Below are positions 1 to 64,000 of a stretch of DNA of 64,000 bases, one piece after another. The notes below the pieces were generated by a model that was not told where the DNA came from, did no database searches, and saw nothing but the letters and a program-made list of their open reading frames with translations. A program made the position numbers and the translations under genes. This DNA comes from an uncultured Flavobacteriales bacterium (GTDB lineage Bacteria > Bacteroidota > Bacteroidia > Flavobacteriales_G > Salibacteraceae), in NCBI GenBank assembly GCA_905479105.1, contig CAJQLE010000003.1:434001-498000 (forward strand). The letters are read 5' to 3'. How positions within the stretch are numbered: the stretch's first letter is position 1; the number at the start of each line of letters is the position of its first letter.

Positions 1-957
1 TTGGATCCTTCAGATTATTATTTCTTGGAGAGTAGAGCAAGTTCAGCTGAACTTGATAACCCTGATTTGAAGCCAGAGAGAACAATTGATTACGAGGTTG
101 GATTTCAACAAGCTCTGACGAACTCAATGGCCCTTAAGATTTCTGCATTTTATAGAGAGTCTAGAGATATGGTTCAAGTAACTCGAATATTTGATGCATA
201 TCCGATTGAGTACAATACGTTCAGAAACTTAGACTTTGCTACAGTAAAGGGACTTACAATGAGTTACGATTTGAGAAGAACTAATAATCTTACCATTAGA
301 GCTTCATATACGCTGCAATTTGCAGAAGGAACTGGTTCTGGGTCTACTTCGCAGTTGAACTTGGCAAGGAGCGGACAGGCTAATCTTAGAGCGCCAATAC
401 GACTTTCTTATGACCAGCGTCATGCTGTAGTTGCCAATATAGATTATCGATATGGAGAGAAAGAGAATTATAATGGTCCGATGATCGGTGATAAGGCAAT
501 TTTGAAGAATACAGGTTTCAACCTTCAAATGCGTGCTGGATCTGGTTCTCCTTATAATCCTCAAGGGAATTATACCTCAACGCAGTTATTCACCGTAACA
601 CCGTCACCTCTTCAACAAGGAGCAATTAACAGTGCAAGTTTACCTTGGACGTTTAGATTTGATTTTGTTTTAGACAGAGACTTCACCTATAAAATGGGTG
701 CTTCGGGGCGCGAATTTGGAATCAATGCATATGTGCAAGTATTGAACTTGTTAAATGCGAGAAATATAAATGATGTATACAGAGCTACTGGTAATCCTGA
801 TGATGATGGTTACTTGAACTCAGCGAATGGATTAAATTTTATTGCACAACAGAATAGTGCGGCTTCGTTTACGGAGTATTATGCGATGAAGTTGTGGGAT
901 CCAACGAACTGGCAATTACCTAGAAGAATAAGACTTGGCGTAAGGGTTAATTTCTAA
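1..957 (+). CDS. TonB-dependent receptor, C-terminal part (5' end outside window)
   Basis: The 318 visible residues are the distal beta-barrel of a TonB-dependent outer-membrane receptor. The frame is open at the left edge, so the plug and signal peptide are missing. Visible signs are the barrel motif NPDLKPERTIDYEVGF near residue 20, alternating amphipathic strands, and a C-terminus ending in aromatic F (RIRLGVRVNF), the usual signal for insertion by the Bam machinery. The next gene starts 20 nt downstream, and a PorV/PorQ-like gene follows it, so the three probably form one operon. The substrate cannot be told from this fragment. Confidence 0.85.
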   Translation: MDPSDYYFLESRASSAELDNPDLKPERTIDYEVGFQQALTNSMALKISAFYRESRDMVQVTRIFDAYPIEYNTFRNLDFATVKGLTMSYDLRRTNNLTIRASYTLQFAEGTGSGSTSQLNLARSGQANLRAPIRLSYDQRHAVVANIDYRYGEKENYNGPMIGDKAILKNTGFNLQMRAGSGSPYNPQGNYTSTQLFTVTPSPLQQGAINSASLPWTFRFDFVLDRDFTYKMGASGREFGINAYVQVLNLLNARNINDVYRATGNPDDDGYLNSANGLNFIAQQNSAASFTEYYAMKLWDPTNWQLPRRIRLGVRVNF

Positions 958-977
958 CTAACCAAAGAACATTGAAC

Positions 978-3900
978 ATGAAAACAAGAGCAATACTAAT
1001 CAGTCTTTCAATACTTACTCTTTGCATGACAGCTCATGCAGAAAGGTATAAGTATGAAAATCAAAATAAAGGCAGTAATGACAATCCTCCTGTCGTTGCA
1101 GCTAATTGTAATCCAGCTACTGCGGCTGCAGAATTAAACATCAATAACACCAAAGCATTGATTCAAAGTGGTGGTGATATGTGGTGGGATTTTAACCAAG
1201 CGCGATATGAAATCCCTAGTGGATCCGAAAAGACTTCTCTTTTTGCTGGTTCGCTATGGTTAGCTGGTCAAGATATTTCTGGTCAGTTTAAGGTTGCTGC
1301 CTTGAGATTCCGTCAAATAGGAAATGACTACTGGACAGGCCCATTAAGTACGGTCGATGCTGAGATTGATCAGCAAACATGTCAAGACTATGATCGCCAT
1401 TGGGAGACAACATTGTCTATGGTTGCAGAATTTAACGGCTGGTATGAAGCTGGTCAGTTTGATGCGGAGAATAATACCGAGACTCAAGAAAGAGATTATC
1501 CAGGATATAGCCTTCCTTCTGTAATTACAGAATGGCCTGCTCACGGCAGGAATTTTGAGCCCTATAATGAAGATTATTATTTGGCACCGTTTTTTGATAG
1601 AGATGGTGATGGGGACTATAATCCTGATAATGGAGATTATCCAGGATATGTTTTAAACGGACAGAGCGATTGCAGCAGAAGAGTACGTGACTTATATGGT
1701 GACCAGAATCTATGGTGGGTTTTCAACGATAAAGGAAATATTCACACAGAGTCAGGTGGTCAGGCAATTGGTATGGAAATTCGGGCTCAGGCATTTGCCT
1801 TTGCTACCACGGATGAAGTGAATAACATGACGTTCTACAACTACGAGTTGATTAACCGATCTACTTTTGAGTTGTCAGACACTTATTTTGGACAATGGGT
1901 TGATGGTGACTTGGGAAATGCTCAGGATGATTTTGTTGGATGTGACGTCCGAAGAGGTCTTGGCTATTTCTATAACGGTGATGATAATGACGAAGATGCC
2001 AGTGGTAACTTCGGATATGGAAATAATCCACCTGCAATTGGCCTAGACTTTTTTCAAGGTCCTTTTCAAGGAAATGACTTTTTGGATAATTGCTTATGTG
2101 AAGATTATAACTCGGCCCAAGCTGAAGATGGAATTGTTTATGCAGGACAAGGTGCTGGTTATGGCGATGGAATTGTAGATAATGAGCGTTATGGAATGAG
2201 AAAATTCTTATACCATAATAATGCTGCAGGTGCAACTGGGGACCCTAGTAATGCTACTGATTATTATAATATGCTTCAAGGAATTTGGAAGGATAATACT
2301 CCAATGACGTTTGGAGGAGTTGGTTACAATCCTACTAATTCAAGTGCTATTCCAGCAAACTATATGTTTCCTGGCGACACAGATCCACTTCATTGGGGAA
2401 CAGATGGCGTTACACCTCCAAGCAATTTACTTCCTTGGACAGAGGTTTCGGCTGGAAATGTTCCAAATGATAGGAGGTTCGTTCAGTCTTCAGGTCCTTT
2501 CAAGTTAGGCCCGGGTGCTGTGAACAATATTACAGTAGGTGTGGTCTGGATGCAGGCTTCATCAGGAGGTAGATTAGAGTCTGTTGAATTGATGAGAAAG
2601 GCCGATGATAAGACACAAGCATTATTTGATTCATGCTTTGAAATACTCGATGGTCCTGATGCTCCAGACGTGGCAACACAAGAATTGGACAAAGAGATTA
2701 TTTTGATGTTATCTAACTCGATTAACTCAAATAACTATCAAGAAGGGTATGCTACTGTTGATCCTTTCTTAGCAGCTCCAGATTCTGTTGATGTGGATGG
2801 CGATGGTTCAAGAGATCTCAGATTAACAGAGGAAGAAAAGAGACTGTATTCTACGTACTTATTTGAAGGGTATCAAATCTATCAATTGGCTAATTCATCA
2901 GTTGGCACCAATGACCTTGCCGATCCTGATAAAGCCAGACTAGTTGATCAAGTAGATATTGCAAATGATGTAGAAAGACTTATCAACTATGAATTTAATT
3001 CTCGATTGGGACAGGATGTTCCTGAAGAAATGGTTGACGGGGCGAATGAAGGCGTTCGCCATAGCTTTAGAGTGACGGAAGATCTTTTTTCGACTACTGA
3101 TTCTCGATTGATCAATCACAAGACGTACTATTTCATGGTGATAGCCTACGCTTACAACCGCTTTGGTGATGGTGTTGGTAACCTCCAATACATCGATGGC
3201 TTTTATGATCCATCTGCTGATCCAATGAGATTGGAAGGTCAGAAAATACCTTATTTAGCTAGTAGAAAATCTCCTTCTGGAGCTGTTAAGGTTGTAGAAG
3301 CAATACCGCACAAGACAGATATTGAGTTTGATGGAGTTCAATTGAATTCTCAATATGGAGACGGTATCGAATTAACGAGAGTGGAAGGCCGAGGAAATGG
3401 AGGGCTATTTGCAAGTATTAAGGAAGATTATTTTGATTCGATTGCTGGTAATGAAGTTGTTGATCAAATAGTTTATCAAGCAGGTGCGGGGCCAGTAGAT
3501 TTGAAGGTTATTGATCCGTTACTAGTCAAGCCAGGTGATTTTACAATTCAGTTTTTAGATACAGCTGGAAATGGTGACTTCACTAACTACGTTTGGGTTT
3601 TATATGAGCGTAATTCTTCGGCACCGATCGATACAATTTTCGCAGATCAAACAATACGTCAAAACAATGAGCAATTGCTCTTTGATCTTGGTCTTTCTTT
3701 GACAGTTGGTCCTGGTTTCCCTGCCTTGAGTGAGCAGGCAAATAAGGTCACAAATGGGGTGATTGGATTTGAAGTTTCTTATTCAGACGAAACGGAAGAA
3801 TGGTTAACTGGAATTTCGGATGATGATGCATCAAGTGTATTTAACTGGATAAAGTCAGGCGTATTAAGCTTGGATGGTGACGCAGCAGAGAATGATGCTT

Positions 3901-5474
3901 TTTTAACCGGGAATACTGACTTTCCTGCGGATGAATTCGACTATTGGGAAAACATAGCAGGAGGCACGTGGACCGCCTTTTCGGTTGCGAGTTATGATAC
4001 AGGACACCCAATTCCTTATTATACAGTTAATGCTTCAGGTCAGCATAATTTTTCACGAAGAATTCGCACTCTTTCTGGATTGCAAAATACTCCTAGTGTA
4101 GATGTGGTAATTACTTCGGATAAATCAAAATGGACTAGATGTCCTGTTTTAGAAGCTGAAGATAACCCAACCTTAAGTAGAGGTGGAGCAATAAGAGGCG
4201 AAATAAGACGAGGACTTTCTGTAGATAAGCAGGGTTTGAATCAATTAGATGAAGGCTTTGATTATGATGAAGCAACATTTAGCGGTGAGCAATTGGTTGG
4301 TGATTTGAAAGCAGGTCTTCGACAATCTGATTTGAATTATTACCAAGGCCTTCTTGATTCCTCGGATTTATTATTAGAGGAGTTGTCAGTCGGTATGGGC
4401 TGGTTCCCAGGGTTTGCCATTAACATTGAAACAGGAGAAAAATTAAATATGGCTTTTGCTGAAAACTCATGGTTAGGTGGAGACAATGGTGCGGATATGC
4501 AGTGGAATCCAACTTCGAAGATAGCGGAAGAGCTTTTCGGTGAAAGAAGACTAGGAGGTATGCACATGATTTATGTTTTCCGGGCAAATAGAGAAGATGG
4601 TTCCTTACTTGATGACCAACAGTATTTAATGCCCTCGTACGATGGTGGCACGTTCTCTTTTGAAAAACTCATGACATTTGACGCTACTTCAGCCACAGAT
4701 GTTATTCAGGCTAACAGTGAACCTAATAAAAACTTCATGGCTGTCATGAGAGCTGGAGCCTGGGTTGGTTACCCTCTGCTTGTTGAAGGAGAGCAACTTT
4801 TTGGAGCTTCAGGTTCAAATGACGTTACTATTAAGCTTAGATCTTCAAAACCATATAGAGCATATTCTGGTTCATCGGATTTTATTGCTAGTAGTGAAAT
4901 TAAAGCAGGAGAATCTTATTATGTATCTGGTGGAAGATTAACTGTATTGCAAAACAGCGTGAATAACCTAGGAGATACCGTCCAATTGCAAACTCGATTG
5001 TTTAACGGAGCAGCGTTCACGGCACTTCAGGATGGAGCAGTTTCAGCTTCGCCAGACTTATCTCTTGTCAAGACGGTTAACAATGGTTTGCCTCTTTATA
5101 ACTTCAATACTTATGCAGTGGCTCCTACTAAATCTCTAGATATTGGAGTGGATGCATTAGAAGAAATCAAGGCGGTACCAAATCCTTATTATGCTTACAA
5201 TGAGTATGAGACTCAGAGACTAGATTATTTAATCAAAATAATCAACCTTCCTCAGACTTGTACGGTGAACATATTTACAGTGAACGGTACGCTGGTACGA
5301 ACCTTCAGAAAAGATGATCCTACTACTACAAGTATTGATTGGGACTTGAAAAATCAAGATGAGATTGTAGTGTCGAGTGGTTTGTACATTATTCATATTG
5401 AAGCACCTGGAATTGGTGAGAAAGTTATTAAGTGGTTTGGTGTTCTGAGACCAATTGACCTTAACTCCTTCTAA
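978..5474 (+). CDS. Large secreted protein with C-terminal sorting-like domain (1498 aa)
   Basis: I do not recognise a named family for the main body. The ATG at 978 gives a clean signal peptide (MKTRAILISLSILTLCMTAHA); an in-frame TTG at 972 would add two residues. Acidic Ca-binding-like loops occur near residue 205 (DRDGDGDYNPDNGD) and near residue 605 (DVDGDGSRD). The last 100 residues run from a VPNPYY motif through short beta strands (VNIFTVNGTLVRTF, SGLYIIHIEA), resembling a FlgD-like or type IX secretion C-terminal domain. It sits between a TonB receptor gene and a PorV/PorQ-like gene, which supports export to the cell surface. Function is unknown. Confidence 0.8.
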   Translation: MKTRAILISLSILTLCMTAHAERYKYENQNKGSNDNPPVVAANCNPATAAAELNINNTKALIQSGGDMWWDFNQARYEIPSGSEKTSLFAGSLWLAGQDISGQFKVAALRFRQIGNDYWTGPLSTVDAEIDQQTCQDYDRHWETTLSMVAEFNGWYEAGQFDAENNTETQERDYPGYSLPSVITEWPAHGRNFEPYNEDYYLAPFFDRDGDGDYNPDNGDYPGYVLNGQSDCSRRVRDLYGDQNLWWVFNDKGNIHTESGGQAIGMEIRAQAFAFATTDEVNNMTFYNYELINRSTFELSDTYFGQWVDGDLGNAQDDFVGCDVRRGLGYFYNGDDNDEDASGNFGYGNNPPAIGLDFFQGPFQGNDFLDNCLCEDYNSAQAEDGIVYAGQGAGYGDGIVDNERYGMRKFLYHNNAAGATGDPSNATDYYNMLQGIWKDNTPMTFGGVGYNPTNSSAIPANYMFPGDTDPLHWGTDGVTPPSNLLPWTEVSAGNVPNDRRFVQSSGPFKLGPGAVNNITVGVVWMQASSGGRLESVELMRKADDKTQALFDSCFEILDGPDAPDVATQELDKEIILMLSNSINSNNYQEGYATVDPFLAAPDSVDVDGDGSRDLRLTEEEKRLYSTYLFEGYQIYQLANSSVGTNDLADPDKARLVDQVDIANDVERLINYEFNSRLGQDVPEEMVDGANEGVRHSFRVTEDLFSTTDSRLINHKTYYFMVIAYAYNRFGDGVGNLQYIDGFYDPSADPMRLEGQKIPYLASRKSPSGAVKVVEAIPHKTDIEFDGVQLNSQYGDGIELTRVEGRGNGGLFASIKEDYFDSIAGNEVVDQIVYQAGAGPVDLKVIDPLLVKPGDFTIQFLDTAGNGDFTNYVWVLYERNSSAPIDTIFADQTIRQNNEQLLFDLGLSLTVGPGFPALSEQANKVTNGVIGFEVSYSDETEEWLTGISDDDASSVFNWIKSGVLSLDGDAAENDAFLTGNTDFPADEFDYWENIAGGTWTAFSVASYDTGHPIPYYTVNASGQHNFSRRIRTLSGLQNTPSVDVVITSDKSKWTRCPVLEAEDNPTLSRGGAIRGEIRRGLSVDKQGLNQLDEGFDYDEATFSGEQLVGDLKAGLRQSDLNYYQGLLDSSDLLLEELSVGMGWFPGFAINIETGEKLNMAFAENSWLGGDNGADMQWNPTSKIAEELFGERRLGGMHMIYVFRANREDGSLLDDQQYLMPSYDGGTFSFEKLMTFDATSATDVIQANSEPNKNFMAVMRAGAWVGYPLLVEGEQLFGASGSNDVTIKLRSSKPYRAYSGSSDFIASSEIKAGESYYVSGGRLTVLQNSVNNLGDTVQLQTRLFNGAAFTALQDGAVSASPDLSLVKTVNNGLPLYNFNTYAVAPTKSLDIGVDALEEIKAVPNPYYAYNEYETQRLDYLIKIINLPQTCTVNIFTVNGTLVRTFRKDDPTTTSIDWDLKNQDEIVVSSGLYIIHIEAPGIGEKVIKWFGVLRPIDLNSF

Positions 5475-5483
5475 TTAAATCTA

Positions 5484-6587
5484 ATGAGAAAAGAGATGAG
5501 AAATATTAAATATCTATTGGCAATTATAGTTGCTGGTCTCTCGCTGCAGACATTTGCAGGGAATAAAGAGAGAATTGGGCAAGCTGGTGCGAATGAATTG
5601 CTAATTAATCCTTGGGCGAGATCAAGTGGTTTTGGTGGTGCCAATTCCGCATTCGCAGATGGTATAGAGGCATTTAACCTGAATATTTCGGGCCTTACAA
5701 CTGTGAATAAAACAGAGCTTTATTATAGTAATGTAGCATTGTTCTCGGGCTCTGACATTAATATAAATTCTATTGCTTTAGGTCAAAGAGTGGGTGAATC
5801 AGGTGTTTTGGGAATATCCATCAATGCCATGTCGTTTGGTGATATAGAAATCACTACGACAAATAATCCAGATGGAGGACAGGGTACATTTAGTCCCCAG
5901 TTTTTGAATATCGCAGTTGCTTATGCTAGAAGTTTTTCTAGAAGTATTCATGCTGGTGGTGCCATTAGAATAATTAGTGAGTCAATTAATAATGTTGGTG
6001 CTCAAGGAGTCGCATTGGATGCGGGAATTCGTTACCAGACAGGTGAATATAATCGGATGAAGTTCGGTATAGCATTGAGAAATGTTGGACCTAAAATGCG
6101 CTATTCTGGCGATGGTCTTTCTCAAACTGTAATTCTTCAAGATGCAGAATTTACCTTGAATCAAAGGGCTGAAAGTTTTGAAATGCCGGCCTTGTTGAAT
6201 ATTGGCGCTTCTTATGATTTTTATTTATTGCCAAGTGTTCCAGCTGAAGGAGAATCTGCTAATGACACAAAGCTTCCAAGTGATTATAGATTGACAATCG
6301 CAGGAACATTCACATCTAATTCTTTCTCTCAGGATCAGTTTAGAGGTGGAGTTGAGTTTGGTTTCAAGCATTATGTAGCCATAAGAGCTGGACTTGTTTA
6401 CGAGGCCAATGGTTTTGGTGTATTGGGTGAAGGAAGAGTAAATGCAAATTCAGGTCCAACGATGGGGATGACTGTTAATTTGCCTTTCAACGGAAAAAAG
6501 GAGAGCGGTATAAGTATGGATTACTCATATCGATTTGCTAACCCATTAGGTGGAACACACAGCTTTGGATTACGACTAAGAATCTAA
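5484..6587 (+). CDS. PorV/PorQ-family outer-membrane protein
   Basis: A 367-residue predicted beta-barrel with an N-terminal signal peptide. An ATG at 5496 giving MRNIKYLLAIIVAGLSLQTFAG is equally possible. The segment after the signal (NPWARSSGFGGANSAFADGIEAF) is the hallmark of the PorV/PorQ family, whose PorV member shuttles type IX secretion substrates at the outer membrane. It ends with a barrel-like ...SFGLRLRI. It lies 9 nt after the large secreted-protein gene and before a strong terminator, closing the operon. Whether it acts as a general PorV or a dedicated partner of its neighbour is not shown by sequence. Confidence 0.8.
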   Translation: MRKEMRNIKYLLAIIVAGLSLQTFAGNKERIGQAGANELLINPWARSSGFGGANSAFADGIEAFNLNISGLTTVNKTELYYSNVALFSGSDININSIALGQRVGESGVLGISINAMSFGDIEITTTNNPDGGQGTFSPQFLNIAVAYARSFSRSIHAGGAIRIISESINNVGAQGVALDAGIRYQTGEYNRMKFGIALRNVGPKMRYSGDGLSQTVILQDAEFTLNQRAESFEMPALLNIGASYDFYLLPSVPAEGESANDTKLPSDYRLTIAGTFTSNSFSQDQFRGGVEFGFKHYVAIRAGLVYEANGFGVLGEGRVNANSGPTMGMTVNLPFNGKKESGISMDYSYRFANPLGGTHSFGLRLRI

Positions 6588-6608
6588 ATTGATTTTACAT
6601 ATTTTTGT

Positions 6609-6650
6609 ACAGCGAAACCGTTCTTTGAGCGGTTTCGCTGTTTTTTGTTT
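6609..6650 (+). terminator. Rho-independent terminator of the receptor/PorV-like operon
   Basis: A perfect 12-bp stem (ACAGCGAAACCG and CGGTTTCGCTGT) with a 9-nt loop is followed by a T-rich tract to 6650. It separates the PorV-like gene from greA. Confidence 0.93.
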
Positions 6651-6669
6651 AATAGAATATTAAGGACGC

Positions 6670-7143
6670 ATGTCAGATATTAGATACTATACAGAAGAAG
6701 GTTTGAAAAAACTGAAGGATGAATTGCATGAAATTAAAACAGTTCAGCGTCCATCTATTTCAAAACAAATCGCAGAGGCAAGGGATAAGGGAGACCTTTC
6801 TGAAAACGCAGAATACGATGCCGCAAAGGAAGCTCAAGGATTGCTTGAAATGAAAATTGCTAAACTTGAAGCTTTTGTAAGTAACGCTCGAATCATTGAT
6901 AAGAGTCAATTATCTAAAGAAAAAATATTGATTCTTACAACGGCCAGGTTAAAAAACTTGACCATGAACAAAGAATTCATTTACACCTTAGTTGCTGAAA
7001 CAGAAGCCAACTTGAGAGAAGGTAAGATAAGTGTTGATTCACCTATGGGTAAGGGGTTACTTGGAAAGAAGGTCGGTGAAATTGCGGAAATTGAAGTGCC
7101 TAGTGGTTTAATGAAATTGGAGGTACTTGAAATAATTCTATAA
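6670..7143 (+). CDS. greA: Transcription elongation factor GreA
   Basis: A 157-residue protein of the usual GreA length. GreA enters the RNA polymerase secondary channel and stimulates cleavage of backtracked RNA. The N-terminal coiled coil carries the conserved tip GDLSENAEYDAAKE, with the acidic residues D42 and E45 that act at the polymerase active site. The C-terminal FKBP-like domain is present (SPMGKGLLGKKVGEIAEIEV). Its stop overlaps the start of the HIT gene by one base, so the two are probably co-transcribed. Confidence 0.95.
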   Translation: MSDIRYYTEEGLKKLKDELHEIKTVQRPSISKQIAEARDKGDLSENAEYDAAKEAQGLLEMKIAKLEAFVSNARIIDKSQLSKEKILILTTARLKNLTMNKEFIYTLVAETEANLREGKISVDSPMGKGLLGKKVGEIAEIEVPSGLMKLEVLEIIL

Positions 7144-7547
7144 TGTCAAGTATATTTTCGAGAATATATAATGGTGAAATACCGGGCTATTTTATAGCCA
7201 GGAATGAAGAGTTTTTTGCAATCCTCGACATTAATCCATTGACTATGGGTCATGTATTGGTAATTCCAATTGTAGAAACAGATTATTTATTTGATCTAGA
7301 TGCTGAATTTTTAGCAAGATATATGGCTTTTACTCAAAAGATTGCCAAAGCCATTAAGGCAGTAATAGATTGCAAAAGAGTGGGAGTAGCAGTAATTGGA
7401 TTGGAAGTTCCTCATGCACATATTCATTTAGTTCCCATAAATCATGTTGGAGATATAAATTTTGAGAAAGCCAAACTTTCGCCAGGAGAGAGCGAAATCA
7501 AAAACACCTGTGAATTAATTGCTCAGGCTTTTACTTCACTCGATTAG
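7143..7547 (+). CDS. HIT (histidine triad) family hydrolase
   Basis: A 134-residue histidine-triad protein; the family hydrolyses nucleoside phosphoramidates and related nucleotides. The triad is visible in VPHAHIHLVPI near residue 97, and the N-terminal part (IFSRIYNGEIPGYFIARNEEF) is typical of bacterial HIT proteins. The ATG overlaps the greA stop (TAATG). The 3' end overlaps the convergent ruvC by 17 nt. Confidence 0.93.
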   Translation: MSSIFSRIYNGEIPGYFIARNEEFFAILDINPLTMGHVLVIPIVETDYLFDLDAEFLARYMAFTQKIAKAIKAVIDCKRVGVAVIGLEVPHAHIHLVPINHVGDINFEKAKLSPGESEIKNTCELIAQAFTSLD

Positions 7548-8097
7548 GGTTTTGAGATATAAAGCTCGCCCAACCCTTTTTACTTCCACCTGATATAATG
7601 TTTGTTGACTGATAGTGATGGCATAATGCAACAGCTAATCCATCTGTAGCATCAAGATGTTTAGGCAGTTGATCGATTTTTAGAATGCTCTGCAGCATTC
7701 CAGCTACTTGTTCTTTTGAAGCTGCTCCACTTCCAGTAATTGATTGCTTTATTTTTCTTGGACTGTATTCTGTTATTGGAGTATTTCTATAAAGAGCAGC
7801 TGCCATTGATACTCCTTGTGCTCGTCCGAGTTTGAGCATTGACTGGACGTTTTTTCCATAAAAAGGTGCTTCAAGTGCAACTTCATCCGGCATATAGTTA
7901 TCTACCAATTCGAGTGTTTTTTCGAATATGCGTTTTAACTTATCCGCATGATCACCATCTTTCATCTGGATTGAGCCCATTGAAATCATGGTAATGGATA
8001 TCCCTTTGATTTGGATAATACCAAACCCCATGACATTTGTTCCAGGGTCAATACCTAGAATTATCTTTTCTTTGGAGATCTTTGATTGAGAGGACAT
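7531..8097 (-). CDS. ruvC: Crossover junction endodeoxyribonuclease RuvC
   Basis: A 188-residue Holliday-junction resolvase. The four expected acidic metal ligands are present: D17 in LGIDPGT, E76 in ALEAPF, and D149 and D152 in LDATDGLA. A roughly ten-residue N-terminal extension precedes the core. It is convergent with the HIT gene and head-to-head with the membrane-protein gene at 8100; the two start codons are only 2 bp apart, so their promoters must lie inside each other's coding sequence or the units are weakly expressed. Confidence 0.95.
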   Translation of the reverse strand: MSSQSKISKEKIILGIDPGTNVMGFGIIQIKGISITMISMGSIQMKDGDHADKLKRIFEKTLELVDNYMPDEVALEAPFYGKNVQSMLKLGRAQGVSMAAALYRNTPITEYSPRKIKQSITGSGAASKEQVAGMLQSILKIDQLPKHLDATDGLAVALCHHYQSTNIISGGSKKGWASFISQNPNRVK

Positions 8098-8099
8098 CT

Positions 8100-9152
8100 A
8101 TGCTTAATATTTCGAAATTAGGGATTAACAAGTTAATTGACTCATTCAGACCTTTTAGTTCTGAACAGACTAGTCAACGATTCTTCTATAGAATAATTGG
8201 ACTAGCTCTGAAGCTGATTGTTTCGATAACAGCTATATATTTTATTGTCTCTAGGATTCAGAGAGCAGAGTCAGAGCTGTCTTTTGTAGGATTTTTTGGA
8301 GAAATTATTGCTGCGCCTCAATTCCCATTGGTTCTTTTTGCCTCACTCATCTTGACCACTTTAAATTGGTCTATGGAGGTAATCAAATGGAAAATTCTGA
8401 TTAGCACCCAGTTTGAGGTCAGGTGGAAAACCGCTTTAAAAGGAGTACTGAGTGGTGTTACTTTTGGGGTTTTCTCTCCAAATCGTCTAGGTGAGTTTGT
8501 AGGGCGAGTTTTGGCCTTGGCACCTGATCGAAGGGTTTCTGGCTCTCTTCTTTCATTTGTTAATGGACTGGCTCAAACTTTAGCAACGTTTTCTTTTGGA
8601 GTATTTGGTTTAGTTTATTTCGTTCAGTATTTCGGATACGAGGTGTTTGGTGGGTTTGGTACATTGGCTATACAACTTACTATTTCTTCAAGTTTAGTAT
8701 TGGCTATAATGCTTTATTTTAGGGTTGACCTTTTGACTTCATTATTTCAGCGCATAAGATTTCTCAAAGCTTATCACAGTTATTTTATTGTTTTTTCTGA
8801 GCTCCCAAATTCTATTCTACATCGTATTTATCAATTATCATTACTTAGATTTATCACGTTTATCTTGCAATATGTTTTGGTGTTTTATTTGATTTTGGAT
8901 AGTCCAGAATGGATGGCGATCATTGGTTCATCTGTTTTGACACTTTTCTCAACCACACTCGTCCCTTTCTTGCCTATCCCTGATTTATTATTGCGCGAGT
9001 CCATTGCCCTGAGCTATTTTGATCTTTTCAATTTTGACCTTTACTTGGTTAGTATAGCCGTTTTTTGTGTTTGGATTGTAAATGTTGCATTGCCTGCATT
9101 AATTGGGGCGGTAGTTTTGTTTACGTATAAGATTTTCAGAAGGTGGTCATAA
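8100..9152 (+). CDS. Lysylphosphatidylglycerol-synthase-like / flippase-like integral membrane protein
   Basis: A 350-residue polytopic membrane protein of the LPG_synthase_TM (UPF0104) type. The family signature around FSPNRLGEFVGRVLALAPDR matches the conserved central loop seen in flippase-like members. The ATG at 8100 is chosen because an upstream in-frame ATG at 8037 would bury 60 nt in ruvC. The glycosyltransferase gene overlaps its end by 10 nt, suggesting a joint role in a lipid-linked or surface glycan. There is no aminoacyl-transferase domain, so lysyl transfer is unlikely. Confidence 0.8.
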   Translation: MLNISKLGINKLIDSFRPFSSEQTSQRFFYRIIGLALKLIVSITAIYFIVSRIQRAESELSFVGFFGEIIAAPQFPLVLFASLILTTLNWSMEVIKWKILISTQFEVRWKTALKGVLSGVTFGVFSPNRLGEFVGRVLALAPDRRVSGSLLSFVNGLAQTLATFSFGVFGLVYFVQYFGYEVFGGFGTLAIQLTISSSLVLAIMLYFRVDLLTSLFQRIRFLKAYHSYFIVFSELPNSILHRIYQLSLLRFITFILQYVLVFYLILDSPEWMAIIGSSVLTLFSTTLVPFLPIPDLLLRESIALSYFDLFNFDLYLVSIAVFCVWIVNVALPALIGAVVLFTYKIFRRWS

Positions 9153-10270
9153 CAGCTATTCTACTGCTTCTGCTCGTATCCTATCTCATACTTTTCCTAT
9201 TCATAAATCACTATGTCAATTCGGGCCAAACAAACTATGTTAAACAATTTCAAGTTGATGAGCCAATAGCGGTTGTCATTGCAATGCGAAATGAAGAAGA
9301 TCAAATTTTAGACTGCCTTCATAGTTTGTATCAGTCCGCTGGGCTGAGCCGGGGTCTGAAGGTTTATTTAGTGGACGATCAAAGCACTGACGCCTCAGTT
9401 ATAAGGGTGTTGAGTTTCATAAAGGAAAACCCTCATTTGAATTTAGAGCTTTTGAATTCTAATGGTATTGGTAAGAAGCGAGCTTTGATTCATGCTTTAG
9501 GCCGTGTTTCTGAGCCGTGGTGTTTTCTTACAGACGCAGATTGTGTTGTTCAGCCAAGCACTATCAAGTCGCTAATGCAAACCGCTAAGCGTGAAGATAA
9601 GCAGGTTGTTTATGGCCCTGTGAGCTATGATAAAGGCTCATTCATCAATTCATTAATGGCTTATGAAAATCTCAATAATCAATTGGTCGGGGAGGCTTTG
9701 CTGGAATATGGAAGACCAGCAATGGTGAATGGGGCTAACACATTGCTCTCAAAGTCAATAATTGAGGATTATATAAAGGCTCAGAAAGTCGAGTATGCCA
9801 GTGGTGACGATGTCTTTTTTTCTCAGTCTTTAAGCAGGGATGAATATGCGGTGAGCTATAATTTTGAAAGTGCAGTCGTCACTAAATCACCTGAATCAAT
9901 CGTAGCCTTTTTTTATCAGCGCTTACGCTGGGCGTCAAAGTATTCAGGATATTCTAAGTTGTTTTATAGACTTTTCCCTGTGTTGATTTTTATTCAGAAT
10001 TTCCTCTTTTTGATTATTCTCTCTTCTTGGATTATTTCAGGATTGAGCGTTGATGGTTTATTAATTACGTTAATTCTGAAATGGATTATTGAATGGAGTT
10101 TTCATTCGTTCATGTTTAAGAAGTACAATTTTAAAGCTGGGTTTTATAAAAGCATTCTCATCTCTCTTCTGCAACCAATCCACATTTCTTTAGTTGGTCT
10201 CTTTTCATTGGTTAACTTGTCCTATAAGTGGAAGGGACGCACAGTCGTGAATCAATCAATTGTTAATTGA
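9143..10270 (+). CDS. Membrane glycosyltransferase, family 2
   Basis: A 375-residue GT2 enzyme. One N-terminal membrane segment is followed by a GT-A fold with PIAVVIAMRNEE, VYLVDDQSTDAS and the metal-binding DAD in FLTDADCVV. GDDVFF and the QRLRWASKY acceptor-side motif (a Q/R-x-x-R-W type) follow, then several C-terminal membrane helices. It starts with GTG at 9143, overlapping the upstream stop by 10 nt. The architecture fits processive or lipid-acceptor glycosyltransferases; the sugar cannot be inferred. Confidence 0.88.
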   Translation: MVITAILLLLLVSYLILFLFINHYVNSGQTNYVKQFQVDEPIAVVIAMRNEEDQILDCLHSLYQSAGLSRGLKVYLVDDQSTDASVIRVLSFIKENPHLNLELLNSNGIGKKRALIHALGRVSEPWCFLTDADCVVQPSTIKSLMQTAKREDKQVVYGPVSYDKGSFINSLMAYENLNNQLVGEALLEYGRPAMVNGANTLLSKSIIEDYIKAQKVEYASGDDVFFSQSLSRDEYAVSYNFESAVVTKSPESIVAFFYQRLRWASKYSGYSKLFYRLFPVLIFIQNFLFLIILSSWIISGLSVDGLLITLILKWIIEWSFHSFMFKKYNFKAGFYKSILISLLQPIHISLVGLFSLVNLSYKWKGRTVVNQSIVN

Positions 10271-11461
10271 TGCTGAATTGAATCAAATCAAGAAATATCC
10301 TTTTTTCGCGTTTGGAGTTGCTGTGATTGTGCTTGTTTTTATAGTTGCAATTTCTGGTTCTTTTTTGCGTCCTGATTCTTCTCGTTACGCAAGTACTCAG
10401 CATAGAACATTATCTAAGCTACCTCCTTTGACTTCAATTACATTTCTGCGCGTGAGAAAGAATATTCCCAGCAGTGATAAAAGTTTGAAGTCTAGAGTTA
10501 GGATTGGGGGAGTCGAGAGTGATTGGGCTTATTATCCTTATGAAAGAGTAGAATTAAGAGAGAAGTATATTCAACTTGAGTTTAAAGGAAGCCAAAGGGA
10601 GTTTTATTATGCAGATGTCCTTTATGCTTTGGATCCACTTACGCTAAAATCGATTTCAAATAATTCCAGTTCAACACTCAATTTTATTGATATCGGCAAT
10701 AATTCAATTTCGGTTTCGCACAACGAGATTCAAAGTCAGGTCGAAAAAGAAGCATTCATTTCAAAATCATTTGTTCTTGGAACAGATGCTCTTGGCAGAG
10801 ATGAACTCAGCAGACTTATGGCTGGTAGCTCGATTTCTTTAAGTATTGGTTTTTTTGCAGTAATTGGTTCTGTGTTATTGGGCCTAATCATTGGACTTTT
10901 TGCTGGGTACTTTGGCGGAGTTGTTGATCAATTCTTGAGTTGGTGTATTAACTTGTTTTGGTCAATCCCAGCAATATTGCTTGTTGTGGCCGTCACTATA
11001 GCGCTAGGTACGGGCGCTACGGCTTTGATTATTGGTGTTTCTTTAGTACTGTGGGTTGAAATGGCTCAAGTAGTGCGGTATACCGTTCGTTCTATAAGGT
11101 TAAAAGACTTTGTAAAAGCACTGCGATTAATGGGCTTGTCGCATTTGACAATTGTATTTAGGCATATTCTACCGAATTTATACGGGCCTATTGCCGTTTT
11201 GGCTTCAACAAGTTTTGCTGACGCAGTGATGCTTGAAGCTGGATTGAGTTTTTTGGGAATTGGAGTAGAGCCACCTCAGCCTACATGGGAAATATGATCA
11301 GAGATTCTTATGGCTACATCATAACTGGAGATAGTGCTTTTTTGGCCATTATTCCTTCTATTGCCTTGATATTGCTCATCCTTTCTTTTGTATTTGTAAG
11401 CAATGGATTGAAGGATTTAATGGGCTTAGAGTATGATCAGTCACAACGAGGTTCAGTTTAG
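10260..11461 (+). pseudogene. Opp/Dpp-type ABC transporter permease, interrupted by a one-base frameshift
   Basis: A peptide/nickel-type ABC permease (OppC/DppC family). There is an N-terminal membrane segment, the GTDALGRDELSRLMAG motif, and the inner-membrane permease domain ending GLSFLGIGVEPPQPTW. The frame stops at 11297 (W-E-I-stop). Restoring one G in the GGG run at 11287-11289 gives W-G-N-M-I-R-D-S-Y, exactly what the family expects, and continues 55 codons to a TAG at 11459-11461 that abuts the convergent neighbour. The start is TTG at 10260 (or TTG at 10278). No ATP-binding or substrate-binding subunit lies nearby. It is either a real mutation or a sequencing error in a G run. Confidence 0.85.
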
Positions 11462-12825
11462 ATAGACAATAAACCTAGGATAAAAATAGAAGAGGCTGTC
11501 AAGAACATAACCAACGTATAGGGTAAAATATCTCTAGCACTTAATTGTGTAATTCCAAGCAGAGGCAAAGCCCAAAAAGGTTGTAACATATTTGTTACTT
11601 CATCTCCATAGGCTAAGGCAAGAATACTTTTGTTTAGTGGAATCCCAAGCTCCAAAGAACTCTGAATAATTATTGGGCCTTGTATTGCCCATTGACCGCC
11701 TCCACTTGGTACGAACAGATTGACAAGGCCAGCGCTGAAAAACGTAAAAAGAGGAAATGAAAGGGGAGAAGAGTGATCGATAATAAAATTTGAAAAGGCT
11801 TCGATTAATCCGCTGCTTTTCATCAAGGCTAAAATTCCAAAGTATAATGGAAATTGAATTAGGATGCCTGATGCGCCTCGAATAGCATTATCAATTGCAC
11901 CAATAAACGCCACAATGTGTTTATGTGATAGAAGGCAAAGTCCGAGCAAAAGAAAGTTGATGTTGTTTGGAGTGAAAAAAGAGAGTACTCCGCCTTTTGC
12001 ATACATTAAGTAGAAACAATAGAGCAGTATTCCTATTCCAATACTCTTAGAAAAGATTCCACTGTGATCGAGCTTTTCTGCACCGATTAATTGCTCAGAT
12101 TCTACAGTCGTATCGTGCGCCCTAGTGAATGCGGGTACCTCTCCTTCTGTTAGTTTTCCAATGCCATAAAGAACTGCGGGAACAACGATCAATAAGGCAA
12201 TTGAAACCCAGATGTTTAATGATGAAAAAACGGTTTCATTTAAAGAAATAGAGTCTGGAATAATACTAGAATATTTACCATCAGTAAGGCTGTTAAGATG
12301 GCCTGATTCAGCAACTTTGATCAACGAAGAACCCGAAATACCTCCATGCCAAATGAGTAAAGCAGAATATCCTGCTGCTCCTATTAACCCATAATTGAGT
12401 TTCCTGTTTTCAAATTTTGCTTTTTCACCAACCTTTCGCGCTAAAATGGCACCGAAAACAAGACCCAATCCCCAATTGAAAAGACCAACGAGCATGGCCG
12501 TTAAAGAAATAAGTGCCGCAGAATTAGCGCTATTGGTGCAGGGGATTACAAGTTTTTGAATGATTTTTTCGACCACTGGCGAAAGGGCTAATACATTTCC
12601 TAAAACCAAAATCAGCATCATCTGCATTGCGAAAACCATCAAGTTAGGTTCCCATAATCCGGAAGCCCAACTGTCCAGGATTTCAGAACTGGAAAGCTCA
12701 TTGAAGTTTCCAAATGTGAATACTCCTAAAAGCGCAATAATTGTAAGTAATACAGCAATTGTATAGGGAGAAGGCAGTACCTTTCTCACTACTGAGATAT
12801 ACGTTTCAAAGAAACGCTTGCTCAT
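11458..12825 (-). CDS. Short-chain fatty acid transporter, AtoE family
   Basis: A 455-residue inner-membrane protein of the AtoE/TIGR00366 family, which takes up short-chain fatty acids. Many hydrophobic helices are visible, and the family signature FVPSGGGQWAIQGPI lies near residue 370. It begins immediately after the DUF3127 stop codon, so the two are translationally adjacent. Its own stop overlaps the frame-corrected permease stop by 4 nt in a tail-to-tail arrangement. Confidence 0.9.
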   Translation of the reverse strand: MSKRFFETYISVVRKVLPSPYTIAVLLTIIALLGVFTFGNFNELSSSEILDSWASGLWEPNLMVFAMQMMLILVLGNVLALSPVVEKIIQKLVIPCTNSANSAALISLTAMLVGLFNWGLGLVFGAILARKVGEKAKFENRKLNYGLIGAAGYSALLIWHGGISGSSLIKVAESGHLNSLTDGKYSSIIPDSISLNETVFSSLNIWVSIALLIVVPAVLYGIGKLTEGEVPAFTRAHDTTVESEQLIGAEKLDHSGIFSKSIGIGILLYCFYLMYAKGGVLSFFTPNNINFLLLGLCLLSHKHIVAFIGAIDNAIRGASGILIQFPLYFGILALMKSSGLIEAFSNFIIDHSSPLSFPLFTFFSAGLVNLFVPSGGGQWAIQGPIIIQSSLELGIPLNKSILALAYGDEVTNMLQPFWALPLLGITQLSARDILPYTLVMFLTASSIFILGLLSI

Positions 12826-13206
12826 CTAGAATGGCAGATCATCTGGTTCAGAACTATCAATAGTTGGCTCGTCAGGAAACCCAGCCTCCGAAAAAGGATC
12901 TGCATTGGAAGAACCATTAGACGATGAAGAAGGTGCGCCACTTGCTGAACTTAGAGGCTCAAGTCGCCATGCTTGAACGTTGACGAAGTACTTTCCATTA
13001 TATTCATTACCTCTTAAGTTAAAATGAACCTTAATTAGGTCACCTGTCTTATAAGGAGCAACAAGGTCTATACTGTCTTTGATCAACTCAAATTTAATAT
13101 CCTGAGGATATTTCTCTTTAGTTGTTATTACAAATTCTCTTTTTTGAAACCCTGAACTGAATGTTTGTGGGTCCATAATTACTTTTATACTTCCTTCTAT
13201 ATCCAT
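12826..13206 (-). CDS. DUF3127 domain protein (OB-fold-like)
   Basis: A 126-residue protein matching DUF3127, a Bacteroidota family thought to have a single-strand-DNA-binding-like OB fold. Residues MDIEGSIKVIMDPQTF to QAWRLEP cover the domain. The tail is rich in Ser, Gly and Ala and ends in an acidic SEPDDLPF, like the acidic tip of SSB proteins. The ATG at 13206 is preferred because it sits 4 nt after the upstream stop; an ATG at 13251 would overlap that gene. The function is not established. Confidence 0.8.
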   Translation of the reverse strand: MDIEGSIKVIMDPQTFSSGFQKREFVITTKEKYPQDIKFELIKDSIDLVAPYKTGDLIKVHFNLRGNEYNGKYFVNVQAWRLEPLSSASGAPSSSSNGSSNADPFSEAGFPDEPTIDSSEPDDLPF

Positions 13207-13210
13207 ATTC

Positions 13211-14101
13211 TTAATCGTTAAATGATAATAAGGTTTTCCAGGCTTCATCAACCTTTCCTTCGCTTAAATATTCTTTTGCTTTTTCGTGTAGTTTTTTCTC
13301 TAGCGCAATAACATCATCTTCCAACTCTACAAAGATGTCTGCTAATTCTGTCAATTTAAAATCATTTACATCGGTTTCATTAGGCAGTGATTCCACGTTG
13401 CCTAATTGTCCAAGATTATTTCCAGTAAGCGTTGAGCTGGTTCTTATGTCAATAGGAATTTGATCAACACCAATTCCCATACTTTGCAATGGTTTAGCTA
13501 CCTCAAAGAGAGCCTCACCATGAGCTCTGACATAGAAATTGCCACCCATTCTTCCTACTAAATCAATCTTGGTTTGGTCAATTTTCCCACTTTCATCTAA
13601 AACTGCCTCATCAACATGAATTAGCACCACTTCGCAAATCACTAAGTTTCCGGCTCCTCCTTCGGTGCCAAGCTCAACCACTTCTTTGACTTTGCACTCA
13701 AATTGAACGGGTGACTCTTTTACTCTAAATGGCTTCACCAACGTTGACTCTAATGGCGTGAATCCAGATTTAGTGAATTCGTTTGTTCCTAAAGGGTATT
13801 CGGTACTGGACAATGACATTTGCTCAACCATTGCATGAGTGACCACATTGATCACAACTTCTCCATGTGCTTTGACATTTTCATACGTGTGCTTGGTAGT
13901 ATTGTCTCTTCCCCTTCGAGCTGGAGAAAAAATAGCAATAGGCGGATTGGCGCTGAAAACGTTGAAGAAGCTGAAAGGACTTAAATTGGGGTTTCCGTCT
14001 TTGTCAATTGTGCTTGCAAAAGCTATTGGGCGCGGTCCAATTGCTCCTAATAGATAGCCATGAAGCTTTGGTATAGGAGTGATTTTTGGGTCTACAATCA
14101 T
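13211..14101 (-). CDS. Flavin reductase family protein (FMN-binding split barrel)
   Basis: A 296-residue protein with the flavin-reductase-like domain: GAIGPRPIAFASTIDKDG, NLSPFSFFNVFSANPP and RRGRDNTTKHTYENV, typical of FMN-binding members. The C-terminal 90 residues form a charged helical extension. The ATG at 14101 is chosen over one at 14134 because a perfect -7 element (TACTTTTG on the minus strand) lies between them, so the upstream ATG would fall at or before the promoter. Substrate unknown. Confidence 0.85.
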   Translation of the reverse strand: MIVDPKITPIPKLHGYLLGAIGPRPIAFASTIDKDGNPNLSPFSFFNVFSANPPIAIFSPARRGRDNTTKHTYENVKAHGEVVINVVTHAMVEQMSLSSTEYPLGTNEFTKSGFTPLESTLVKPFRVKESPVQFECKVKEVVELGTEGGAGNLVICEVVLIHVDEAVLDESGKIDQTKIDLVGRMGGNFYVRAHGEALFEVAKPLQSMGIGVDQIPIDIRTSSTLTGNNLGQLGNVESLPNETDVNDFKLTELADIFVELEDDVIALEKKLHEKAKEYLSEGKVDEAWKTLLSFND

Positions 14102-14118
14102 CTTGTTGAATTGGAAGG

Positions 14119-14126
14119 CAAAAGTA
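14119..14126 (-). promoter_or_regulatory. -7 promoter element of the flavin reductase gene
   Basis: The minus strand reads TACTTTTG, a perfect match to Bacteroidota TAnnTTTG, 18 nt before the ATG at 14101. It fixes that start. Confidence 0.6.
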
Positions 14127-14183
14127 ACTTTCATCTTCGATATCTATTTCCACTAAAATGACAGATTGAACAATGAATAATTA

Positions 14184-14191
14184 TATCTTTG
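14184..14191 (+). promoter_or_regulatory. -7 promoter element of tRNA-Leu
   Basis: TATCTTTG matches TAnnTTTG. A TTG at 14166-14168 lies 15 nt upstream as a possible -33 element. The tRNA begins 31 nt downstream. Confidence 0.65.
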
Positions 14192-14222
14192 CGCTCCTTT
14201 TATTAAAGGTGTTCTTTTAAAT

Positions 14223-14304
14223 GCGGGTGTGGCGAAATTGGTAGACGCGCTAGACTTAGGATCTAGTGCCGCAAGGTGTGGGGGTTCGAGTCCCTTCACC
14301 CGCA
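14223..14304 (+). tRNA. tRNA-Leu (anticodon UAG)
   Basis: An 82-nt gene with a perfect 7-bp acceptor stem (GCGGGTG and CACCCGC) and discriminator A at 14304. The D-loop (AAATTGGTAGAC), the anticodon stem CTAGA/TCTAG with loop CTTAGGA, the long class II variable arm (TGCCGCAAGGTGT) and the T-arm GGGGGTTCGAGTCCC are all present. The anticodon TAG and the long variable arm give leucine. The 3' CCA is not encoded. Confidence 0.97.
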
Positions 14305-14355
14305 CTTATTAATTATGGGCGGTTCATTCCTCTATAATGAAAATTAGAATAAACG

Positions 14356-14386
14356 AAAGACCGCACTTAGATCGGTCTTTTTTTTT
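14356..14386 (+). terminator. Terminator after tRNA-Leu
   Basis: An 8-bp stem (AAAGACCG and CGGTCTTT) with a 9-nt loop runs into a tract of Ts. It lies between the tRNA and the trigger factor gene. Confidence 0.9.
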
Positions 14387-14410
14387 GCCATGACTTTTTA
14401 AAATAAGACA

Positions 14411-15820
14411 ATGAATATTACTCAAGAGAATATTGACGAGTTAAACGCAAAGGTTACCATCGAAATTGAACCTTCTGATTATGAGAATTCGGTAAAATCA
14501 ATTCTTGACGGACACAGAAAGAAAATGACACTTCAGGGCTTTAGACCTGGTAAGGTGCCATTTGGTGTGGCTAAGAAAATGTATGGTAAATCTGTTCTTG
14601 CAGAGGAATTGAACAGAATGCTTTCGGAAAAATTGAATTCTCATATCAAGGACAATGAATTGAACATTATTGGTCAACCGTTGCCAGAAGATGTTGAAGA
14701 GCTTGAACTGGATTTTAATAAAACGTTTCAGTTCAAATATCAATTGGGAATCGCTCCTGCATTTGAGGTTGAATTAACTGCAAAAGATAAATTCAACAAT
14801 TTCAAAATCAATGTTGATGATGAATTGGTAGATAAGTACGTAAAAGATTTTCAAAGAAGGCATGGTAACTCAACAGAAGTGGATAAAGTGGGTGCTGAGG
14901 ATCTTATCTATGGAACGATTCATGAATTGGGTAAAGATGGTAAACGAAAAGAAGGCGGTCATCATAATCATACCGCAATTGCCATCGATTATTTAGAGAA
15001 TAAGGATGCTAAGAAAAAGCTTATCGGCTTAGAGAAAGGAGCCATCACCAAGATTGAGCCAGCGAAGTTGGCTAAGGGTGATGTCGATTTATCTCAAATG
15101 CTTGGTGTACCAGTATCTGAATTGGAAACAGTAGCCAAAGAATATGAATTGACAATTAATTCAATTAACAACATTGAATTACACGAATTAAACGCTGAGC
15201 TGTTTGATAAAGTAGTTGGTCCAGGAAACGCTAAGACAGTTGAAGAGTTTAGAACTAAAATTTCTTTAGACCTCGAGAACTATTTGAAAGGCGATACCGA
15301 GAAGAAATTGAGACGAGATATTCATGACAAACTTCTAGAACGTCAGAAGCTAAACCTTCCTGATGAATTCATCAAAAGATGGTTGCTTGAGCAAGGAGCT
15401 CAAAATCCTGAGAAGCCAATTTCTCAAGAGGATATTGATCGTGAATATGCTGACTATAGTAGGATGTTGAAGGTTCAGTTGATCGAATCTCAAATTGCTA
15501 AGCAAAATGACATTAAGGTCGAGTTTACAGATATTCAAGCAAGAGTCAAAGAAAATATCAAGGCTCAATTTGCAAGCTTTGGTCAAGGTGAAGTAGAGGA
15601 TAGCATGCTGGATCAGTTTGCTCAAAACTTCCTACAAAAAGAAGAAGAAGTAAGAAAAGTTTATGATCAACTTTTAGATGAGCGTTTAACAGATTATTAC
15701 AAGAATGCTGTTAAGCTTCAGGAAAAAGAGGTGACCTTTGATGAATTCGTTAAATTAGCTTCTACAAAAGCCGGTAAAGGCAAGTTTATGGATCAGGTAT
15801 CAAACCTTTTAAAATTCTAA
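14411..15820 (+). CDS. tig: Trigger factor (ribosome-associated chaperone)
   Basis: A 469-residue trigger factor. The ribosome-docking signature GFRPGKVP is at residues 43-50, followed by a divergent PPIase-like middle section containing a His-rich stretch (GGHHNHTAIAID), and a long helical C-terminal arm. It is slightly longer than the roughly 430-residue E. coli protein. It is the first gene of tig-clpP-clpX, with clpP starting one base after its stop. It binds nascent chains at the ribosome exit. Confidence 0.92.
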   Translation: MNITQENIDELNAKVTIEIEPSDYENSVKSILDGHRKKMTLQGFRPGKVPFGVAKKMYGKSVLAEELNRMLSEKLNSHIKDNELNIIGQPLPEDVEELELDFNKTFQFKYQLGIAPAFEVELTAKDKFNNFKINVDDELVDKYVKDFQRRHGNSTEVDKVGAEDLIYGTIHELGKDGKRKEGGHHNHTAIAIDYLENKDAKKKLIGLEKGAITKIEPAKLAKGDVDLSQMLGVPVSELETVAKEYELTINSINNIELHELNAELFDKVVGPGNAKTVEEFRTKISLDLENYLKGDTEKKLRRDIHDKLLERQKLNLPDEFIKRWLLEQGAQNPEKPISQEDIDREYADYSRMLKVQLIESQIAKQNDIKVEFTDIQARVKENIKAQFASFGQGEVEDSMLDQFAQNFLQKEEEVRKVYDQLLDERLTDYYKNAVKLQEKEVTFDEFVKLASTKAGKGKFMDQVSNLLKF

Positions 15821-15821
15821 G

Positions 15822-16502
15822 ATGACGAACGGAAAAGAGTTCAGGAATTACGCTGTAAACCACTTGGGAATGAGTGGCTTATCGGTTGATGATTATGTGA
15901 AAGCAACGAGTAAGCCAGAGTCAATGACTCGAACTGTGATTGAGGAGCGACCGATGCCTTTTAGAGAAGTAGATGTGTTTTCACGTTTGATGATGGATAG
16001 AATAATTTTCTTGGGATTACCAATTGATGATTTCATTGCGAACATTATTCAAGCACAATTGCTCTTTTTAGAGTCTGCCGACTCTGCAAAAGATATTCAG
16101 ATTTATATCAACAGCCCGGGTGGTTCTGTTTATGCTGGATTAGGTATCTATGATACCATGCAATACATTGGATGCGATGTTTCTACCATTTGCACTGGAA
16201 TGGCAGCTTCAATGGGAGCGGTTATTTTATGTGCAGGTCAAAATGGAAAGAGAACTGCTCTTAAGCATTCTCGTGTCATGATTCACCAACCAATGGGTGG
16301 TGTAGGAGGTCAAGCTTCAGACATTGAAATCACAGCCAACGAGATCAAAAAACTCAAAGACGAATTATACAACATCATTGCTGAGCATTCAGGTCAGCCC
16401 ATTGAAAAAGTATGGGCAGATAGTGACCGTGACTTTTGGTTGACATCAGAAGAAGCGAAGAACTATGGAATGATTGATGAGGTTTTGGTGAGAAAAAAAT
16501 AA
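15822..16502 (+). CDS. clpP: ATP-dependent Clp protease proteolytic subunit
   Basis: A 226-residue ClpP serine protease. The catalytic triad is visible as S130 in GMAASMGA, H155 in MIHQPMGG and D204 in SDRDFWL, with the family spacing of 25 and 49 residues. A 50-residue N-terminal extension precedes the core and probably includes a propeptide. It sits between tig and clpX (3 nt gap), the standard chaperone-protease arrangement. ClpP forms the degradation chamber for unfolded and tagged proteins delivered by ClpX. Confidence 0.96.
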   Translation: MTNGKEFRNYAVNHLGMSGLSVDDYVKATSKPESMTRTVIEERPMPFREVDVFSRLMMDRIIFLGLPIDDFIANIIQAQLLFLESADSAKDIQIYINSPGGSVYAGLGIYDTMQYIGCDVSTICTGMAASMGAVILCAGQNGKRTALKHSRVMIHQPMGGVGGQASDIEITANEIKKLKDELYNIIAEHSGQPIEKVWADSDRDFWLTSEEAKNYGMIDEVLVRKK

Positions 16503-16505
16503 GTC

Positions 16506-17753
16506 ATGGCTAAGAGCACCGAAGAACAAATTAAATGCAGTTTTTGTGGACGTGATAAGCGTGAAACCGCTGTCATGATTGCAGGAATTACAGGTCATAT
16601 TTGCGATCGTTGTATTCAACAGGCTTCTCGTATTGTAGATGAGGAGATGAGTACGAGATTGAGAGACTCTGTGCTAGGAAACGTGAATCTTTTGAAACCA
16701 TCAGACATTAGCGCTCACCTCGATGAGTTCGTAATTGGTCAGAATGTGGCAAAGCGCAATTTAGCCGTTGCTGTTTACAATCATTACAAACGTATTTCTC
16801 AAAAGGATGATGCGGATGATGATGTTTCGATAGAGAAAAGCAACATGATTCTGGTTGGTCAAACTGGAACTGGAAAAACGTTGCTTGCGAAGACAATTGC
16901 TAAAATTCTGAATGTTCCATTTTGCATTGCTGACGCTACTGTCTTGACAGAAGCAGGGTACGTTGGTGAGGATGTGGAAAGTATTTTAAGCCGATTGCTT
17001 CAAGCAGCTGAGTACAATGTTGAGGCCGCTGAGCGTGGCATTGTATTTATTGATGAGATTGATAAAATAAGTCGTAAAAGTGATAACCCTTCTATTACGA
17101 GAGATGTAAGTGGTGAAGGGGTGCAACAAGGGCTTCTTAAATTATTGGAAGGTTCTGTAGTAGGTGTTCCACCTCAGGGAGGAAGAAAGCATCCCGAACA
17201 AAAGCTAGTTCAGGTTAATACGAAGAACATTCTTTTCATTTGTGGAGGTGCATTCGATGGAATTGATCGCTTGATATCTCGCAGATTGAATACCTCGGCT
17301 ATTGGTTATCGCAGCAAAACTGAGGATGGTGAGGTTGAGAAAGAGAACTTGTTACAGTATGTTTCGCCTTCAGATTTGAGAGATTACGGATTAATTCCAG
17401 AACTCATTGGCCGTTTACCTTTGATTGGGTATCTGAATCCTTTGGATCCATCTGCTTTACGTAGAATTTTGACAGAACCAAAAAATGCCTTGATCAAACA
17501 ATACATGCGCTTGTTTGAAATGGAAGACATCAAATTGAGTTTGGATAAAGAAGTATTAGACTTTATTGTTGAGAAGGCAATGGAGTATAAGCTAGGTGCG
17601 AGAGGTTTAAGGTCGATTTGTGAGGCAATTATGCTGGATGCGATGTACGAAATGCCTTCAATGGAGGAAAAGCCTGAAGAGTTTAAAGTGACATTGGACT
17701 ATGCGAAGTCTCGTTTTGATTCAAGTGCTTTTAGAAAGCTTAGGGCTGCATAA
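16506..17753 (+). CDS. clpX: ATP-dependent Clp protease ATP-binding subunit ClpX
   Basis: A 415-residue AAA+ unfoldase. The N-terminal zinc-binding domain has C11, C14, C33 and C36. Walker A GQTGTGKT is at residues 118-125, the pore loop reads AGYVGED, Walker B reads IVFIDEID, and a GARGLRSI sensor-2 region is present. The ClpP-contact loop reads IGY rather than the IGF of E. coli. Its 3' end overlaps the convergent lipoprotein gene by 14 nt. Confidence 0.96.
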
Positions 17754-18606
17754 TAGGTATCTCTACCTCTAAATACGTATTGTTTCTTCTGGAGATGAGA
17801 ATGTTATCGCATTCATTGAGTTCTCCATAATTCAAGGTCCTGGAAATTAGATTTTGAACATCCATCGCAGACCGCCCTGTTAAGAAGTGTGGACAAGAAA
17901 AATCACTTGTATATTTTTCGGTTATCTCATTGGTAAAGCTGCTTCCTCGTGAGTTTCTACCCTGAACCATTCCACTATCAATTTCAAACACGTCATCTTC
18001 AAAATCAATGTCTGTGCTTGATCCACTTACCCATTGGTACTTAAATGTACCATCTATCTCAATATTGATGTTGGTTCCCGTTATTAGCCCATCTTGAATG
18101 ATAAAAGTATAATAACGTTGCCCTTGTGAATTGATTCCATTATTTAAAACGAACAGTTGACCTGAGACATCATATATGTCCTTTTTATAGCCTTGAAAGG
18201 TGAAGGAGATCAGTGTTCCTTTGTTTAAGTATTTACCGCTGAAAGAGGCTGTGATTTTCCCATATCTAAAACCGTTATCATAACAAGGAGCGCCTTTATC
18301 TCCATAATTTAGATTTAAAGTTAGCGGGAAGACTGCGACTGTATCACTTAAAAAAGTGGTTCTGCGATCTAAGCATTCATCTAAAGACTGTATAATGCCT
18401 GTATCGTTGAGAAGAGTATCGCCCATTGCAAAGCGATGTACTTGTCGGAAAGCGTCATCAAAAATATGGTGAGCAAGCGCATAATCTCTAGCTGCAAGCG
18501 TTTCTACATCCTCATCCCTGTCTGACTTATTGCAGCTTGAAAGCGAAGTAATGATACTAACGCTTGACACTAAAAACAAGAAGATGGACCAATGTTTAAA
18601 ACTCAT
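17740..18606 (-). CDS. Lipoprotein of unknown function, paralogue of the one at 42500
   Basis: A 288-residue exported lipoprotein. The ATG at 18606 gives a signal peptide ending in the lipobox SLSSC. The mature part begins with an acidic stretch and ARDYALAHHIFDDAF, and is otherwise beta-rich. It shares its layout with the lipoprotein at 42500-43345: the same EDYALAE-like segment, an FPLTLNLNYGDKG / FPFSVTVDFGEIG block, and a RTLNYGELNECDN / RTLDYGDGTCDN block near the C-terminus. The family is not recognised. It follows folA on the minus strand and may be the last gene of that unit or independent. Confidence 0.75.
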   Translation of the reverse strand: MSFKHWSIFLFLVSSVSIITSLSSCNKSDRDEDVETLAARDYALAHHIFDDAFRQVHRFAMGDTLLNDTGIIQSLDECLDRRTTFLSDTVAVFPLTLNLNYGDKGAPCYDNGFRYGKITASFSGKYLNKGTLISFTFQGYKKDIYDVSGQLFVLNNGINSQGQRYYTFIIQDGLITGTNINIEIDGTFKYQWVSGSSTDIDFEDDVFEIDSGMVQGRNSRGSSFTNEITEKYTSDFSCPHFLTGRSAMDVQNLISRTLNYGELNECDNILISRRNNTYLEVEIPIMQP

Positions 18607-18652
18607 TTTAGGTAGCAAGTTGAAGACAAATTTAATGATTCATCAAATTGAA

Positions 18653-19153
18653 TCATATTTTATCGTAGACGCAGATTGTAAATGAGAAGTTGTGAACATC
18701 ATCTTTAGGATGGTGCATGATTTCTGTTTTTCGCCATTTCGAAGGATCAAATTCTGGAAAGTGCGTCTCACCTTCTGGATTTGCATCTACGTGAGTAATG
18801 TACAATTTGTCAGCTAAGTGAATGGTTTGGTTGTAAATTTCGCCTCCTCCAATAATAAAAAGCTCTGTTTCTTGACCTTCTTTAGCTTTTTGAATTCCAT
18901 CGTGAATGGAAGATTCAATTAGCGCTCCAGAGGCTTGAAAAGTTGTATTTCGAGTGACGACTATGTTTGGTCTTCCTGGAAGTGGTCGATATTTTGACGG
19001 GATTGATTCAAAATTCTTACGCCCCATTAAAACATGATGTCCACGTGTGGTCCTTGCAAAGAACTTCATGTCATCCGGCAAATGCCATGGAAGATCACCG
19101 TTGGATCCGATAACGCGATTACTCCCTACCGCAGCAATGAGTGAAATGATCAT
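18653..19153 (-). CDS. folA: Dihydrofolate reductase
   Basis: A 166-residue DHFR that regenerates tetrahydrofolate. Visible motifs are [23 protein letters not shown] with the substrate-contacting acid, [12 protein letters not shown] for NADPH binding, [10 protein letters not shown] and [11 protein letters not shown]. Its ATG overlaps the thyA stop by 4 nt (ATGA), indicating translational coupling with the enzyme whose dihydrofolate product it recycles. Confidence 0.96.
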
Positions 19154-20055
19154 ACTGCGACAGAAGCTTTAATCGGTGGATGTGGATTATAATTAACTAA
19201 TTCAAAATCATTGAAAGTGAAGTCAAATAGATTTTTTACTTCGGAATTTATTTTCATTTGAGGCAAGGGTCTAACGGCTCTACCAAGCAGCTCTTCTGTT
19301 TGCGCGAAATGATTGCTATATAAGTGGGCATCACCGAAGGTGTGAACAAAATCACCTAGTTCTAACTCGCATACTTGAGCTATCATCATAGTCAGCAGTG
19401 CGTATGAAGCAATGTTGAATGGAACCCCAAGAAAGACATCAGCACTGCGCTGATATAGTTGGCATGAAAGCTTGTTGTCAATCACATAGAATTGATACAA
19501 TGTATGACATGGTGGTAAACCAGCTTTAGCCATTTCTTCAATTTCTGAAGCATTCCATGCTGAGATGATCAACCTTCTTGAGTTTGGATTTCGTTTTATT
19601 TCATCAATCAACCAAGATAATTGATCAAATCCATTGAAATCTCGCCACTGCTTTCCATAAACAGGGCCTAATTCACCCCATTCTTTCGCAAATGAATTAT
19701 CCGTTTTGACTTTGTCCACAAACACCTTCATTTCTTCCTTCCACTCAGCAGAGTATTTAGGCAGTTCAGATGCTTTTCCTGTTTGGGTCAACCAGTTTTG
19801 ATAAGGCCAATCGTTCCAAATATTAACTCCGTTCTGAGCGAGGTATTGCAAATTCGTGTCTCCTTTGATAAACCAAAGCAGTTCATGAATGATTGATTTG
19901 GTGTGGACCTTTTTGGTTGTTAAAAGCGGAAATCCCTCAGCTAGGTTAAATCGCATTTGGTAACCAAATACGCTTCTTGTTCCAACTCCGGTCCGGTCAC
20001 TTTTATCAGAGCCGTTTTCGAGAATGTGTTTTAAAAGATCGTGGTACTGTTTCAT
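19150..20055 (-). CDS. thyA: Thymidylate synthase
   Basis: A 301-residue ThyA that methylates dUMP to dTMP using methylene-tetrahydrofolate. The catalytic cysteine is C183 in [28 protein letters not shown] (phosphate-binding Arg) and [20 protein letters not shown] are present. Residues about 85-125 form an insertion relative to the 264-residue E. coli enzyme, as in the longer ThyA subtype. It is coupled to folA and preceded by nupC, so salvage and synthesis of thymidylate are grouped. Confidence 0.96.
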
Positions 20056-20123
20056 TTGAATTCAAAAATCCAACCTTAAGGTGACTAAGGCAATAGGGTT
20101 TGATAAAAGCTTTCAAGAAGTTT

Positions 20124-21413
20124 TTAATAGAACATACCCACGATGGAAGCGGTAAATAGACAGGCTATAGTTCCTCCTAATAAGGCGTATAATCCTAATT
20201 TACTAAGCAGTCCTTTTCTAGACGGAGCAAGCGCTCCTATGCCTCCAATTTGAATCCCGATGGAAGCGAAATTGGCGAAACCACATAGGATGTAAGTGGA
20301 CATGATAATGGACTTTTCGTGCTGAAACATGTTCGCAGCTTTCATGTCTCCAAGTGTGACATATGCGTAAAATTCATTTAAAATTGTTTTCTCACCCAGC
20401 AACTGGCCCACTAAAACTATGTCATCAGAACTTATTCCCATTAGAAAAGCAATAGGTGCGAAAGCATATCCAATAATAAATTGAAATGAAAGCCCATCAT
20501 AGTTTGTGTTTTGTGAAATCAAATCATTTAGCCCAGTTAATTCGCCAATACCATCTTGTAGAATATAATTGCCTAGATAAATCAATGCCGTAAACACTAA
20601 AAGCATCGCTCCTACATTGATAGCTAATTTCAGTCCGTCAGTTGTTCCATTTGATATTGCTTCCAAAAAGTTTGACCCTGTATTTTCTTTCGAAACAGAC
20701 ATTGATTGATCAAATTTTTCCGTCTCAGGAACTAATAATTTGGCTGCAACTACTGCTGCAGGTGCGGACATTACGGAAGCTGTTAATAGATGCTTAGCAA
20801 ATAATACTTGCTGCGCAGGGTCGTTTCCTCCCAAAAAGTTAATGTATGCCGCCAAAACTCCTCCAGCAATTGTTGCCATTCCACCTGACATTAAACACAT
20901 GATCTCAGATTTGGTCATTCTATCCAGATAAGGGCGCACAAGCAAAGGGGCTTCAGTTTGGCCCATGAAAATATTTCCCGCTGCTGCCAAACTTTCAGCT
21001 CCACTGAGGTTCATTAACCTTTTCATTACCCAAGCAAAGGCGAAAACGAATTTTTGAAGAATACCCAAGTAATAAAGGATACTGCTTAATGCTGAGAAGA
21101 ACACGATGGTCGGGAGAACGTTAAATGCAAAGCTGATAACCGCATTCTCCATTTTATTTGAAACGAAAGATTTGAATAGAAACTCACTTCCGAATTGAGT
21201 GAAGGAGATCACCTTTACGAAGGCGCGACTCATCCATTCGAACCCCGAAGCAACAAAGTCAACTTTAAGAACAAGTACTGCGAATACTAGTTGCAGCGCT
21301 ATACCTTTTAGAATAAGTGGCCAATTAATGGCTCGTCTATTCTGACTGGCCAGCCATCCGATTCCAACAAGCACACTAATTCCAAGAAAACCTTTAAGTA
21401 TGGATAGTATCAA
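20124..21413 (-). CDS. Concentrative nucleoside transporter (NupC/CNT family)
   Basis: A 429-residue inner-membrane symporter. CNT signatures are visible: SALSSILYYLGILQ, the GAESLAAAGNIFMGQTEAPL motif, and CGFANFASIGIQIGG near the C-terminus. No ATG is available, and the frame starts at TTG 21413 directly before a hydrophobic first helix (MILSILKGFLGIS). It lies between the bifunctional nuclease and thyA in a minus-strand series, fitting import of nucleosides for salvage. Confidence 0.92.
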   Translation of the reverse strand: MILSILKGFLGISVLVGIGWLASQNRRAINWPLILKGIALQLVFAVLVLKVDFVASGFEWMSRAFVKVISFTQFGSEFLFKSFVSNKMENAVISFAFNVLPTIVFFSALSSILYYLGILQKFVFAFAWVMKRLMNLSGAESLAAAGNIFMGQTEAPLLVRPYLDRMTKSEIMCLMSGGMATIAGGVLAAYINFLGGNDPAQQVLFAKHLLTASVMSAPAAVVAAKLLVPETEKFDQSMSVSKENTGSNFLEAISNGTTDGLKLAINVGAMLLVFTALIYLGNYILQDGIGELTGLNDLISQNTNYDGLSFQFIIGYAFAPIAFLMGISSDDIVLVGQLLGEKTILNEFYAYVTLGDMKAANMFQHEKSIIMSTYILCGFANFASIGIQIGGIGALAPSRKGLLSKLGLYALLGGTIACLFTASIVGMFY

Positions 21414-21445
21414 CAGTTCAGTTTAAGGATGGGAAGATATTAAAA

Positions 21446-22042
21446 CTATTTTCTTCTTTCTATTTCATCATGAAGTTCCGAGGCTTTTTCATAATCTTCA
21501 TTCGCAATGGCCTGACTTAGTTCAGACTCCAGCTCCTCCTTTGTCATGTTACCATAAGCCGATGAGCTCTCTGAAGCTTCTTCTTCAACAGGAAGATCCT
21601 CTCCTAAACTTTCAATTTCGTCATCATCTAGAATAATTCCAGCAGATGAAAGAATAAATTCGTAGGTGTAAATTGGACATTTGAATCGGACGGCTAAGGC
21701 GATAGCATCACTTGTTCTAGTGTCGATTTCGATAGGATCTTCACCAGGCTTTTGACAAATAAGCTTCGCGAAGAAAATCCCTTCCAAAAGATTGTAAACG
21801 ATGACTTCGCTTATCTGAATCTCAAAAGTGTCTGCAAAAGTTTTGAATATATCATGCGTCAAAGGACGACTTGGCTTCATGTGCTCTAACTCAATGGCAA
21901 TGGCTTGTGCCTCAAAGTTCCCAATTATAATAGGCAACCTTCTTTTACCTGAAGATTCACCCAATACCAAAGCATACGCTCCAGTTTGAGTTTGGCTATA
22001 TGATAACCCCAGTATCTCTAGTTTTATTTTAGACTTTTCCAT
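21446..22042 (-). CDS. Bifunctional nuclease family protein (DUF151) with UVR motif
   Basis: A 198-residue protein with two parts. Residues 1-135 are a BFN/DUF151 domain (LGESSGKRRLPIIIGNFEAQAIAIEL, RTSDAIALAVRFKCPIY). An acidic linker and a C-terminal UVR-type helix pair (ANEDYEKASELHDEIERR) follow. Proteins of this family have reported RNase/DNase activity, but the biological role in Bacteroidota is unclear. It is 16 nt downstream of etfA and precedes nupC. Confidence 0.9.
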   Translation of the reverse strand: MEKSKIKLEILGLSYSQTQTGAYALVLGESSGKRRLPIIIGNFEAQAIAIELEHMKPSRPLTHDIFKTFADTFEIQISEVIVYNLLEGIFFAKLICQKPGEDPIEIDTRTSDAIALAVRFKCPIYTYEFILSSAGIILDDDEIESLGEDLPVEEEASESSSAYGNMTKEELESELSQAIANEDYEKASELHDEIERRK

Positions 22043-22058
22043 CAGCCAATATTTGGGC

Positions 22059-23027
22059 TTAGGCTTGTCCTGCTTTGAATGCTTTTATGGCCTCAATCAT
22101 TTTTGGAACCACCTCAAACGCATCTCCTACTACACCATAATCGGCTGCCTTGAAAAAAGGAGCTTCTTTGTCAGTGTTGATAACCACAATTACCTTACTT
22201 CCGTTTACACCCGCTAAGTGCTGAATCGCTCCAGAAATACCTATTGCTATATAAAGGTTCGGTCTAATAGCTATTCCGGTTTGACCTACATGTTCGTGAT
22301 GAGGTCTCCAACCAATGTCAGAAACAGGCCTAGAACAAGCAGTTGCTGCTCCTAGTTCCTTTGCTAGTTCCTCAATCATTCCCCAGTTTTCAGGTCCTTT
22401 AAGGCCACGACCTGCTGAAACAACTAATTCTGCTTCGGTCAGGTTAATTCCATCACCACCTTCTGCTTTGAATTCTTTGACAGAAACGCTAGCTGCTCCA
22501 AGATCAGGAGAGTATGCTATTACCTCAGCTTGTCCTTCTTGCTTTTCTTTGGAAATAGCGTTAGGTATTAAGGTGATAATTTTCTTGTCAGTTTTAATTT
22601 TAACCTGAGCAAAAGCCTTCCCTGAAAAAACATTTGTTTTAACGGTGAAGTCTCCATTCGTTTCTGGGTAATCAATAGCTCCCGCGACCATTCCAGCTTT
22701 CATTTTGGCTGAAACAAGGGGGGCGATACTTTTTCCAGTGTAGTCATGAGAAAATATAATCAACTCCGCTTGGCTTTCTGCTGCCGCGGCAATAGTTAAT
22801 CTAGTTAGCTGACTTGGGTCTAAATCACTTACGGCTGAACAATGAAGAATTTTAGTTATTCCATATGACGCCAATTCTTTCAGGCTAGCATCGTCTAACT
22901 TTCCATAAGCTACAATCGTGGCTGAGCCGCCTGTTTTTGATGCAACTTTAGTTCCGTAAGTTGCCGCCTCAAAGGAAGCTTTGGCAACTTTTCCATTATC
23001 ACTCTCTGCAAATACTAATACGTTCAT
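22059..23027 (-). CDS. etfA: Electron transfer flavoprotein subunit alpha
   Basis: A 322-residue EtfA. The C-terminal FAD-binding domain is clear: GRGLKGPENWGMIEELA, ACSRPVSDIGW, HVGQTGIAIRPNLYIAIGISGAIQH and KVIVVINTDKEAPFF. With EtfB it carries electrons from acyl-CoA dehydrogenases to the quinone pool. It starts one base after the etfB stop and shares the palindrome-bearing promoter upstream of etfB. Confidence 0.96.
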   Translation of the reverse strand: MNVLVFAESDNGKVAKASFEAATYGTKVASKTGGSATIVAYGKLDDASLKELASYGITKILHCSAVSDLDPSQLTRLTIAAAAESQAELIIFSHDYTGKSIAPLVSAKMKAGMVAGAIDYPETNGDFTVKTNVFSGKAFAQVKIKTDKKIITLIPNAISKEKQEGQAEVIAYSPDLGAASVSVKEFKAEGGDGINLTEAELVVSAGRGLKGPENWGMIEELAKELGAATACSRPVSDIGWRPHHEHVGQTGIAIRPNLYIAIGISGAIQHLAGVNGSKVIVVINTDKEAPFFKAADYGVVGDAFEVVPKMIEAIKAFKAGQA

Positions 23028-23028
23028 C

Positions 23029-23769
23029 TTAAATTGCTTTTGCTTCGTTATGAAGTAGATTGATCAATTCTGTCATGTTTTCAGGATCTACCAGTTTAAC
23101 ATCTCCCTTAGCAGGGGGTAAACTGAATTTTATTGTTTCTGTAAGTGTTTCAGTTACGCTTGCAGGTACAACAGTTAAGGGCTTTGATCTTGCGGCCATG
23201 ATGCCTCGCATATTTGGAATACGCTGTTCGGCCATTCCTTTGGCTGCGGAAATAACAGCAGGTAAGGTTAACTCTAGAACTTCAACGCCTCCTTGCTTGT
23301 CTCTCTCAACCATTGCAGTTGAGCCATTCACCTCTAGTTTAGTGGCATGAGACGCATAAGGACTGTCAATTATAGCGGCAATCATTCCGCCAACTTGAGA
23401 ACCATTATAGTTAATCGTTTCTTTCCCAGTTAGGACAAGATCAAATGAATTACTTGAAATATAATTTGCGATTTCAGCCGCTACTTGATAAGCATCTGAG
23501 GCTTCGGAATCAACTCGAAACGCTTCATCAGCTCCAATTGCTAAAGCTTTTCTCATAATGGGTTCGTAATCTGCGGTCCCAACACTTATTATCGTGACTT
23601 TCCCTCCATTCGCTTCTTTAAGCTCTAATGCTCTGACCAAGGCATACCATTCATCGTATGGATTTACTATAAACTGAACACCGTCCTCATTGAATTTAGT
23701 GTCACCGTCTTTAAAAGTGATCTTGCTTGTCGTATCAGGCGCTTTGCTGATGCAAACCAATATGTTCAT
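23029..23769 (-). CDS. etfB: Electron transfer flavoprotein subunit beta
   Basis: A 246-residue EtfB (MNILVCISKAPDTTSKITF). The family blocks VNPYDEWYALVRALELKE, GADEAFRVDSE, LVLTGKETINYNGSQVGGMIA and the recognition-loop region LPAVISAAKGMAEQRIPNMRGIMAARSKPL are present. The ATG at 23769 is chosen because a -7 promoter element lies at 23801-23808, so an in-frame ATG at 23847 cannot be on the transcript. It is first in a series running to folA. Confidence 0.95.
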   Translation of the reverse strand: MNILVCISKAPDTTSKITFKDGDTKFNEDGVQFIVNPYDEWYALVRALELKEANGGKVTIISVGTADYEPIMRKALAIGADEAFRVDSEASDAYQVAAEIANYISSNSFDLVLTGKETINYNGSQVGGMIAAIIDSPYASHATKLEVNGSTAMVERDKQGGVEVLELTLPAVISAAKGMAEQRIPNMRGIMAARSKPLTVVPASVTETLTETIKFSLPPAKGDVKLVDPENMTELINLLHNEAKAI

Positions 23770-23800
23770 AACAATCTTTTTTCTGTTAATCTGTGAGCCG

Positions 23801-23850
23801 CAAAAGTAGGCTTTAGAATATAAAAAAGAATGAACCAATATGTTCATTCT
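23801..23850 (-). promoter_or_regulatory. etfBA promoter with overlapping perfect palindromic operator
   Basis: The minus-strand -7 element TACTTTTG is at 23801-23808. Centred 30 bp upstream is a perfect inverted repeat, AGAATGAAC-N6-GTTCATTCT, at 23827-23850. It covers the expected -33 region, so a bound repressor would block RNA polymerase. A TetR-family fatty-acid regulator is the best guess by analogy with Bacillus FadR, whose sites are also TGAATGA/TCATTCA-like; this is inference. Confidence 0.7.
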
Positions 23851-23868
23851 GTAATTTGTCAGCCTTGT

Positions 23869-24558
23869 TTATTTTAAGGTTTTGAAAATAACATCAACTC
23901 CTACTCCTAAGTGAATGGGCGCATTGAAATGTCTAAAACTCTGATAAGCTGGGATTTGCAATCCGGCATCAATGAAAAATTTTGTGTTAGGTGGGCCTGC
24001 TCTAAAAGACAAGGTTGGTTCTAAATAGAAATCAATTCCTGGTGATTCCGAATTCACATTTTCAGGCGCAATCCAATTGACAAAACTGCTTCTTAGAATT
24101 ACTGAAAAATCAGCATATTGACTATGTCGGTAATAAGCTGGTTGTAAACTCAATCGAGCATATCGAGCTTGTATTGATTCCGATGCCCAAAACCCATCTA
24201 TTGAAACCCAATTGGAATTGAATGCAGAAGATTCACCGTATCCGCCTATAGCCGAAAAGCTGAACCCTGATTTATCTATCGTTTTGTAAAAACCAACTCC
24301 ACCTTCCCCGAAGGTTGTACTGCCGTTATTACTAATCCAACTTAATCCTCCACCGGTCAGGTAGGCGAAGTCTGTAATTGCATAGGAGGCTTCAGCAAAG
24401 GCACTTCCAGTCTCAATTCCACTGCTTATTTCAACATCACCTCTCTGCTTCATAATCGGCTGATTTGGAATGCCAGCTCTATAAATGGGTGTGCACGATT
24501 GAATTAGACCAATGACAAGCATTAAACCAATCCTAGTTGAAAGAGGGCGTTGCTTCAT
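23869..24558 (-). CDS. Lipoprotein with outer-membrane barrel-like repeats, unknown function
   Basis: A 229-residue protein. The ATG at 24558 gives MKQRPLSTRIGLMLVIGLIQSC with a lipobox; an in-frame TTG at 24570 is less likely. The mature part has alternating glycine-rich strands (AYLTGGGLSWISNNGS, GEGGVGFYKT, SFSAIGGYGESS), suggesting a beta-sheet or small barrel. It is divergent from pdhB. I recognise no named family. Confidence 0.65.
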   Translation of the reverse strand: MKQRPLSTRIGLMLVIGLIQSCTPIYRAGIPNQPIMKQRGDVEISSGIETGSAFAEASYAITDFAYLTGGGLSWISNNGSTTFGEGGVGFYKTIDKSGFSFSAIGGYGESSAFNSNWVSIDGFWASESIQARYARLSLQPAYYRHSQYADFSVILRSSFVNWIAPENVNSESPGIDFYLEPTLSFRAGPPNTKFFIDAGLQIPAYQSFRHFNAPIHLGVGVDVIFKTLK

Positions 24559-24637
24559 AGTGAATCTCAAAAATCTCCTTTTTATTTGAATATTAAGACG
24601 AATGAAACAATATGTGCGGATAATAAACTTCAGGACT

Positions 24638-24645
24638 TATTTTTG
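24638..24645 (+). promoter_or_regulatory. -7 promoter element of pdhB
   Basis: TATTTTTG matches TAnnTTTG, 20 nt before the pdhB ATG. No clear TTG is seen at the -33 position. Confidence 0.6.
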
Positions 24646-24665
24646 CCGACCTAGAAAAAGATAAT

Positions 24666-25646
24666 ATGCGTACGATACAATTTAGAGAAGCCCTCAGAGA
24701 AGCGATGAATGAGGAAATGAGACGAGACAAAAGTGTCTTCCTGATGGGTGAAGAAGTTGCCGAATATAATGGAGCTTATAAAGTGAGTCAAGGTATGCTT
24801 GATGAATTTGGTCCAGAAAGAGTTATTGATACTCCAATCGCAGAACTTGGTTTTGCAGGTATTGGTGTAGGAGCAGCAATGAATGGGTTAAGACCAATAG
24901 TCGAGTTTATGACTTGGAACTTTGCCATTTTAGCAGCTGATCAGATTATTAACAGTGCTGCCAAGATGCTTCAAATGTCTGGTGGTCAGTTTAATGTACC
25001 TATTGTTTTTAGAGGTGGAAATGGTCAAGCAGGACAGCTAGCGGCAACGCATTCACAAAGTTTTGAAGCGTTTTATGCTCACGTTCCTGGGTTAAAAGTT
25101 CTGACACCTTCGAATCCTTATGATGCAAAAGGACTTTTAAAATCGGCCATTCGAGACAACGACCCAGTGGTTTTTCTTGAGTCCGAGAAGATGTATGGAG
25201 ATAAAGGAGAGGTTCCTGAGGGAGAATATTTGATTCCAATAGGTAAAGCGAATATTGCTAGGAAGGGAGATGCAATAACTATCGTGTCTTTCGGTAAAAT
25301 AATGAAGGTTGTCTTAGAAGCGGCTGATGAATTAGCGAAAGACGGTATTCAATGTGAAGTAATTGATCTAAGAACTATTAGACCTTTTGATGTTGAGACT
25401 GTTATTGAATCAGTGAAAAAAACCAATCGATGCGTTGTAGTTGATGAAAGTTGGCCATATGCCAGTGTTTCAAGTGAGGTGGCTTATCGTATTCAAAGGG
25501 ATGCTTTTGATTACTTAGATGCCCCTGTGTTGAGAGCAACTCAAACAGACACTCCATTCCCATTTACTCCAAACTTAATTGAGATTGCCATTCCAACTGT
25601 TGGAGGTGTTGTGCGATTAGTGAAGGAGTCTTTATACCTGGTATAA
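24666..25646 (+). CDS. pdhB: Pyruvate dehydrogenase E1 component, beta subunit
   Basis: A 326-residue E1 beta subunit (transketolase-like pyrimidine-binding plus C-terminal domain). Motifs are FREALREAMNEEMRRD, FLMGEEVAEYNGAYKVSQGML, TPIAELGFAGIGVGAAMNG and RTIRPFDVETVIESVKKTNR. With the alpha subunit it decarboxylates pyruvate on thiamine diphosphate. The alpha, E2 and E3 genes are not adjacent. Branched-chain E1 beta is an alternative, but the closeness to PDH beta sequences favours pyruvate. Confidence 0.9.
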   Translation: MRTIQFREALREAMNEEMRRDKSVFLMGEEVAEYNGAYKVSQGMLDEFGPERVIDTPIAELGFAGIGVGAAMNGLRPIVEFMTWNFAILAADQIINSAAKMLQMSGGQFNVPIVFRGGNGQAGQLAATHSQSFEAFYAHVPGLKVLTPSNPYDAKGLLKSAIRDNDPVVFLESEKMYGDKGEVPEGEYLIPIGKANIARKGDAITIVSFGKIMKVVLEAADELAKDGIQCEVIDLRTIRPFDVETVIESVKKTNRCVVVDESWPYASVSSEVAYRIQRDAFDYLDAPVLRATQTDTPFPFTPNLIEIAIPTVGGVVRLVKESLYLV

Positions 25647-25661
25647 GTTAGTTGAAAATAT

Positions 25662-25696
25662 AAAGCTCCGCACTTTGAGATCTTGTGCGGAGCTTT
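25662..25696. terminator. Strong hairpin after pdhB (probably bidirectional or minus-strand terminator)
   Basis: A perfect 12-bp stem (AAAGCTCCGCAC and GTGCGGAGCTTT) with an 11-nt loop. The U-rich side (TTTATATTTTC) follows on the minus strand; on the plus strand there is no T run. It directly abuts the first 27-nt repeat copy. Confidence 0.75.
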
Positions 25697-25723
25697 AACT
25701 AAACCTACTAACCTATGTACTTA
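25697..25723 (-). repeat. Copy 1 of a 27-nt element next to a terminator hairpin
   Basis: It is identical over 27 nt to 25840-25866. On the minus strand it contains TACATAGGTTAGTAGG and lies immediately 5' of a terminator hairpin. I do not recognise the element. Confidence 0.8.
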
Positions 25724-25765
25724 GTATATTGCAACATCCATGCCATTAAAGTGTGAATAGAAGTT

Positions 25766-25788
25766 AAAGCCGCTGAAGTGGCTTTTTT
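25766..25788 (+). terminator. Plus-strand terminator between the two repeat copies
   Basis: A short stem AAAGCC/GGCTTT with an 8-nt loop is followed by a T run (25783-25788). It would end transcripts reading out of pdhB, or a small RNA starting in this gap. Confidence 0.65.
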
Positions 25789-25797
25789 CATTTTACC

Positions 25798-25838
25798 CCA
25801 AAAGAAAAGCCCTCTGCGAGTAATTGCAAAGGGCTTTT
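25798..25838 (-). terminator. Terminator of the LVIVD lipoprotein gene
   Basis: The stem AAAAGCCCT/AGGGCTTTT has a 16-nt loop. On the minus strand it runs into CTTTTGGGG. It is preceded on that strand by repeat copy 2. Confidence 0.7.
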
Positions 25839-25839
25839 A

Positions 25840-25866
25840 AACTAAACCTACTAACCTATGTACTTA
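25840..25866 (-). repeat. Copy 2 of the 27-nt element
   Basis: It is identical to 25697-25723 and lies 5' (on the minus strand) of the terminator at 25798-25838, giving two tandem element-plus-hairpin modules about 143 bp apart. Confidence 0.8.
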
Positions 25867-25914
25867 TAAGACGTTCGAATTGCCTTTTTGATACATGGTG
25901 ATTGCTAACAAAAG

Positions 25915-27264
25915 TTAATTTAAAGAAATTGTACTCAATTCAGACAATTTCCCTTGATTGTTATAGCCGAACTGCTTCAATCCATCAGTTCCTATTACAT
26001 GAGCAATACCGTTGTTAATGATGACATCGTATGTCTCTATGCCAGAGTAATGATCTAATTGACTTGACGAGACTTGATTAATGTCCTTAAAGCTGTACAC
26101 TTTCAACCCGTCAAGGCCATCGCAAACAAACAGAATCTCATTTTCTGAATCAATACCAAGTCCATGAGGATTACTCATTTCGAATGAAGATAATTCTGTC
26201 GGAGACATAATGTCTGTGATATCAAGAATGTCGAGTTGGTTTGTGTTTCCCCAATTACAATTGTTTCCAGCTCTTAAGGTGACGAAAGCATATTGGTCAT
26301 TTGCAACCACAGGGTCGCAAGAGGTCATATGGGAGTAACTTGAAAGATACACTGGCGATGAAGGGTTGATTACGTTATATGCCAACATACCAGAATTGGA
26401 ACCTATGAAAAGGTGGTTTTTGAATGAGAATAAGGTTTCAATTACACCCCATCCGCTGGCGTCTTCCCATGGTTTAAATGAAGCTACAGACTGTAAATTG
26501 TTCGTTCTAATATCAAAGACTTCAACCGTGTTTTGATCGGTGATGACATAAAGGTAATTTTCGATCATCATGAAACGAGCCATAGAACCTGCTATTGCTG
26601 AGTTATTGCTTGATGATGAACTTCTCACGCTATTTGTATTTCCGCTGAAAGAAACGGGAGATCCTTCATCACTCATCATTTGACCACCCCATGAACCATT
26701 CCACTCTTCGTTCATGTCGTAATACACTCGACAGTCTTGATTTTTACAAGTCTCCTCAACTTCGCCTATGGTATACCCAACTACCACTCCTTTTGATTCA
26801 TCGATTTCAGCTACGGGGTAATTCCAATCCATTCCGCTTGGAATAGTGTAGGATAGTGCATTGGAAGTTCTTCCAACCTCCCTTGCGTTGGTTGGATTGC
26901 TTATGTCTATGGCAACTAAGTCTGTATAGCTGTCTGCGTAAAGAATATTGTCTCGAACAGCAATGTCAATATTGCCAGGTATTTGGATGAAAGCGATGTG
27001 AGAAGGTGCGCTTGGATTTCCATTGTCATAAATGTGGATTCCCTTTTCGAAGTCATTGATTAAAATCAAAGAGTTGTATAAGAATATTTTCCCTGGCTTT
27101 TCAAGTGTCTTTGAATTGTCATTGGAAACAGCAGAGCGCAAGTTTTCGTAACTCATGTACATTGGAACGTTCGCTGTGAAAGATGTTGTCTTTGATATCT
27201 TCTCACATGAAGAGAAAGATCCAACCAAAAACAAGGCGATAATAATTCGGATGGTAGTTTTCAT
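25915..27264 (-). CDS. LVIVD-repeat beta-propeller lipoprotein
   Basis: A 449-residue lipoprotein. The ATG at 27264 gives MKTTIRIIIALFLVGSFSSC with a lipobox. The mature part contains repeats of the LVIVD kind: LILINDFEKGIHIYDNGNP, DLVAIDISNPTNAREVG, LYVITDQNTVEVFDIRT, LDILDITDIMSP and LFVCDGLDGLKVYSF. These blade-like repeats predict a beta-propeller exposed at the cell surface or in the periplasm. No enzymatic motif is visible. Confidence 0.82.
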   Translation of the reverse strand: MKTTIRIIIALFLVGSFSSCEKISKTTSFTANVPMYMSYENLRSAVSNDNSKTLEKPGKIFLYNSLILINDFEKGIHIYDNGNPSAPSHIAFIQIPGNIDIAVRDNILYADSYTDLVAIDISNPTNAREVGRTSNALSYTIPSGMDWNYPVAEIDESKGVVVGYTIGEVEETCKNQDCRVYYDMNEEWNGSWGGQMMSDEGSPVSFSGNTNSVRSSSSSNNSAIAGSMARFMMIENYLYVITDQNTVEVFDIRTNNLQSVASFKPWEDASGWGVIETLFSFKNHLFIGSNSGMLAYNVINPSSPVYLSSYSHMTSCDPVVANDQYAFVTLRAGNNCNWGNTNQLDILDITDIMSPTELSSFEMSNPHGLGIDSENEILFVCDGLDGLKVYSFKDINQVSSSQLDHYSGIETYDVIINNGIAHVIGTDGLKQFGYNNQGKLSELSTISLN

Positions 27265-27417
27265 AGGATGAATTTTTAAGTGTATCAAAAATGAGAATAA
27301 ATATTTAAATCTCAGACGATTAAGGCGAGATTAAAGTTAGTATAACAGAATTTATTTTTATAACGAACGCTATATGTTCTTATTTCGTCTTTAGTTTATG
27401 AAACGTGATCAGAAATA

Positions 27418-28161
27418 ATGAGGCTAATTATTATTGTCATATTCCTTAGTACGATATCGTTGGATGTTTTACAGGCGCAAAATGTTAGTTCCTCTGTGTA
27501 TTTATTGAACGGAGAAGTTTACCGCGGTGAAGTGATTGCAATAGGCTCTGAAAGTCTTTTAATGAAAAAGGATGAGCAGATCATTAGTCTCGACCGAAAT
27601 AGAATAAGATATGTTTTCGGTCCGGAGAAAAAGTTTCAACCAATTAGGAGCAGTCAACCATCTCCATTCAAGAGATTCGATAAAAAATTATCTACTGAAT
27701 TAGGCTTTGGTATAAACACATTCACTCCTTTCGCGCTTACAATGAGTTTTACAGAGTGGCTTAAACTCACAAATCAATGGTCTGCTGGATTGGGTGCGTC
27801 TTTGGATTTTTCTGAATATTCAATGTTTAAGTATAATTTGTATGTGAGATATTTCAGGCCTCATGGAGACTATTTGAGAGGGTTTATTGATGGACAAGTC
27901 GGTTTTGCTGCAGGAGGAAGTTCCTTTATTCAAAACACTTTTGAAGTGACTAATATTGACATTTCTCCTGTTTTTCAATCCTCGATTGGTGCCGGTATTT
28001 TCCTTGACAGTGGATTAGGTGCTGGGTTTACAATAGAAATGGGGATGTCTGCTTTAAGGTATAACTTGAAAGAGACCTTTTTTAATGGTTCATCTGAGTC
28101 AATTTCAACATCCGAATTACTTAAGTTGGGGCCTTACTTTCAGTCAAGTTTTATGTTTTGA
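27418..28161 (+). CDS. Secreted/outer-membrane beta-barrel protein, unknown function
   Basis: A 247-residue protein with a signal peptide (MRLIIIVIFLSTISLDVLQAQ). A short N-terminal module (SVYLLNGEVYRGEVIAIGSESLLMKKDEQIISLDRNRI) resembles the small beta modules often found before barrels in Bacteroidota. The rest is glycine- and aromatic-rich, in amphipathic strands ending GPYFQSSFMF, as for an outer-membrane barrel. It is divergent from the LVIVD gene. No family name can be assigned. Confidence 0.7.
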   Translation: MRLIIIVIFLSTISLDVLQAQNVSSSVYLLNGEVYRGEVIAIGSESLLMKKDEQIISLDRNRIRYVFGPEKKFQPIRSSQPSPFKRFDKKLSTELGFGINTFTPFALTMSFTEWLKLTNQWSAGLGASLDFSEYSMFKYNLYVRYFRPHGDYLRGFIDGQVGFAAGGSSFIQNTFEVTNIDISPVFQSSIGAGIFLDSGLGAGFTIEMGMSALRYNLKETFFNGSSESISTSELLKLGPYFQSSFMF

Positions 28162-28220
28162 AGATTTTTAATAATCTCCTCGGTGTCTTACAGCCAATAT
28201 TGATTCTTTAAAGTTTGTCA

Positions 28221-28249
28221 TTGATAATATAAACAGGCTATTATCTTTG
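28221..28249 (+). promoter_or_regulatory. hppA promoter (-33 TTG, -7 TATCTTTG)
   Basis: TTG at 28221-28223 and TATCTTTG at 28242-28249 are separated by 18 nt, the best complete Bacteroidota promoter in the window. The ATG is 55 nt downstream of the -7 element. Confidence 0.75.
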
Positions 28250-28304
28250 CGCGCTTAAAAATTAAGGGGTGTTTGCCTTGTTAATACATTCAAATCAATT
28301 ATAA

Positions 28305-30593
28305 ATGAATAGTTTAATTTACGCATTACCAGCGTTTGGAGTTTTAGCTCTATTGTTTGTAGCTTGGAAAAGTGCTTGGGTATCTAAGCAAGAAGTCGGA
28401 ACCGAAAAAATGGCCAAGATCGCCCACAACATTGCCGTTGGTGCAATGGCGTTCTTAAAGGCAGAGTATAAAGTGCTCGCCATCTTTGTTGTGGCTGTAG
28501 CAGCGTTGTTGGCATTCAAAGGTGCCAGCGAAGCAAACTCAAGTCCGCTTGTGGCATTGTCTTTTGTAGTTGGTGCAGTTTGTTCTGGACTAGCAGGTTA
28601 TCTTGGTATGAAAGTAGCAACTAAGGCAAACGTTCGTACAACTAATGCAGCTCGCACATCACTGGGTAAAGCCTTAGAGGTTGCTTTTGGTGGTGGTTCT
28701 GTAATGGGTTTGGGTGTAGTAGGATTAGGAGTACTTGGTTTAAGTCTTCTTTTCATTCTTTACGCTAACCTTTTTGGTCTGCAAGATGAAAATCAAGTGG
28801 CTACTGTATTGAATGTGTTAGCTGGTTTCTCCTTAGGAGCTTCATCTATTGCATTGTTTGCTCGTGTTGGTGGTGGTATTTATACCAAAGCTGCTGACGT
28901 TGGAGCTGACTTAGTAGGAAAAGTAGAAGCTGGTATTCCAGAAGATCACCCTTTGAATCCTGCAACTATTGCTGATAACGTTGGTGACAACGTAGGAGAT
29001 GTTGCTGGTATGGGAGCTGACCTTTTCGAATCCTATGTAGGATCTATTATTGGTACGATGGTTTTAGGTGCGGTTTTCGTTCCTGGTTTTATGGACTTAG
29101 ATCCAACAAACTCATGGTTAGGTCTTGGAGCGGTAATGCTTCCATTGGCACTTGCTGCTGTTGGTATCGTGGTGTCAATCATTGGAACATTCTTCGTAAG
29201 AGTAAAAGATGGTGGAGACCCACACACTGCATTAAATATCGGTGAATTCGGTTCTGCAGGTTTAATGGTTGTGCTTTCATATTTCATTATTGGGTATTTT
29301 TTACCTGAGACTTGGAGTTTTGAAGGAACAGACTACTCTGCAAACGGAGTATTTTTCGCAACGCTTGCTGGTCTTATAGCAGGTCTTGGAATTGGTAAAA
29401 TCACAGAATACTACACAGGAACTGGAACTCCTCCAGTAATGTCTATCGTTCGTCAGTCATTAACAGGGTCTGCAACCAACATCATCGCTGGTTTGGGAGT
29501 GGGTATGATGAGTACTGCAATTCCAGTAATCTTGATTGCCGCTGCAATTCTTGTTGCTCACTATTTCGCAGGACTTTACGGTATCGCGATAGCTGCAGTA
29601 GGAATGTTAGCAAACACAGGTATTCAATTAGCAGTTGATGCATACGGACCTATTTCGGACAACGCTGGTGGTATCGCTGAAATGGCTGATCTTCCAAAAG
29701 AAGTTCGTCAACGCACAGATAAGTTGGATGCTGTTGGTAATACCACTGCTGCTATCGGTAAAGGATTTGCCATTGGTTCTGCTGCACTTACTGCTCTTGC
29801 TTTATTTGCTGCATTCATGCAACAAGCAAATGTTCAGGAAATCAACGTTGCTGTTCCTAAGGTAATGGCTGGTCTTTTGATTGGTGCAATGCTTCCTTTT
29901 GTCTTCTCGGCATTGAGTATGAATGCTGTTGGCCGTGCCGCAATGGCGATGATTGAAGAAGTAAGACGTCAATTCAACGAGCTTCCAGCTTTAAAAGCAG
30001 CATTGGAAGTAATGAAGCGCAACGAAGGCAAAGAGCAAAGCGAATGGAGCAAGGAAGATCAAGCAACATTTGATGCAGCTGATGGAGTTCCTGAATACGA
30101 TAAGTGTGTTGAGATTTCAACCAAGGCTTCTATTCGCGAAATGGTTCTTCCAGGTTTAATGGCGGTAATTGTGCCAGTTGGATTTGGATTCATTGGCGGC
30201 CCAGAAATGTTGGGTGGTTTACTCGCTGGTGTAACATCCGCAGGTGTGTTGATGGCGATTTTCCAATCAAACGCTGGAGGTGCGTGGGATAATGCTAAGA
30301 AGATGTTTGAAGAAGGTGTTGAGATCAATGGTAAAATGTATTACAAAGGCTCTGAGCCGCACAAAGCAACTGTTGTTGGTGATACTGTTGGTGATCCATT
30401 TAAAGATACTTCAGGTCCATCATTGAACATTTTGTTGAAATTGATGTCTGTAGTAGCATTGGTAATTGCTCCTTCTATTGCACTTGATAAAATTGTAAAA
30501 GTTGAAGATGAGCAGGTGAATGAAATTAAGGTTGAAGAGGCTGAAGTGATTTCAGCTATTACAACTGAAGAGACTGCTGCATTCAGTGAATAA
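28305..30593 (+). CDS. hppA: Membrane-bound (K+-dependent, probably Na+-pumping) pyrophosphatase
   Basis: A 762-residue polytopic pyrophosphatase that couples pyrophosphate hydrolysis to ion pumping. The catalytic loop reads [20 protein letters not shown], followed by [30 protein letters not shown] has alanine (A482) where K+-independent enzymes have lysine, so it should be K+-dependent. E242 in ADLFESY sits where Na+-pumping members carry the gate glutamate. It is longer than the roughly 670-residue minimal enzymes, with an acidic C-terminal tail ([14 protein letters not shown]). A canonical promoter precedes it and a terminator follows. Confidence 0.95.
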
Positions 30594-30618
30594 AGAGTCA
30601 CGATCACTACTTTGAAAG

Positions 30619-30652
30619 AACCCTGACATCATTAAGATGCTCAGGGTTTTTT
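30619..30652 (+). terminator. hppA terminator
   Basis: The stem AACCCTGA/TCAGGGTT is extended by an inner CATC/GATG pairing with one bulged C, followed by a run of Ts that overlaps the stop codon of the convergent MazG gene by 2 nt. Confidence 0.85.
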
Positions 30653-30989
30653 ATTGAAGTTTAGTATTGTTCTTGTGACGATCTGCGTCTCGGTTAGTTT
30701 TCTTTTCTAAATTCTTCTCAAGCGCCTTTGTTAGGTCAACTCCCGTTTGATTGGCCAAGCAGATTAAGACGAACAATACATCCGCCATTTCATCACCAAG
30801 GTCCTTGCTTTTGTCGCTTTCTTTCTCACTTTGTTCACCATACCTCCGGGCAATAATTCTAGCCACTTCACCTACCTCTTCTGTGAGCATGGCCATATTA
30901 GTAAGCTCGTTAAAGTATCGTACGCCAGTCGTTTTAATCCATTGATCAACCTTTTCTTGCGCTTCTTTTAAGGATATCTCATCATTCAT
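30651..30989 (-). CDS. MazG-like nucleotide pyrophosphohydrolase
   Basis: A 112-residue all-alpha NTP pyrophosphohydrolase of the MazG type. Metal-binding acids are in LTEEVGEVARII and DLGDEMADVLFVLICLA (EExxE and ExxD motifs). The family removes pyrophosphate from non-canonical or excess NTPs. Its ATG overlaps the stop of the SGNH-like gene by 4 nt, so it is coupled to the MBOAT unit, though a functional link is not obvious. Confidence 0.9.
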   Translation of the reverse strand: MNDEISLKEAQEKVDQWIKTTGVRYFNELTNMAMLTEEVGEVARIIARRYGEQSEKESDKSKDLGDEMADVLFVLICLANQTGVDLTKALEKNLEKKTNRDADRHKNNTKLQ

Positions 30990-31975
30990 AATTCGATTGA
31001 TTTTAAGGTGTTTGCGATGTTTTTAGCAATGGTTTTTCTGCCCTTTTCATCATAGTGTTCCGTTGGAAAATCTTTGTCAGTAAAGTTTGAAGCTCTAAGT
31101 ACTTCAAGGTTATTGACTACGATGAACCCTTTGCTTGTATAGCGATTGACGAGCCATTCGGAGTTTTGCTTTATCAATGATGTTAGGTTTTTACCAACGA
31201 GCGAGTCAGCCGTTTCGATGTTTTCAGCGAGCAAGTTGTAGATGACTTTAAACCCTCTCTTTTTGGCTATTATGCAGATTTCATCAAAGTCCTTTACACG
31301 TTGATTTTCTTCATCAATCACGAATGCGTACTGCTTGATGAATTGATCCGCTAATTGACGTTTAGGGTTTTTCCAATCGCCCCATTTCTCAACGGCACAC
31401 CAATTATTGACGGTGTTTTTAGGGATCTCAAATGGTAGTATGTCATCATTCCAATGTGCTTGCACTATGGCGTTTCTTTCTTCCGCTGATTTATTGTCGT
31501 ATGCATTTAAGCTCATTAAAAGACGATTGAATAAAACAGGTCTTTCATTGTAAAATACATTCGATTCGTTCAAGGCAGTTTCTAAGTCTGAATTGATCCA
31601 GCTTGGTCCGAATGACCTTAAGTTCATCGTGATTATAAATGTCTTTGCTTCTGATTCTTCAGGAAATAATGGCAGTAATTGACGGTATACACCTGCGTGA
31701 GATGCGGGTTTATTGATAGCCTCGAATTGAAGTTGGGGAAAGTAGTCAGCAACAAATTGACTGATCTTTCGCGGGTCATTTTCTTCGATATGCTCGGGTG
31801 GAAAATTACTGGATGCTGAAATGTAGATAATATCACAGTTCTTGATCTTGTCTACTTGCAAATACTGATCTGCATGATCATCAACAAAGTCAATAAATAA
31901 AGTGCGCTTGTAGATTTGATTCAGTGCGAACAGGATGATTCCAAATGCTAATATTTTGACAACAAGTTTCATCAT
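30986..31975 (-). CDS. SGNH/DltD-like membrane-anchored protein, partner of MBOAT
   Basis: A 329-residue protein with one N-terminal membrane segment (KLVVKILAFGIILFALNQIY). A C-terminal EHYDEKGRKTIAKNIAN block resembles the D/E-x-x-H end of SGNH-fold acyl-transfer partners; DIIYISASSNF near residue 45 could hold the nucleophilic serine. The start at 31975 overlaps the MBOAT stop by one base (TGATG). Pairing with an MBOAT protein suggests extracytoplasmic O-acylation of a glycan. The SGNH assignment is from layout, not a strong motif. Confidence 0.65.
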   Translation of the reverse strand: MMKLVVKILAFGIILFALNQIYKRTLFIDFVDDHADQYLQVDKIKNCDIIYISASSNFPPEHIEENDPRKISQFVADYFPQLQFEAINKPASHAGVYRQLLPLFPEESEAKTFIITMNLRSFGPSWINSDLETALNESNVFYNERPVLFNRLLMSLNAYDNKSAEERNAIVQAHWNDDILPFEIPKNTVNNWCAVEKWGDWKNPKRQLADQFIKQYAFVIDEENQRVKDFDEICIIAKKRGFKVIYNLLAENIETADSLVGKNLTSLIKQNSEWLVNRYTSKGFIVVNNLEVLRASNFTDKDFPTEHYDEKGRKTIAKNIANTLKSIEL

Positions 31976-33375
31976 CAGAACTGAAAATAGATAAATGGAT
32001 GATTTGTTGTGCCAGCAAAACCTGTGATGGAAAATATTAGAAAAGCATAAACAGCCCATCTTTTAGCGCTTGATTTGTCATTGATCCAAGAATTAAATCC
32101 ACGATCTTTAAAAGCCAGGTCAGATAATAGGAAGACTCCTAAGAAGGAAATGATGGTGGTGTTCCATTCGATTTCAATTCCGTTAGATTCAGATCTAAAC
32201 ATCCCCAGAATATAGGTTGATGCATCAGTAACTGATTGACTTCTGAAGAATATCCATGCAAGGAAGGTGATGGACATTGTGACAAACCATTGGGGGATTT
32301 TCAGCCAAGCAGATGTATTCCGTGAAATAAACCATCGTTCCAATAGATATGCGAAACCATGAATCGCACCCCAAACCACAAAGGTCCAATTAGCACCATG
32401 CCATAATCCACTTATTAAAAAGACGATTAGAATATTTACAGCCAATTTGATGGTTGAAACCTTACTACCTCCAATGGGAATGAAGAGATAATCTCTAAAC
32501 CATGTAGAGAGAGAAATGTGCCATTTGCTCCAGAACTCTCTTATGGAAGTGGCTGTGTAAGGAGCGTTAAAATTGTCCATTAACTCAATTCCAAATAAGC
32601 GTGCTGTGCCTATGGCTATAAGTGAATAACCATGAAAGTCGCTATAGATTTGAATTCCAAACAGAATCATACCCGCAAATAATTGCAATGGTGAAGCTTC
32701 GTCTTGCTGATCGAATATTTGATCCACTATTGGGCTCAAATTATCAGCTATACACATCTTAATAAACAGGCCATAAAGAATAAGTCTTCCTCCATGCTGA
32801 ATGAGTTTGTAGCTAAAACGATGCTCTGCAAACAATTGTCGTTGGAGATGACTGAATCGCTCAATTGGCCCGGCTACGAGCTGCGGGAAAAAGCTCACAA
32901 AAAGGGCGAATTTGAAAATATTTGTTTCTGGTTTTGTGCGGTTATAATACACATCAATGGTGTATCCAATCGTTTGAAAAGTGTAAAATGAAATACCGAC
33001 TGGAAGGGCATAATCCCAAAAGGTTCTAAATCCTTCTAGCTGCTCCTGATTGATAATGGATATCGGGTAAAGGACATCATTTAGAAACCAGCCTGAGTAT
33101 TTGAAAAACGCAAGCAAGCCTAGGTTTGTAATGAGGCTTATTGCTAATCCTAGTTTTTTATAGAGTTGATTTTCGGATCGTGAAATATATTGAGCTGCAA
33201 AGAAATCAACCGTTGTGCTTAGTAGGATGAGACCAAGATATTCAACCTTCCAAAAACCATAAAAAAAATAGCTCGCTAAAAGCAATAAAATCCAACGCCA
33301 CCTAAATGGAAGTGCAAAATAAATCAGCACAACTGACGGTAAGAAAATCAGAAATGGAAGCGAGTTGAATAACAC
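31975..33375 (-). CDS. MBOAT family O-acyltransferase (AlgI/DltB-like)
   Basis: A 466-residue multi-spanning membrane-bound O-acyltransferase. The family core is visible in FFPQLVAGPIERFSHLQRQL, FWSKWHISLSTWFRDYLFIPIGGS and the catalytic histidine in SGLWHGANWTFVVWGAIHG. Members move acyl groups across the membrane to polysaccharides (AlgI) or teichoic acids (DltB). The downstream SGNH-like gene is the expected periplasmic partner. The glycan target is unknown. Confidence 0.93.
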   Translation of the reverse strand: MLFNSLPFLIFLPSVVLIYFALPFRWRWILLLLASYFFYGFWKVEYLGLILLSTTVDFFAAQYISRSENQLYKKLGLAISLITNLGLLAFFKYSGWFLNDVLYPISIINQEQLEGFRTFWDYALPVGISFYTFQTIGYTIDVYYNRTKPETNIFKFALFVSFFPQLVAGPIERFSHLQRQLFAEHRFSYKLIQHGGRLILYGLFIKMCIADNLSPIVDQIFDQQDEASPLQLFAGMILFGIQIYSDFHGYSLIAIGTARLFGIELMDNFNAPYTATSIREFWSKWHISLSTWFRDYLFIPIGGSKVSTIKLAVNILIVFLISGLWHGANWTFVVWGAIHGFAYLLERWFISRNTSAWLKIPQWFVTMSITFLAWIFFRSQSVTDASTYILGMFRSESNGIEIEWNTTIISFLGVFLLSDLAFKDRGFNSWINDKSSAKRWAVYAFLIFSITGFAGTTNHPFIYFQF

Positions 33376-33378
33376 GTG

Positions 33379-33831
33379 CTACTCTTTATTTTTGGTGTCG
33401 ATGATGATAGTTACAGGACCGTCATTGGTCAAATGTACATCCATATCAGCCCCGAATTCACCCGTTTGGGTGACTTTGCCTGTCAGGTTTTCTAATTCTT
33501 TGCAGAAGGCTTCGTAAAGAGGAATGGCTTGTTCAGGTTTTGCGGCTCTTATAAAACTCGGTCTTGTTCCCTTTTTGTATTTAGCGTGAAGCGTAAATTG
33601 ACTAACAACCAATACGCTACCGTCAACATCGATGATGGATTTATTCATCAAGCCTTTTTCATCAGAAAAAATCCGAAGAGCTACAATCTTATTCGCGAGC
33701 CATTCAACGTCTTCATTAGAGTCTTCACTTTCAATTCCGAGTAATATCAAATACCCTTGACCTATTTTCCCAACAACTTTTTGGTTGACATCTACGGAAC
33801 AATGGCTTACTCTTTGAATAATGCTTCTCAT
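33379..33831 (-). CDS. dtd: D-aminoacyl-tRNA deacylase
   Basis: A 150-residue DTD that frees tRNAs mischarged with D-amino acids or glycine. The active-site motif SQFTLHA is near residue 77 and the cross-subunit motif TNDGPVTI near residue 138. MRSIIQRVSHCSVDV is the classical N-terminus. It lies 3 nt upstream of the MBOAT gene on the minus strand and 24 nt after a terminator, so a promoter must lie in that short gap or transcription reads through. Confidence 0.95.
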   Translation of the reverse strand: MRSIIQRVSHCSVDVNQKVVGKIGQGYLILLGIESEDSNEDVEWLANKIVALRIFSDEKGLMNKSIIDVDGSVLVVSQFTLHAKYKKGTRPSFIRAAKPEQAIPLYEAFCKELENLTGKVTQTGEFGADMDVHLTNDGPVTIIIDTKNKE

Positions 33832-33854
33832 ACAGGATTTTGATAAAGTTTAAA

Positions 33855-33885
33855 CAAAAAAAATGCCCTTCGATTAGAAGGGCAT
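33855..33885 (-). terminator. Terminator of the small Cys-rich lipoprotein gene
   Basis: On the minus strand there is a 9-bp stem (ATGCCCTTC and GAAGGGCAT) with a 5-nt loop, followed by eight or more Ts. Confidence 0.92.
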
Positions 33886-33905
33886 TATAAATATCTAAAA
33901 GATAA

Positions 33906-34118
33906 TTACTTGCACGTACATCCAAATGCTTCAGCAAGTGCGATATCAGCTTTGTAATCGTCTTTGTTATCGTAATCATCTTCACATACTTCTTCAGTGT
34001 CTCCGTAACACTCACAATCTTGGCATTTGTTGCATGATGAGAATGAAATAGCGAAAAGAGCGGCAGTAGCGATTAATAGGTAGGACTTTTTTATAATAAA
34101 TAAATAATGTTTAAGCAA
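33906..34118 (-). CDS. Small cysteine-rich lipoprotein, non-ATG start
   Basis: About 70 residues. The signal peptide and lipobox (KKSYLLIATAALFAISFSSC) precede a mature peptide CNKCQDCECYGDTEEVCEDDYD...GCTCK with eight cysteines, including the lipidated one, and many acidic residues. No ATG sits at the natural start: the codon before KKSYLL is ATA. TTG at 34118 gives a plausible signal peptide (MLKHYLFIIKKSYLL); the only ATG, at 34154, gives an odd 41-residue leader. A strong terminator follows, showing it is a real transcript. Function unknown; disulfides or metal binding are possible. Confidence 0.65.
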   Translation of the reverse strand: MLKHYLFIIKKSYLLIATAALFAISFSSCNKCQDCECYGDTEEVCEDDYDNKDDYKADIALAEAFGCTCK

Positions 34119-34179
34119 GAATAATGAAAAATCAAACTGGTGGCAGCCACACACGTTATCAAGTTTGAACGTATTTGTG

Positions 34180-35103
34180 TTAATTCCCCTTTTTAAGACC
34201 CTCTAATTCTTTATAGAGATGAATGTAATTCTCATATCTAAAAATCGGCAATCTACTTTCTTCAAATTCTGGTTTCACAGCGCATCCAGGTTCGTTTATA
34301 TGCTTGCAGTTCCCAAACTTGCAGTTTTCGCTTAGTTTGACCATTTCAGGGAAATAGTCTTTCAATTCTTCCGGTTCCATATCAATCAGACCAAAGCTTT
34401 TTAAACCAGGCGTGTCGATGATAAATGAATCTGAATTTATCTGATGCATTTCTGCAAAAGTGGTAGTGTGCTGTCCCTTTTCGTTTGCTGTAGATACGAC
34501 AGATACCTTAGCGTCAATCTCGGGATTTAACGCATTAAGCAATGAGCTTTTACCGACACCACTGGTTCCTGAGAAAAGGCTGATTTTCCCAGAAATCAGT
34601 GTTTCAATTGTTTCTATCCCTTCATTGTCATTGACAGAAATAGCTTCGCTTTCGTAACCAATATTCCTGTATGCTTCCCTCAAATTTTCGAGGTATTCAA
34701 GTTCACTCTCGTTCAGTAAGTCAGTTTTATTGAAGACGATGACCGCGGGAATCTGATATGCCGCGGCAGTGACTAAAAATCGATCTACGAAACCAAACTT
34801 TAGCTTTGGCTCCTTCAGGGAAGTCACCATTACCGCTAAATCTATATTTGCCGCTATTATGTGCGTTTCTTTCGAAAGATTGGTAGACTTCCGAATGATA
34901 TAATTTTTTCGATCATAGATTTTGCTGATAGAATAGTCCTCACCAGTGGTGTCTATATCTACGATATCTCCAACCGTAATATGATTGGTGTTTCTTGAGT
35001 TGGCTGTTCTTAGTTTTCCTCTTGAACGTGCATCTATAATGCTTCCATCTTCTAACCTTACTTTATACCAGCTGCCCGTGCTTTTTACGACTAATGCCTT
35101 CAT
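34180..35103 (-). CDS. rsgA: Ribosome small-subunit-dependent GTPase A
   Basis: A 307-residue circularly permuted GTPase that assists late 30S maturation. The order G4 (FNKTDLL), G1 (GTSGVGKSSLLNAL), G3 (DTPGLKSFGL) shows the permutation. An N-terminal OB domain (DGSIIDARSRGKLR) and a C-terminal zinc motif (CKFGNCKHINEPGC) complete the family layout. It is divergent from the glucosaminidase gene. Confidence 0.95.
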   Translation of the reverse strand: MKALVVKSTGSWYKVRLEDGSIIDARSRGKLRTANSRNTNHITVGDIVDIDTTGEDYSISKIYDRKNYIIRKSTNLSKETHIIAANIDLAVMVTSLKEPKLKFGFVDRFLVTAAAYQIPAVIVFNKTDLLNESELEYLENLREAYRNIGYESEAISVNDNEGIETIETLISGKISLFSGTSGVGKSSLLNALNPEIDAKVSVVSTANEKGQHTTTFAEMHQINSDSFIIDTPGLKSFGLIDMEPEELKDYFPEMVKLSENCKFGNCKHINEPGCAVKPEFEESRLPIFRYENYIHLYKELEGLKKGN

Positions 35104-35148
35104 TTTTTGTAATTAACACTTTGATTGTTAATAACGACATCTCAATTG

Positions 35149-35180
35149 TTGAAAACTTCGTTAATAACTCGATATTTTTG
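35149..35180 (+). promoter_or_regulatory. Promoter of the LysM glucosaminidase gene
   Basis: TTG at 35149-35151 and TATTTTTG at 35173-35180 are separated by 21 nt, matching the Bacteroidota consensus. It lies downstream of an in-frame ATG at 35094, so the ATG at 35199 is the start. Confidence 0.75.
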
Positions 35181-35198
35181 TACCAAGCCTTATTGAGC

Positions 35199-36185
35199 AT
35201 GCAAAGTAACATTCTATCATCATTATTCCTTATCGGAAATATATTCTTCGCGAGTCTTCAAGCGCAGTCTCAGCCAGCAGAGCCGAGAATGTCGAAGGTT
35301 GACTATATCAATGAATTTAAAGACCAAGCTATCCGGGAGATGCATGCTACGGGTATTCCGGCAAGTATTACTCTGGCTCAAGGAATGTTGGAAAGTGATT
35401 ATGGAAACAGTCCACTTGCTAAATATGCTCGCAATCACTTCGGAATCAAGTGTCATAAAGGATGGGATGGACCTTCTTTTATTCAAGATGACGATGAAGC
35501 CAATGAATGTTTTAGAAAATATTACTCCGCGTTTGATTCATACCGCGATCACAGTGAGTTCTTAATGACGCGTGATCGTTATGCTTCACTATTCGATTAT
35601 AAGCATACAGATTATAAGAATTGGGCAAAAGGATTAAAAAAGGCAGGTTATGCAACTAATCCTAATTATGCAGATATGCTGATTAAGCTAATACATGATA
35701 ATGAGTTGCATCAATTTGATAACGTGAAGATGTTGCCAGAGAAGCAATCTGTGGCTGAAATGAAGACTGAAAAAACCTATACTCGTTCTGAGTCAATTCC
35801 TCATATAGCGAGTGTCTCTGCAATAGATGTAAGTGATAACAGTATTAAATTTATTACAGCCAAGAATGGCGACACTCCTGAAAAAATTGCCGAACGATTT
35901 GATATGGGGCGCTGGCAAATCTTAAAGTATAACGACCTCGCTAAAGGATCTCGCCTAGTGGAAGGAGAGGTGATTTACTTGCAACCAAAGCGCAATAACG
36001 CAAAGAAGGAATTTCATACAGTACAACAAGGAGAAACGGTCAGAGAGGTTTCTCAAATGTATGGTGTGAAGATGAAGACCATATATAAGTTGAATGACTT
36101 AGATGAGTCAAGTAAGTTGACAGATGGTCAAAGACTTAAGATTCGTAAAATAGGTGTGCTAGGAGCACATTTTACAGGGCGTTAA
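35199..36185 (+). CDS. N-acetylglucosaminidase with two LysM domains
   Basis: A 328-residue secreted peptidoglycan hydrolase. The signal peptide ends near FASLQAQ. The glucosaminidase domain (residues about 35-170) has ITLAQGMLESDYGNSPLAKYARNHFGIKC, with the catalytic glutamate in LESDYG. Two LysM peptidoglycan-binding repeats follow (KNGDTPEKIAERFDMG and QQGETVREVSQMYGVK). It cleaves septal or lateral glycan strands. The stop overlaps the convergent gene by 3 nt. Confidence 0.92.
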   Translation: MQSNILSSLFLIGNIFFASLQAQSQPAEPRMSKVDYINEFKDQAIREMHATGIPASITLAQGMLESDYGNSPLAKYARNHFGIKCHKGWDGPSFIQDDDEANECFRKYYSAFDSYRDHSEFLMTRDRYASLFDYKHTDYKNWAKGLKKAGYATNPNYADMLIKLIHDNELHQFDNVKMLPEKQSVAEMKTEKTYTRSESIPHIASVSAIDVSDNSIKFITAKNGDTPEKIAERFDMGRWQILKYNDLAKGSRLVEGEVIYLQPKRNNAKKEFHTVQQGETVREVSQMYGVKMKTIYKLNDLDESSKLTDGQRLKIRKIGVLGAHFTGR

Positions 36186-38479
36186 TCAGCCAATTTATAG
36201 ACCAATAGTTCACGTTTACCATCAGCCAAGATCAGCTCTTGACTTCCGTTTTGGTCAACATCCATAAGCAGCGCTTTTCCCGAACCTCTTAATGGCATTT
36301 TGTCTAGCATTCTGCCTTCTAAGTCAATAATGTAGAAGTGCTTTCCTGATCGACTTTCACAGCCAATCCAACCTTTTTCGGAAGAAATCATTTGGATAGA
36401 AGGTTTCATTTCTTCTGGGAGTAGAAAGTCCAAGGTGACATCGTATTCTGTATTTAGTGCGAGCAGCCGGTCCTGTTTTAGGGTGATGTATTTGTGCTCA
36501 GAATCCAATGTCAGCATGAATCCAACATCACTGCCAATGGGCAATATATTCCTTATTTTATTTTCCTTTTTCAGCTGTGCTGTATGAATGTTTCCAATAC
36601 TGTCAAAACCCGTGAATTGGCAGTCATTAAGCGTTTTTCCTTCTGCTAAGACCAGAGACATGGCGTTGGTATCTGCTTGCAGTTTATTAATTCGCTCCTT
36701 ACCAGTTCGATCAAAATAGTAGATGCTTTTTTCTTCAGAAATCACTGTGAGGTAATCTTTCCCCGAATAGCTTAAATAGATAATCTCAGAAGTAGCATTC
36801 GAATTAATGCTTGGATTTTTCCAGCCTTTAATTGGATTTCCCTCAATGTCAATATTTCTAATGGTCTTGCCATCAGCGATCAGGATACGATAGTCTCCTT
36901 TGTTATCGTACTTAACAATGGATGGACTCGTTGAAGCGGATGTTTCCAATTTGAGTGGAAAACTACCAACGTTTTTGCCATTTCTGTCAACGAGGTATGT
37001 GCTGCTTTTCGTGTTAAACAACATCTGAAATTTCCCGCTTTGATAGGCGTCAATTAATTGAATGTTTCCGACTATTTCTTCATCTAGTTTTAGTTTCCAC
37101 AGGTTTTTTCCGCCTTTGTTAAGCAGGTACAATTGATGGCGGGCGTCTTGTACAAGTATTTCATTCTCTTTGGTGTAGTGGTTTTTAAAAGACCAAGGTC
37201 CAGCGGCAATGGCTGTGTCTAATAAGGCAGACCAAAGCAAAGGGGCTTCATCCACAAACTCCTTATGATGAAGAATTGATAGCGCATAAAACTTCTGCAT
37301 TGGAAGCTCACTGAAGCATTGAAAAACTAATGTGTTTATGCTAGAAAGCTGAGCATCACTATCCACAAAAGGATTTTTATGAGACAGCATCTCTGGCCTC
37401 ATGTAAAAGGTGAAACTGGCATCAGAGATAGCAGGTTCAATATGCTTGAAAAAGGGTGATGAGATTAGTTTGTCATCGGCCAAATAATCGTCAATTAATT
37501 TAGTGAGCTGTTTAAAAGAAGAGCTGTAAATAAGCACAGATCCAAAGTGAGCAGCATAGGATTCGTTTTGCCATGGAATGTTGAACATGGAAAAACTTGA
37601 AGGCAGCCTTTCAATGCTGATGGGGATTCCTTGGTAAGCTTGGTCTTCAGAAATATCCCTACTCGCAGACTCATTATAAGTGATAAGAATGAAGAGGTTT
37701 TCCATACCCATTTCATCTTCGTTGGAATAAGGACAATAGATCATGGAATAGGTCAACGAATCAATGGAGCTAAGCATCGCTGCTCCTGTTTTTGAGGGCA
37801 GGTATCGAAGCAGGTTTAAATCTCTTTTCTTACTTGTTTCATCAGTGGCACTTATACCGACTCCATTTGCCGTAAATAATCCATCTTCTTCTTGCATGTC
37901 AAACCCTACCCAATCTTCGGTCACTATTTCTTGAGAAAGAATGAGTTTTAATTCTACGGCTATTTGGTCGTTATAAAACTCTAATACTTGTATTGGCAAG
38001 CCGCAGACGAAGGCCTTGTTGATGTCGCCAGAAGACAGCAGTTTGCTCAACTTTTCTCTACTTGTAGTTTGACTTGGTAACGAATCGTTTAGGTGAATGA
38101 TATAATCTCCGACTTCGAAGTGGTTTGAGAATGCAGAGGTCTTAATTTGACCTTTGCTTTGTTCAATTAATCCTAGTGATGGGTTACTAGTATTGCCGTA
38201 TAAAAAAAATAGTATGGTCTCATTAGAAGCACTAAAGTCAGTCTGTTGGAGATTCCAAAACGTACTGAATTTTTCTAGAACGCTGAGCTCACTATAGATA
38301 CTCGAGCTGTCAGAAAATATGGCACTCACCTTATTCGCTGGTGCCTGAAATACAAGCCATGTATCTTCAGGAATGGAGTCAATGGGATTAGATTCTACAG
38401 ACGGAAGAAGTCTTGGATACCAAAACCATGCGCAAACGCCAATTATTAATACCAATACCAACCTAATTATCCATCTCAT
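36182..38479 (-). CDS. Large membrane-anchored protein with C-terminal propeller-like repeats, unknown
   Basis: A 765-residue protein. The N-terminal membrane anchor (WIIRLVLVLIIGVCAWFWY) is followed by an extracytoplasmic domain of about 430 residues without recognised motifs. From about residue 450, repeats read like beta-propeller blades (HQLYLLNKGGKNLWKLKLDE, TYLVDRNGKNVGSFPL, RNIDIEGNPIKGWK, IYYFDRTGKERINK, FYIIDLEGRMLDKMPL, LLMDVDQNGSQELILADGKR). The last resembles an FG-GAP/EF-hand-like loop. It could be a scaffold or binding protein; I cannot name a family. Confidence 0.72.
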   Translation of the reverse strand: MRWIIRLVLVLIIGVCAWFWYPRLLPSVESNPIDSIPEDTWLVFQAPANKVSAIFSDSSSIYSELSVLEKFSTFWNLQQTDFSASNETILFFLYGNTSNPSLGLIEQSKGQIKTSAFSNHFEVGDYIIHLNDSLPSQTTSREKLSKLLSSGDINKAFVCGLPIQVLEFYNDQIAVELKLILSQEIVTEDWVGFDMQEEDGLFTANGVGISATDETSKKRDLNLLRYLPSKTGAAMLSSIDSLTYSMIYCPYSNEDEMGMENLFILITYNESASRDISEDQAYQGIPISIERLPSSFSMFNIPWQNESYAAHFGSVLIYSSSFKQLTKLIDDYLADDKLISSPFFKHIEPAISDASFTFYMRPEMLSHKNPFVDSDAQLSSINTLVFQCFSELPMQKFYALSILHHKEFVDEAPLLWSALLDTAIAAGPWSFKNHYTKENEILVQDARHQLYLLNKGGKNLWKLKLDEEIVGNIQLIDAYQSGKFQMLFNTKSSTYLVDRNGKNVGSFPLKLETSASTSPSIVKYDNKGDYRILIADGKTIRNIDIEGNPIKGWKNPSINSNATSEIIYLSYSGKDYLTVISEEKSIYYFDRTGKERINKLQADTNAMSLVLAEGKTLNDCQFTGFDSIGNIHTAQLKKENKIRNILPIGSDVGFMLTLDSEHKYITLKQDRLLALNTEYDVTLDFLLPEEMKPSIQMISSEKGWIGCESRSGKHFYIIDLEGRMLDKMPLRGSGKALLMDVDQNGSQELILADGKRELLVYKLAD

Positions 38480-38545
38480 GCTACAAATCTATTGAGAATA
38501 CAGCATGATCATCGATCAGCTTGAAGTGTTCTTAGCGCAAGATTG

Positions 38546-39151
38546 TTAATCAATCAGCTCAAGAACCAGCTGATCTGGCAGTAGCTTGAATGATTTTCGG
38601 TGGTGTGAAGTCGGTCCTAACTTGCGAATGGCATCGCGGTGGGCTTTGGTGGGGTATCCAACATTTTTATTCCAAACATATTCTGGATATTCTTCATGAA
38701 GACTTTTCATGTATTCATCGCGGTATGTTTTAGCAAGAATAGAAGCGGCCGCAATTGATCCGTTTTTACTGTCACCTTTTATGATACACGTAAAGTCAAT
38801 ATCCAAATTTGACTTAAATCGATTTCCATCAATAAGCAAATGTTCTGGTCTAATCTTGAGACGTTTTACAGCGCGTTCCATGGCTAGGAAAGATGCGTTG
38901 AGGATATTGATCCGGTCGATAATTACAGGTTCAACAAAACTCACTGCCCACGCCAAGGCATTTTCTTTGATGAGCTTAGTAAGTTCTAATCGCGTTTTTT
39001 CGCTGAGCGTTTTCGAGTCGTTAAGCTTTTCATGTTTGAATCTTGGAGGCAATATAACTGCGGCTGCAACCACAGGACCAGCCAGGCAACCGCGACCAAC
39101 TTCATCGCATCCCGCCTCAATACGCTTGCTATTTATCCGTGCCTTTAGCAT
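38546..39151 (-). CDS. rnhB: Ribonuclease HII
   Basis: A 201-residue RNase HII, which removes ribonucleotides from RNA/DNA hybrids. The signature GCDEVGRGCLAGPVVAAAVIL carries the paired acids D15 and E16. Further motifs are LLIDGNRF and IIKGDSKNGSIAAASILAKTYRD. It lacks the long terminal extensions seen in some lineages. The gap to 39384 holds no evident gene. Confidence 0.95.
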   Translation of the reverse strand: MLKARINSKRIEAGCDEVGRGCLAGPVVAAAVILPPRFKHEKLNDSKTLSEKTRLELTKLIKENALAWAVSFVEPVIIDRINILNASFLAMERAVKRLKIRPEHLLIDGNRFKSNLDIDFTCIIKGDSKNGSIAAASILAKTYRDEYMKSLHEEYPEYVWNKNVGYPTKAHRDAIRKLGPTSHHRKSFKLLPDQLVLELID

Positions 39152-39384
39152 TGTTGATCAAATTAAGCGATTACAAAACGTTTTACGCTTTATTTAGAAG
39201 TTAACTTTCTTATAAAGTAACCACTTATCGTACTCAGCAAAACCATTGATGAAACGCATTTGATCATTAAAAATCGAGAATCTAGCTCAAGAAATGAGGA
39301 TTACAGCGAAGCAGTGTGGAAGAATTGATCTTTAATCTTGGTTATTTCTATTGAGGATGAATTTTCTTTCAGCTTAATGCAGCT

Positions 39385-40518
39385 TTAACTCAAAGTCTCG
39401 ATCAACATATTAATATCCTCTTCAGTATTGAAAACGTTTAATGAAACGCGCACCCCACTGCCTCTTGCACTCACATAGATACTGTGATCAGCAAGTGATT
39501 GGGTGTAATCATTTGGATTCATGTTTGAAGGAAGACTTATGCTGAATAAGTGGCTTGCAAATAGCGACTGATCTACATCTAAACCTTTTGCTTTGAGGTG
39601 ATTATGCAGTGGTATCGCTAAATTAGTGCAATATTCTGTGATGTTTTCTGGTCCCCATTCAATCACTTGTTTCATTCCCTCAAGAAAAACGGGCATCAAC
39701 AAGAAATTACTCGTTTCGCCTACGTTGTATCTACCGGCACCATCGGTGTATGTCATTCCATAATTAGTAAGCTTGCTGAATTTATTGGCATTGGTGCGAT
39801 TCATCCATGATTCTTCGATGGGAGTGCCGTCATTAAAGCGCTCGCTCATATAGAAGCAACCGATGGAGTAAGGGCCGAATAACCATTTATATCCAGCGCA
39901 AATCAGCGCATCAATGTTAAATGCCTTTACGTCAATTTTCATGGCTCCAACGGCCTGTGTTCCGTCAACTATGAAAATAGAGCCCTTTTCCTTGCAGCGC
40001 TCTCCAATGGCTTTTAAATCATACTTGTATCCATTCATCCAATGAATAGCTGAAATCACCACCACGGCAGTGTTATTAGTAATGGCGTCAATAATTCGCT
40101 CATTCCAATCTGAAAGAGGTTGGTTGCAATCATTGGGGCCAATTATTTTGATTGGTGCTCCATGTTTTCGGCTCCAGCTTTCTAAGGCTAAATAGTCACT
40201 TGGAAATTCGCTTTCTATGGTAATGGCATGCTGACCTTGGCTGCAAGGGACATTCTTTAGAACGGAGCTAAGTCCGTATGACACAGCTGGCATGAAAGCC
40301 ACTTGTTTTGGTTCACAATTGACCAAAGAGGCGAATAGTTTTCTACCGGTTTCTGGTCGATCAAAAAAGTCGTTAGCGGTGCGCAAATGCAGGTTTTTCT
40401 CGCGATCCAGAGCTTTATGCATTGCGGCTTCACCTTTTATCAATAATGGAGATTTCGCAGCACAATTGAGGTAATGAATTCCCTCTTTGAGGTGTACGAG
40501 GTGTTTTTGATTTTGCAT
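39385..40518 (-). CDS. Class V aminotransferase-fold PLP enzyme
   Basis: A 377-residue PLP-dependent enzyme of the aminotransferase class V / cysteine desulfurase fold. IHWMNGYKYDLKAIGE, FIVDGTQAVGAMKIDV (PLP-contacting Asp and Gln) and the Schiff-base lysine in CAGYKWLFGPYSIG are visible. There is no cysteine-bearing loop typical of group I desulfurases. SufS-like, isopenicillin-N-epimerase-like and kynureninase-like enzymes share this fold, so the substrate is left open. Confidence 0.85.
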   Translation of the reverse strand: MQNQKHLVHLKEGIHYLNCAAKSPLLIKGEAAMHKALDREKNLHLRTANDFFDRPETGRKLFASLVNCEPKQVAFMPAVSYGLSSVLKNVPCSQGQHAITIESEFPSDYLALESWSRKHGAPIKIIGPNDCNQPLSDWNERIIDAITNNTAVVVISAIHWMNGYKYDLKAIGERCKEKGSIFIVDGTQAVGAMKIDVKAFNIDALICAGYKWLFGPYSIGCFYMSERFNDGTPIEESWMNRTNANKFSKLTNYGMTYTDGAGRYNVGETSNFLLMPVFLEGMKQVIEWGPENITEYCTNLAIPLHNHLKAKGLDVDQSLFASHLFSISLPSNMNPNDYTQSLADHSIYVSARGSGVRVSLNVFNTEEDINMLIETLS

Positions 40519-40616
40519 AGAACAAGTTTAATCAGAATCCTAAATAAGCGGCAGTTCAATCAGCAGATAATTGTTAGTTGCATAACTTGCGCATCTATAA
40601 TCTTACTCTTTGCGCT

Positions 40617-41339
40617 ATGGGTCTTATTCGCTTTCATAAAGCCGCTTTATTGGTCGCAGTTTTAATAACCTCTTTTTTGTTCAGCTCTTGCAGTAGCAAT
40701 AATGATGTTGCTTCATCGCACTTGCTTCAAAAGAGAAAGCACAGAAGTGGGTTTCACTTGAATTTAGGATCCAATCAGCATAAACCTACCAAGTCAATCG
40801 ATCTTCCTGAGAGACAAATGGAAATTGCGGAAAAGCCCCCTTCGGTGAGTCCTGAGGATATTGGAAGTTTAGATGAAATAAAGCCTCCGAAGAACAAGAA
40901 TCTCAGAGCGGAAAAACTGGTCAGGCATATCGTAGAGTTGAAGGCAAAGAAAAAACGAGTCCAAAGGGAATTAGGCCAAGTATTAGAAAATGTTGATGCC
41001 AAACTTCAACGGAAAAAAGTTGAGCATATCGATGATGATCCTTACTTCGATAAGAATAGAGAAATCATCGCCACGATTGCCCTGATTTTTGGCGTGGCTT
41101 CCATTCTACTGATAATTCCGGCTTTTGCTGTTTCGGGCGCAGCGGGCTTTGTGATATTTGGCTTATCCTTCGTTGCGTCCATAGCTGCTATGGTATTGGG
41201 CGGGATTACGAAGAAAGATTTTCTCTTAGGCCAAATCGGTTTTATATTGGGAATAATAACAATGATCGTATATATCATAATACTCTTGTTAATCATCATT
41301 TTTTTTCTTCTTTTAATATCGATTTTGGGAGGGTTTTAA
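40617..41339 (+). CDS. Lipoprotein with coiled coil and C-terminal membrane helices (DUF4190-like)
   Basis: A 240-residue protein. The ATG at 40617 gives a signal peptide with lipobox LFSSC. A basic, proline-containing linker and a charged helix (LRAEKLVRHIVELKAKKKRVQREL) follow. The C-terminal 90 residues hold three hydrophobic segments around a GGITKKDFLLGQIGFILGI turn, the spacing seen in DUF4190-type membrane hairpins. A lipid anchor plus membrane helices in one protein is typical of Bacteroidota lipoproteins of this sort. Role unknown. Confidence 0.65.
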   Translation: MGLIRFHKAALLVAVLITSFLFSSCSSNNDVASSHLLQKRKHRSGFHLNLGSNQHKPTKSIDLPERQMEIAEKPPSVSPEDIGSLDEIKPPKNKNLRAEKLVRHIVELKAKKKRVQRELGQVLENVDAKLQRKKVEHIDDDPYFDKNREIIATIALIFGVASILLIIPAFAVSGAAGFVIFGLSFVASIAAMVLGGITKKDFLLGQIGFILGIITMIVYIIILLLIIIFFLLLISILGGF

Positions 41340-41462
41340 AGCCTGAGTTGTATTTTGCTACTGATTTATTCTCCTCTTAATTGAACTGAACGGCCACTTC
41401 TTTTTTTCTAAACTGATAGTCTTATTATTGCCTAGTTTACTGAACTAAAAAATGTTTTAAGG

Positions 41463-42482
41463 ATGAAAAAAGATAGACTATTGATCATGTTTGCAATGCT
41501 ATTTGGTTCTGGTTTTATGATTGCCCAGGATACATTTTCTATTGTTGCTTTGGATTCTAATACAGGTGAAGTAGGAAGCGCAGGCGCTTCATGCGTAGAT
41601 CTTTTTCAAACTCCTTTTTCGAATGATGATTTTTTGGGTGAGCTTTTTCCTGGAGTAGGGGCAATTAATTCCCAGGCTTATTATTTAGGAACAAATCAAA
41701 ACAATGCCGCTGCTAGAATGAATTTGGGTGATACACCAGGTCAAATTATTGAGTGGCTCGTGGCCAATGATGTGTCAAATCAACCGGAGCTTAGACAATA
41801 CGGAATTGTTGGTTTCGTTGATGGCTTGCCTCAATCAGCAGCTCATACTGGCGCTTCCACAGATGATTATAAGAATCATATCACGGGGCCTAATTATTCG
41901 ATTCAGGGAAATATTCTTTTGGGACAAGAAGTACTTGATTCAATGGAGGCTCGGTTTTTAAACGAGCCGGGAGATTTAGCGTGTAAGCTCATGGCTGCCC
42001 TTCAAGGTGCCAATATGGTAGGAGCGGATTCGAGGTGTTCGAGCAATGGAACATCGTCTTTGTTTGCTTTTGTGAAAGTCGCACAATCAACAGATGCGCC
42101 CGGTAGTCCATCATTTTTGGCTTCAGTAAGAACGCGCAATAACGATGGAATTGAACCTATTGATTCGCTTCAAACGAAATTTGACATGGTGCATTCTTGT
42201 TTACCTCCCGAACCACCTCTTGGCGTTGGAAGTGTTTCGGCTGAGTCCTTTTCTTTCAGCCTTTACCCAAATCCTGCCGCAAATGAATTAACCATTTCCT
42301 CAGATCAAGCTTATGATGAATTGAGTCAAGTTGAGATCATTGACTTTACTGGGAAGGTTGTTTTTCGCTCAGCAATATCAACCGCATTAAAGATCAGCGT
42401 AGTAGGATTTGAAAGGGGAGTTTATTTCATGAGAATAAAATCGGATGGTCATGATTTTGCAACCAAGTTTATTAAGGAATAG
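41463..42482 (+). CDS. Secreted DUF1028 protein with type IX sorting domain
   Basis: A 339-residue exported protein. After the signal peptide (ending FMIAQ) comes a DUF1028 domain, DTFSIVALDSNTGEVGSAGASC through ARMNLGDTPGQIIEWL and GNILLGQEVLDSM; this family resembles Ntn hydrolases. The last 75 residues are a type IX secretion C-terminal domain: FSLYPNPAANELTISS, VEIIDFTGKVVF, GVYFMRIKSDGHDFATKFIKE. It should be secreted or surface-attached. The hydrolytic activity is unproven. Confidence 0.9.
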   Translation: MKKDRLLIMFAMLFGSGFMIAQDTFSIVALDSNTGEVGSAGASCVDLFQTPFSNDDFLGELFPGVGAINSQAYYLGTNQNNAAARMNLGDTPGQIIEWLVANDVSNQPELRQYGIVGFVDGLPQSAAHTGASTDDYKNHITGPNYSIQGNILLGQEVLDSMEARFLNEPGDLACKLMAALQGANMVGADSRCSSNGTSSLFAFVKVAQSTDAPGSPSFLASVRTRNNDGIEPIDSLQTKFDMVHSCLPPEPPLGVGSVSAESFSFSLYPNPAANELTISSDQAYDELSQVEIIDFTGKVVFRSAISTALKISVVGFERGVYFMRIKSDGHDFATKFIKE

Positions 42483-42499
42483 AGCAAGAGGTAATTCGG

Positions 42500-43345
42500 T
42501 TAGCCCCTCAACGTAATCTCAACATCTTTTCTGTTGGTACTTAAAAGCGCTTTATTGTCGCATGTTCCATCTCCATAATCAAGAGTTCGGGCATCATAGT
42601 CTTCCGGTTTTAATGATAAAACTCCTTCTGTTATCCAAATGCAGTCTAGTTGCACTCTCAGCGCTGAAGTGATGTCAATGTCAAAAGTGTTACCACTTCT
42701 TGAAACGCCATTAGCAGAGCCAGTTATTTCGTAAACATCATCTGTAATTCCATCCCAACCTAAGAAGCCTCCGCTGCCATTGCTTGTGAAGAAACCTGTT
42801 TCTTCTCCTTCAATCCATGTTCTAATCCGTGATGATTCCCAAGACATTGTTTGTCCTTCAAGATCAGTTATGCTAGCCCCAGATACTTCCACAGAAAAGT
42901 GCAGTTGTCCGATAGCATTCTCTCCTTTATTTGTTGCGGTTCGTGTGCCAGTTACTTTATAGCCATCTACCGTATAGTTACTCGTGGTGGTTGTAAGGAT
43001 ACTTCCTTCCTCTCTATACCAACCGGTCATGGTGTAACTGATTTGTCCAGTGCGTGTCTTTCCATCTCTTCCAACGCACCCTATCTCTCCGAAATCAACA
43101 GTGACACTGAAAGGAAAGGGATTTCCAACGGTATCTACGGTGATGATTGCACAAGATTGCCAAGTACTATCTTTTGCTTCCACATTCTCAGCACTTCCTT
43201 CTACTTGCTCTCCTAAATCATCCCATAAGCTTTCTGCAAGAGCATAGTCTTCTGCAATTTCAGTGAACGCTTCGTTTTCTTCTTTGACTTTACCGCAGCT
43301 CATGATCAATACTGCGCTGGCGATGAAAAGGATAATTTTTTTCAT
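42500..43345 (-). CDS. Lipoprotein of unknown function, paralogue of the one at 17740
   Basis: A 281-residue lipoprotein. The ATG at 43345 gives MKKIILFIASAVLIMSC. The mature protein is acidic and beta-rich, with EIAEDYALAESLWDDLGE at its start and DARTLDYGDGTCDNKALL at its end. Both blocks correspond to segments of the 17740 lipoprotein, and the middle (FPFSVTVDFGEIGC, TGQISYTMTGWYREEG) aligns with it too. No domain name is recognised. Confidence 0.75.
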   Translation of the reverse strand: MKKIILFIASAVLIMSCGKVKEENEAFTEIAEDYALAESLWDDLGEQVEGSAENVEAKDSTWQSCAIITVDTVGNPFPFSVTVDFGEIGCVGRDGKTRTGQISYTMTGWYREEGSILTTTTSNYTVDGYKVTGTRTATNKGENAIGQLHFSVEVSGASITDLEGQTMSWESSRIRTWIEGEETGFFTSNGSGGFLGWDGITDDVYEITGSANGVSRSGNTFDIDITSALRVQLDCIWITEGVLSLKPEDYDARTLDYGDGTCDNKALLSTNRKDVEITLRG

Positions 43346-43409
43346 GATTGGAATTTTGATGGATATCAAAGTTGACGAATAGTGGCAGAACTACCAAGAT
43401 TATCTAAAT

Positions 43410-43442
43410 AAAAAAAGGCCTTCCTGAATATTCAGGAAGGCC
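43410..43442 (-). terminator. Terminator of the YceI gene
   Basis: A 26-nt perfect palindrome (arms GGCCTTCCTGAA and TTCAGGAAGGCC around TA) is followed on the minus strand by seven Ts. Confidence 0.92.
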
Positions 43443-43470
43443 CAACAATCAAAATCCAAAATAAAAATTT

Positions 43471-44070
43471 TTAAAGTTTCGCTCCGAGGCTAACTTTCAT
43501 TGTGAATTCATCATAAATGGCTTTGTCCCCTAAGTTATCAAAGAAGCTATTGGATCCGTACTTCACATCATATTTTGAGCGGTCAACAACTATTTCACCA
43601 TAAGCAGCAAATTTCCCGTCTGCTGTTTCCACTTTTGCGGGAAAGCTCACTGGATGTGAAATTCCTTTGATGGTAAGCATTCCATTAATGGCGGTGTTGT
43701 ATTTCCCAGCGGTCGTTGGCTTTACTCCTGTAATCGTGTATTCAGCTGTTTCATGATCTGTGGTTCCAAAGAAGTCTGGTGATTTTAAATGTCCTTCCAA
43801 TTTTTGAGCGTATTCTCCTTCAAGATCTGTGACCTTAATTGAAGTCATGTCTATGATAAATGAACCACCTTTCAATTGGCCGTTTGCTACATCTACGGTT
43901 CCGCTTTTTAAGTTTACAAGGCCATTGTGCTTGCCAGTTACTTTTTCAGCATACCACTCAATTTTACTTGATTCTGGTTTGATGGTTAGCTTTTCAGATT
44001 TTAGAATTGGACCGAAAGACATAAATATCGCCCCTAATCCGAGCGCTGCAATAATCGATAGTTTTTTCAT
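43471..44070 (-). CDS. YceI family periplasmic protein
   Basis: A 199-residue protein with a signal peptide and a YceI lipocalin-like barrel. KPESSKIEWYAEKVTGKHNGLVN, GGSFIIDMTSIKV, LKSPDFFGTTDHETAEYTITG, LTIKGISHPVSFPAKV and VVDRSKYDVKYGSNSFFDNLGDKAI all match the family. YceI proteins bind long isoprenoid chains; in Bacteroidota the physiological role is uncertain. It has its own perfect -7 element and terminator, so it is probably monocistronic. Confidence 0.93.
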   Translation of the reverse strand: MKKLSIIAALGLGAIFMSFGPILKSEKLTIKPESSKIEWYAEKVTGKHNGLVNLKSGTVDVANGQLKGGSFIIDMTSIKVTDLEGEYAQKLEGHLKSPDFFGTTDHETAEYTITGVKPTTAGKYNTAINGMLTIKGISHPVSFPAKVETADGKFAAYGEIVVDRSKYDVKYGSNSFFDNLGDKAIYDEFTMKVSLGAKL

Positions 44071-44090
44071 TGTTTAAATTTTTAGTGATG

Positions 44091-44098
44091 CAAATATA
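44091..44098 (-). promoter_or_regulatory. -7 promoter element of the YceI gene
   Basis: The minus strand reads TATATTTG. A TTG (CAA on the plus strand at 44122-44124) lies 23 nt upstream. Confidence 0.65.
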
Positions 44099-44152
44099 TG
44101 TATATACATTTAATGTATGGGCAAATAAAAAATTTATGCAAATGTGAATGGC

Positions 44153-44160
44153 TACATTTG
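44153..44160 (+). promoter_or_regulatory. -7 promoter element of the thioredoxin-like gene
   Basis: TACATTTG matches TAnnTTTG and lies between an in-frame ATG at 44148 and the ATG at 44175, which settles the latter as the start with a leader of under 10 nt. Confidence 0.6.
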
Positions 44161-44174
44161 AACAAATAATTTTG

Positions 44175-44732
44175 ATGTCACTAACCGAAACACGAAAGAT
44201 TGCGCTTGGTTTTAAAGCGCCTAAATTTTCTCTCTTGGATGTAGTCCGAAATGAACAAAGGATGCTGAAAGACTTGAAAGGTGAGCGGGCAACAGTGTTT
44301 ATGTTTATCTGCAATCATTGTCCGTACGTTATTCATGTAAGGGAGGAGCTTGTACGCCTTGCGAATGCATATAAATTGAAAGGAATTAGTTTTATCGCGA
44401 TTAGTTCAAATGATGTTGAAAACCATCCTCAAGATGCACCAGAATTGATGAGGGAAATAGCCCAAGAATTTAATTTCCCATTTCCATACCTCTATGATGA
44501 AACCCAAGAAGTTGCAAAGTCTTACCAAGCCGAATGCACTCCAGATTTTATGGTGTTTGACTCCGAATTGAAATGTGTGTATCGAGGAAGACTTGATGAC
44601 AGCACTCCGGGAAATGACATTCCGGTTTCAGGTAGTGATTTGAGAAAAGTGTTGAATGATATTCTGGCGGGAAATAAGCTTTCAGGTGAGCAGTTTCCGA
44701 GCATGGGCTGCAATATCAAATGGAAAAGTTGA
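44175..44732 (+). CDS. Thioredoxin-fold (AhpC/TSA-like) cytoplasmic protein
   Basis: A 185-residue redoxin with a CNHC active site (C46 and C49 in FICNHCPYVIHV). The thioredoxin fold continues with GISFIAISSNDVENHPQDAPE, a conserved YLYDETQEVAKSYQAECTPDFMVFD with the cis-proline loop CTPD, and a DIPVSGSDLRKVLNDIL end. No signal peptide is present once the start is placed at 44175. Small thioredoxin-family proteins of this shape are common in Bacteroidota; the partner is unknown. Confidence 0.88.
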   Translation: MSLTETRKIALGFKAPKFSLLDVVRNEQRMLKDLKGERATVFMFICNHCPYVIHVREELVRLANAYKLKGISFIAISSNDVENHPQDAPELMREIAQEFNFPFPYLYDETQEVAKSYQAECTPDFMVFDSELKCVYRGRLDDSTPGNDIPVSGSDLRKVLNDILAGNKLSGEQFPSMGCNIKWKS

Positions 44733-44842
44733 TTTTCGATTCATTCAAAACATGTTTGTCGAATTCATGGGGCTTTTCGCCTAAATCAAGCGTTTAATTC
44801 ATATTGAAAACTTCAGACTTACGTTTCGGTTCTTGAATGTTT

Positions 44843-44850
44843 TATTTTTG
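44843..44850 (+). promoter_or_regulatory. -7 promoter element of the M23 peptidase gene
   Basis: TATTTTTG lies 12 nt before the ATG at 44863 and downstream of an alternative in-frame TTG at 44833, so 44863 is the start. Confidence 0.6.
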
Positions 44851-44862
44851 GTCATCTTCAAA

Positions 44863-45969
44863 ATGAGATTACTCACCTTAATAGCTGCACTTTTTTGCTT
44901 CAACTTCTCCTTTGCCGGAGGTGCTGAGCCTGGTCCAAAGAGAGATACTGTTGATGCAGTAGTGATGTATGGTGAAGAACTGCTTTTTGATGCTGTCACA
45001 GGTCTGAATGATAACCAAGTGAGAGATTTGCGTGATTCTGTCTTAAAGTTTCATGGTGTCAGCACTTTTAGCAATTATCTGGACTTATACATCTCCCTTA
45101 CTTCTAAAACGGAAGAAGAATTAGTCAACTATATCGATTCTTTGTTTGAAACAGAAGAGGTGCCTTATGCTTTGATCAATCAGATAAATATTTTTCTTGC
45201 CAATAGGCCGGAAGAGTTTATTGTCGCAATTCCTAAGGATTTATTTATTGGAAAGATTGGAAGTCCAATTCCTGCAGAAGAAATGTACCCGAAATGGATC
45301 GTAGGAAATCCGAATCCATATGAATGGAACTTGGGGGCGGAAGACACTGCGCTTTCAATTCTTTTGACAGACCATAAAGACTTGGGTGAATTTCAAGTGC
45401 CGGTTAAAAATGTGATGACTTCAAAATTCGGATGGCGAGATGGTCGTATGCATAATGGTGTGGACATTGACCTTGAAGTTTGGGATCCGGTGGTCTCCGT
45501 ATTGCCTGGAGTGGTCCGGGTGGCCAGGGTGAGCGGTGGTTATGGCCGCGTGGTAGTAGTTCGTCATTACAATGGCCTAGAAACATTATACGCCCACTTA
45601 CACCGGTTTAAGGTAAAAGAAGGTGACAAAGTAGACGCGGGTCAGGTTGTTGGATTAGGCGGAAGCTCGGGGCATAGTACAGGAAGTCATTTGCATTTTG
45701 AAATTAGATTTAAAGGCAAACCATTAAACCCGTTAAGCTTTATCTCATTCGATGAAAATAGTTTGGTGAACGATACACTGATGCTAAAGCGTACCAAAAA
45801 CGGATACGTATCTTATCCAAAAGGAATATTAATCTACACTGTAAAGCGCGGTGATAGTCTTTTTGAAATTGCACGACTTTATGGAACCACCACATATCGC
45901 TTGGCTGAATTGAATGGCATAAGACGAAACGGTTATTTATATGTTGGACAAAGACTTAGGGTGATATGA
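44863..45969 (+). CDS. M23 family metallopeptidase with LysM domain
   Basis: A 368-residue secreted peptidoglycan endopeptidase. The signal peptide reads MRLLTLIAALFCFNFSFAG. The LytM/M23 domain spans residues about 180-290, with zinc ligands in HNGVDID and GSHLHFEIRF plus YAHLHRF. A LysM repeat (TVKRGDSLFEIARLYGTTTYRLAELNGI) closes the protein. It probably trims peptide crosslinks during growth or division. Its stop overlaps the next gene start (ATGATGG). Confidence 0.93.
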   Translation: MRLLTLIAALFCFNFSFAGGAEPGPKRDTVDAVVMYGEELLFDAVTGLNDNQVRDLRDSVLKFHGVSTFSNYLDLYISLTSKTEEELVNYIDSLFETEEVPYALINQINIFLANRPEEFIVAIPKDLFIGKIGSPIPAEEMYPKWIVGNPNPYEWNLGAEDTALSILLTDHKDLGEFQVPVKNVMTSKFGWRDGRMHNGVDIDLEVWDPVVSVLPGVVRVARVSGGYGRVVVVRHYNGLETLYAHLHRFKVKEGDKVDAGQVVGLGGSSGHSTGSHLHFEIRFKGKPLNPLSFISFDENSLVNDTLMLKRTKNGYVSYPKGILIYTVKRGDSLFEIARLYGTTTYRLAELNGIRRNGYLYVGQRLRVI

Positions 45970-46319
45970 TGGACCTTGAAGAACAGTTCAACTTCACGAA
46001 TAAATTGACACATCCAACTAATCAATTCAAGGTCGTTTATCGTTTTTATGATAAGCAACAAGCCGAAACATTCACCATGTACTTGGTAGATGAAGAGGTT
46101 GAATTTGAAGCTCAAATTGATGAGGATGATGCTAGAAAACCAACTTATTTTGGAATCGCTAAAATATTAGAAAAGAAGGTGGATCGCTTAAATTATCTAG
46201 CGATTGGAAAGCATCGCGAAAAGTTTATTCCCACGGCTTCTATGCGCTGGATTGTAATTGCTATTTCCGCTGTGATTATGTTTTTGGCGATTATGGGTGC
46301 GTTGAAAAGCAACCCTTAA
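45966..46319 (+). CDS. Small tail-anchored membrane protein, unknown
   Basis: A 117-residue protein. The soluble N-terminal part is acidic and aromatic (FKVVYRFYDKQQAETFTMYLVDEEVEFEAQID) and a single C-terminal membrane helix follows (MRWIVIAISAVIMFLAIMGAL). The start ATG overlaps the M23 stop, so it is translationally coupled to a cell-wall hydrolase; it may act on or regulate that enzyme, but nothing in the sequence proves it. Confidence 0.7.
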   Translation: MMDLEEQFNFTNKLTHPTNQFKVVYRFYDKQQAETFTMYLVDEEVEFEAQIDEDDARKPTYFGIAKILEKKVDRLNYLAIGKHREKFIPTASMRWIVIAISAVIMFLAIMGALKSNP

Positions 46320-46378
46320 AGCGGCCATAATCTAATTCAATATGAGCCGATTCATTCACAATACCGACTTTTGACCTG

Positions 46379-47164
46379 ATGCGATTGTTGGTTGTAATAA
46401 TGTTGTTTTTATGTTCCGTTCCATCTTTCTCTCAAGAGAGGGTGACAACCTTCGGTGTTCAAATGAAACCTATTATTCCAAGCAATCTTTTCAGAGCAGG
46501 GGCAACTGAGCTTTCGCAGAATGGCGTTGACTACGCATTGAATCAGCAAGTTGGTTATGCATTTGGAGGTGTGATGCGGTTTGGATTGAACAAGTGGTTG
46601 TCTCTAGAGTCAGGAATTAGCTTTGTCCGAAGAAATTTTTCAGCTCAGGTTTATCATGAAGAATTGTCATTTGCAGACACCACAGACTTTCGAATTATCG
46701 GATATGAAATCCCAATTAGCGGATTGGTTTTTGTCAGACTTTCCGATAAAATATATATGAATGCATCGTTTGGTTTAGCCTTGGATATGTTTCCTTCTGA
46801 TGTGTCTAGCGGAACAAGTCAAGACTTTTATCAATACAGCTTGAGAACAGGGTTTGCCAATTCTAATTCTATTTTGAACTTCGTGAAAACGGGATTGATT
46901 GCCAATATCGGTTTTGAATATCGCACGAAAGAATCAGGTTATTTTTATATCGGAGCCTCTTATCATCGTCCTTTTAGTCCGATTTACAATACAGGAATCA
47001 ACTACACGTACACAAACTCAACAGCCAAGTTTGAGGATTTGGGGGTGCTTCAACTTTCGGGAAATTACTTAACGATTGATTTCAAATATTTCTTTCACGA
47101 AGAAAAACGAGAAAAAAAGGTAGAGCGCGATCCTTCTACGATGCCGAGTTGGATGAAGAAGTAG
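46379..47164 (+). CDS. Outer-membrane beta-barrel protein, unknown
   Basis: A 261-residue protein with a signal peptide (MRLLVVIMLFLCSVPSFSQ) and barrel-like strands: FGGVMRFGLNKWLSLESGISFVRRNF, YEIPISGLVFVRLSDKIYMNASFGLAL, FEYRTKESGYFYIGASYHRPF. It ends in a basic tail, EEKREKKVERDPSTMPSWMKK, rather than an aromatic residue, which is unusual for a barrel. It overlaps mltF by 29 nt, tail to tail. It belongs to the PorT/OmpW-like general group. Confidence 0.75.
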   Translation: MRLLVVIMLFLCSVPSFSQERVTTFGVQMKPIIPSNLFRAGATELSQNGVDYALNQQVGYAFGGVMRFGLNKWLSLESGISFVRRNFSAQVYHEELSFADTTDFRIIGYEIPISGLVFVRLSDKIYMNASFGLALDMFPSDVSSGTSQDFYQYSLRTGFANSNSILNFVKTGLIANIGFEYRTKESGYFYIGASYHRPFSPIYNTGINYTYTNSTAKFEDLGVLQLSGNYLTIDFKYFFHEEKREKKVERDPSTMPSWMKK

Positions 47165-48605
47165 CGGGCTTTATTGCAATTGAAGTATTGCTGTAATGTT
47201 CCCATAAAGAAATAATGCTTTTCACGTATTCAACGGGTTCTGAGCCTCTGCAGTAACCATGTCTCACCACAGGATCTTTATAGTACTCTGGCTGAGCTTT
47301 CAGTTCTAGAAATTTCGCAACATTACTCCATTGAGAAGCATCACTGTTGAACTTTTCTGTTAATCTCACAGCGTCTAAGACATGCCCTAGCCCAACGTTA
47401 TATGATGCTAGAGAGAACTTTATCACTTCAAGACTATCCTGCAATCTATCAGTCCAATAACTGTTCAGGGAAATAAGGAAGGAGACGCCCGCATGGATAT
47501 TTTCTTTTGGGCCACTTAAGCTATCTGCACCAAACCGTTCAGCAGTTTCGGGAATTAATTGCATCAACCCACTTGCGCCCGTCCATGCCTTTGCATCTGG
47601 AACGAACCTGGATTCTTGATAGATCATTGCCGTAAGCAGCTTCCAATCCCAGTTGAGTCTTTGTGCTTCGTTCTTGACGATTTCGTCATACGGTGAGATC
47701 TTATCACCTTTAAATGAAGAGTACTCGCTCATCACCCTCTCTTTATGCTTTGTCCGGGCCTTGAAATACTTTAAATGAATGACGGCAAACTCTTCTGTTT
47801 TTTTGAATTTCGCAAGCCAATCGTTAAAGGCTTTTAAAAGCTCTGGGCTTGAAATACGACAAGCCCATGCTACGTTCTGCGTGAAGCTTAGAGAGGTAGA
47901 AATGTCAATGTTAGGGAGGTAGGCTTTATTGAGAATCGCAATATTCTCATCGGCTACAGTGTATTCAATTTCACCCTCAGAAACCATTTCAATTAACTTT
48001 TCAGTTCCTTCACCATCAGCAAATTTCACATTAATGATTCCACCCAATTCATCCATTAAATTGATCAATCGAGTATAGAATGAGCTGTGGCGCCTCACAT
48101 ATATTGTCTTTCCAATCAGGCCTACCGGGTTTTTAACCAATTGTTGATCTAGCTTATCACGGGTAAGCGTCCACCATTTTTCCGGCAAGCGTTGCACCAA
48201 TACTTGTTTTGTTTGGAGCACTGATTTAGTAAACAACACATCTTTTTTCCTCTGATTGGTCACGGTGTAGTTTGCAGCAATTACATCTCCTTGGTTATCG
48301 TTGAGCATGCCAATGATTTCATCCATGTCTTCGACAACCTCAATGGATAAATCAACGCCAATATGCTCACAAAAACGTTCCAAAAGGTCATATTCAAAAC
48401 CCATAGGAATGCCTTTGTAAATGAAATAGCTGGAACTGCTAAAATCGGTGAGGGCGACTAACCTTCCGCTCTCCTTGATTTCTTTCAGATCTCGATGAGG
48501 TGCGGTTTTCTTAGTCTTACTTAATATATCACGATCTCCTCCTCGCCCTGAACAGGAAGCAAGCAGCAAAATGACTAGTAAGAAATTTAATAACGATTTA
48601 AGCAC
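47136..48605 (-). CDS. mltF: MltF-like lytic transglycosylase with solute-binding domain
   Basis: A 489-residue lipoprotein (LLLASC lipobox) with two domains. Residues about 35-275 form a periplasmic amino-acid-binding-like fold (GRLVALTDFSSSSYFIYKGIPMGFEYDLLERF). Residues about 310-450 form a lytic transglycosylase with the catalytic glutamate in YQESRFVPDAKAWTGASGLMQLIPETAERFG and the YNVGLGHVLDA block. The only available start is GTG at 48605. It cleaves glycan strands to anhydro-muropeptides at the outer membrane. Confidence 0.93.
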   Translation of the reverse strand: MLKSLLNFLLVILLLASCSGRGGDRDILSKTKKTAPHRDLKEIKESGRLVALTDFSSSSYFIYKGIPMGFEYDLLERFCEHIGVDLSIEVVEDMDEIIGMLNDNQGDVIAANYTVTNQRKKDVLFTKSVLQTKQVLVQRLPEKWWTLTRDKLDQQLVKNPVGLIGKTIYVRRHSSFYTRLINLMDELGGIINVKFADGEGTEKLIEMVSEGEIEYTVADENIAILNKAYLPNIDISTSLSFTQNVAWACRISSPELLKAFNDWLAKFKKTEEFAVIHLKYFKARTKHKERVMSEYSSFKGDKISPYDEIVKNEAQRLNWDWKLLTAMIYQESRFVPDAKAWTGASGLMQLIPETAERFGADSLSGPKENIHAGVSFLISLNSYWTDRLQDSLEVIKFSLASYNVGLGHVLDAVRLTEKFNSDASQWSNVAKFLELKAQPEYYKDPVVRHGYCRGSEPVEYVKSIISLWEHYSNTSIAIKPATSSSNSAS

Positions 48606-48637
48606 GAGACTAGTGTACGGAAATTATCGCTATCGGT

Positions 48638-48820
48638 TTAGGTTAAGCGAACGAATCCAAAGAATAAAAGCCATATTGCTATGAGAATCAATAAGATAAT
48701 GAAGGTTCCTTTGTAGTATTTTTTTGAAAGCATGGCGTCCTTTCGGTATGCCCAAATCAAATACCCTAAAAAAGCGATGGCAAAAACAAGCGCGAAAATT
48801 ATTCTTCCGGTAGTAAACAT
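48638..48820 (-). CDS. Small two-helix membrane protein
   Basis: About 60 residues from the ATG at 48820: MFTTGRIIFALVFAIAFLGY, a basic loop AYRKDAMLSKKYYKG, then TFIILLILIAIWLLFFGFVRL. Two transmembrane helices with a lysine-rich turn form a layout common in unnamed Bacteroidota proteins. A near-consensus -7 element (CAGATTTG) lies just upstream. Function unknown. Confidence 0.6.
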   Translation of the reverse strand: MFTTGRIIFALVFAIAFLGYLIWAYRKDAMLSKKYYKGTFIILLILIAIWLLFFGFVRLT

Positions 48821-48910
48821 ATAGATGCAAATCTGCAATTAAAACATATATGTCTGCAAGTAGTTCAGAAGTCGTGCACGCTTATTACATTCGGGGATCA
48901 ATTCAATAAA

Positions 48911-50032
48911 ATGGCAAAGACAGAGAAAACAAAAAGCGCAAAGGCATCTGCGTCCAAAGTGCTGACGGATAGTTCAATGAAATTTTTGGAGAAATACCTT
49001 AACAATCCTTCTCCAACTGGATTTGAGGCAGAAGGACAGAAGATTTGGTTAGAGTATTTGAAGCCATATATTGATGATTACATCGTTGATACCTACGGAA
49101 CAGCAGTTGGTGTAATCAATCCGGATGCAGAGTTTAAAGTGGTTATTGAAGCACATGCGGATGAAATTTCATGGTTTGTGCATTACATAACTGATGATGG
49201 TATGATCTACGTTAAGCGTAATGGAGGTTCAGATCATCAAATTGCACCATCAAAACGTGTGATTATTCACACTGATAATGGTCCAGTGACAGCGGTCTTT
49301 GGTTGGCCAGCGATTCACGTGCGCAAATCAGATAAGGAAGATATTCCAAAAGCAACAAATATTTGGTTGGATTGCGGTGCACGATCAAAAAAGGAAGTGG
49401 GAGAAATGGGTATTCATGTTGGATGCGTAATCACTTATCCTGATGAGTTTATTATCCTAAACAACGATCACTTTGTAGGTCGCGCGTTGGATAACAGAAT
49501 TGGCGGTTTTATGATTGCTGAAGTAGCGCGTTTATTGAAAGAGAATAAGAAGAAGCTTCCTTTTGGTTTATACATTGTGAATTCTGTTCAAGAAGAGATT
49601 GGTCTCAGAGGAGCCGAAATGATCGTTGAAAGATTGCGTCCGAACGTTGCTATCGTTACGGATGTTTGTCACGATACTACAACGCCAATGATGAATAAAT
49701 TAGAGCAAGGTGACTTTAAATCTGGCGATGGACCGGTTTTGAGTTATGCACCTGCAGTACAAAATAATTTGTTGAAGCTTATCATCGGTGCTGCTCAAGA
49801 TAACAAGATTGATTTCCAGCGCATGGCAGCCAGCAGGTATACGGGAACAGACACAGATGCATTTGCATTTGGTGCTGGCGGAGTAGCTTCTGCCTTGATT
49901 TCATTACCACTGCGCTACATGCATACTACAGTAGAAATGGTACACAGGAATGATGTGGAGAGTGTGATCAAATTGATTTATGAGTCGCTCTTAAAAATTG
50001 AAAACAATCACGATTTTAGATATATCAAGTAA
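48911..50032 (+). CDS. M42 family metallo-aminopeptidase
   Basis: A 373-residue peptidase of the M42 (glutamyl aminopeptidase / endoglucanase-like) family. Zinc ligands and catalysis are visible in EAHADEISWFVHYI, GRALDNRIGGFM, NSVQEEIGLRGAE with the paired glutamates, VTDVCHDTTTP, and the final histidine in PLRYMHTTVEM. It probably trims peptides in the cytoplasm. A 15-residue Lys/Ala-rich N-terminal tail precedes the domain. It is followed by its own terminator. Confidence 0.92.
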   Translation: MAKTEKTKSAKASASKVLTDSSMKFLEKYLNNPSPTGFEAEGQKIWLEYLKPYIDDYIVDTYGTAVGVINPDAEFKVVIEAHADEISWFVHYITDDGMIYVKRNGGSDHQIAPSKRVIIHTDNGPVTAVFGWPAIHVRKSDKEDIPKATNIWLDCGARSKKEVGEMGIHVGCVITYPDEFIILNNDHFVGRALDNRIGGFMIAEVARLLKENKKKLPFGLYIVNSVQEEIGLRGAEMIVERLRPNVAIVTDVCHDTTTPMMNKLEQGDFKSGDGPVLSYAPAVQNNLLKLIIGAAQDNKIDFQRMAASRYTGTDTDAFAFGAGGVASALISLPLRYMHTTVEMVHRNDVESVIKLIYESLLKIENNHDFRYIK

Positions 50033-50061
50033 AAAACGGTTAGCAATACCTAAGTAATAAG

Positions 50062-50116
50062 GGCTGAGATGAGCAATGAATTGTAAAAGATTCAAGCCAT
50101 CTCGGCCTTTTTTTTT
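50062..50116 (+). terminator. Terminator of the M42 peptidase gene
   Basis: A 10-bp stem (GGCTGAGATG and CATCTCGGCC, one G-U pair) caps an inner TGAAT/ATTCA pairing and is followed by nine Ts. Confidence 0.9.
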
Positions 50117-50178
50117 CCGATCGAAGGTCATCTTTTCCACTTATCAAGGAATTCAATGTTCAACTAAGGCTGAAAACA

Positions 50179-50186
50179 TACCTTTG
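50179..50186 (+). promoter_or_regulatory. -7 promoter element of yidC
   Basis: TACCTTTG matches TAnnTTTG and lies 26 nt before the yidC ATG. Confidence 0.65.
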
Positions 50187-50212
50187 CCGCCTCAATTTAG
50201 CGAGCATTAGAA

Positions 50213-52105
50213 ATGGATAGAAATACATTAACGGGGTTAGTTCTAATTGGTGCGATTCTTATAGGATACAGCTTTTGGATGCAGCCCTCTCAAGAAGAGA
50301 TTGAAGCTCAAAAACTCGTTCAAGATAGCATAGCTGCTGTTCAGGCAGATGACGAGCTCGTGGCAAAGATGGTAGAAGCTGATTTAAAGCCAGTTGATAC
50401 TGCTCAAAGCCAAAATATTGGTCTTGATTCAGTAGCCAAAACGTTACAGGATTCCTTAGATAAGATTAAGAACAGACAGCGATTTGGTTCGTTTGCTACT
50501 GCTGCAAGTGGGGAAGAAAAATACCATACCATCGAAAATGATTTCGTAAAGTTTACGCTTTCAAATAAAGGTGGTGCACCGGTTTCAGGAGAGTTGATTG
50601 AGTATGTGACCTACGATTCAATGCCTCTCTTCCTGTTTGAAGAGGGGACATCAAGGTTCAACGTAGATTTCTGGTTAGATCAAAATACAGAGCTTTCAAG
50701 TTCTGACCTTTATTTCCAGGAAGTTCCAGATGAAATGTCTTCAACGAGCGCTGTTTATCGCATCTACGGTGATAATAAAGACCAGTATTTAGAGATGTCA
50801 TACATTATTGAAGAAGGCGAATCATATATCATAAACGCTGAAGTTTCAGTTGTTGGAATGGATAATGTTCTCAGATCAAGTGACGACTTGTTTGAGTTGA
50901 ATTGGAAAATTGATGCTCCTTTCCATGAAAAGAGCCGTGATCAGGAACAGATGAAAACTACCATGTATTATAAGTACATGACGGATGATGCAGACTATGT
51001 TTCTGAAACGAGTTATGAATCTGAAGAATTGGAAGCTTCTATTCAATGGGTGGCGTTTAAGCAACAGTTTTTCTCTGCAGCCTTAATTTCCGAGGAAGGA
51101 TTCAGCAAAGAGGGCGCAACAGTCGAAACCATTGAGATGGAAGATGAGAATTACACTAAAGGTCTTTCCACATCATTAGGGTTAGAGTTTGGCAATGGAA
51201 GAAATCCTTCTGTTCCTTTTAAGTTTTATGTCGGTCCCAATCACTACCAGACACTAAGTGACCTGGGAATAGGATTGGAGGATCAAATCGATCTTGGGTG
51301 GACAATATTTGGTTGGGTAAACCGCTGGTTGGTAATTCCAACGTTTAACTTTCTAGATAAGAACTCGGGGATGAGTTATGGTATCATCATTTTGATCTTA
51401 ACCATACTAATCAAGTTGCTTCTTTTCCCATTGACTTGGAAAAACTATGTATCAAGTGCTCGCATGCGTGTTTTGAAGCCTGAAATTGATGAGTTGAACA
51501 AGAAGTTTGAAGGCAAAGACGCAATGGCCAAGCAACAGGCTGTGATGGGGTTATATCGCCAAGCAGGCGTTAATCCTATGGCAGGTTGTATTCCAATGGT
51601 ACTTCAACTACCGATCCTTTATGCCATGTTCCGATTCTTCCCTGCAAGTATTGAATTGAGACAAGAATCATTTTTGTGGGCAGAGGATTTGAGTTCTTAT
51701 GACTCCATCATGCAACTCCCATTTGAGATTCCATTTTATGGTGATCACGTGAGTTTGTTTACCATCCTCATGGCTATTTCAACCTTCTTCTATTCCAAGT
51801 ATAACATGGATATGACAGGCGGAGGAAATGCCCAAATGCCTCAAATGAAGATGATGATTTACTTCATGCCCTTCATGTTGTTGTTCTTCTTCAATAGCTA
51901 TTCTTCAGGATTAAGCTACTACTATCTTTCCGCAAACGTTATTACAATGCTTCAGCAGTTTATCATCAAGCGATTCTTTATCGATGAGGATAAGATTCAC
52001 GCTAAAATTCAAGCAAATAAGAAGAAGCCAAATAAAAAGTCTGGATTTCAGCAAAGAATAGAGAAAATGGCCAAGAATAGAGGTATTCAAACACCTAAAA
52101 AATAA
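50213..52105 (+). CDS. yidC: Membrane protein insertase YidC
   Basis: A 630-residue insertase. An N-terminal helix (TGLVLIGAILIGYSFWM) is followed by a large periplasmic beta-sandwich domain (about residues 95-360). The conserved five-helix core is at the C-terminus: SYGIIILILTILIKLLLFPLTWKNYVSSARM with the hydrophilic-groove arginine region, VNPMAGCIPMVLQLPILYAMFRFFP, and FMLLFFFNSYSSGLSYYY. A basic C-terminal tail could bind ribosomes. It heads a run with two lipoprotein genes 5 nt and 1 nt apart. Confidence 0.96.
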   Translation: MDRNTLTGLVLIGAILIGYSFWMQPSQEEIEAQKLVQDSIAAVQADDELVAKMVEADLKPVDTAQSQNIGLDSVAKTLQDSLDKIKNRQRFGSFATAASGEEKYHTIENDFVKFTLSNKGGAPVSGELIEYVTYDSMPLFLFEEGTSRFNVDFWLDQNTELSSSDLYFQEVPDEMSSTSAVYRIYGDNKDQYLEMSYIIEEGESYIINAEVSVVGMDNVLRSSDDLFELNWKIDAPFHEKSRDQEQMKTTMYYKYMTDDADYVSETSYESEELEASIQWVAFKQQFFSAALISEEGFSKEGATVETIEMEDENYTKGLSTSLGLEFGNGRNPSVPFKFYVGPNHYQTLSDLGIGLEDQIDLGWTIFGWVNRWLVIPTFNFLDKNSGMSYGIIILILTILIKLLLFPLTWKNYVSSARMRVLKPEIDELNKKFEGKDAMAKQQAVMGLYRQAGVNPMAGCIPMVLQLPILYAMFRFFPASIELRQESFLWAEDLSSYDSIMQLPFEIPFYGDHVSLFTILMAISTFFYSKYNMDMTGGGNAQMPQMKMMIYFMPFMLLFFFNSYSSGLSYYYLSANVITMLQQFIIKRFFIDEDKIHAKIQANKKKPNKKSGFQQRIEKMAKNRGIQTPKK

Positions 52106-52110
52106 GGTTC

Positions 52111-52731
52111 ATGAAGACTGCATTAGCGCTTAGCTTAATCGTTGTTTTATTCTTTGTTGGATGCAAGAATTCAAGCAAATCGACCGAAGGGAAACTGCCT
52201 GAAATATCCAAGAAAGAAGCTGTTGCCTCGGAAGTCGCAACAGAAGAAGAGGTTTCTCAACAGGATGAAGTGACTGAATCCTCTTCTGAAGATTTAGCCA
52301 AGAAAGCGCAAGAGAATAAGCGCCATCAGCCTTATATAACTGAGTCCATGTTTTTTGGCATGTATCGATCTCCTTGTTTTGGTCAATGTCCGGTCTATAA
52401 TCTTGATATAGACACAGCAGGTCATGCGGTGATAGAAGCGAAACGCTTTTTTGATTTCGAAGGGTTTCATGACGCTACGTTGACAGCTGAGCAGATGAAG
52501 TTTATTGTGGATAAAGCGAAGCAAACAGATTACTTCAGTTATGACCATGTATATGATGCGCCAGTTACTGACATCCCATCTACTTTGACAATTTTACAAA
52601 CCAGCAGCGAACGTCAATGGGTATATAACCGTCTTAATGCTCCAGAAGGATTGAGAACATTTGAATCAGAGATGGATGCCTTCATAAGAAGTTTGGATTG
52701 GAAGCCTTTCGATCCGAAAAAATCGAAGTGA
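52111..52731 (+). CDS. DUF6438 domain lipoprotein
   Basis: A 206-residue lipoprotein (MKTALALSLIVVLFFVGC). An acidic low-complexity linker leads to a DUF6438 domain recognised by MYRSPCFGQCPVYNLDIDTAGHAV, including the CxxxC pair, and LTAEQMKFIVDKAKQTDYF. Its function is unknown. It is 5 nt after yidC and 1 nt before the next lipoprotein, so the three are co-transcribed. Confidence 0.82.
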   Translation: MKTALALSLIVVLFFVGCKNSSKSTEGKLPEISKKEAVASEVATEEEVSQQDEVTESSSEDLAKKAQENKRHQPYITESMFFGMYRSPCFGQCPVYNLDIDTAGHAVIEAKRFFDFEGFHDATLTAEQMKFIVDKAKQTDYFSYDHVYDAPVTDIPSTLTILQTSSERQWVYNRLNAPEGLRTFESEMDAFIRSLDWKPFDPKKSK

Positions 52732-52732
52732 T

Positions 52733-53326
52733 ATGAAGTTTAAGTATTTGCTGTTTATTGGATTGATTGTTTCGATTGCATCGTGCAGCGGTGATGATGC
52801 TAATAAGGAGGCAGAATCAGTAGATGAGCCTATTGAAGTGAGTGCCGAAGAAGAATTGATCATTGGAGCTGATGGCTGGGTCGAATATGACCATAAGGAG
52901 TATTCTGTCTTTGCTCCTCAAGATTGGGAGATGGATGTAACAGGTAGAATGAATACCACGTTTATTCTCTTTTCGCCACGAGATTCCAAGAATGATATGT
53001 TCAGAGAGAATGTCAACTTGGTGAAAGAAGATATCTCTAAAATGGATATGACCTTGTTTGATTACGTTAAGAATTCTGAGGGCGTTCTTGAGAAGTACAT
53101 GTCTGATTTGCGAGATCTAAACATTGAGCAGAAAGGAGAACGTTATTGGTTGACGTATACAGCTACGCAAGAGCGCATGGATTTATACTTTGTCCAAATG
53201 ATAGAGTTGAATGAAGGTGTGATCTATATTCTTACCTACACCAGCAATGATCAATCAATTTCAGTTCATGCTGATAATGGCAAGAAGATCATTGAACGAT
53301 TCCAGTTCAATGGCTTTAATTTATAG
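52733..53326 (+). CDS. Lipoprotein with PsbP/DUF1795-like domain
   Basis: A 197-residue lipoprotein (lipobox SIASC). Residues 45-195 read like a PsbP/DUF1795-type fold: YDHKEYSVFAPQDWEMDVTGRM, FILFSPRDSKNDMFRENVNLVKEDIS, MIELNEGVIYILTYTSND. Such domains are found in many Bacteroidota lipoproteins without a known role. It is the last gene of the yidC run and overlaps the convergent lipoprotein by 11 nt. Confidence 0.72.
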   Translation: MKFKYLLFIGLIVSIASCSGDDANKEAESVDEPIEVSAEEELIIGADGWVEYDHKEYSVFAPQDWEMDVTGRMNTTFILFSPRDSKNDMFRENVNLVKEDISKMDMTLFDYVKNSEGVLEKYMSDLRDLNIEQKGERYWLTYTATQERMDLYFVQMIELNEGVIYILTYTSNDQSISVHADNGKKIIERFQFNGFNL

Positions 53327-53966
53327 TCCATTTCGGGTAGCTTAATTTAAAGCTTTCGACTCCCAAAGATGCAATGGCAGCTGAATCTCCATTACAGGCG
53401 TTTGTTGAAAATATTACCCCGCTTTCTGACGCTAGGCTTTTGGAAGTTGTGATTGAATAATCAGCCGTGATTACTCCATTCTCCTTTACTTCTTTCACAA
53501 CCCAGTTCACGAGTATTAATTCAATCGTTGACTTGGAAGGCTTGTTTGGGAAATCGATCCTTAGGTTGAAATCATTGAATTGGAAAACACCAATTACTTG
53601 TCCTGAAGATTGACTGCTCGCATAGTTGAAGATCAGTTCAAAAAGCATCGTATCATTGGTGTTAAGCGCTTCTTGAATACTGGGAGTTACACGATAGTTT
53701 CGTTCTGCTTTTTGTCTTTTGCAGCCTGCCGATTCATCCGCATTTAAGCTAAGAATTCCATTTACGAATATAGATCCTGTTGAGTCCAGAGTATAGGCTA
53801 GGTTATCCCAATCATATTTTACCCAGGTATTCGGTACATCAAATTCATCGCTGAAAAGCACTATTTCTTCTCGTGTTTTTTCTGGGTCTTCACGATTGCA
53901 AGCCATGAAAGAAGATGCAGTGGATAAAGCCAAAGCAGAGAAAATTAGTAGATGACTAACCTTCAT
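53316..53966 (-). CDS. Lipoprotein, unknown function
   Basis: A 216-residue lipoprotein (SSFMAC lipobox). The mature protein is beta-rich (LFSDEFDVPNTWVKYDWDNLAYTLDSTGSIFVNG, VIGVFQFNDFNLRIDFPNK), with two cysteines (SAGCKRQK and STNACNGD) that could pair. The jelly-roll-like strand pattern might bind carbohydrate, but no family is recognised. It overlaps the EI24 gene start by 11 nt. Confidence 0.65.
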   Translation of the reverse strand: MKVSHLLIFSALALSTASSFMACNREDPEKTREEIVLFSDEFDVPNTWVKYDWDNLAYTLDSTGSIFVNGILSLNADESAGCKRQKAERNYRVTPSIQEALNTNDTMLFELIFNYASSQSSGQVIGVFQFNDFNLRIDFPNKPSKSTIELILVNWVVKEVKENGVITADYSITTSKSLASESGVIFSTNACNGDSAAIASLGVESFKLSYPKWTIN

Positions 53967-54726
53967 GCTGTAGCTTTTTCGTAATCCGTTCGACTTCTAT
54001 TGTACCAACCACTGTAGCGAAAACAGCAATGAACCCAGAGGTCATAGGTCCGATAAAAGGAATCAAATTCCATAATGCAAATGGCGCGCCTAAGCTCAAT
54101 GAAGAAAATTTATTCTTCCAAACGAAAAGCCTGCTTTGTCTCACGCTTAGTTGTTTGCGTTCAAGCGCATAGTCTACAAAGTTGTAACCATAGAAATAGG
54201 CATTTACACCAAATAAGATGAATGGTGCGGCTAGGCCAATCACTGGAATAAATCCAATTCCAACACAAAGAATAGCTAGAAGCAGTTGGTAGAATCCATT
54301 CGTCAAGGCAAGTCCCGCTGCACGCGTTAGATCACGTATGAATTGAGCAAAGCTAAAATCTACTATTTCATCACCCAATTCCTGTCCAACGCGCTCACTC
54401 AGCCACGTCAATATTGGTGACATCATTAGCAGAATAATGGACCCTCCAATGAAGGCAAATACGAAATACAAGAGAATTCTCAGGATGATCCAGAGCACCC
54501 AATAGACCACACCATTGATGAAGCCAGCCCATTCAGGCAGCCAAGAAGCATCTTTTAAGAGGTCGTTTAAAAGACTTGAAAATATCTCTGTTGCCCAAGC
54601 GGTTAGGGTAAAACCTCCAAAAAAAACGAGGAGGGTGATGATTAACGGAAACCACAAAAACCACGTTAAACCGTGCTTTTTCAAAAAGCGAAAAGAAGAG
54701 AGGTAAGCCTTAAAGGCGCTAAGCAT
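53956..54726 (-). CDS. EI24/CysZ-family membrane protein
   Basis: A 256-residue polytopic membrane protein of the EI24 family, to which the sulfate permease CysZ belongs. Helices and the conserved blocks MSPILTWLSERVGQELG, FIPVIGLAAPFILFGVNAYFYGYNFVDYALER and LGAPFALWNLIPFIGPM are clear. It sits 2 nt downstream of the Crp/Fnr gene of the sulfur cluster, so sulfate or sulfite movement is an attractive but unproven role. Confidence 0.87.
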   Translation of the reverse strand: MLSAFKAYLSSFRFLKKHGLTWFLWFPLIITLLVFFGGFTLTAWATEIFSSLLNDLLKDASWLPEWAGFINGVVYWVLWIILRILLYFVFAFIGGSIILLMMSPILTWLSERVGQELGDEIVDFSFAQFIRDLTRAAGLALTNGFYQLLLAILCVGIGFIPVIGLAAPFILFGVNAYFYGYNFVDYALERKQLSVRQSRLFVWKNKFSSLSLGAPFALWNLIPFIGPMTSGFIAVFATVVGTIEVERITKKLQHEG

Positions 54727-54728
54727 AA

Positions 54729-55382
54729 CTATACGTTTTCAACTAGTGGAGCCATATCAATTTGATTCCTGTGTAAACTAATCATTCCATTTTGCTCCAT
54801 CTTCTTAAGCAAGCGAGATATTACTTCTCGAGAAGTGTTGAGGTCGTTGGCAATTTCTTGATGGGTCGTTTTAATGATGGTTGTTTCTAACGTTCGTGCT
54901 TGATTGATAAGGTAGAACTCCAATCGTTCATCCATCGCTTTAAAAGCAATCGCATCAACCACAGTGAGCATTTCTTCAAATCGAGATCGATAGGTTTCAA
55001 GTACGAAATAATACCATGATTTATGCTCCAGCATTAAGGCATCCATTTTATCAATGGGAACCATAATAGCCTTACTTGGGGTCATAGCTTTGGCCATTAA
55101 TTCTGAAGTTTTTTGCTGAGACGCGCAAACCATGGATAGGGCACATGCATTTCCAGGTTCGATGTAATAGATGAAAAATTCACCTCCATTTTCACCTTCA
55201 CGATAGAGCTTTACAAGTCCTTCAACAATCAACATTGTGGATTTGAAATACTGTCCAGTGCGCATCAACTCTTCTCCTTCTTCAAAGGTTTTAAGTGTTC
55301 CTAGCTCTGCTAACTTATCGGCTAATTGCTCATCAAAAGCAGGGAATTTCTGTTGGAGAAGTGTCTTAATTTCTAAATCCAT
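54729..55382 (-). CDS. Crp/Fnr family transcriptional regulator
   Basis: A 217-residue regulator with a cyclic-nucleotide-binding-like sensor domain (LRTGQYFKSTMLIVEGLVKLYREGENGGEFFIYYIEPGNACALSM) and a C-terminal helix-turn-helix (QEIANDLNTSREVISRLLKKMEQNG). Cysteines near the sensor domain (C84 and C91 area) are not arranged like an Fnr iron-sulfur motif. It has a perfect -7 element (TATATTTG at 55402-55409). Matching Crp-type dyads lie before three units of the adjacent sulfur cluster, so this is their likely regulator. Confidence 0.9.
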   Translation of the reverse strand: MDLEIKTLLQQKFPAFDEQLADKLAELGTLKTFEEGEELMRTGQYFKSTMLIVEGLVKLYREGENGGEFFIYYIEPGNACALSMVCASQQKTSELMAKAMTPSKAIMVPIDKMDALMLEHKSWYYFVLETYRSRFEEMLTVVDAIAFKAMDERLEFYLINQARTLETTIIKTTHQEIANDLNTSREVISRLLKKMEQNGMISLHRNQIDMAPLVENV

Positions 55383-55401
55383 AAGGTCTTATCTAATCCC
55401 T

Positions 55402-55456
55402 CAAATATAACCTTACTTAATTAGACTTTTAACATGAAATCATGACGGAAATTACT
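55402..55456 (-). promoter_or_regulatory. crp/fnr gene promoter with weak upstream dyad
   Basis: The minus-strand -7 TATATTTG is at 55402-55409, 20 nt before the ATG. A degenerate dyad (CATGAC-N4-ATTACT, 55441-55456) is centred 39.5 bp upstream, one helical turn further than in the three sulfur promoters. Confidence 0.45.
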
Positions 55457-56339
55457 ACTTGCTTTTGCGAAAGCCCTGAAATAATTGACCCCAAAAGCTC
55501 GATGGAATTTTTTCCATTTCTGGGAAACCTAGTCGAATCTCTCCATCATCTTTTGGAATGCTCGCTGTTCTGAATAGATAATCCCAAACGCTTAATGTGA
55601 TGCCAAAATTGATGCCGTACCTTCTGTTTTCAGGCAGATTGTAAGCGTGATGCCAAAGATGCATTACAGGATTATTCAAAATGTATTTCAACGGACCATA
55701 TGTCAAATGAATATTAGCATGATTCAAATGTCCAATGGCTATGGCAATGTAGAATACGATATAAGCTTGATCAGGAGTGAAACCTCCTATGAGCATCACT
55801 GCTATATATTTCATAGGTGTGTAGAACACGTTTTCCATCCAGTGGTAGCGCAGGTGAGCGGCAAAGCCCATTTGCTCTACTGAGTGATGCACTTTGTGAA
55901 ATTGCCACAAGAAATCAAAGCGATGAAGCGTGACATGGGTGAACCATTGAATAAAATCAGTGGCGACAAAGAAAATAAGAAGCTGTAGCCACCAATTTAC
56001 CTCTGAGAGGTCAAAGAGTACAAAACGTGAAAGATCTTCTCCTACAATTTCTTTAAAGAACAACTCTGTAACATTCGAAAATGCCATGAAGATGATGATC
56101 TTAAAGATGTAGAAATTGAAGAACATATAGAACGTATCGAGCCAGAAATCTTTTCGGATAATGGCCTGATTTTTACGCCAAGGAAATGCAATCTCTAGTC
56201 CCCAAATCACAAGTGATAACAGGACAAGCCACCAAAAATAATTGACATACCAAGGATCAACTTGAAATGTGATTTCTCTCCAGGTATAGCCTGCGAAATC
56301 AGAAAACGATCTTAAGAAAACGTCAATGTATTGGTTCAT
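55455..56339 (-). CDS. Sterol desaturase / fatty acid hydroxylase family protein
   Basis: A 294-residue integral membrane di-iron oxygenase of the fatty acid hydroxylase superfamily. The histidine clusters are HVTLHRFDFLWQFHKVHH, HLNHANIHLTYG and HLWHHAYN, arranged between membrane helices as the family requires. It probably hydroxylates or desaturates a lipid. It lies 15 nt after the rhodanese lipoprotein in the thioredoxin operon, an unexpected partner for sulfur genes. Confidence 0.9.
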   Translation of the reverse strand: MNQYIDVFLRSFSDFAGYTWREITFQVDPWYVNYFWWLVLLSLVIWGLEIAFPWRKNQAIIRKDFWLDTFYMFFNFYIFKIIIFMAFSNVTELFFKEIVGEDLSRFVLFDLSEVNWWLQLLIFFVATDFIQWFTHVTLHRFDFLWQFHKVHHSVEQMGFAAHLRYHWMENVFYTPMKYIAVMLIGGFTPDQAYIVFYIAIAIGHLNHANIHLTYGPLKYILNNPVMHLWHHAYNLPENRRYGINFGITLSVWDYLFRTASIPKDDGEIRLGFPEMEKIPSSFWGQLFQGFRKSK

Positions 56340-56354
56340 GAATCTGCTGTGCTT

Positions 56355-56729
56355 TTATTTCCAACCGCTGTAGCCGTGCGTTAAGTTAGCTACGCTTTCA
56401 AACCCTTTTTCTTTCATAATGTTTTGGGCAGTTTTACTTCTACCTCCGGCAGCACAGTAAACCAATACTGGCTTGCTTTTATCCAGTGTTTCCAATTCCT
56501 TTTCGAAATTTGGTTTTGAAATGTCCATCTGAACTGCTCCTTCAATAATTCCTTGAGCTACTTCGCCATCCGTTCTTACATCAATGATTTGAAGATCAGC
56601 ATTACTGCTCATCATTTCTTTCGCTTCTTCGTTGCTAACATTAGAGTAGTTACCGTCTGTTGATTGCTGGTTCTGAGCGCCACATGATAATAGTGTAATG
56701 GCCAAAGTGAGGGATAAAAGGTATTTCAT
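56355..56729 (-). CDS. Rhodanese-domain lipoprotein
   Basis: A 124-residue single-domain rhodanese with a lipobox at C16 (TLLSC) and the active-site cysteine C92 in VYCAAGGRSK. DLQIIDVRTDGEVAQGIIEGAVQMD is the standard rhodanese start. Lipid anchoring places sulfur transfer in the periplasm, facing the outer or inner membrane. It is one base downstream of the 76-residue membrane protein gene. Confidence 0.92.
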   Translation of the reverse strand: MKYLLSLTLAITLLSCGAQNQQSTDGNYSNVSNEEAKEMMSSNADLQIIDVRTDGEVAQGIIEGAVQMDISKPNFEKELETLDKSKPVLVYCAAGGRSKTAQNIMKEKGFESVANLTHGYSGWK

Positions 56730-56730
56730 A

Positions 56731-56961
56731 TTATTTGTTTTTTAGTTTGAGAATTAAAGATAGAATTAATAGCAGCCATGGCGCACCATGCATCAGTGTG
56801 TCGAACCAGTCGATACTTCCCATGCCAACCGCACCTCCGGCAATCCATTTGAGTTTGCCCCAAATATGTGGCTCAGGAAAGAAAGGCGCTAGGCCTAATG
56901 ATAATGAGGCTAATGCCCAAATCTTGGTGTTTGATTCGATGTAGTGAAGAAACTTATTCAT
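56731..56961 (-). CDS. Small two-helix membrane protein of the sulfur cluster
   Basis: A 76-residue protein with membrane segments ALASLSLGLAPFF and PWLLLILSLILKLKNK around a Gly/Trp-rich loop (IWGKLKWIAGGAVGMGSIDWFDTLMHG). It starts on the last base of the thioredoxin stop codon and ends one base before the rhodanese start, so all three are tightly coupled. I do not know its biochemical role; a sulfur-compound channel part or anchor is conceivable. Confidence 0.8.
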   Translation of the reverse strand: MNKFLHYIESNTKIWALASLSLGLAPFFPEPHIWGKLKWIAGGAVGMGSIDWFDTLMHGAPWLLLILSLILKLKNK

Positions 56962-57275
56962 TATTCTATTCCGTCAATTACTTGTTTCAATTGGGCGGCA
57001 CTTAACACTCCCGATTGTCTCCATTTGATTTGGCCGTTTTTGAAAATTATCAAAGTAGGCACGCCTCTAATTTGAAACGTATTGGACGCCATAGGGTTTT
57101 TGTCAACGTCAATTTTAATGACGTGCACATCATCACCTGTCATGGCAGTGAGTTCTTTTAAGATCGGCTGCATCATTTTGCAAGGGCCACACCATTCAGC
57201 AAAAAAATCAACCAGGACTGTCTTTCCCGAGTTTACAATTTCACTAAATGTTTCTCTCTTTTCTATCGTTTCCAT
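56961..57275 (-). CDS. Thioredoxin
   Basis: A 104-residue cytoplasmic thioredoxin with the active site WCGPCK (C29 and C32), the cis-proline loop RGVPTLIIF and the usual Asp-Lys pair (KIDVDKNP). It leads a four-gene unit with the small membrane protein, rhodanese and hydroxylase genes. A Crp-type dyad and a -7-like element lie at 57308-57352. It probably reduces persulfides generated in the same pathway. Confidence 0.93.
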   Translation of the reverse strand: METIEKRETFSEIVNSGKTVLVDFFAEWCGPCKMMQPILKELTAMTGDDVHVIKIDVDKNPMASNTFQIRGVPTLIIFKNGQIKWRQSGVLSAAQLKQVIDGIE

Positions 57276-57307
57276 CAGTTCTGTCTTATTGCTGTTTTTT
57301 GCAAGTT

Positions 57308-57352
57308 CAAAGGAACGAATGTCAATTGGCCAGCGCAGTAACTCTTGTCACA
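57308..57352 (-). promoter_or_regulatory. Candidate Crp/Fnr-activated promoter of the thioredoxin operon
   Basis: The minus-strand -7-like element TTCCTTTG is at 57308-57315. The dyad TGTGAC-AAGA-GTTACT is at 57337-57352, centred 29.5 bp upstream of the -7 edge, identical spacing to the two other units of this cluster. Confidence 0.65.
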
Positions 57353-57362
57353 GAGATTAAAT

Positions 57363-57394
57363 AAAAAAACCGAGGCGATAAACTCGCCTCGGTT
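57363..57394 (-). terminator. Terminator of the MBL-rhodanese gene
   Basis: A perfect 11-bp stem (AACCGAGGCGA and TCGCCTCGGTT) with a 5-nt loop is followed by seven Ts on the minus strand. A second hairpin (CTCCGC/GCGGAG, 57402-57420) lies upstream in the same 3' UTR. Confidence 0.92.
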
Positions 57395-57452
57395 CCAACC
57401 ACTCCGCCTACCAAGCGGAGCCTACACCAATCAAAACTTAAACCACCAGTGG

Positions 57453-58865
57453 TTATAACATGGTTGTTTGCTCATGGAACGCACTTACGGGTGCGTTATC
57501 TAAAACTTTCATTGCATTGAATCCGCCTAACACGTTCGATACATCCTTTACTCCATATTTTTTCATAATAGAAGCTGCTGCTACCGAACGGTATCCGCCA
57601 GCACAATGCACCGTGTATGCTTTGTCTTTATTCAATTGTCCTAAGCTCTTATAGATAAAGTCGAGTGGGAAATTCTCTGCACCTTCTAAATGCTGCGATT
57701 CAAATTCGCTTTGCTTTCTAACATCCAACACTTCTAAACCTTGCGTTTTGTATGTTTCAATGAACTCGCGCGGCTCGTAATTATTGATGTTGTCTAGTGC
57801 GCTGCCATCAGCAACCCAAGCCTCAATGCCGCCTTTCAAGAATCCAACTGGATTGTCATAACCTACACGTGCCATTCTTGTAATCACTTCTTCTTCGCGT
57901 CCTTCATCGGCAATCATCAAAATAGGAGCATCTAAATCTTCGATTAACACACCCATCCAAGGAGCGAAATTGTCGTCAATGCCAATGAATATCGATTGAG
58001 GAATAAATCCAGCTGTAAACTTTGAATAATGGCGCGTATCAATGATGATGGTGCCTTCTTTTTGCATCTCTGCTTTAAAGTCTACAATACTCAGGAAGTT
58101 GAGTCCTTGGCTCATCACATCATCAAAACTGGTGTATCCCATTTTGTTCATTACCGCATTTTTTGGAAAATACTGTGGTGGTGCTACCAAACCAGTTGTT
58201 ACTTCTTTGATGAACTCTTCTTTGGTCATGTCGGCTCTCAGTGCATAATTCGTAGCCTTTTGATTTCCGAGCGTGTCAAACGTTTCTTTGCTCATGTTTT
58301 TACCACATGCGCTTCCTTGTCCGTGCCCAGGATAAACGATTACATCATTCGGCAAAGGCATGATTTTATTGCGAAGTGATTCGAATAGGTGCCCTGCTAA
58401 GTCTTCTTGGGTTAAGTGAGTCTTTACAGCCAAGTCAGGTCGGCCTACGTCACCAATAAAAAGGGTGTCGCCAGAGTAAATACTGTGCGGCTTGTTGTTT
58501 TCGTCCAACACCAAGAAAGTGGAAGATTCCATCGTGTGTCCTGGCGTGTGAAGTACTTTGATTTTAATATTTCCAAGGCTCAACTCTTCACCATCTTCAG
58601 CTATGTAAGCATCGAAATTCGCAACCGCTGTTGGTCCATACACAATTTTGGCTCCGGTCTTCTTCGCTAGGTCCAAATGACCGGAAACAAAATCAGCATG
58701 AAAATGCGTCTCGAGTACATATTTGATTTTGGCTCCGCGTTTTTCTGCCATCGCAATGTAAGGCTCCACTTCTCTTAGTGGATCTACAATAGCTGCTTCG
58801 CCATTTGATTCGATGTAATAGGCCGCTTCGGCTAAACATCCTGTGTAGATCTGTTCTATTTCCAT
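57453..58865 (-). CDS. MBL-fold hydrolase with two rhodanese domains (persulfide dioxygenase-like)
   Basis: A 470-residue fusion. The N-terminal metallo-beta-lactamase fold (residues about 1-240) has ETHFHADFVSGH, that is H54, H56 and D58 with F59 where most MBL enzymes have histidine, plus HTPGHTMESS and YPGHGQGSACGK. This is the pattern of ETHE1/Blh-type persulfide dioxygenases that oxidise glutathione persulfide to sulfite. Two rhodanese domains follow; the first lacks its cysteine (MIADEGREEE), the second has C421 in VHCAGGYRS. Export by the TauE-like neighbour fits sulfite as product. Confidence 0.9.
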   Translation of the reverse strand: MEIEQIYTGCLAEAAYYIESNGEAAIVDPLREVEPYIAMAEKRGAKIKYVLETHFHADFVSGHLDLAKKTGAKIVYGPTAVANFDAYIAEDGEELSLGNIKIKVLHTPGHTMESSTFLVLDENNKPHSIYSGDTLFIGDVGRPDLAVKTHLTQEDLAGHLFESLRNKIMPLPNDVIVYPGHGQGSACGKNMSKETFDTLGNQKATNYALRADMTKEEFIKEVTTGLVAPPQYFPKNAVMNKMGYTSFDDVMSQGLNFLSIVDFKAEMQKEGTIIIDTRHYSKFTAGFIPQSIFIGIDDNFAPWMGVLIEDLDAPILMIADEGREEEVITRMARVGYDNPVGFLKGGIEAWVADGSALDNINNYEPREFIETYKTQGLEVLDVRKQSEFESQHLEGAENFPLDFIYKSLGQLNKDKAYTVHCAGGYRSVAAASIMKKYGVKDVSNVLGGFNAMKVLDNAPVSAFHEQTTML

Positions 58866-58893
58866 TTATTGTTGATTTTTATTTTAACAGCAA

Positions 58894-58938
58894 CAAAGGT
58901 GAACAGAAGCAATGGGGAATACAGTGACTTGTGTTACA
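58894..58938 (-). promoter_or_regulatory. Candidate Crp/Fnr-activated promoter of the MBL-rhodanese gene
   Basis: The minus-strand -7-like element CACCTTTG is at 58894-58901. The dyad AGTGAC-TTGT-GTTACA (plus-strand reading) is at 58923-58938, centred 29.5 bp upstream. Confidence 0.7.
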
Positions 58939-58956
58939 CTGAAAAAATGATATTGG

Positions 58957-59757
58957 TCAGATCAATTCTTTAAGAAGTATAAATGCACCCATCACTAGCA
59001 CAAACCAACCAAAGCCTACTTTCAATTTTTGACCGTCTATTTTGGTAGCCAAGAAGCTTCCGATGAAGATGCCAATAACAGCCATGCCGGTGAAGGCAAG
59101 TAAAAATTGCCAGTCAATAACATAGTTTGACATATCGCCTGTAAATCCGACCAATGATTTCACTGCTATGATGATGAGTGAAGTGCCGATGGCGCGTTTC
59201 ATTTCTAGGCCAGCAAAAAGCACTAAAGCAGGGATGATTAAAAATCCACCGCCAGCGCCTACAAGTCCAGTTAGTGTGCCAACAACCGCGCCTTCAATCA
59301 GCACGATCAGCATCGTTTGCCATGGTTTTATGGATTTGTGTTCTTCCGCAGTTTTCTCTTTTTTCTTTTTGATCATGCCTACCGATGCTACTAGCATAAG
59401 GATGGCAAAAAGCACCATTAAGAACATGCCTTTCGTCATGGTGAATTCAGCAACAGAGAAAATGTTCTCAGGAATCGCAGGCACGATGAATTTTCGAGTG
59501 ACAAAAACGGCTATCAAACTAGGTAGACCAAAAGCCAGTGCGGTTTTATAATCAACCAATCCTTTTCGAGCATAATTGATCACACCAACTAAACTTGATC
59601 CGCCAACAATAAATAGGGAATAGGCAGTCGACATCACGGGTGAAATGCCCAATAAATAAACCAAAATAGGAACGGTTAGTATAGAGCCACCTCCTCCGAT
59701 CAGGCCAAGAGATATGCCTATTATAATGGCAGCTGCGTATCCAAGTATTTCAATCAT
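58957..59757 (-). CDS. Sulfite exporter TauE/SafE family protein
   Basis: A 266-residue polytopic membrane protein. The TauE/SafE repeats are visible as IGISLGLIGGGGSILTVPILVYLLG and its duplicate VGTLTGLVGAGGGFLIIPALVLFAG, with a central IDWQFLLAFTGMAVIGIFIGSFLA. The family exports sulfite or organosulfonates. It stands next to a persulfide-oxidising enzyme and shares its promoter architecture. The ATG lies at the predicted transcription start, so the message may be leaderless. Confidence 0.92.
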   Translation of the reverse strand: MIEILGYAAAIIIGISLGLIGGGGSILTVPILVYLLGISPVMSTAYSLFIVGGSSLVGVINYARKGLVDYKTALAFGLPSLIAVFVTRKFIVPAIPENIFSVAEFTMTKGMFLMVLFAILMLVASVGMIKKKKEKTAEEHKSIKPWQTMLIVLIEGAVVGTLTGLVGAGGGFLIIPALVLFAGLEMKRAIGTSLIIIAVKSLVGFTGDMSNYVIDWQFLLAFTGMAVIGIFIGSFLATKIDGQKLKVGFGWFVLVMGAFILLKELI

Positions 59758-59762
59758 GGGAG

Positions 59763-59807
59763 CAAAGGTGAACTTTCATTTTATATCGAAGTGTGACTTT
59801 GGTTGCA
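59763..59807 (-). promoter_or_regulatory. Candidate Crp/Fnr-activated promoter of the TauE/SafE gene
   Basis: The minus-strand -7-like element CACCTTTG is at 59763-59770. The dyad TGTGAC-TTTG-GTTGCA (plus-strand reading) is at 59792-59807, centred 29.5 bp upstream. It shares the stretch GTGACTT with the MBL promoter. Confidence 0.7.
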
Positions 59808-59836
59808 GTGCGCAGCGGTTGATCATTTTGTTCAGC

Positions 59837-59844
59837 TACCTTTG
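59837..59844 (+). promoter_or_regulatory. -7 promoter element of purB
   Basis: TACCTTTG lies 24 nt before the purB ATG. It is divergent from the TauE/SafE promoter, and the dyad at 59792-59807 lies between the two. Confidence 0.65.
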
Positions 59845-59868
59845 CCGTTCTTTTTAAAATCTTAACGC

Positions 59869-61227
59869 ATGCCAAGAAAGGCTTTGACCTCCGTTTCTCC
59901 AGTTGATGGGCGCTATTCGCGCCATACCGAACCTCTTGTAGATTACTTTTCAGAATATGCCCTTTTTAAATACCGTGTTCGCATTGAAATCGAATACCTG
60001 ATATTACTAGCTTCTGAAGGTTTAAAGAGTGTTTCGCCTCTTACTGATGATGAGAAATACAAATTGCGCGGTCTTTATATGGATTTCACATTGCAAGACG
60101 CAGAGCAAATCAAGACAATTGAGCGAACAACTAACCATGACGTTAAAGCGGTTGAATACTTTGTGAAAGAGCAACTTCAAAAGCTAGGTAGAACGGATTT
60201 GCTCGAATTTGTTCACTTTGGATTGACGAGCCAAGACATTAACAATACGGCTGTTCCACTTTCTATAAAAGAAGCGCAAGTGAATGTGATGCTTCCTAGA
60301 TTGCTTTTGATTCAAGAGAAACTCCGCTGCCTAGCAGAGGAATGGAAAGATATTCCAATGCTGGCAAGAACTCATGGTCAACCGGCTTCTCCAACGATGT
60401 TAGGCAAGGAGTTTTATGTTTTCGTTGAGCGACTGGATCAACAAATGCTGCAAATGCAACACATTCCATTTGCCGCAAAATTTGGTGGTGCAACGGGCAA
60501 TTTAAATGCCCATCACGTGTCTTATGGGAATACAAATTGGGTTGAGTTTGTGAATCGATTTGTGAATGATACGTTAGGCTTGTACCGATCTCAAACGACA
60601 ACTCAAATCGAGCATTACGATCATTTGGCCGCCTTGATGGACAATTGGAAAAGGATCAACACTATTCTTGTTGATTTGAGCCGCGATATTTGGCAATACA
60701 TCTCAATGGATTACTTCAAGCAAAAAATTAAAGTGGGCGAAGTGGGCTCTTCTGCCATGCCGCATAAGGTGAATCCTATTGATTTTGAAAATGCAGAAGG
60801 AAACTTGGGTTTTGCCAATGCCATGTTTGAGCATTTGTCGGCTAAACTTCCAATTTCTAGACTTCAACGAGACTTAACCGATAGTACTGTTTTGAGAAAT
60901 ATTGGAATGCCATTTTCTCACACACTTATTTCATTAGCTTCCATAGAAAAAGGGCTAGATAAGCTCATTTTGAACGAAGATGTGATTCACGCAGAACTTG
61001 ACCGCCATTGGGAAGTATGTGCCGAAGCTATTCAAACTGTATTGCGAAGAGAAGGATACGAGAAGCCTTATGAGGCGCTCAAGGAATTGACGAGAGGCAA
61101 TGCTAAAGTTACTCCTGAATCGTTGTCCGAGTTTATCGACACATTGAATGTAACGGATGAAATAAAGGCTGAACTCAAGCTTATTACTCCGCATAATTAT
61201 ACGGGTGTTTTCAAGATGCCTTCTTAG
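59869..61227 (+). CDS. purB: Adenylosuccinate lyase
   Basis: A 452-residue PurB of the fumarase/aspartase superfamily, acting twice in purine synthesis (SAICAR and adenylosuccinate cleavage). Motifs are SPVDGRYSRHTEPL, HFGLTSQDINNTA, RTHGQPASPTMLGKE and the catalytic flexible loop GSSAMPHKVNPIDFENAEGN. Its stop codon overlaps the GTG start of the ABC exporter by one base (TAGTG). Confidence 0.96.
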   Translation: MPRKALTSVSPVDGRYSRHTEPLVDYFSEYALFKYRVRIEIEYLILLASEGLKSVSPLTDDEKYKLRGLYMDFTLQDAEQIKTIERTTNHDVKAVEYFVKEQLQKLGRTDLLEFVHFGLTSQDINNTAVPLSIKEAQVNVMLPRLLLIQEKLRCLAEEWKDIPMLARTHGQPASPTMLGKEFYVFVERLDQQMLQMQHIPFAAKFGGATGNLNAHHVSYGNTNWVEFVNRFVNDTLGLYRSQTTTQIEHYDHLAALMDNWKRINTILVDLSRDIWQYISMDYFKQKIKVGEVGSSAMPHKVNPIDFENAEGNLGFANAMFEHLSAKLPISRLQRDLTDSTVLRNIGMPFSHTLISLASIEKGLDKLILNEDVIHAELDRHWEVCAEAIQTVLRREGYEKPYEALKELTRGNAKVTPESLSEFIDTLNVTDEIKAELKLITPHNYTGVFKMPS

Positions 61228-63038
61228 TGAAGAAATTCATTGACATACTTAAGTATTTAGCTTCTTATAAAGGAAGGATAGCGCTAAACTTGGTATTCAA
61301 TCTGTTGAATGCTGCGTTCTCAGTTGTTTCGTTCTCGGCTATTGTTCCTTTTCTGAAAATTTTGTTTGATAGTGTTGACAAGGAAGTTGATCCAAATGCA
61401 GTGGTCGGCTCGGGTATTCTTGATCAATTGAATGCTGGTTTCGAGAAATACATTCGAGAAGAAGGACCGATGGAAGCATTGTTCATCTTCTGTATTGCTA
61501 TTGTTGGGCTGTTTTTCGTGCGCAATATTTTCAGGTACCTCGCTTTGCATCAGATGGCTTTTCTGAGAAACGTGGCTGTTCGTGATTTGCGAAGAGAGAT
61601 TTACCAAAAGCTGTTGCGATTGCCCATGGCGTATTACACGGATGAGCGAAAAGGTCAAATCATGGCCCGGTTTACAAATGATGTAGCAGAAGTAGAGTGG
61701 TCTGTTATGGGCGCTCTTGAGGCATTGTTTCGCCAACCGGTGATGATTATTCTTTACTTAATTACACTTCTTGGGATTAGCTGGGAGTTAACACTGTTCG
61801 TGATTGTTGTGCTTCCAATTACAGGTTTGATGATTGGGTTGATTGGAAAGTCTTTAAAGCGCACCGCGAAGAAAGGTCAAGAAGAACTGGGTGAGGTCGT
61901 TACTTCACTAGAAGAAACAGTCGGTGGCATTAGAATCGTGAAAGGCTTTACTGCAGAGGATGTTTTTAACCGTTATTTCAATAAGGTAAATGATCAGCAT
62001 TTTAAACTGATGGTGCGCTTATTTAGGAAGCAGTATTTGACATCACCACTGGGTGAAACTTTATCTGCAATTACCATTGCCTTGATTTTGTGGTTTGGAG
62101 GCAACCTGGTGCTAGATGGTCATACATTGAATGGTGAGTTTTTCATCCTTTACATTGTCATCTTTTCTCAAATGATTTCTCCCGCTCGAGCCCTATCTGA
62201 GTCATTTGTTCGTGTACAACGCGGAATTTCTGCAAGTGAACGTATCGATGAGATTTTAACGGCAGACGAACAAGTGTTAGAGTCTAATGCGGCCGAGAGT
62301 ATCTCCAATTTCAAGGACCAAATCGAATTCAGAAATGTTTCGTTCAAATACGGTGATGAGCCGGTCTTGAAAAACATTAATCTAACGGTAAAACGTGGTG
62401 AATCCATTGCGTTGGTCGGGCCGTCAGGTGGCGGAAAAACTACGTTGGTTGATCTTATGCCACGATTTTACGATGTTTCTGAAGGTGAGATTTTGCTAGA
62501 CGGAAAAAACATCAAAGACTTTAAGGTGTATGATCTTAGAAGCTTATTCGGCATTGTGTCTCAGCAAAGTATTCTGTTTAATGATAGCGTTAAAAACAAC
62601 CTTCTTATCGGTAATCAGTATGCAAGTGATAAGCAAGTGATAGATGCCTTGCACGCTGCCAATGCGCATGGTTTTGCGGTTTCCTTGTCTGAAGGATTGG
62701 ATACTGGAGTGGGGGAAGCAGGGAATAAATTGTCTGGAGGTCAAAAACAGCGGTTGAGTATTGCACGGGCCATTTTAAATGATCCTCCTATCATGATTAT
62801 GGATGAAGCGACATCAGCTCTAGACACAGAAAGCGAGCGTTTGGTGCAAGATGCATTGGAGAAGCTTACGGAAGGTAGAACGAGTTTTGTGATTGCACAC
62901 CGATTAAGCACGGTTCAGCATGCCGATCGCATCATCGTCATCGACAAGGGCGAAATTGTAGAAATGGGAAATCACGCTGAGCTGCTAGAGAAAAATGGTC
63001 TATACAAGCGTTTGGTGGACCTTCAAGATCTTTCATAG
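61227..63038 (+). CDS. ABC exporter, fused permease/ATPase (MsbA-like)
   Basis: A 603-residue half-transporter. Six membrane helices (residues about 15-320) are followed by an ATPase domain with Walker A GPSGGGKTT near residue 397, the LSGGQKQRLSIARAIL signature, Walker B IMIMDEATSALD and the H-loop IAHRLSTV. It resembles MsbA-type lipid flippases. It starts with GTG at 61227, on the last base of the purB stop codon. The downstream glycosyltransferase gene suggests lipopolysaccharide export as a role. Confidence 0.9.
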   Translation: MKKFIDILKYLASYKGRIALNLVFNLLNAAFSVVSFSAIVPFLKILFDSVDKEVDPNAVVGSGILDQLNAGFEKYIREEGPMEALFIFCIAIVGLFFVRNIFRYLALHQMAFLRNVAVRDLRREIYQKLLRLPMAYYTDERKGQIMARFTNDVAEVEWSVMGALEALFRQPVMIILYLITLLGISWELTLFVIVVLPITGLMIGLIGKSLKRTAKKGQEELGEVVTSLEETVGGIRIVKGFTAEDVFNRYFNKVNDQHFKLMVRLFRKQYLTSPLGETLSAITIALILWFGGNLVLDGHTLNGEFFILYIVIFSQMISPARALSESFVRVQRGISASERIDEILTADEQVLESNAAESISNFKDQIEFRNVSFKYGDEPVLKNINLTVKRGESIALVGPSGGGKTTLVDLMPRFYDVSEGEILLDGKNIKDFKVYDLRSLFGIVSQQSILFNDSVKNNLLIGNQYASDKQVIDALHAANAHGFAVSLSEGLDTGVGEAGNKLSGGQKQRLSIARAILNDPPIMIMDEATSALDTESERLVQDALEKLTEGRTSFVIAHRLSTVQHADRIIVIDKGEIVEMGNHAELLEKNGLYKRLVDLQDLS

Positions 63039-63049
63039 TTGATCACCGA

Positions 63050-63973
63050 ATGAAGATTTCAGCCTTCACCATGTGCAGAAACGCGGATAAGCTCTATTAT
63101 CCGATCAAAGAATCTATCCTGTCGGCCTTGCCATTAGTGGATGAATTTGTTGTGGCGATAGGCAAAAGTGATGATGATGATCGCACATTAGAAATCATCA
63201 AATCCATTGATTCAGATAAAATTAAAATCATCGAGACCGAATGGGATGTGAACGCATTTCCGAATGGAACCGTTCATGCTCAGCAAACGGATGTAGCTAA
63301 AAGTCATTGCTCAGGAAATTGGTTGCTTTATCTACAAGCAGACGAAGTGCTGCACGAACAAGATCATCAGGAAATTAAAGCGGCTTGTGAAAAGCATTTA
63401 ATGGATCTAAATATTGAAGGCTTTCTGTTTCAATACCATCATTTTTGGGGAGATTATAACCATGTTGTTCGGTCGCACGGGTGGTATAACGAAGAGATTA
63501 GAATCATTCGAAATATTCCTGAGATTCACTCTTGGCAGAGTGCGCAATCGTTTCGTCATATTGCCGATTTTGATGGCAAAAGTTTTCGCTCCAAGGAAGG
63601 AACACGGAAACTGAAGGTCAAGAAGTTGAATGCGGCAATCTATCATTATGGGTGGGTTAGGCCTCCGAAAGTTATGACAGAGAAGATGAATGCTTTGGAT
63701 AGAAATCATTCACATGAATTGATCCAATACCAAAACGAATTCGATTTTGGAGATATGGGAAAGCTTAGCCAATTTGATTCTTCTCATCCTAAGGTGATGG
63801 GGGAGAGAATGAACATGTTGAATTGGAGCGAGGACCTAAATTTCTCTGGCAGACCTTTAGAACGAACGTTTAAGTTTAAACATGAACGGCTGCGCTATAG
63901 AATGCTTTCGTGGATTGAAAATCATTTGTTTAGCGGCAAACAGATTTTTAGGTACAAAAACTTCGATGATTAA
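63050..63973 (+). CDS. Glycosyltransferase, family 2-like
   Basis: A 307-residue soluble GT-A-fold glycosyltransferase. The N-terminal fold MKISAFTMCRNADKLYYPIKESILSAL and VDEFVVAIGKSDDDDRTLEII are GT2-like. The metal-site position reads LLYLQADEVLHEQD, that is QAD-E rather than a classical DxD. A second half with HSWQSAQSFRHI and IYHYGWVRPP is characteristic of a Bacteroidota GT2 subgroup. It probably adds a sugar to a surface glycan. Confidence 0.85.
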   Translation: MKISAFTMCRNADKLYYPIKESILSALPLVDEFVVAIGKSDDDDRTLEIIKSIDSDKIKIIETEWDVNAFPNGTVHAQQTDVAKSHCSGNWLLYLQADEVLHEQDHQEIKAACEKHLMDLNIEGFLFQYHHFWGDYNHVVRSHGWYNEEIRIIRNIPEIHSWQSAQSFRHIADFDGKSFRSKEGTRKLKVKKLNAAIYHYGWVRPPKVMTEKMNALDRNHSHELIQYQNEFDFGDMGKLSQFDSSHPKVMGERMNMLNWSEDLNFSGRPLERTFKFKHERLRYRMLSWIENHLFSGKQIFRYKNFDD

Positions 63974-64000
63974 ATTGCTTAGTTTCGTCTTATTCAATTG
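63966..64000 (+). CDS. Possible start of the next gene (cut by window edge)
   Basis: An ATG at 63966 overlaps the glycosyltransferase stop by 8 nt and opens a frame (MIKLLSFVLFN) that stays open to the edge. The overlap resembles others in this operon, but 11 codons cannot confirm a gene. Confidence 0.35.
   Translation, partial: MIKLLSFVLFN

Follow-up and report, generated by a model that had tools for sequence, protein, structure and literature searches.

The question raised by this locus is whether three promoters of one sulfur gene cluster answer to a single Crp/Fnr-type activator and, if so, which signal it would read. The cluster lies in a 64,000-nucleotide stretch of DNA from an uncultured Flavobacteriales bacterium, analysed as a whole and called the window here; all cluster features described below are on its minus strand. 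The interpretation given in a first-pass annotation, that of activator-dependent promoters under a Crp/Fnr protein encoded in the cluster, was supported overall. The likely explanation is that the three dyads are operators of a Crp/Fnr protein that works throughout the Bacteroidota as a class II activator and serves sulfane-sulfur genes.

Dyad promoters of the sulfur cluster

Crp/Fnr-type dyads were found at 57337–57352 (TGTGACAAGAGTTACT, upstream of the thioredoxin operon, predicted centre −41.5), 58923–58938 (TGTAACACAAGTCACT, upstream of the MBL-rhodanese gene) and 59792–59807 (TGCAACCAAAGTCACA, upstream of the TauE/SafE gene), where the first-pass annotation had placed all three. Each has one mismatch to TGTGACNNNNGTTACA. 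The consensus offered earlier, TGTGAC-N4-GTTACA, fits the first dyad best on the gene strand; the second and third match it best on the opposite strand, and the strand-consistent form in gene orientation is TGTRAC-N4-GTYACA. The first dyad is also present in genomes G011 and G014, and its counterpart in G017 is TGTGACTTCTGTTACT.

The −7 elements are TTCCTTTG at 57308–57315 (octamer 57315–57308) and CACCTTTG at both 58894–58901 (octamer 58901–58894) and 59763–59770 (octamer 59770–59763). A gap of 21 bp separates dyad and octamer at each promoter, so the dyad centre lies 29.5 bp from the octamer's 5′ edge, the distance first reported. A mapping study in F. psychrophilum (PMC9723704) puts the flavobacterial −7 box at −12 to −5, and with that position the proposed class II placement near −41.5 holds. 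It agrees with an offset of 21 that is dominant phylum-wide. Starts are predicted at 57303 (leader of ~28 nt), 58889 (~24 nt) and 59758, the last being 1 base upstream of the TauE/SafE ATG and thus near-leaderless. No conserved −33 element was visible in the 21-bp spacer.

The MBL-rhodanese gene (57453–58865) encodes a 470-aa protein with one MBL and two rhodanese domains, a predicted CstB-like persulfide dioxygenase-sulfurtransferase with CstB-type domain composition. It aligned near full-length with 3r2u (residues 3–451), which we take to be staphylococcal CstB, and with 3tp9 (residues 3–453). A predicted sulfur anion exporter of the TauE/SafE family is encoded at 58957–59757 (PF01925). The operon behind the first dyad begins with thioredoxin (56961–57275; TIGR01068 above cut-off). 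Beyond it lie a 76-aa protein with no Pfam match (56731–56961), relatives of which adjoin the Crp gene in loci L084 and L088, and a single-domain rhodanese (56355–56729; PF00581) whose N-terminus looks lipoprotein-like by eye. Co-directional genes encode a fatty-acid hydroxylase/sterol desaturase family protein (55455–56339; PF04116) and, adjoining the crp gene, an EI24/CysZ-family membrane protein (53956–54726) that scored above cut-off for PF07264 and below it for the CysZ equivalog model.

Conservation of the site across Bacteroidota

In 108 Bacteroidota sequences (1.79 Mb), 368 dyads had at most one mismatch to TGTRAYNNNNRTYACA. TTTG followed 97 of them at an offset of 21 and between 0 and 8 at any other offset. 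The form TANNTTTG was found after dyads 46 times at offset 21, five times at 22 and 0–2 times elsewhere. Exact dyads numbered 60, compared with 0–4 for six altered or scrambled patterns; with one mismatch allowed, those patterns gave 26–137 matches against the 368. Loci L091–L093 were left out of the counts, as they lie on contigs of L062, L063 and L069, and the near-duplicates L128/L134 and L143/L159 were kept.

The first-pass annotation had staked its reading on enrichment upstream of orthologous sulfur genes, and such enrichment is present. Outside the genus group, a site at offset 21 with two mismatches or fewer precedes 38 of 94 MBL-rhodanese genes and 18 of 28 TauE genes, compared with 18 of 968 control ORFs. 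When the offset was slid over 14–29, MBL-rhodanese promoters gave five sites at 22 and 0–2 elsewhere, and TauE promoters none elsewhere. Within the genus group all nine MBL-rhodanese promoters carry the site at offset 21; for TauE it was found in 5/12 at one mismatch or fewer and in 11/12 at two or fewer.

The proposed cluster regulator and its possible signal

The proposed activator (54729–55382) is a 217-aa Crp/Fnr-family protein comprising a cNMP-binding-like domain and a Crp-type HTH (PF00027, PF13545 and PF00325, all above cut-off). Its recognition helix, SREVISRLL, is of the CRP type, with the R-E-x3-R contacts of CRP. The effector loop, ACALSMVCASQQKTS, lacks the E...RS residues of CRP; a Cys80-x5-Cys86 loop replaces the cAMP-binding loop, so cAMP is unlikely. 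The equivalog model for cAMP-responsive CRP (NF008732) gave 51 bits, below its cut-off of 266. Cys80 is found in 60/60 regulators and Cys86 in 56/60, while paralogues have Cys80 in 9/9 and Cys at +6 in 0/9. The regulator gene's own −7 element is TATATTTG, with no class II dyad. Such a site was seen at 0/61 regulator promoters, with L287 as a separate exception, and autoregulation as a rule was rejected.

The sites, their fixed distance and conservation, the classes of gene behind them and the linkage to the regulator gene are computed results. From these we infer that a dimer of the cluster regulator would bind the dyad centred at −41.5, next to the TAnnTTTG-type −7 element of the primary sigma factor of Bacteroidota, and would activate in class II fashion, the dyad standing in for a conserved −33 element. 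The regulon would then deal with sulfane sulfur: it would oxidise persulfides and transfer sulfur (CstB-like MBL-rhodanese, rhodanese), carry sulfur anions out of or into the cell (TauE, elsewhere SulP and YeeE-like proteins) and reduce thiols (thioredoxin, elsewhere TrxB). Sulfane sulfur is the most likely signal, sensed through Cys80-x5-Cys86 in the effector loop. In full, we propose an undescribed Crp/Fnr class of sulfane-sulfur sensor, in which the Cys pair stands in place of the cyclic-nucleotide loop and a (poly)sulfide bridge across it would turn the dimer into an activator that serves persulfide-detoxification genes at class II promoters all over the phylum; this proposal is tentative, and we put it a little short of an even chance.

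The same class II activator might instead respond to O2, NO or haem, redox state or some unknown ligand, with the sulfur genes belonging to a respiratory or redox regulon, a possible but somewhat doubtful reading. Sensing of O2 and NO is known in the family, from FNR and DNR among others, and the site is also found at TrxB, at an outer-membrane efflux gene and at genes without a Pfam match. Cys80 is common to all nine paralogues, and 3dv8, which lies outside the regulator group, has the Cys pair at the same spacing; the motif may therefore not be sulfur-specific. Cys at +6, however, is absent from all nine paralogues, and the gene content points to sulfur. Among the genes downstream of sites are MBL-rhodanese, TauE, rhodanese, thioredoxin, TrxB, SulP, YeeE-like and YgaP-like genes. 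Relatives of five cluster families follow 80 of 105 class II sites, a share biased upwards because the loci were chosen around either of two, MBL-rhodanese or Crp. Several of the remaining 25 precede SulP, YeeE-like, YgaP-like or SoxB-like genes.

Known systems resemble parts of this arrangement. Class II activation by E. coli CRP shares a TGTGA-N6-TCACA-like dyad, a centre at −41.5 and the R-E-x3-R helix; here a Bacteroidota −7 element (TAnnTTTG) takes the place of the −10, and the Cys-x5-Cys loop and sulfur regulon also differ. The Staphylococcus aureus cst operon (CstR, CstB, TauE) likewise brings together, at a single locus, an MBL-rhodanese of this domain order, TauE and a regulator dedicated to them. 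CstR, however, is a CsoR-family repressor, whereas the present regulator is a Crp/Fnr-family protein paired with sites at an activator position. The nearest solved sequence, 3dv8 (E = 2.9e-16), has Cys at both positions and an R-E-V helix; it was named by family only in the search, and we know of no sulfur context for it.

BigR is an ArsR-family protein and FisR is sigma54-dependent. To our knowledge, the characterised persulfide sensors are all of the CsoR, ArsR or sigma54-dependent type. If the proposal is true, a Crp/Fnr sensor would be the Bacteroidota counterpart of CstR, BigR and FisR, drawn from another family. According to a persulfide-sensor study in Acinetobacter baumannii (PMC7315123), FisR and BigR are dedicated regulators of persulfide dioxygenase genes, BigR also governs a yeeE-yedE-pdo2 operon, and a Crp-like protein is persulfidated with unknown consequence. 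Dedicated control of persulfide dioxygenase genes would be shared with the present regulator, although neither FisR nor BigR is a Crp/Fnr protein. No description of a Bacteroidota Crp/Fnr persulfide regulon was found in the open-access literature, subscription journals being mostly outside the scope of the search. The locus suggests that persulfide chemistry in the phylum is controlled by a Crp/Fnr-family activator, which would be a shared switch against reactive sulfur that has probably not been described before. Because Bacteroidota use a sigma factor and promoter of their own, what is known of regulation in model bacteria does not carry over to them easily. The activator architecture seen here is conserved and locked in position, comes with a predicted regulator and a predicted regulon, and is testable in cultured species of Pontibacter, Fulvivirga and Niastella.

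Linkage ties the regulator to the site. In 18 loci picked by Crp alone, eight sites were found, spread over 8/18 loci, and none is more than 2.5 kb from Crp, which puts eight in the 85.6 kb near Crp and none in the other 235 kb (linkage probability (85,632/320,975)^8 = 2.6e-5); the other ten loci have no site at one mismatch or fewer. Sites adjoin Crp also at L084 and L088, where the stretch contains no MBL-rhodanese. Helix and site covary in part. None of the 53 sites beside SRE regulators (23 of them from the genus group) has A at the contacted position of each half; of the sites beside SRV regulators, 8/11 do. A G half is retained by 3/11 SRV sites, and the E/V switch arose only once. The 98% complete genome G031 has no Crp match at 1e-15, and the homologous dyad there has decayed; in G032 and G034, of the same genus, the regulator is present together with a dyad that has 2 mismatches and lies at offset 22.

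It is unlikely that the dyads are operators of one or more other Crp/Fnr paralogues, with the cluster Crp a mere neighbour exerting no direct control. Paralogues in other genomes do have R-E-x3-R or R-V-x3-R helices, some with dyads nearby (G025:C11, G004:C263), and the assignment is therefore ambiguous there; sites also occur in the genomes of L103, L160 and L166, which gave no Crp match at 1e-15. Co-occurrence of regulator and site, counted before MBL-rhodanese or TauE in 47 genomes (47/77 loci of L094–L170; L118 and L162 excluded), was not significant: 17/36 genomes with Crp versus 3/11 without at two mismatches or fewer (p = 0.31), and 14/36 versus 3/11 at one or fewer (p = 0.72). Against this reading, the linkage holds even at the loci lacking MBL-rhodanese. 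Among the further Crp/Fnr-like fragments of the window genome, the HTH regions of L171 and L185 have no R-E-x3-R (the frame of L187 is interrupted and its HTH lies outside the comparison). The Crp/Fnr assignment made at first pass thus draws on linkage, the CRP-type helix and partial covariation, and gains nothing from genome co-occurrence.

Weak −7 elements, repression and chance

The −7 elements had been described as weakened, which stands for the genus group only. There, octamers preceded by a dyad begin with TA in 0/21 and CA in 17/21, versus 40/122 and 4/122 for those without a dyad (40 and 21, respectively, among all 143), although independent cases are few because the promoters are largely orthologous. 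This drift from TA to CA fits activator dependence. Outside the genus group 46/74 class II octamers are TANNTTTG, and the idea that a weak −7 marks the entire regulon was rejected.

Very improbable is repression, in which a dimer beside the −7 could occlude polymerase. The dedicated persulfide sensors CstR and BigR are indeed repressors, but exact phase-locking at −41.5 is a class II signature and repressor operators usually vary in position. The spacer without a conserved −33 and the weak genus-group −7 also argue against repression. Chance likeness among promoters of one cluster has next to no probability. In its favour, at three mismatches or fewer the window contains 44 copies of the dyad alone where 45.2 are expected, the combined pattern does not exceed its control in the genome at that tolerance (31 versus 42), and the first pattern was picked after the sites had been seen. 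Against it stand the conservation of the site at one offset over the phylum and its linkage to Crp.

At one mismatch or fewer the window holds three dyads; 300 shuffles averaged 0.2, and no shuffle had more than 2. For the dyad followed by N21 and TTTG (TGTRAC form, one mismatch or fewer) the count is three versus a mean of 0.007 per shuffle, with one match in 2/300 shuffles and none with more; this comparison is post hoc because the pattern was drawn from the same three sites. Other sequences used were the organism's own genome, orthologous promoters and the Crp-chosen loci. Across 35 family genomes the combined pattern gave 79 matches versus 22 in the control (summed).

A second MBL-rhodanese gene in the same genome (C3:227926) has no dyad, so not all paralogues are in the regulon. 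A site at C4:659358 precedes a gene named by eye as hydroxybutyryl-CoA dehydrogenase-like, with no sulfur link, and was set aside as a possible chance match. In the 2.79 Mb genome the dyad-N21-TTTG pattern matched four times, versus none for the reversed control. Three of these matches are those of the cluster; the fourth (C1:541284) lies upstream of a YgaP-like gene (PF11127) followed by ArsR and ArsM genes, and a class II dyad occupies the equivalent place in G011 and G014.

Three sulfur promoters in the window

The sulfur cluster is encoded on the minus strand, with TauE/SafE first (59757-58957), then MBL-rhodanese (58865-57453), then thioredoxin, a 76-aa protein, rhodanese, FA_hydroxylase, Crp/Fnr and EI24 in that order (57275-53956). 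The MBL-rhodanese is 94% identical to its counterpart in a Salibacteraceae MAG. Crp/Fnr-type inverted repeats (dyads) and -7 octamers (TAnnTTTG type), reported by the first-pass annotation before thioredoxin (dyad 57337-57352), MBL-rhodanese (58923-58938) and TauE/SafE (59792-59807), were recovered at those positions, with a gap of 21 bp in each of the three. The consensus given there mixed the strands; the gene-strand form is TGTRAC-N4-GTYACA.

In PMC9723704, the F. psychrophilum sigma-A TAnnTTTG box spans -12 to -5. This placement therefore puts the dyad centre at -41.5, upholding the proposed class II position, and predicts starts at 57303, 58889 and 59758. The TauE start would lie one base before the ATG (59758; window 59757-59770), giving an almost leaderless transcript. 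The octamer-to-ATG distance at TauE was 4-6 nt in five rows of the genus group (L061, L062, L068, L069 and the window).

The dyad alone was not enriched in the window at ≤3 mismatches (44 found vs 45.2 expected). At ≤1 mismatch there were 3 dyads against a shuffle mean of 0.2, and dyad-N21-TTTG occurred 3 times vs a mean of 0.007 in 300 shuffles. In the 2.79 Mb assembly of the same genome, this combined pattern at ≤1 mismatch gave 4 matches vs 0 for the reversed control, and the first-pass version at ≤3 mismatches was at background (31 vs 42 control). Matches reached 79 vs 22 control in 35 family genomes and 33 vs 5 in 13 same-genus genomes, this one included. The fourth site (C1:541284; locus L033, 1501-1545) lies upstream of a 69-aa YgaP-like membrane protein (PF11127), followed by an ArsR-family regulator and an arsenite methyltransferase; G011 and the same-genus genome G014 carry a class II dyad at the equivalent place. 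A second MBL-rhodanese in the genome, 58% identical (L247, G000:C3:226000-231000), has no upstream dyad.

Spacing and candidate target genes in relatives

Spacing was examined in 108 sequences (1.79 Mb), comprising 30 Crp-gene stretches and 80 MBL-rhodanese-relative loci, minus three duplicates, plus the window. These held 368 dyads at ≤1 mismatch to TGTRAYNNNNRTYACA, including 60 exact; six altered or scrambled control patterns gave 26-137 matches, 0-4 of them exact. TTTG followed the 368 dyads 97 times at offset 21, 8 times at 22 and 0-8 times at each other offset from 0 to 44, and TANNTTTG 46 times at 21, 5 times at 22 and 0-2 times elsewhere. Counting offsets 21 (97) and 22 (8) together gives 105 class II sites, present in 62 of these sequences; 28 lay in Crp-chosen stretches, 74 in loci chosen by MBL-rhodanese and the remaining 3 in the window.

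Enrichment before orthologous sulfur genes was seen at offset 21 and ≤2 mismatches, where sites preceded 38/94 MBL-rhodanese and 18/28 TauE genes outside the genus group vs 18/968 control ORFs (12/968 at ≤1). The genus group comprised 13 loci, one of which (L069) belongs to a neighbouring genus; its counts were 9/9 and 11/12. At ≤1 mismatch, MBL-rhodanese retained 9/9 inside and 27/94 outside, and TauE 5/12 and 13/28. When every offset between 14 and 29 was tried outside the group, MBL-rhodanese sites numbered 38 at 21, 5 at 22 and 0-2 elsewhere; all 18 TauE sites fell at 21. The remaining families, again at ≤2 mismatches, gave 5/8 inside and 1/11 outside for thioredoxin, 0/12 and 4/8 for rhodanese, 0/9 and 3/6 for the 76-aa family, and 0/9 and 1/7 for FA_hydroxylase. 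No site preceded EI24 in the genus group (0/12; the loci outside it offered none) or the regulator itself (0/13 inside, 0/48 outside). The thioredoxin gene of G014 is broken into two open frames in that assembly (L062 7400-7712). In L063 and L069, a weaker second dyad lies immediately upstream of the MBL-rhodanese class II dyad, a tandem that by eye resembles class I + II.

The gene that follows was an MBL-rhodanese, a family favoured by the way loci were chosen, at 41 of the 105 sites, TauE at 18, rhodanese at 13, thioredoxin at 5 and a 76-aa family member at 3. The other 25 sites preceded genes from none of these five families, and a Pfam scan covered 17 of those genes. It found SulP (L082, L116, L144), YeeE-like sulfur transport (L095, L113) and YgaP-like genes (L097, L107), a DUF255 thioredoxin (L114), HMA (L151), an outer-membrane efflux protein (L168) and a pyridine nucleotide-disulphide oxidoreductase labelled thioredoxin reductase by NCBIfam (L123). 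Nucleotidase-fold proteins in L107 and L143 had SoxB as best NCBIfam model, below its cut-off. Four scanned genes had no Pfam match (L127, L160, L166 and one in L168).

The proposed weakening of the -7 element held in the genus group but not beyond it. Among octamers ≤70 nt upstream of long ORFs there, TA began 0/21 with a dyad vs 40/122 without (Fisher 0.001), and CA 17/21 vs 4/122 (Fisher 7e-15), these being orthologous, non-independent promoters. Outside, 46/74 class II octamers retained TA, and the weak -7 is therefore a trait of the lineage, not of the regulon. The CA-for-TA change at dyad promoters of L061-L072 and the window resembles lineage-wide core-promoter drift under an activator site. 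No conserved -33 element was seen in the dyad-octamer spacer.

The cluster Crp/Fnr protein as candidate regulator

Assignment of the dyads to the cluster Crp/Fnr gene (54729-55382, minus strand) was favoured by gene linkage and helix-site covariation, but not by genome-level co-occurrence, which was not significant (site in 17/36 genomes with a Crp match vs 3/11 without at ≤2 mismatches, p 0.31; 14/36 vs 3/11 at ≤1, p 0.72). In 18 loci outside the genus group chosen by Crp alone, all 8 class II sites lay ≤2.5 kb from Crp (85.6 kb), with none in the remaining 235 kb; 10 of these loci had no class II site at ≤1 mismatch. The genes behind these eight sites are TauE (5), SulP (1) and members of the 76-aa family (2); the association with Crp thus persists when neighbours change. 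Another 30 Crp-centred loci of ~3.6 kb were examined, drawn in part from genomes represented above; class II sites with an offset of 21 or 22 were present in 12 of them (16 sites in total), one lying before the regulator itself (L287). The 76-aa protein (56731-56961) has no Pfam match and is conserved along with the cluster; in L084 and L088 its relatives lie beside the Crp gene, together with a class II dyad.

The recognition helix, SREVISRLL, contains the R-E-x3-R contact residues of CRP. Beside regulators with an SRE helix, 0/53 sites carried A at the contacted base of both half-sites; beside those with SRV, 8/11 did (exceptions L087, L164 and L168). This covariation agrees with the classical specificity result for Glu181 of E. 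coli CRP, but the helix change has a single origin on the tree and 23 of the 53 SRE sites are from the genus group. Two members of genus g14, G032 and G034, carry the regulator together with an MBL-rhodanese dyad (2 mismatches, offset 22). A third, G031, is 98% complete; it gave no Crp match at 1e-15, and its dyad upstream of MBL-rhodanese (L210) is half-decayed.

The window's genome had one match to the cluster Crp protein at 1e-3. Two HTH_Crp_2 places exceeded the cut-off, the second being a 113-aa ORF (L171 1480-1821) with helix Y-E-T-V-I-R and no sensor domain; by eye, it lies near cryptochrome-like and SulP-like genes. Four cNMP-binding places did so. Besides the cluster gene, they were a long frame resembling a transporter, an ORF of 187 aa with no R-E in its helix, and a frame interrupted by one TGA.

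On the F. psychrophilum placement, a regulator dimer bound at -41.5 would contact polymerase at the Bacteroidota -7 promoter. Class II activation by Crp/Fnr proteins is known, as are persulfide regulons; no description of their phylum-wide, position-locked combination with a Cys-x5-Cys regulator was found in the open-access literature searched. Cys80 was present in 60/60 aligned regulators and Cys86 in 56/60, with an additional Cys at 87 in 25 of 60; nine paralogues had the first Cys in 9/9 and a Cys at +6 in 0/9. An HMMER alignment to NtcA (2xgx) placed Cys80 in the loop that in NtcA binds 2-oxoglutarate. The cysteine spacing is identical in 3dv8, a Crp/Fnr protein named by family alone. From the cysteine pair and gene content, we infer that the regulator may sense sulfane sulfur. 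Paralogues may use the same promoter architecture, since strong class II dyads adjoin them at G025:C11:5505-5549 (L239) and G004:C263:2657-2701 (L221).
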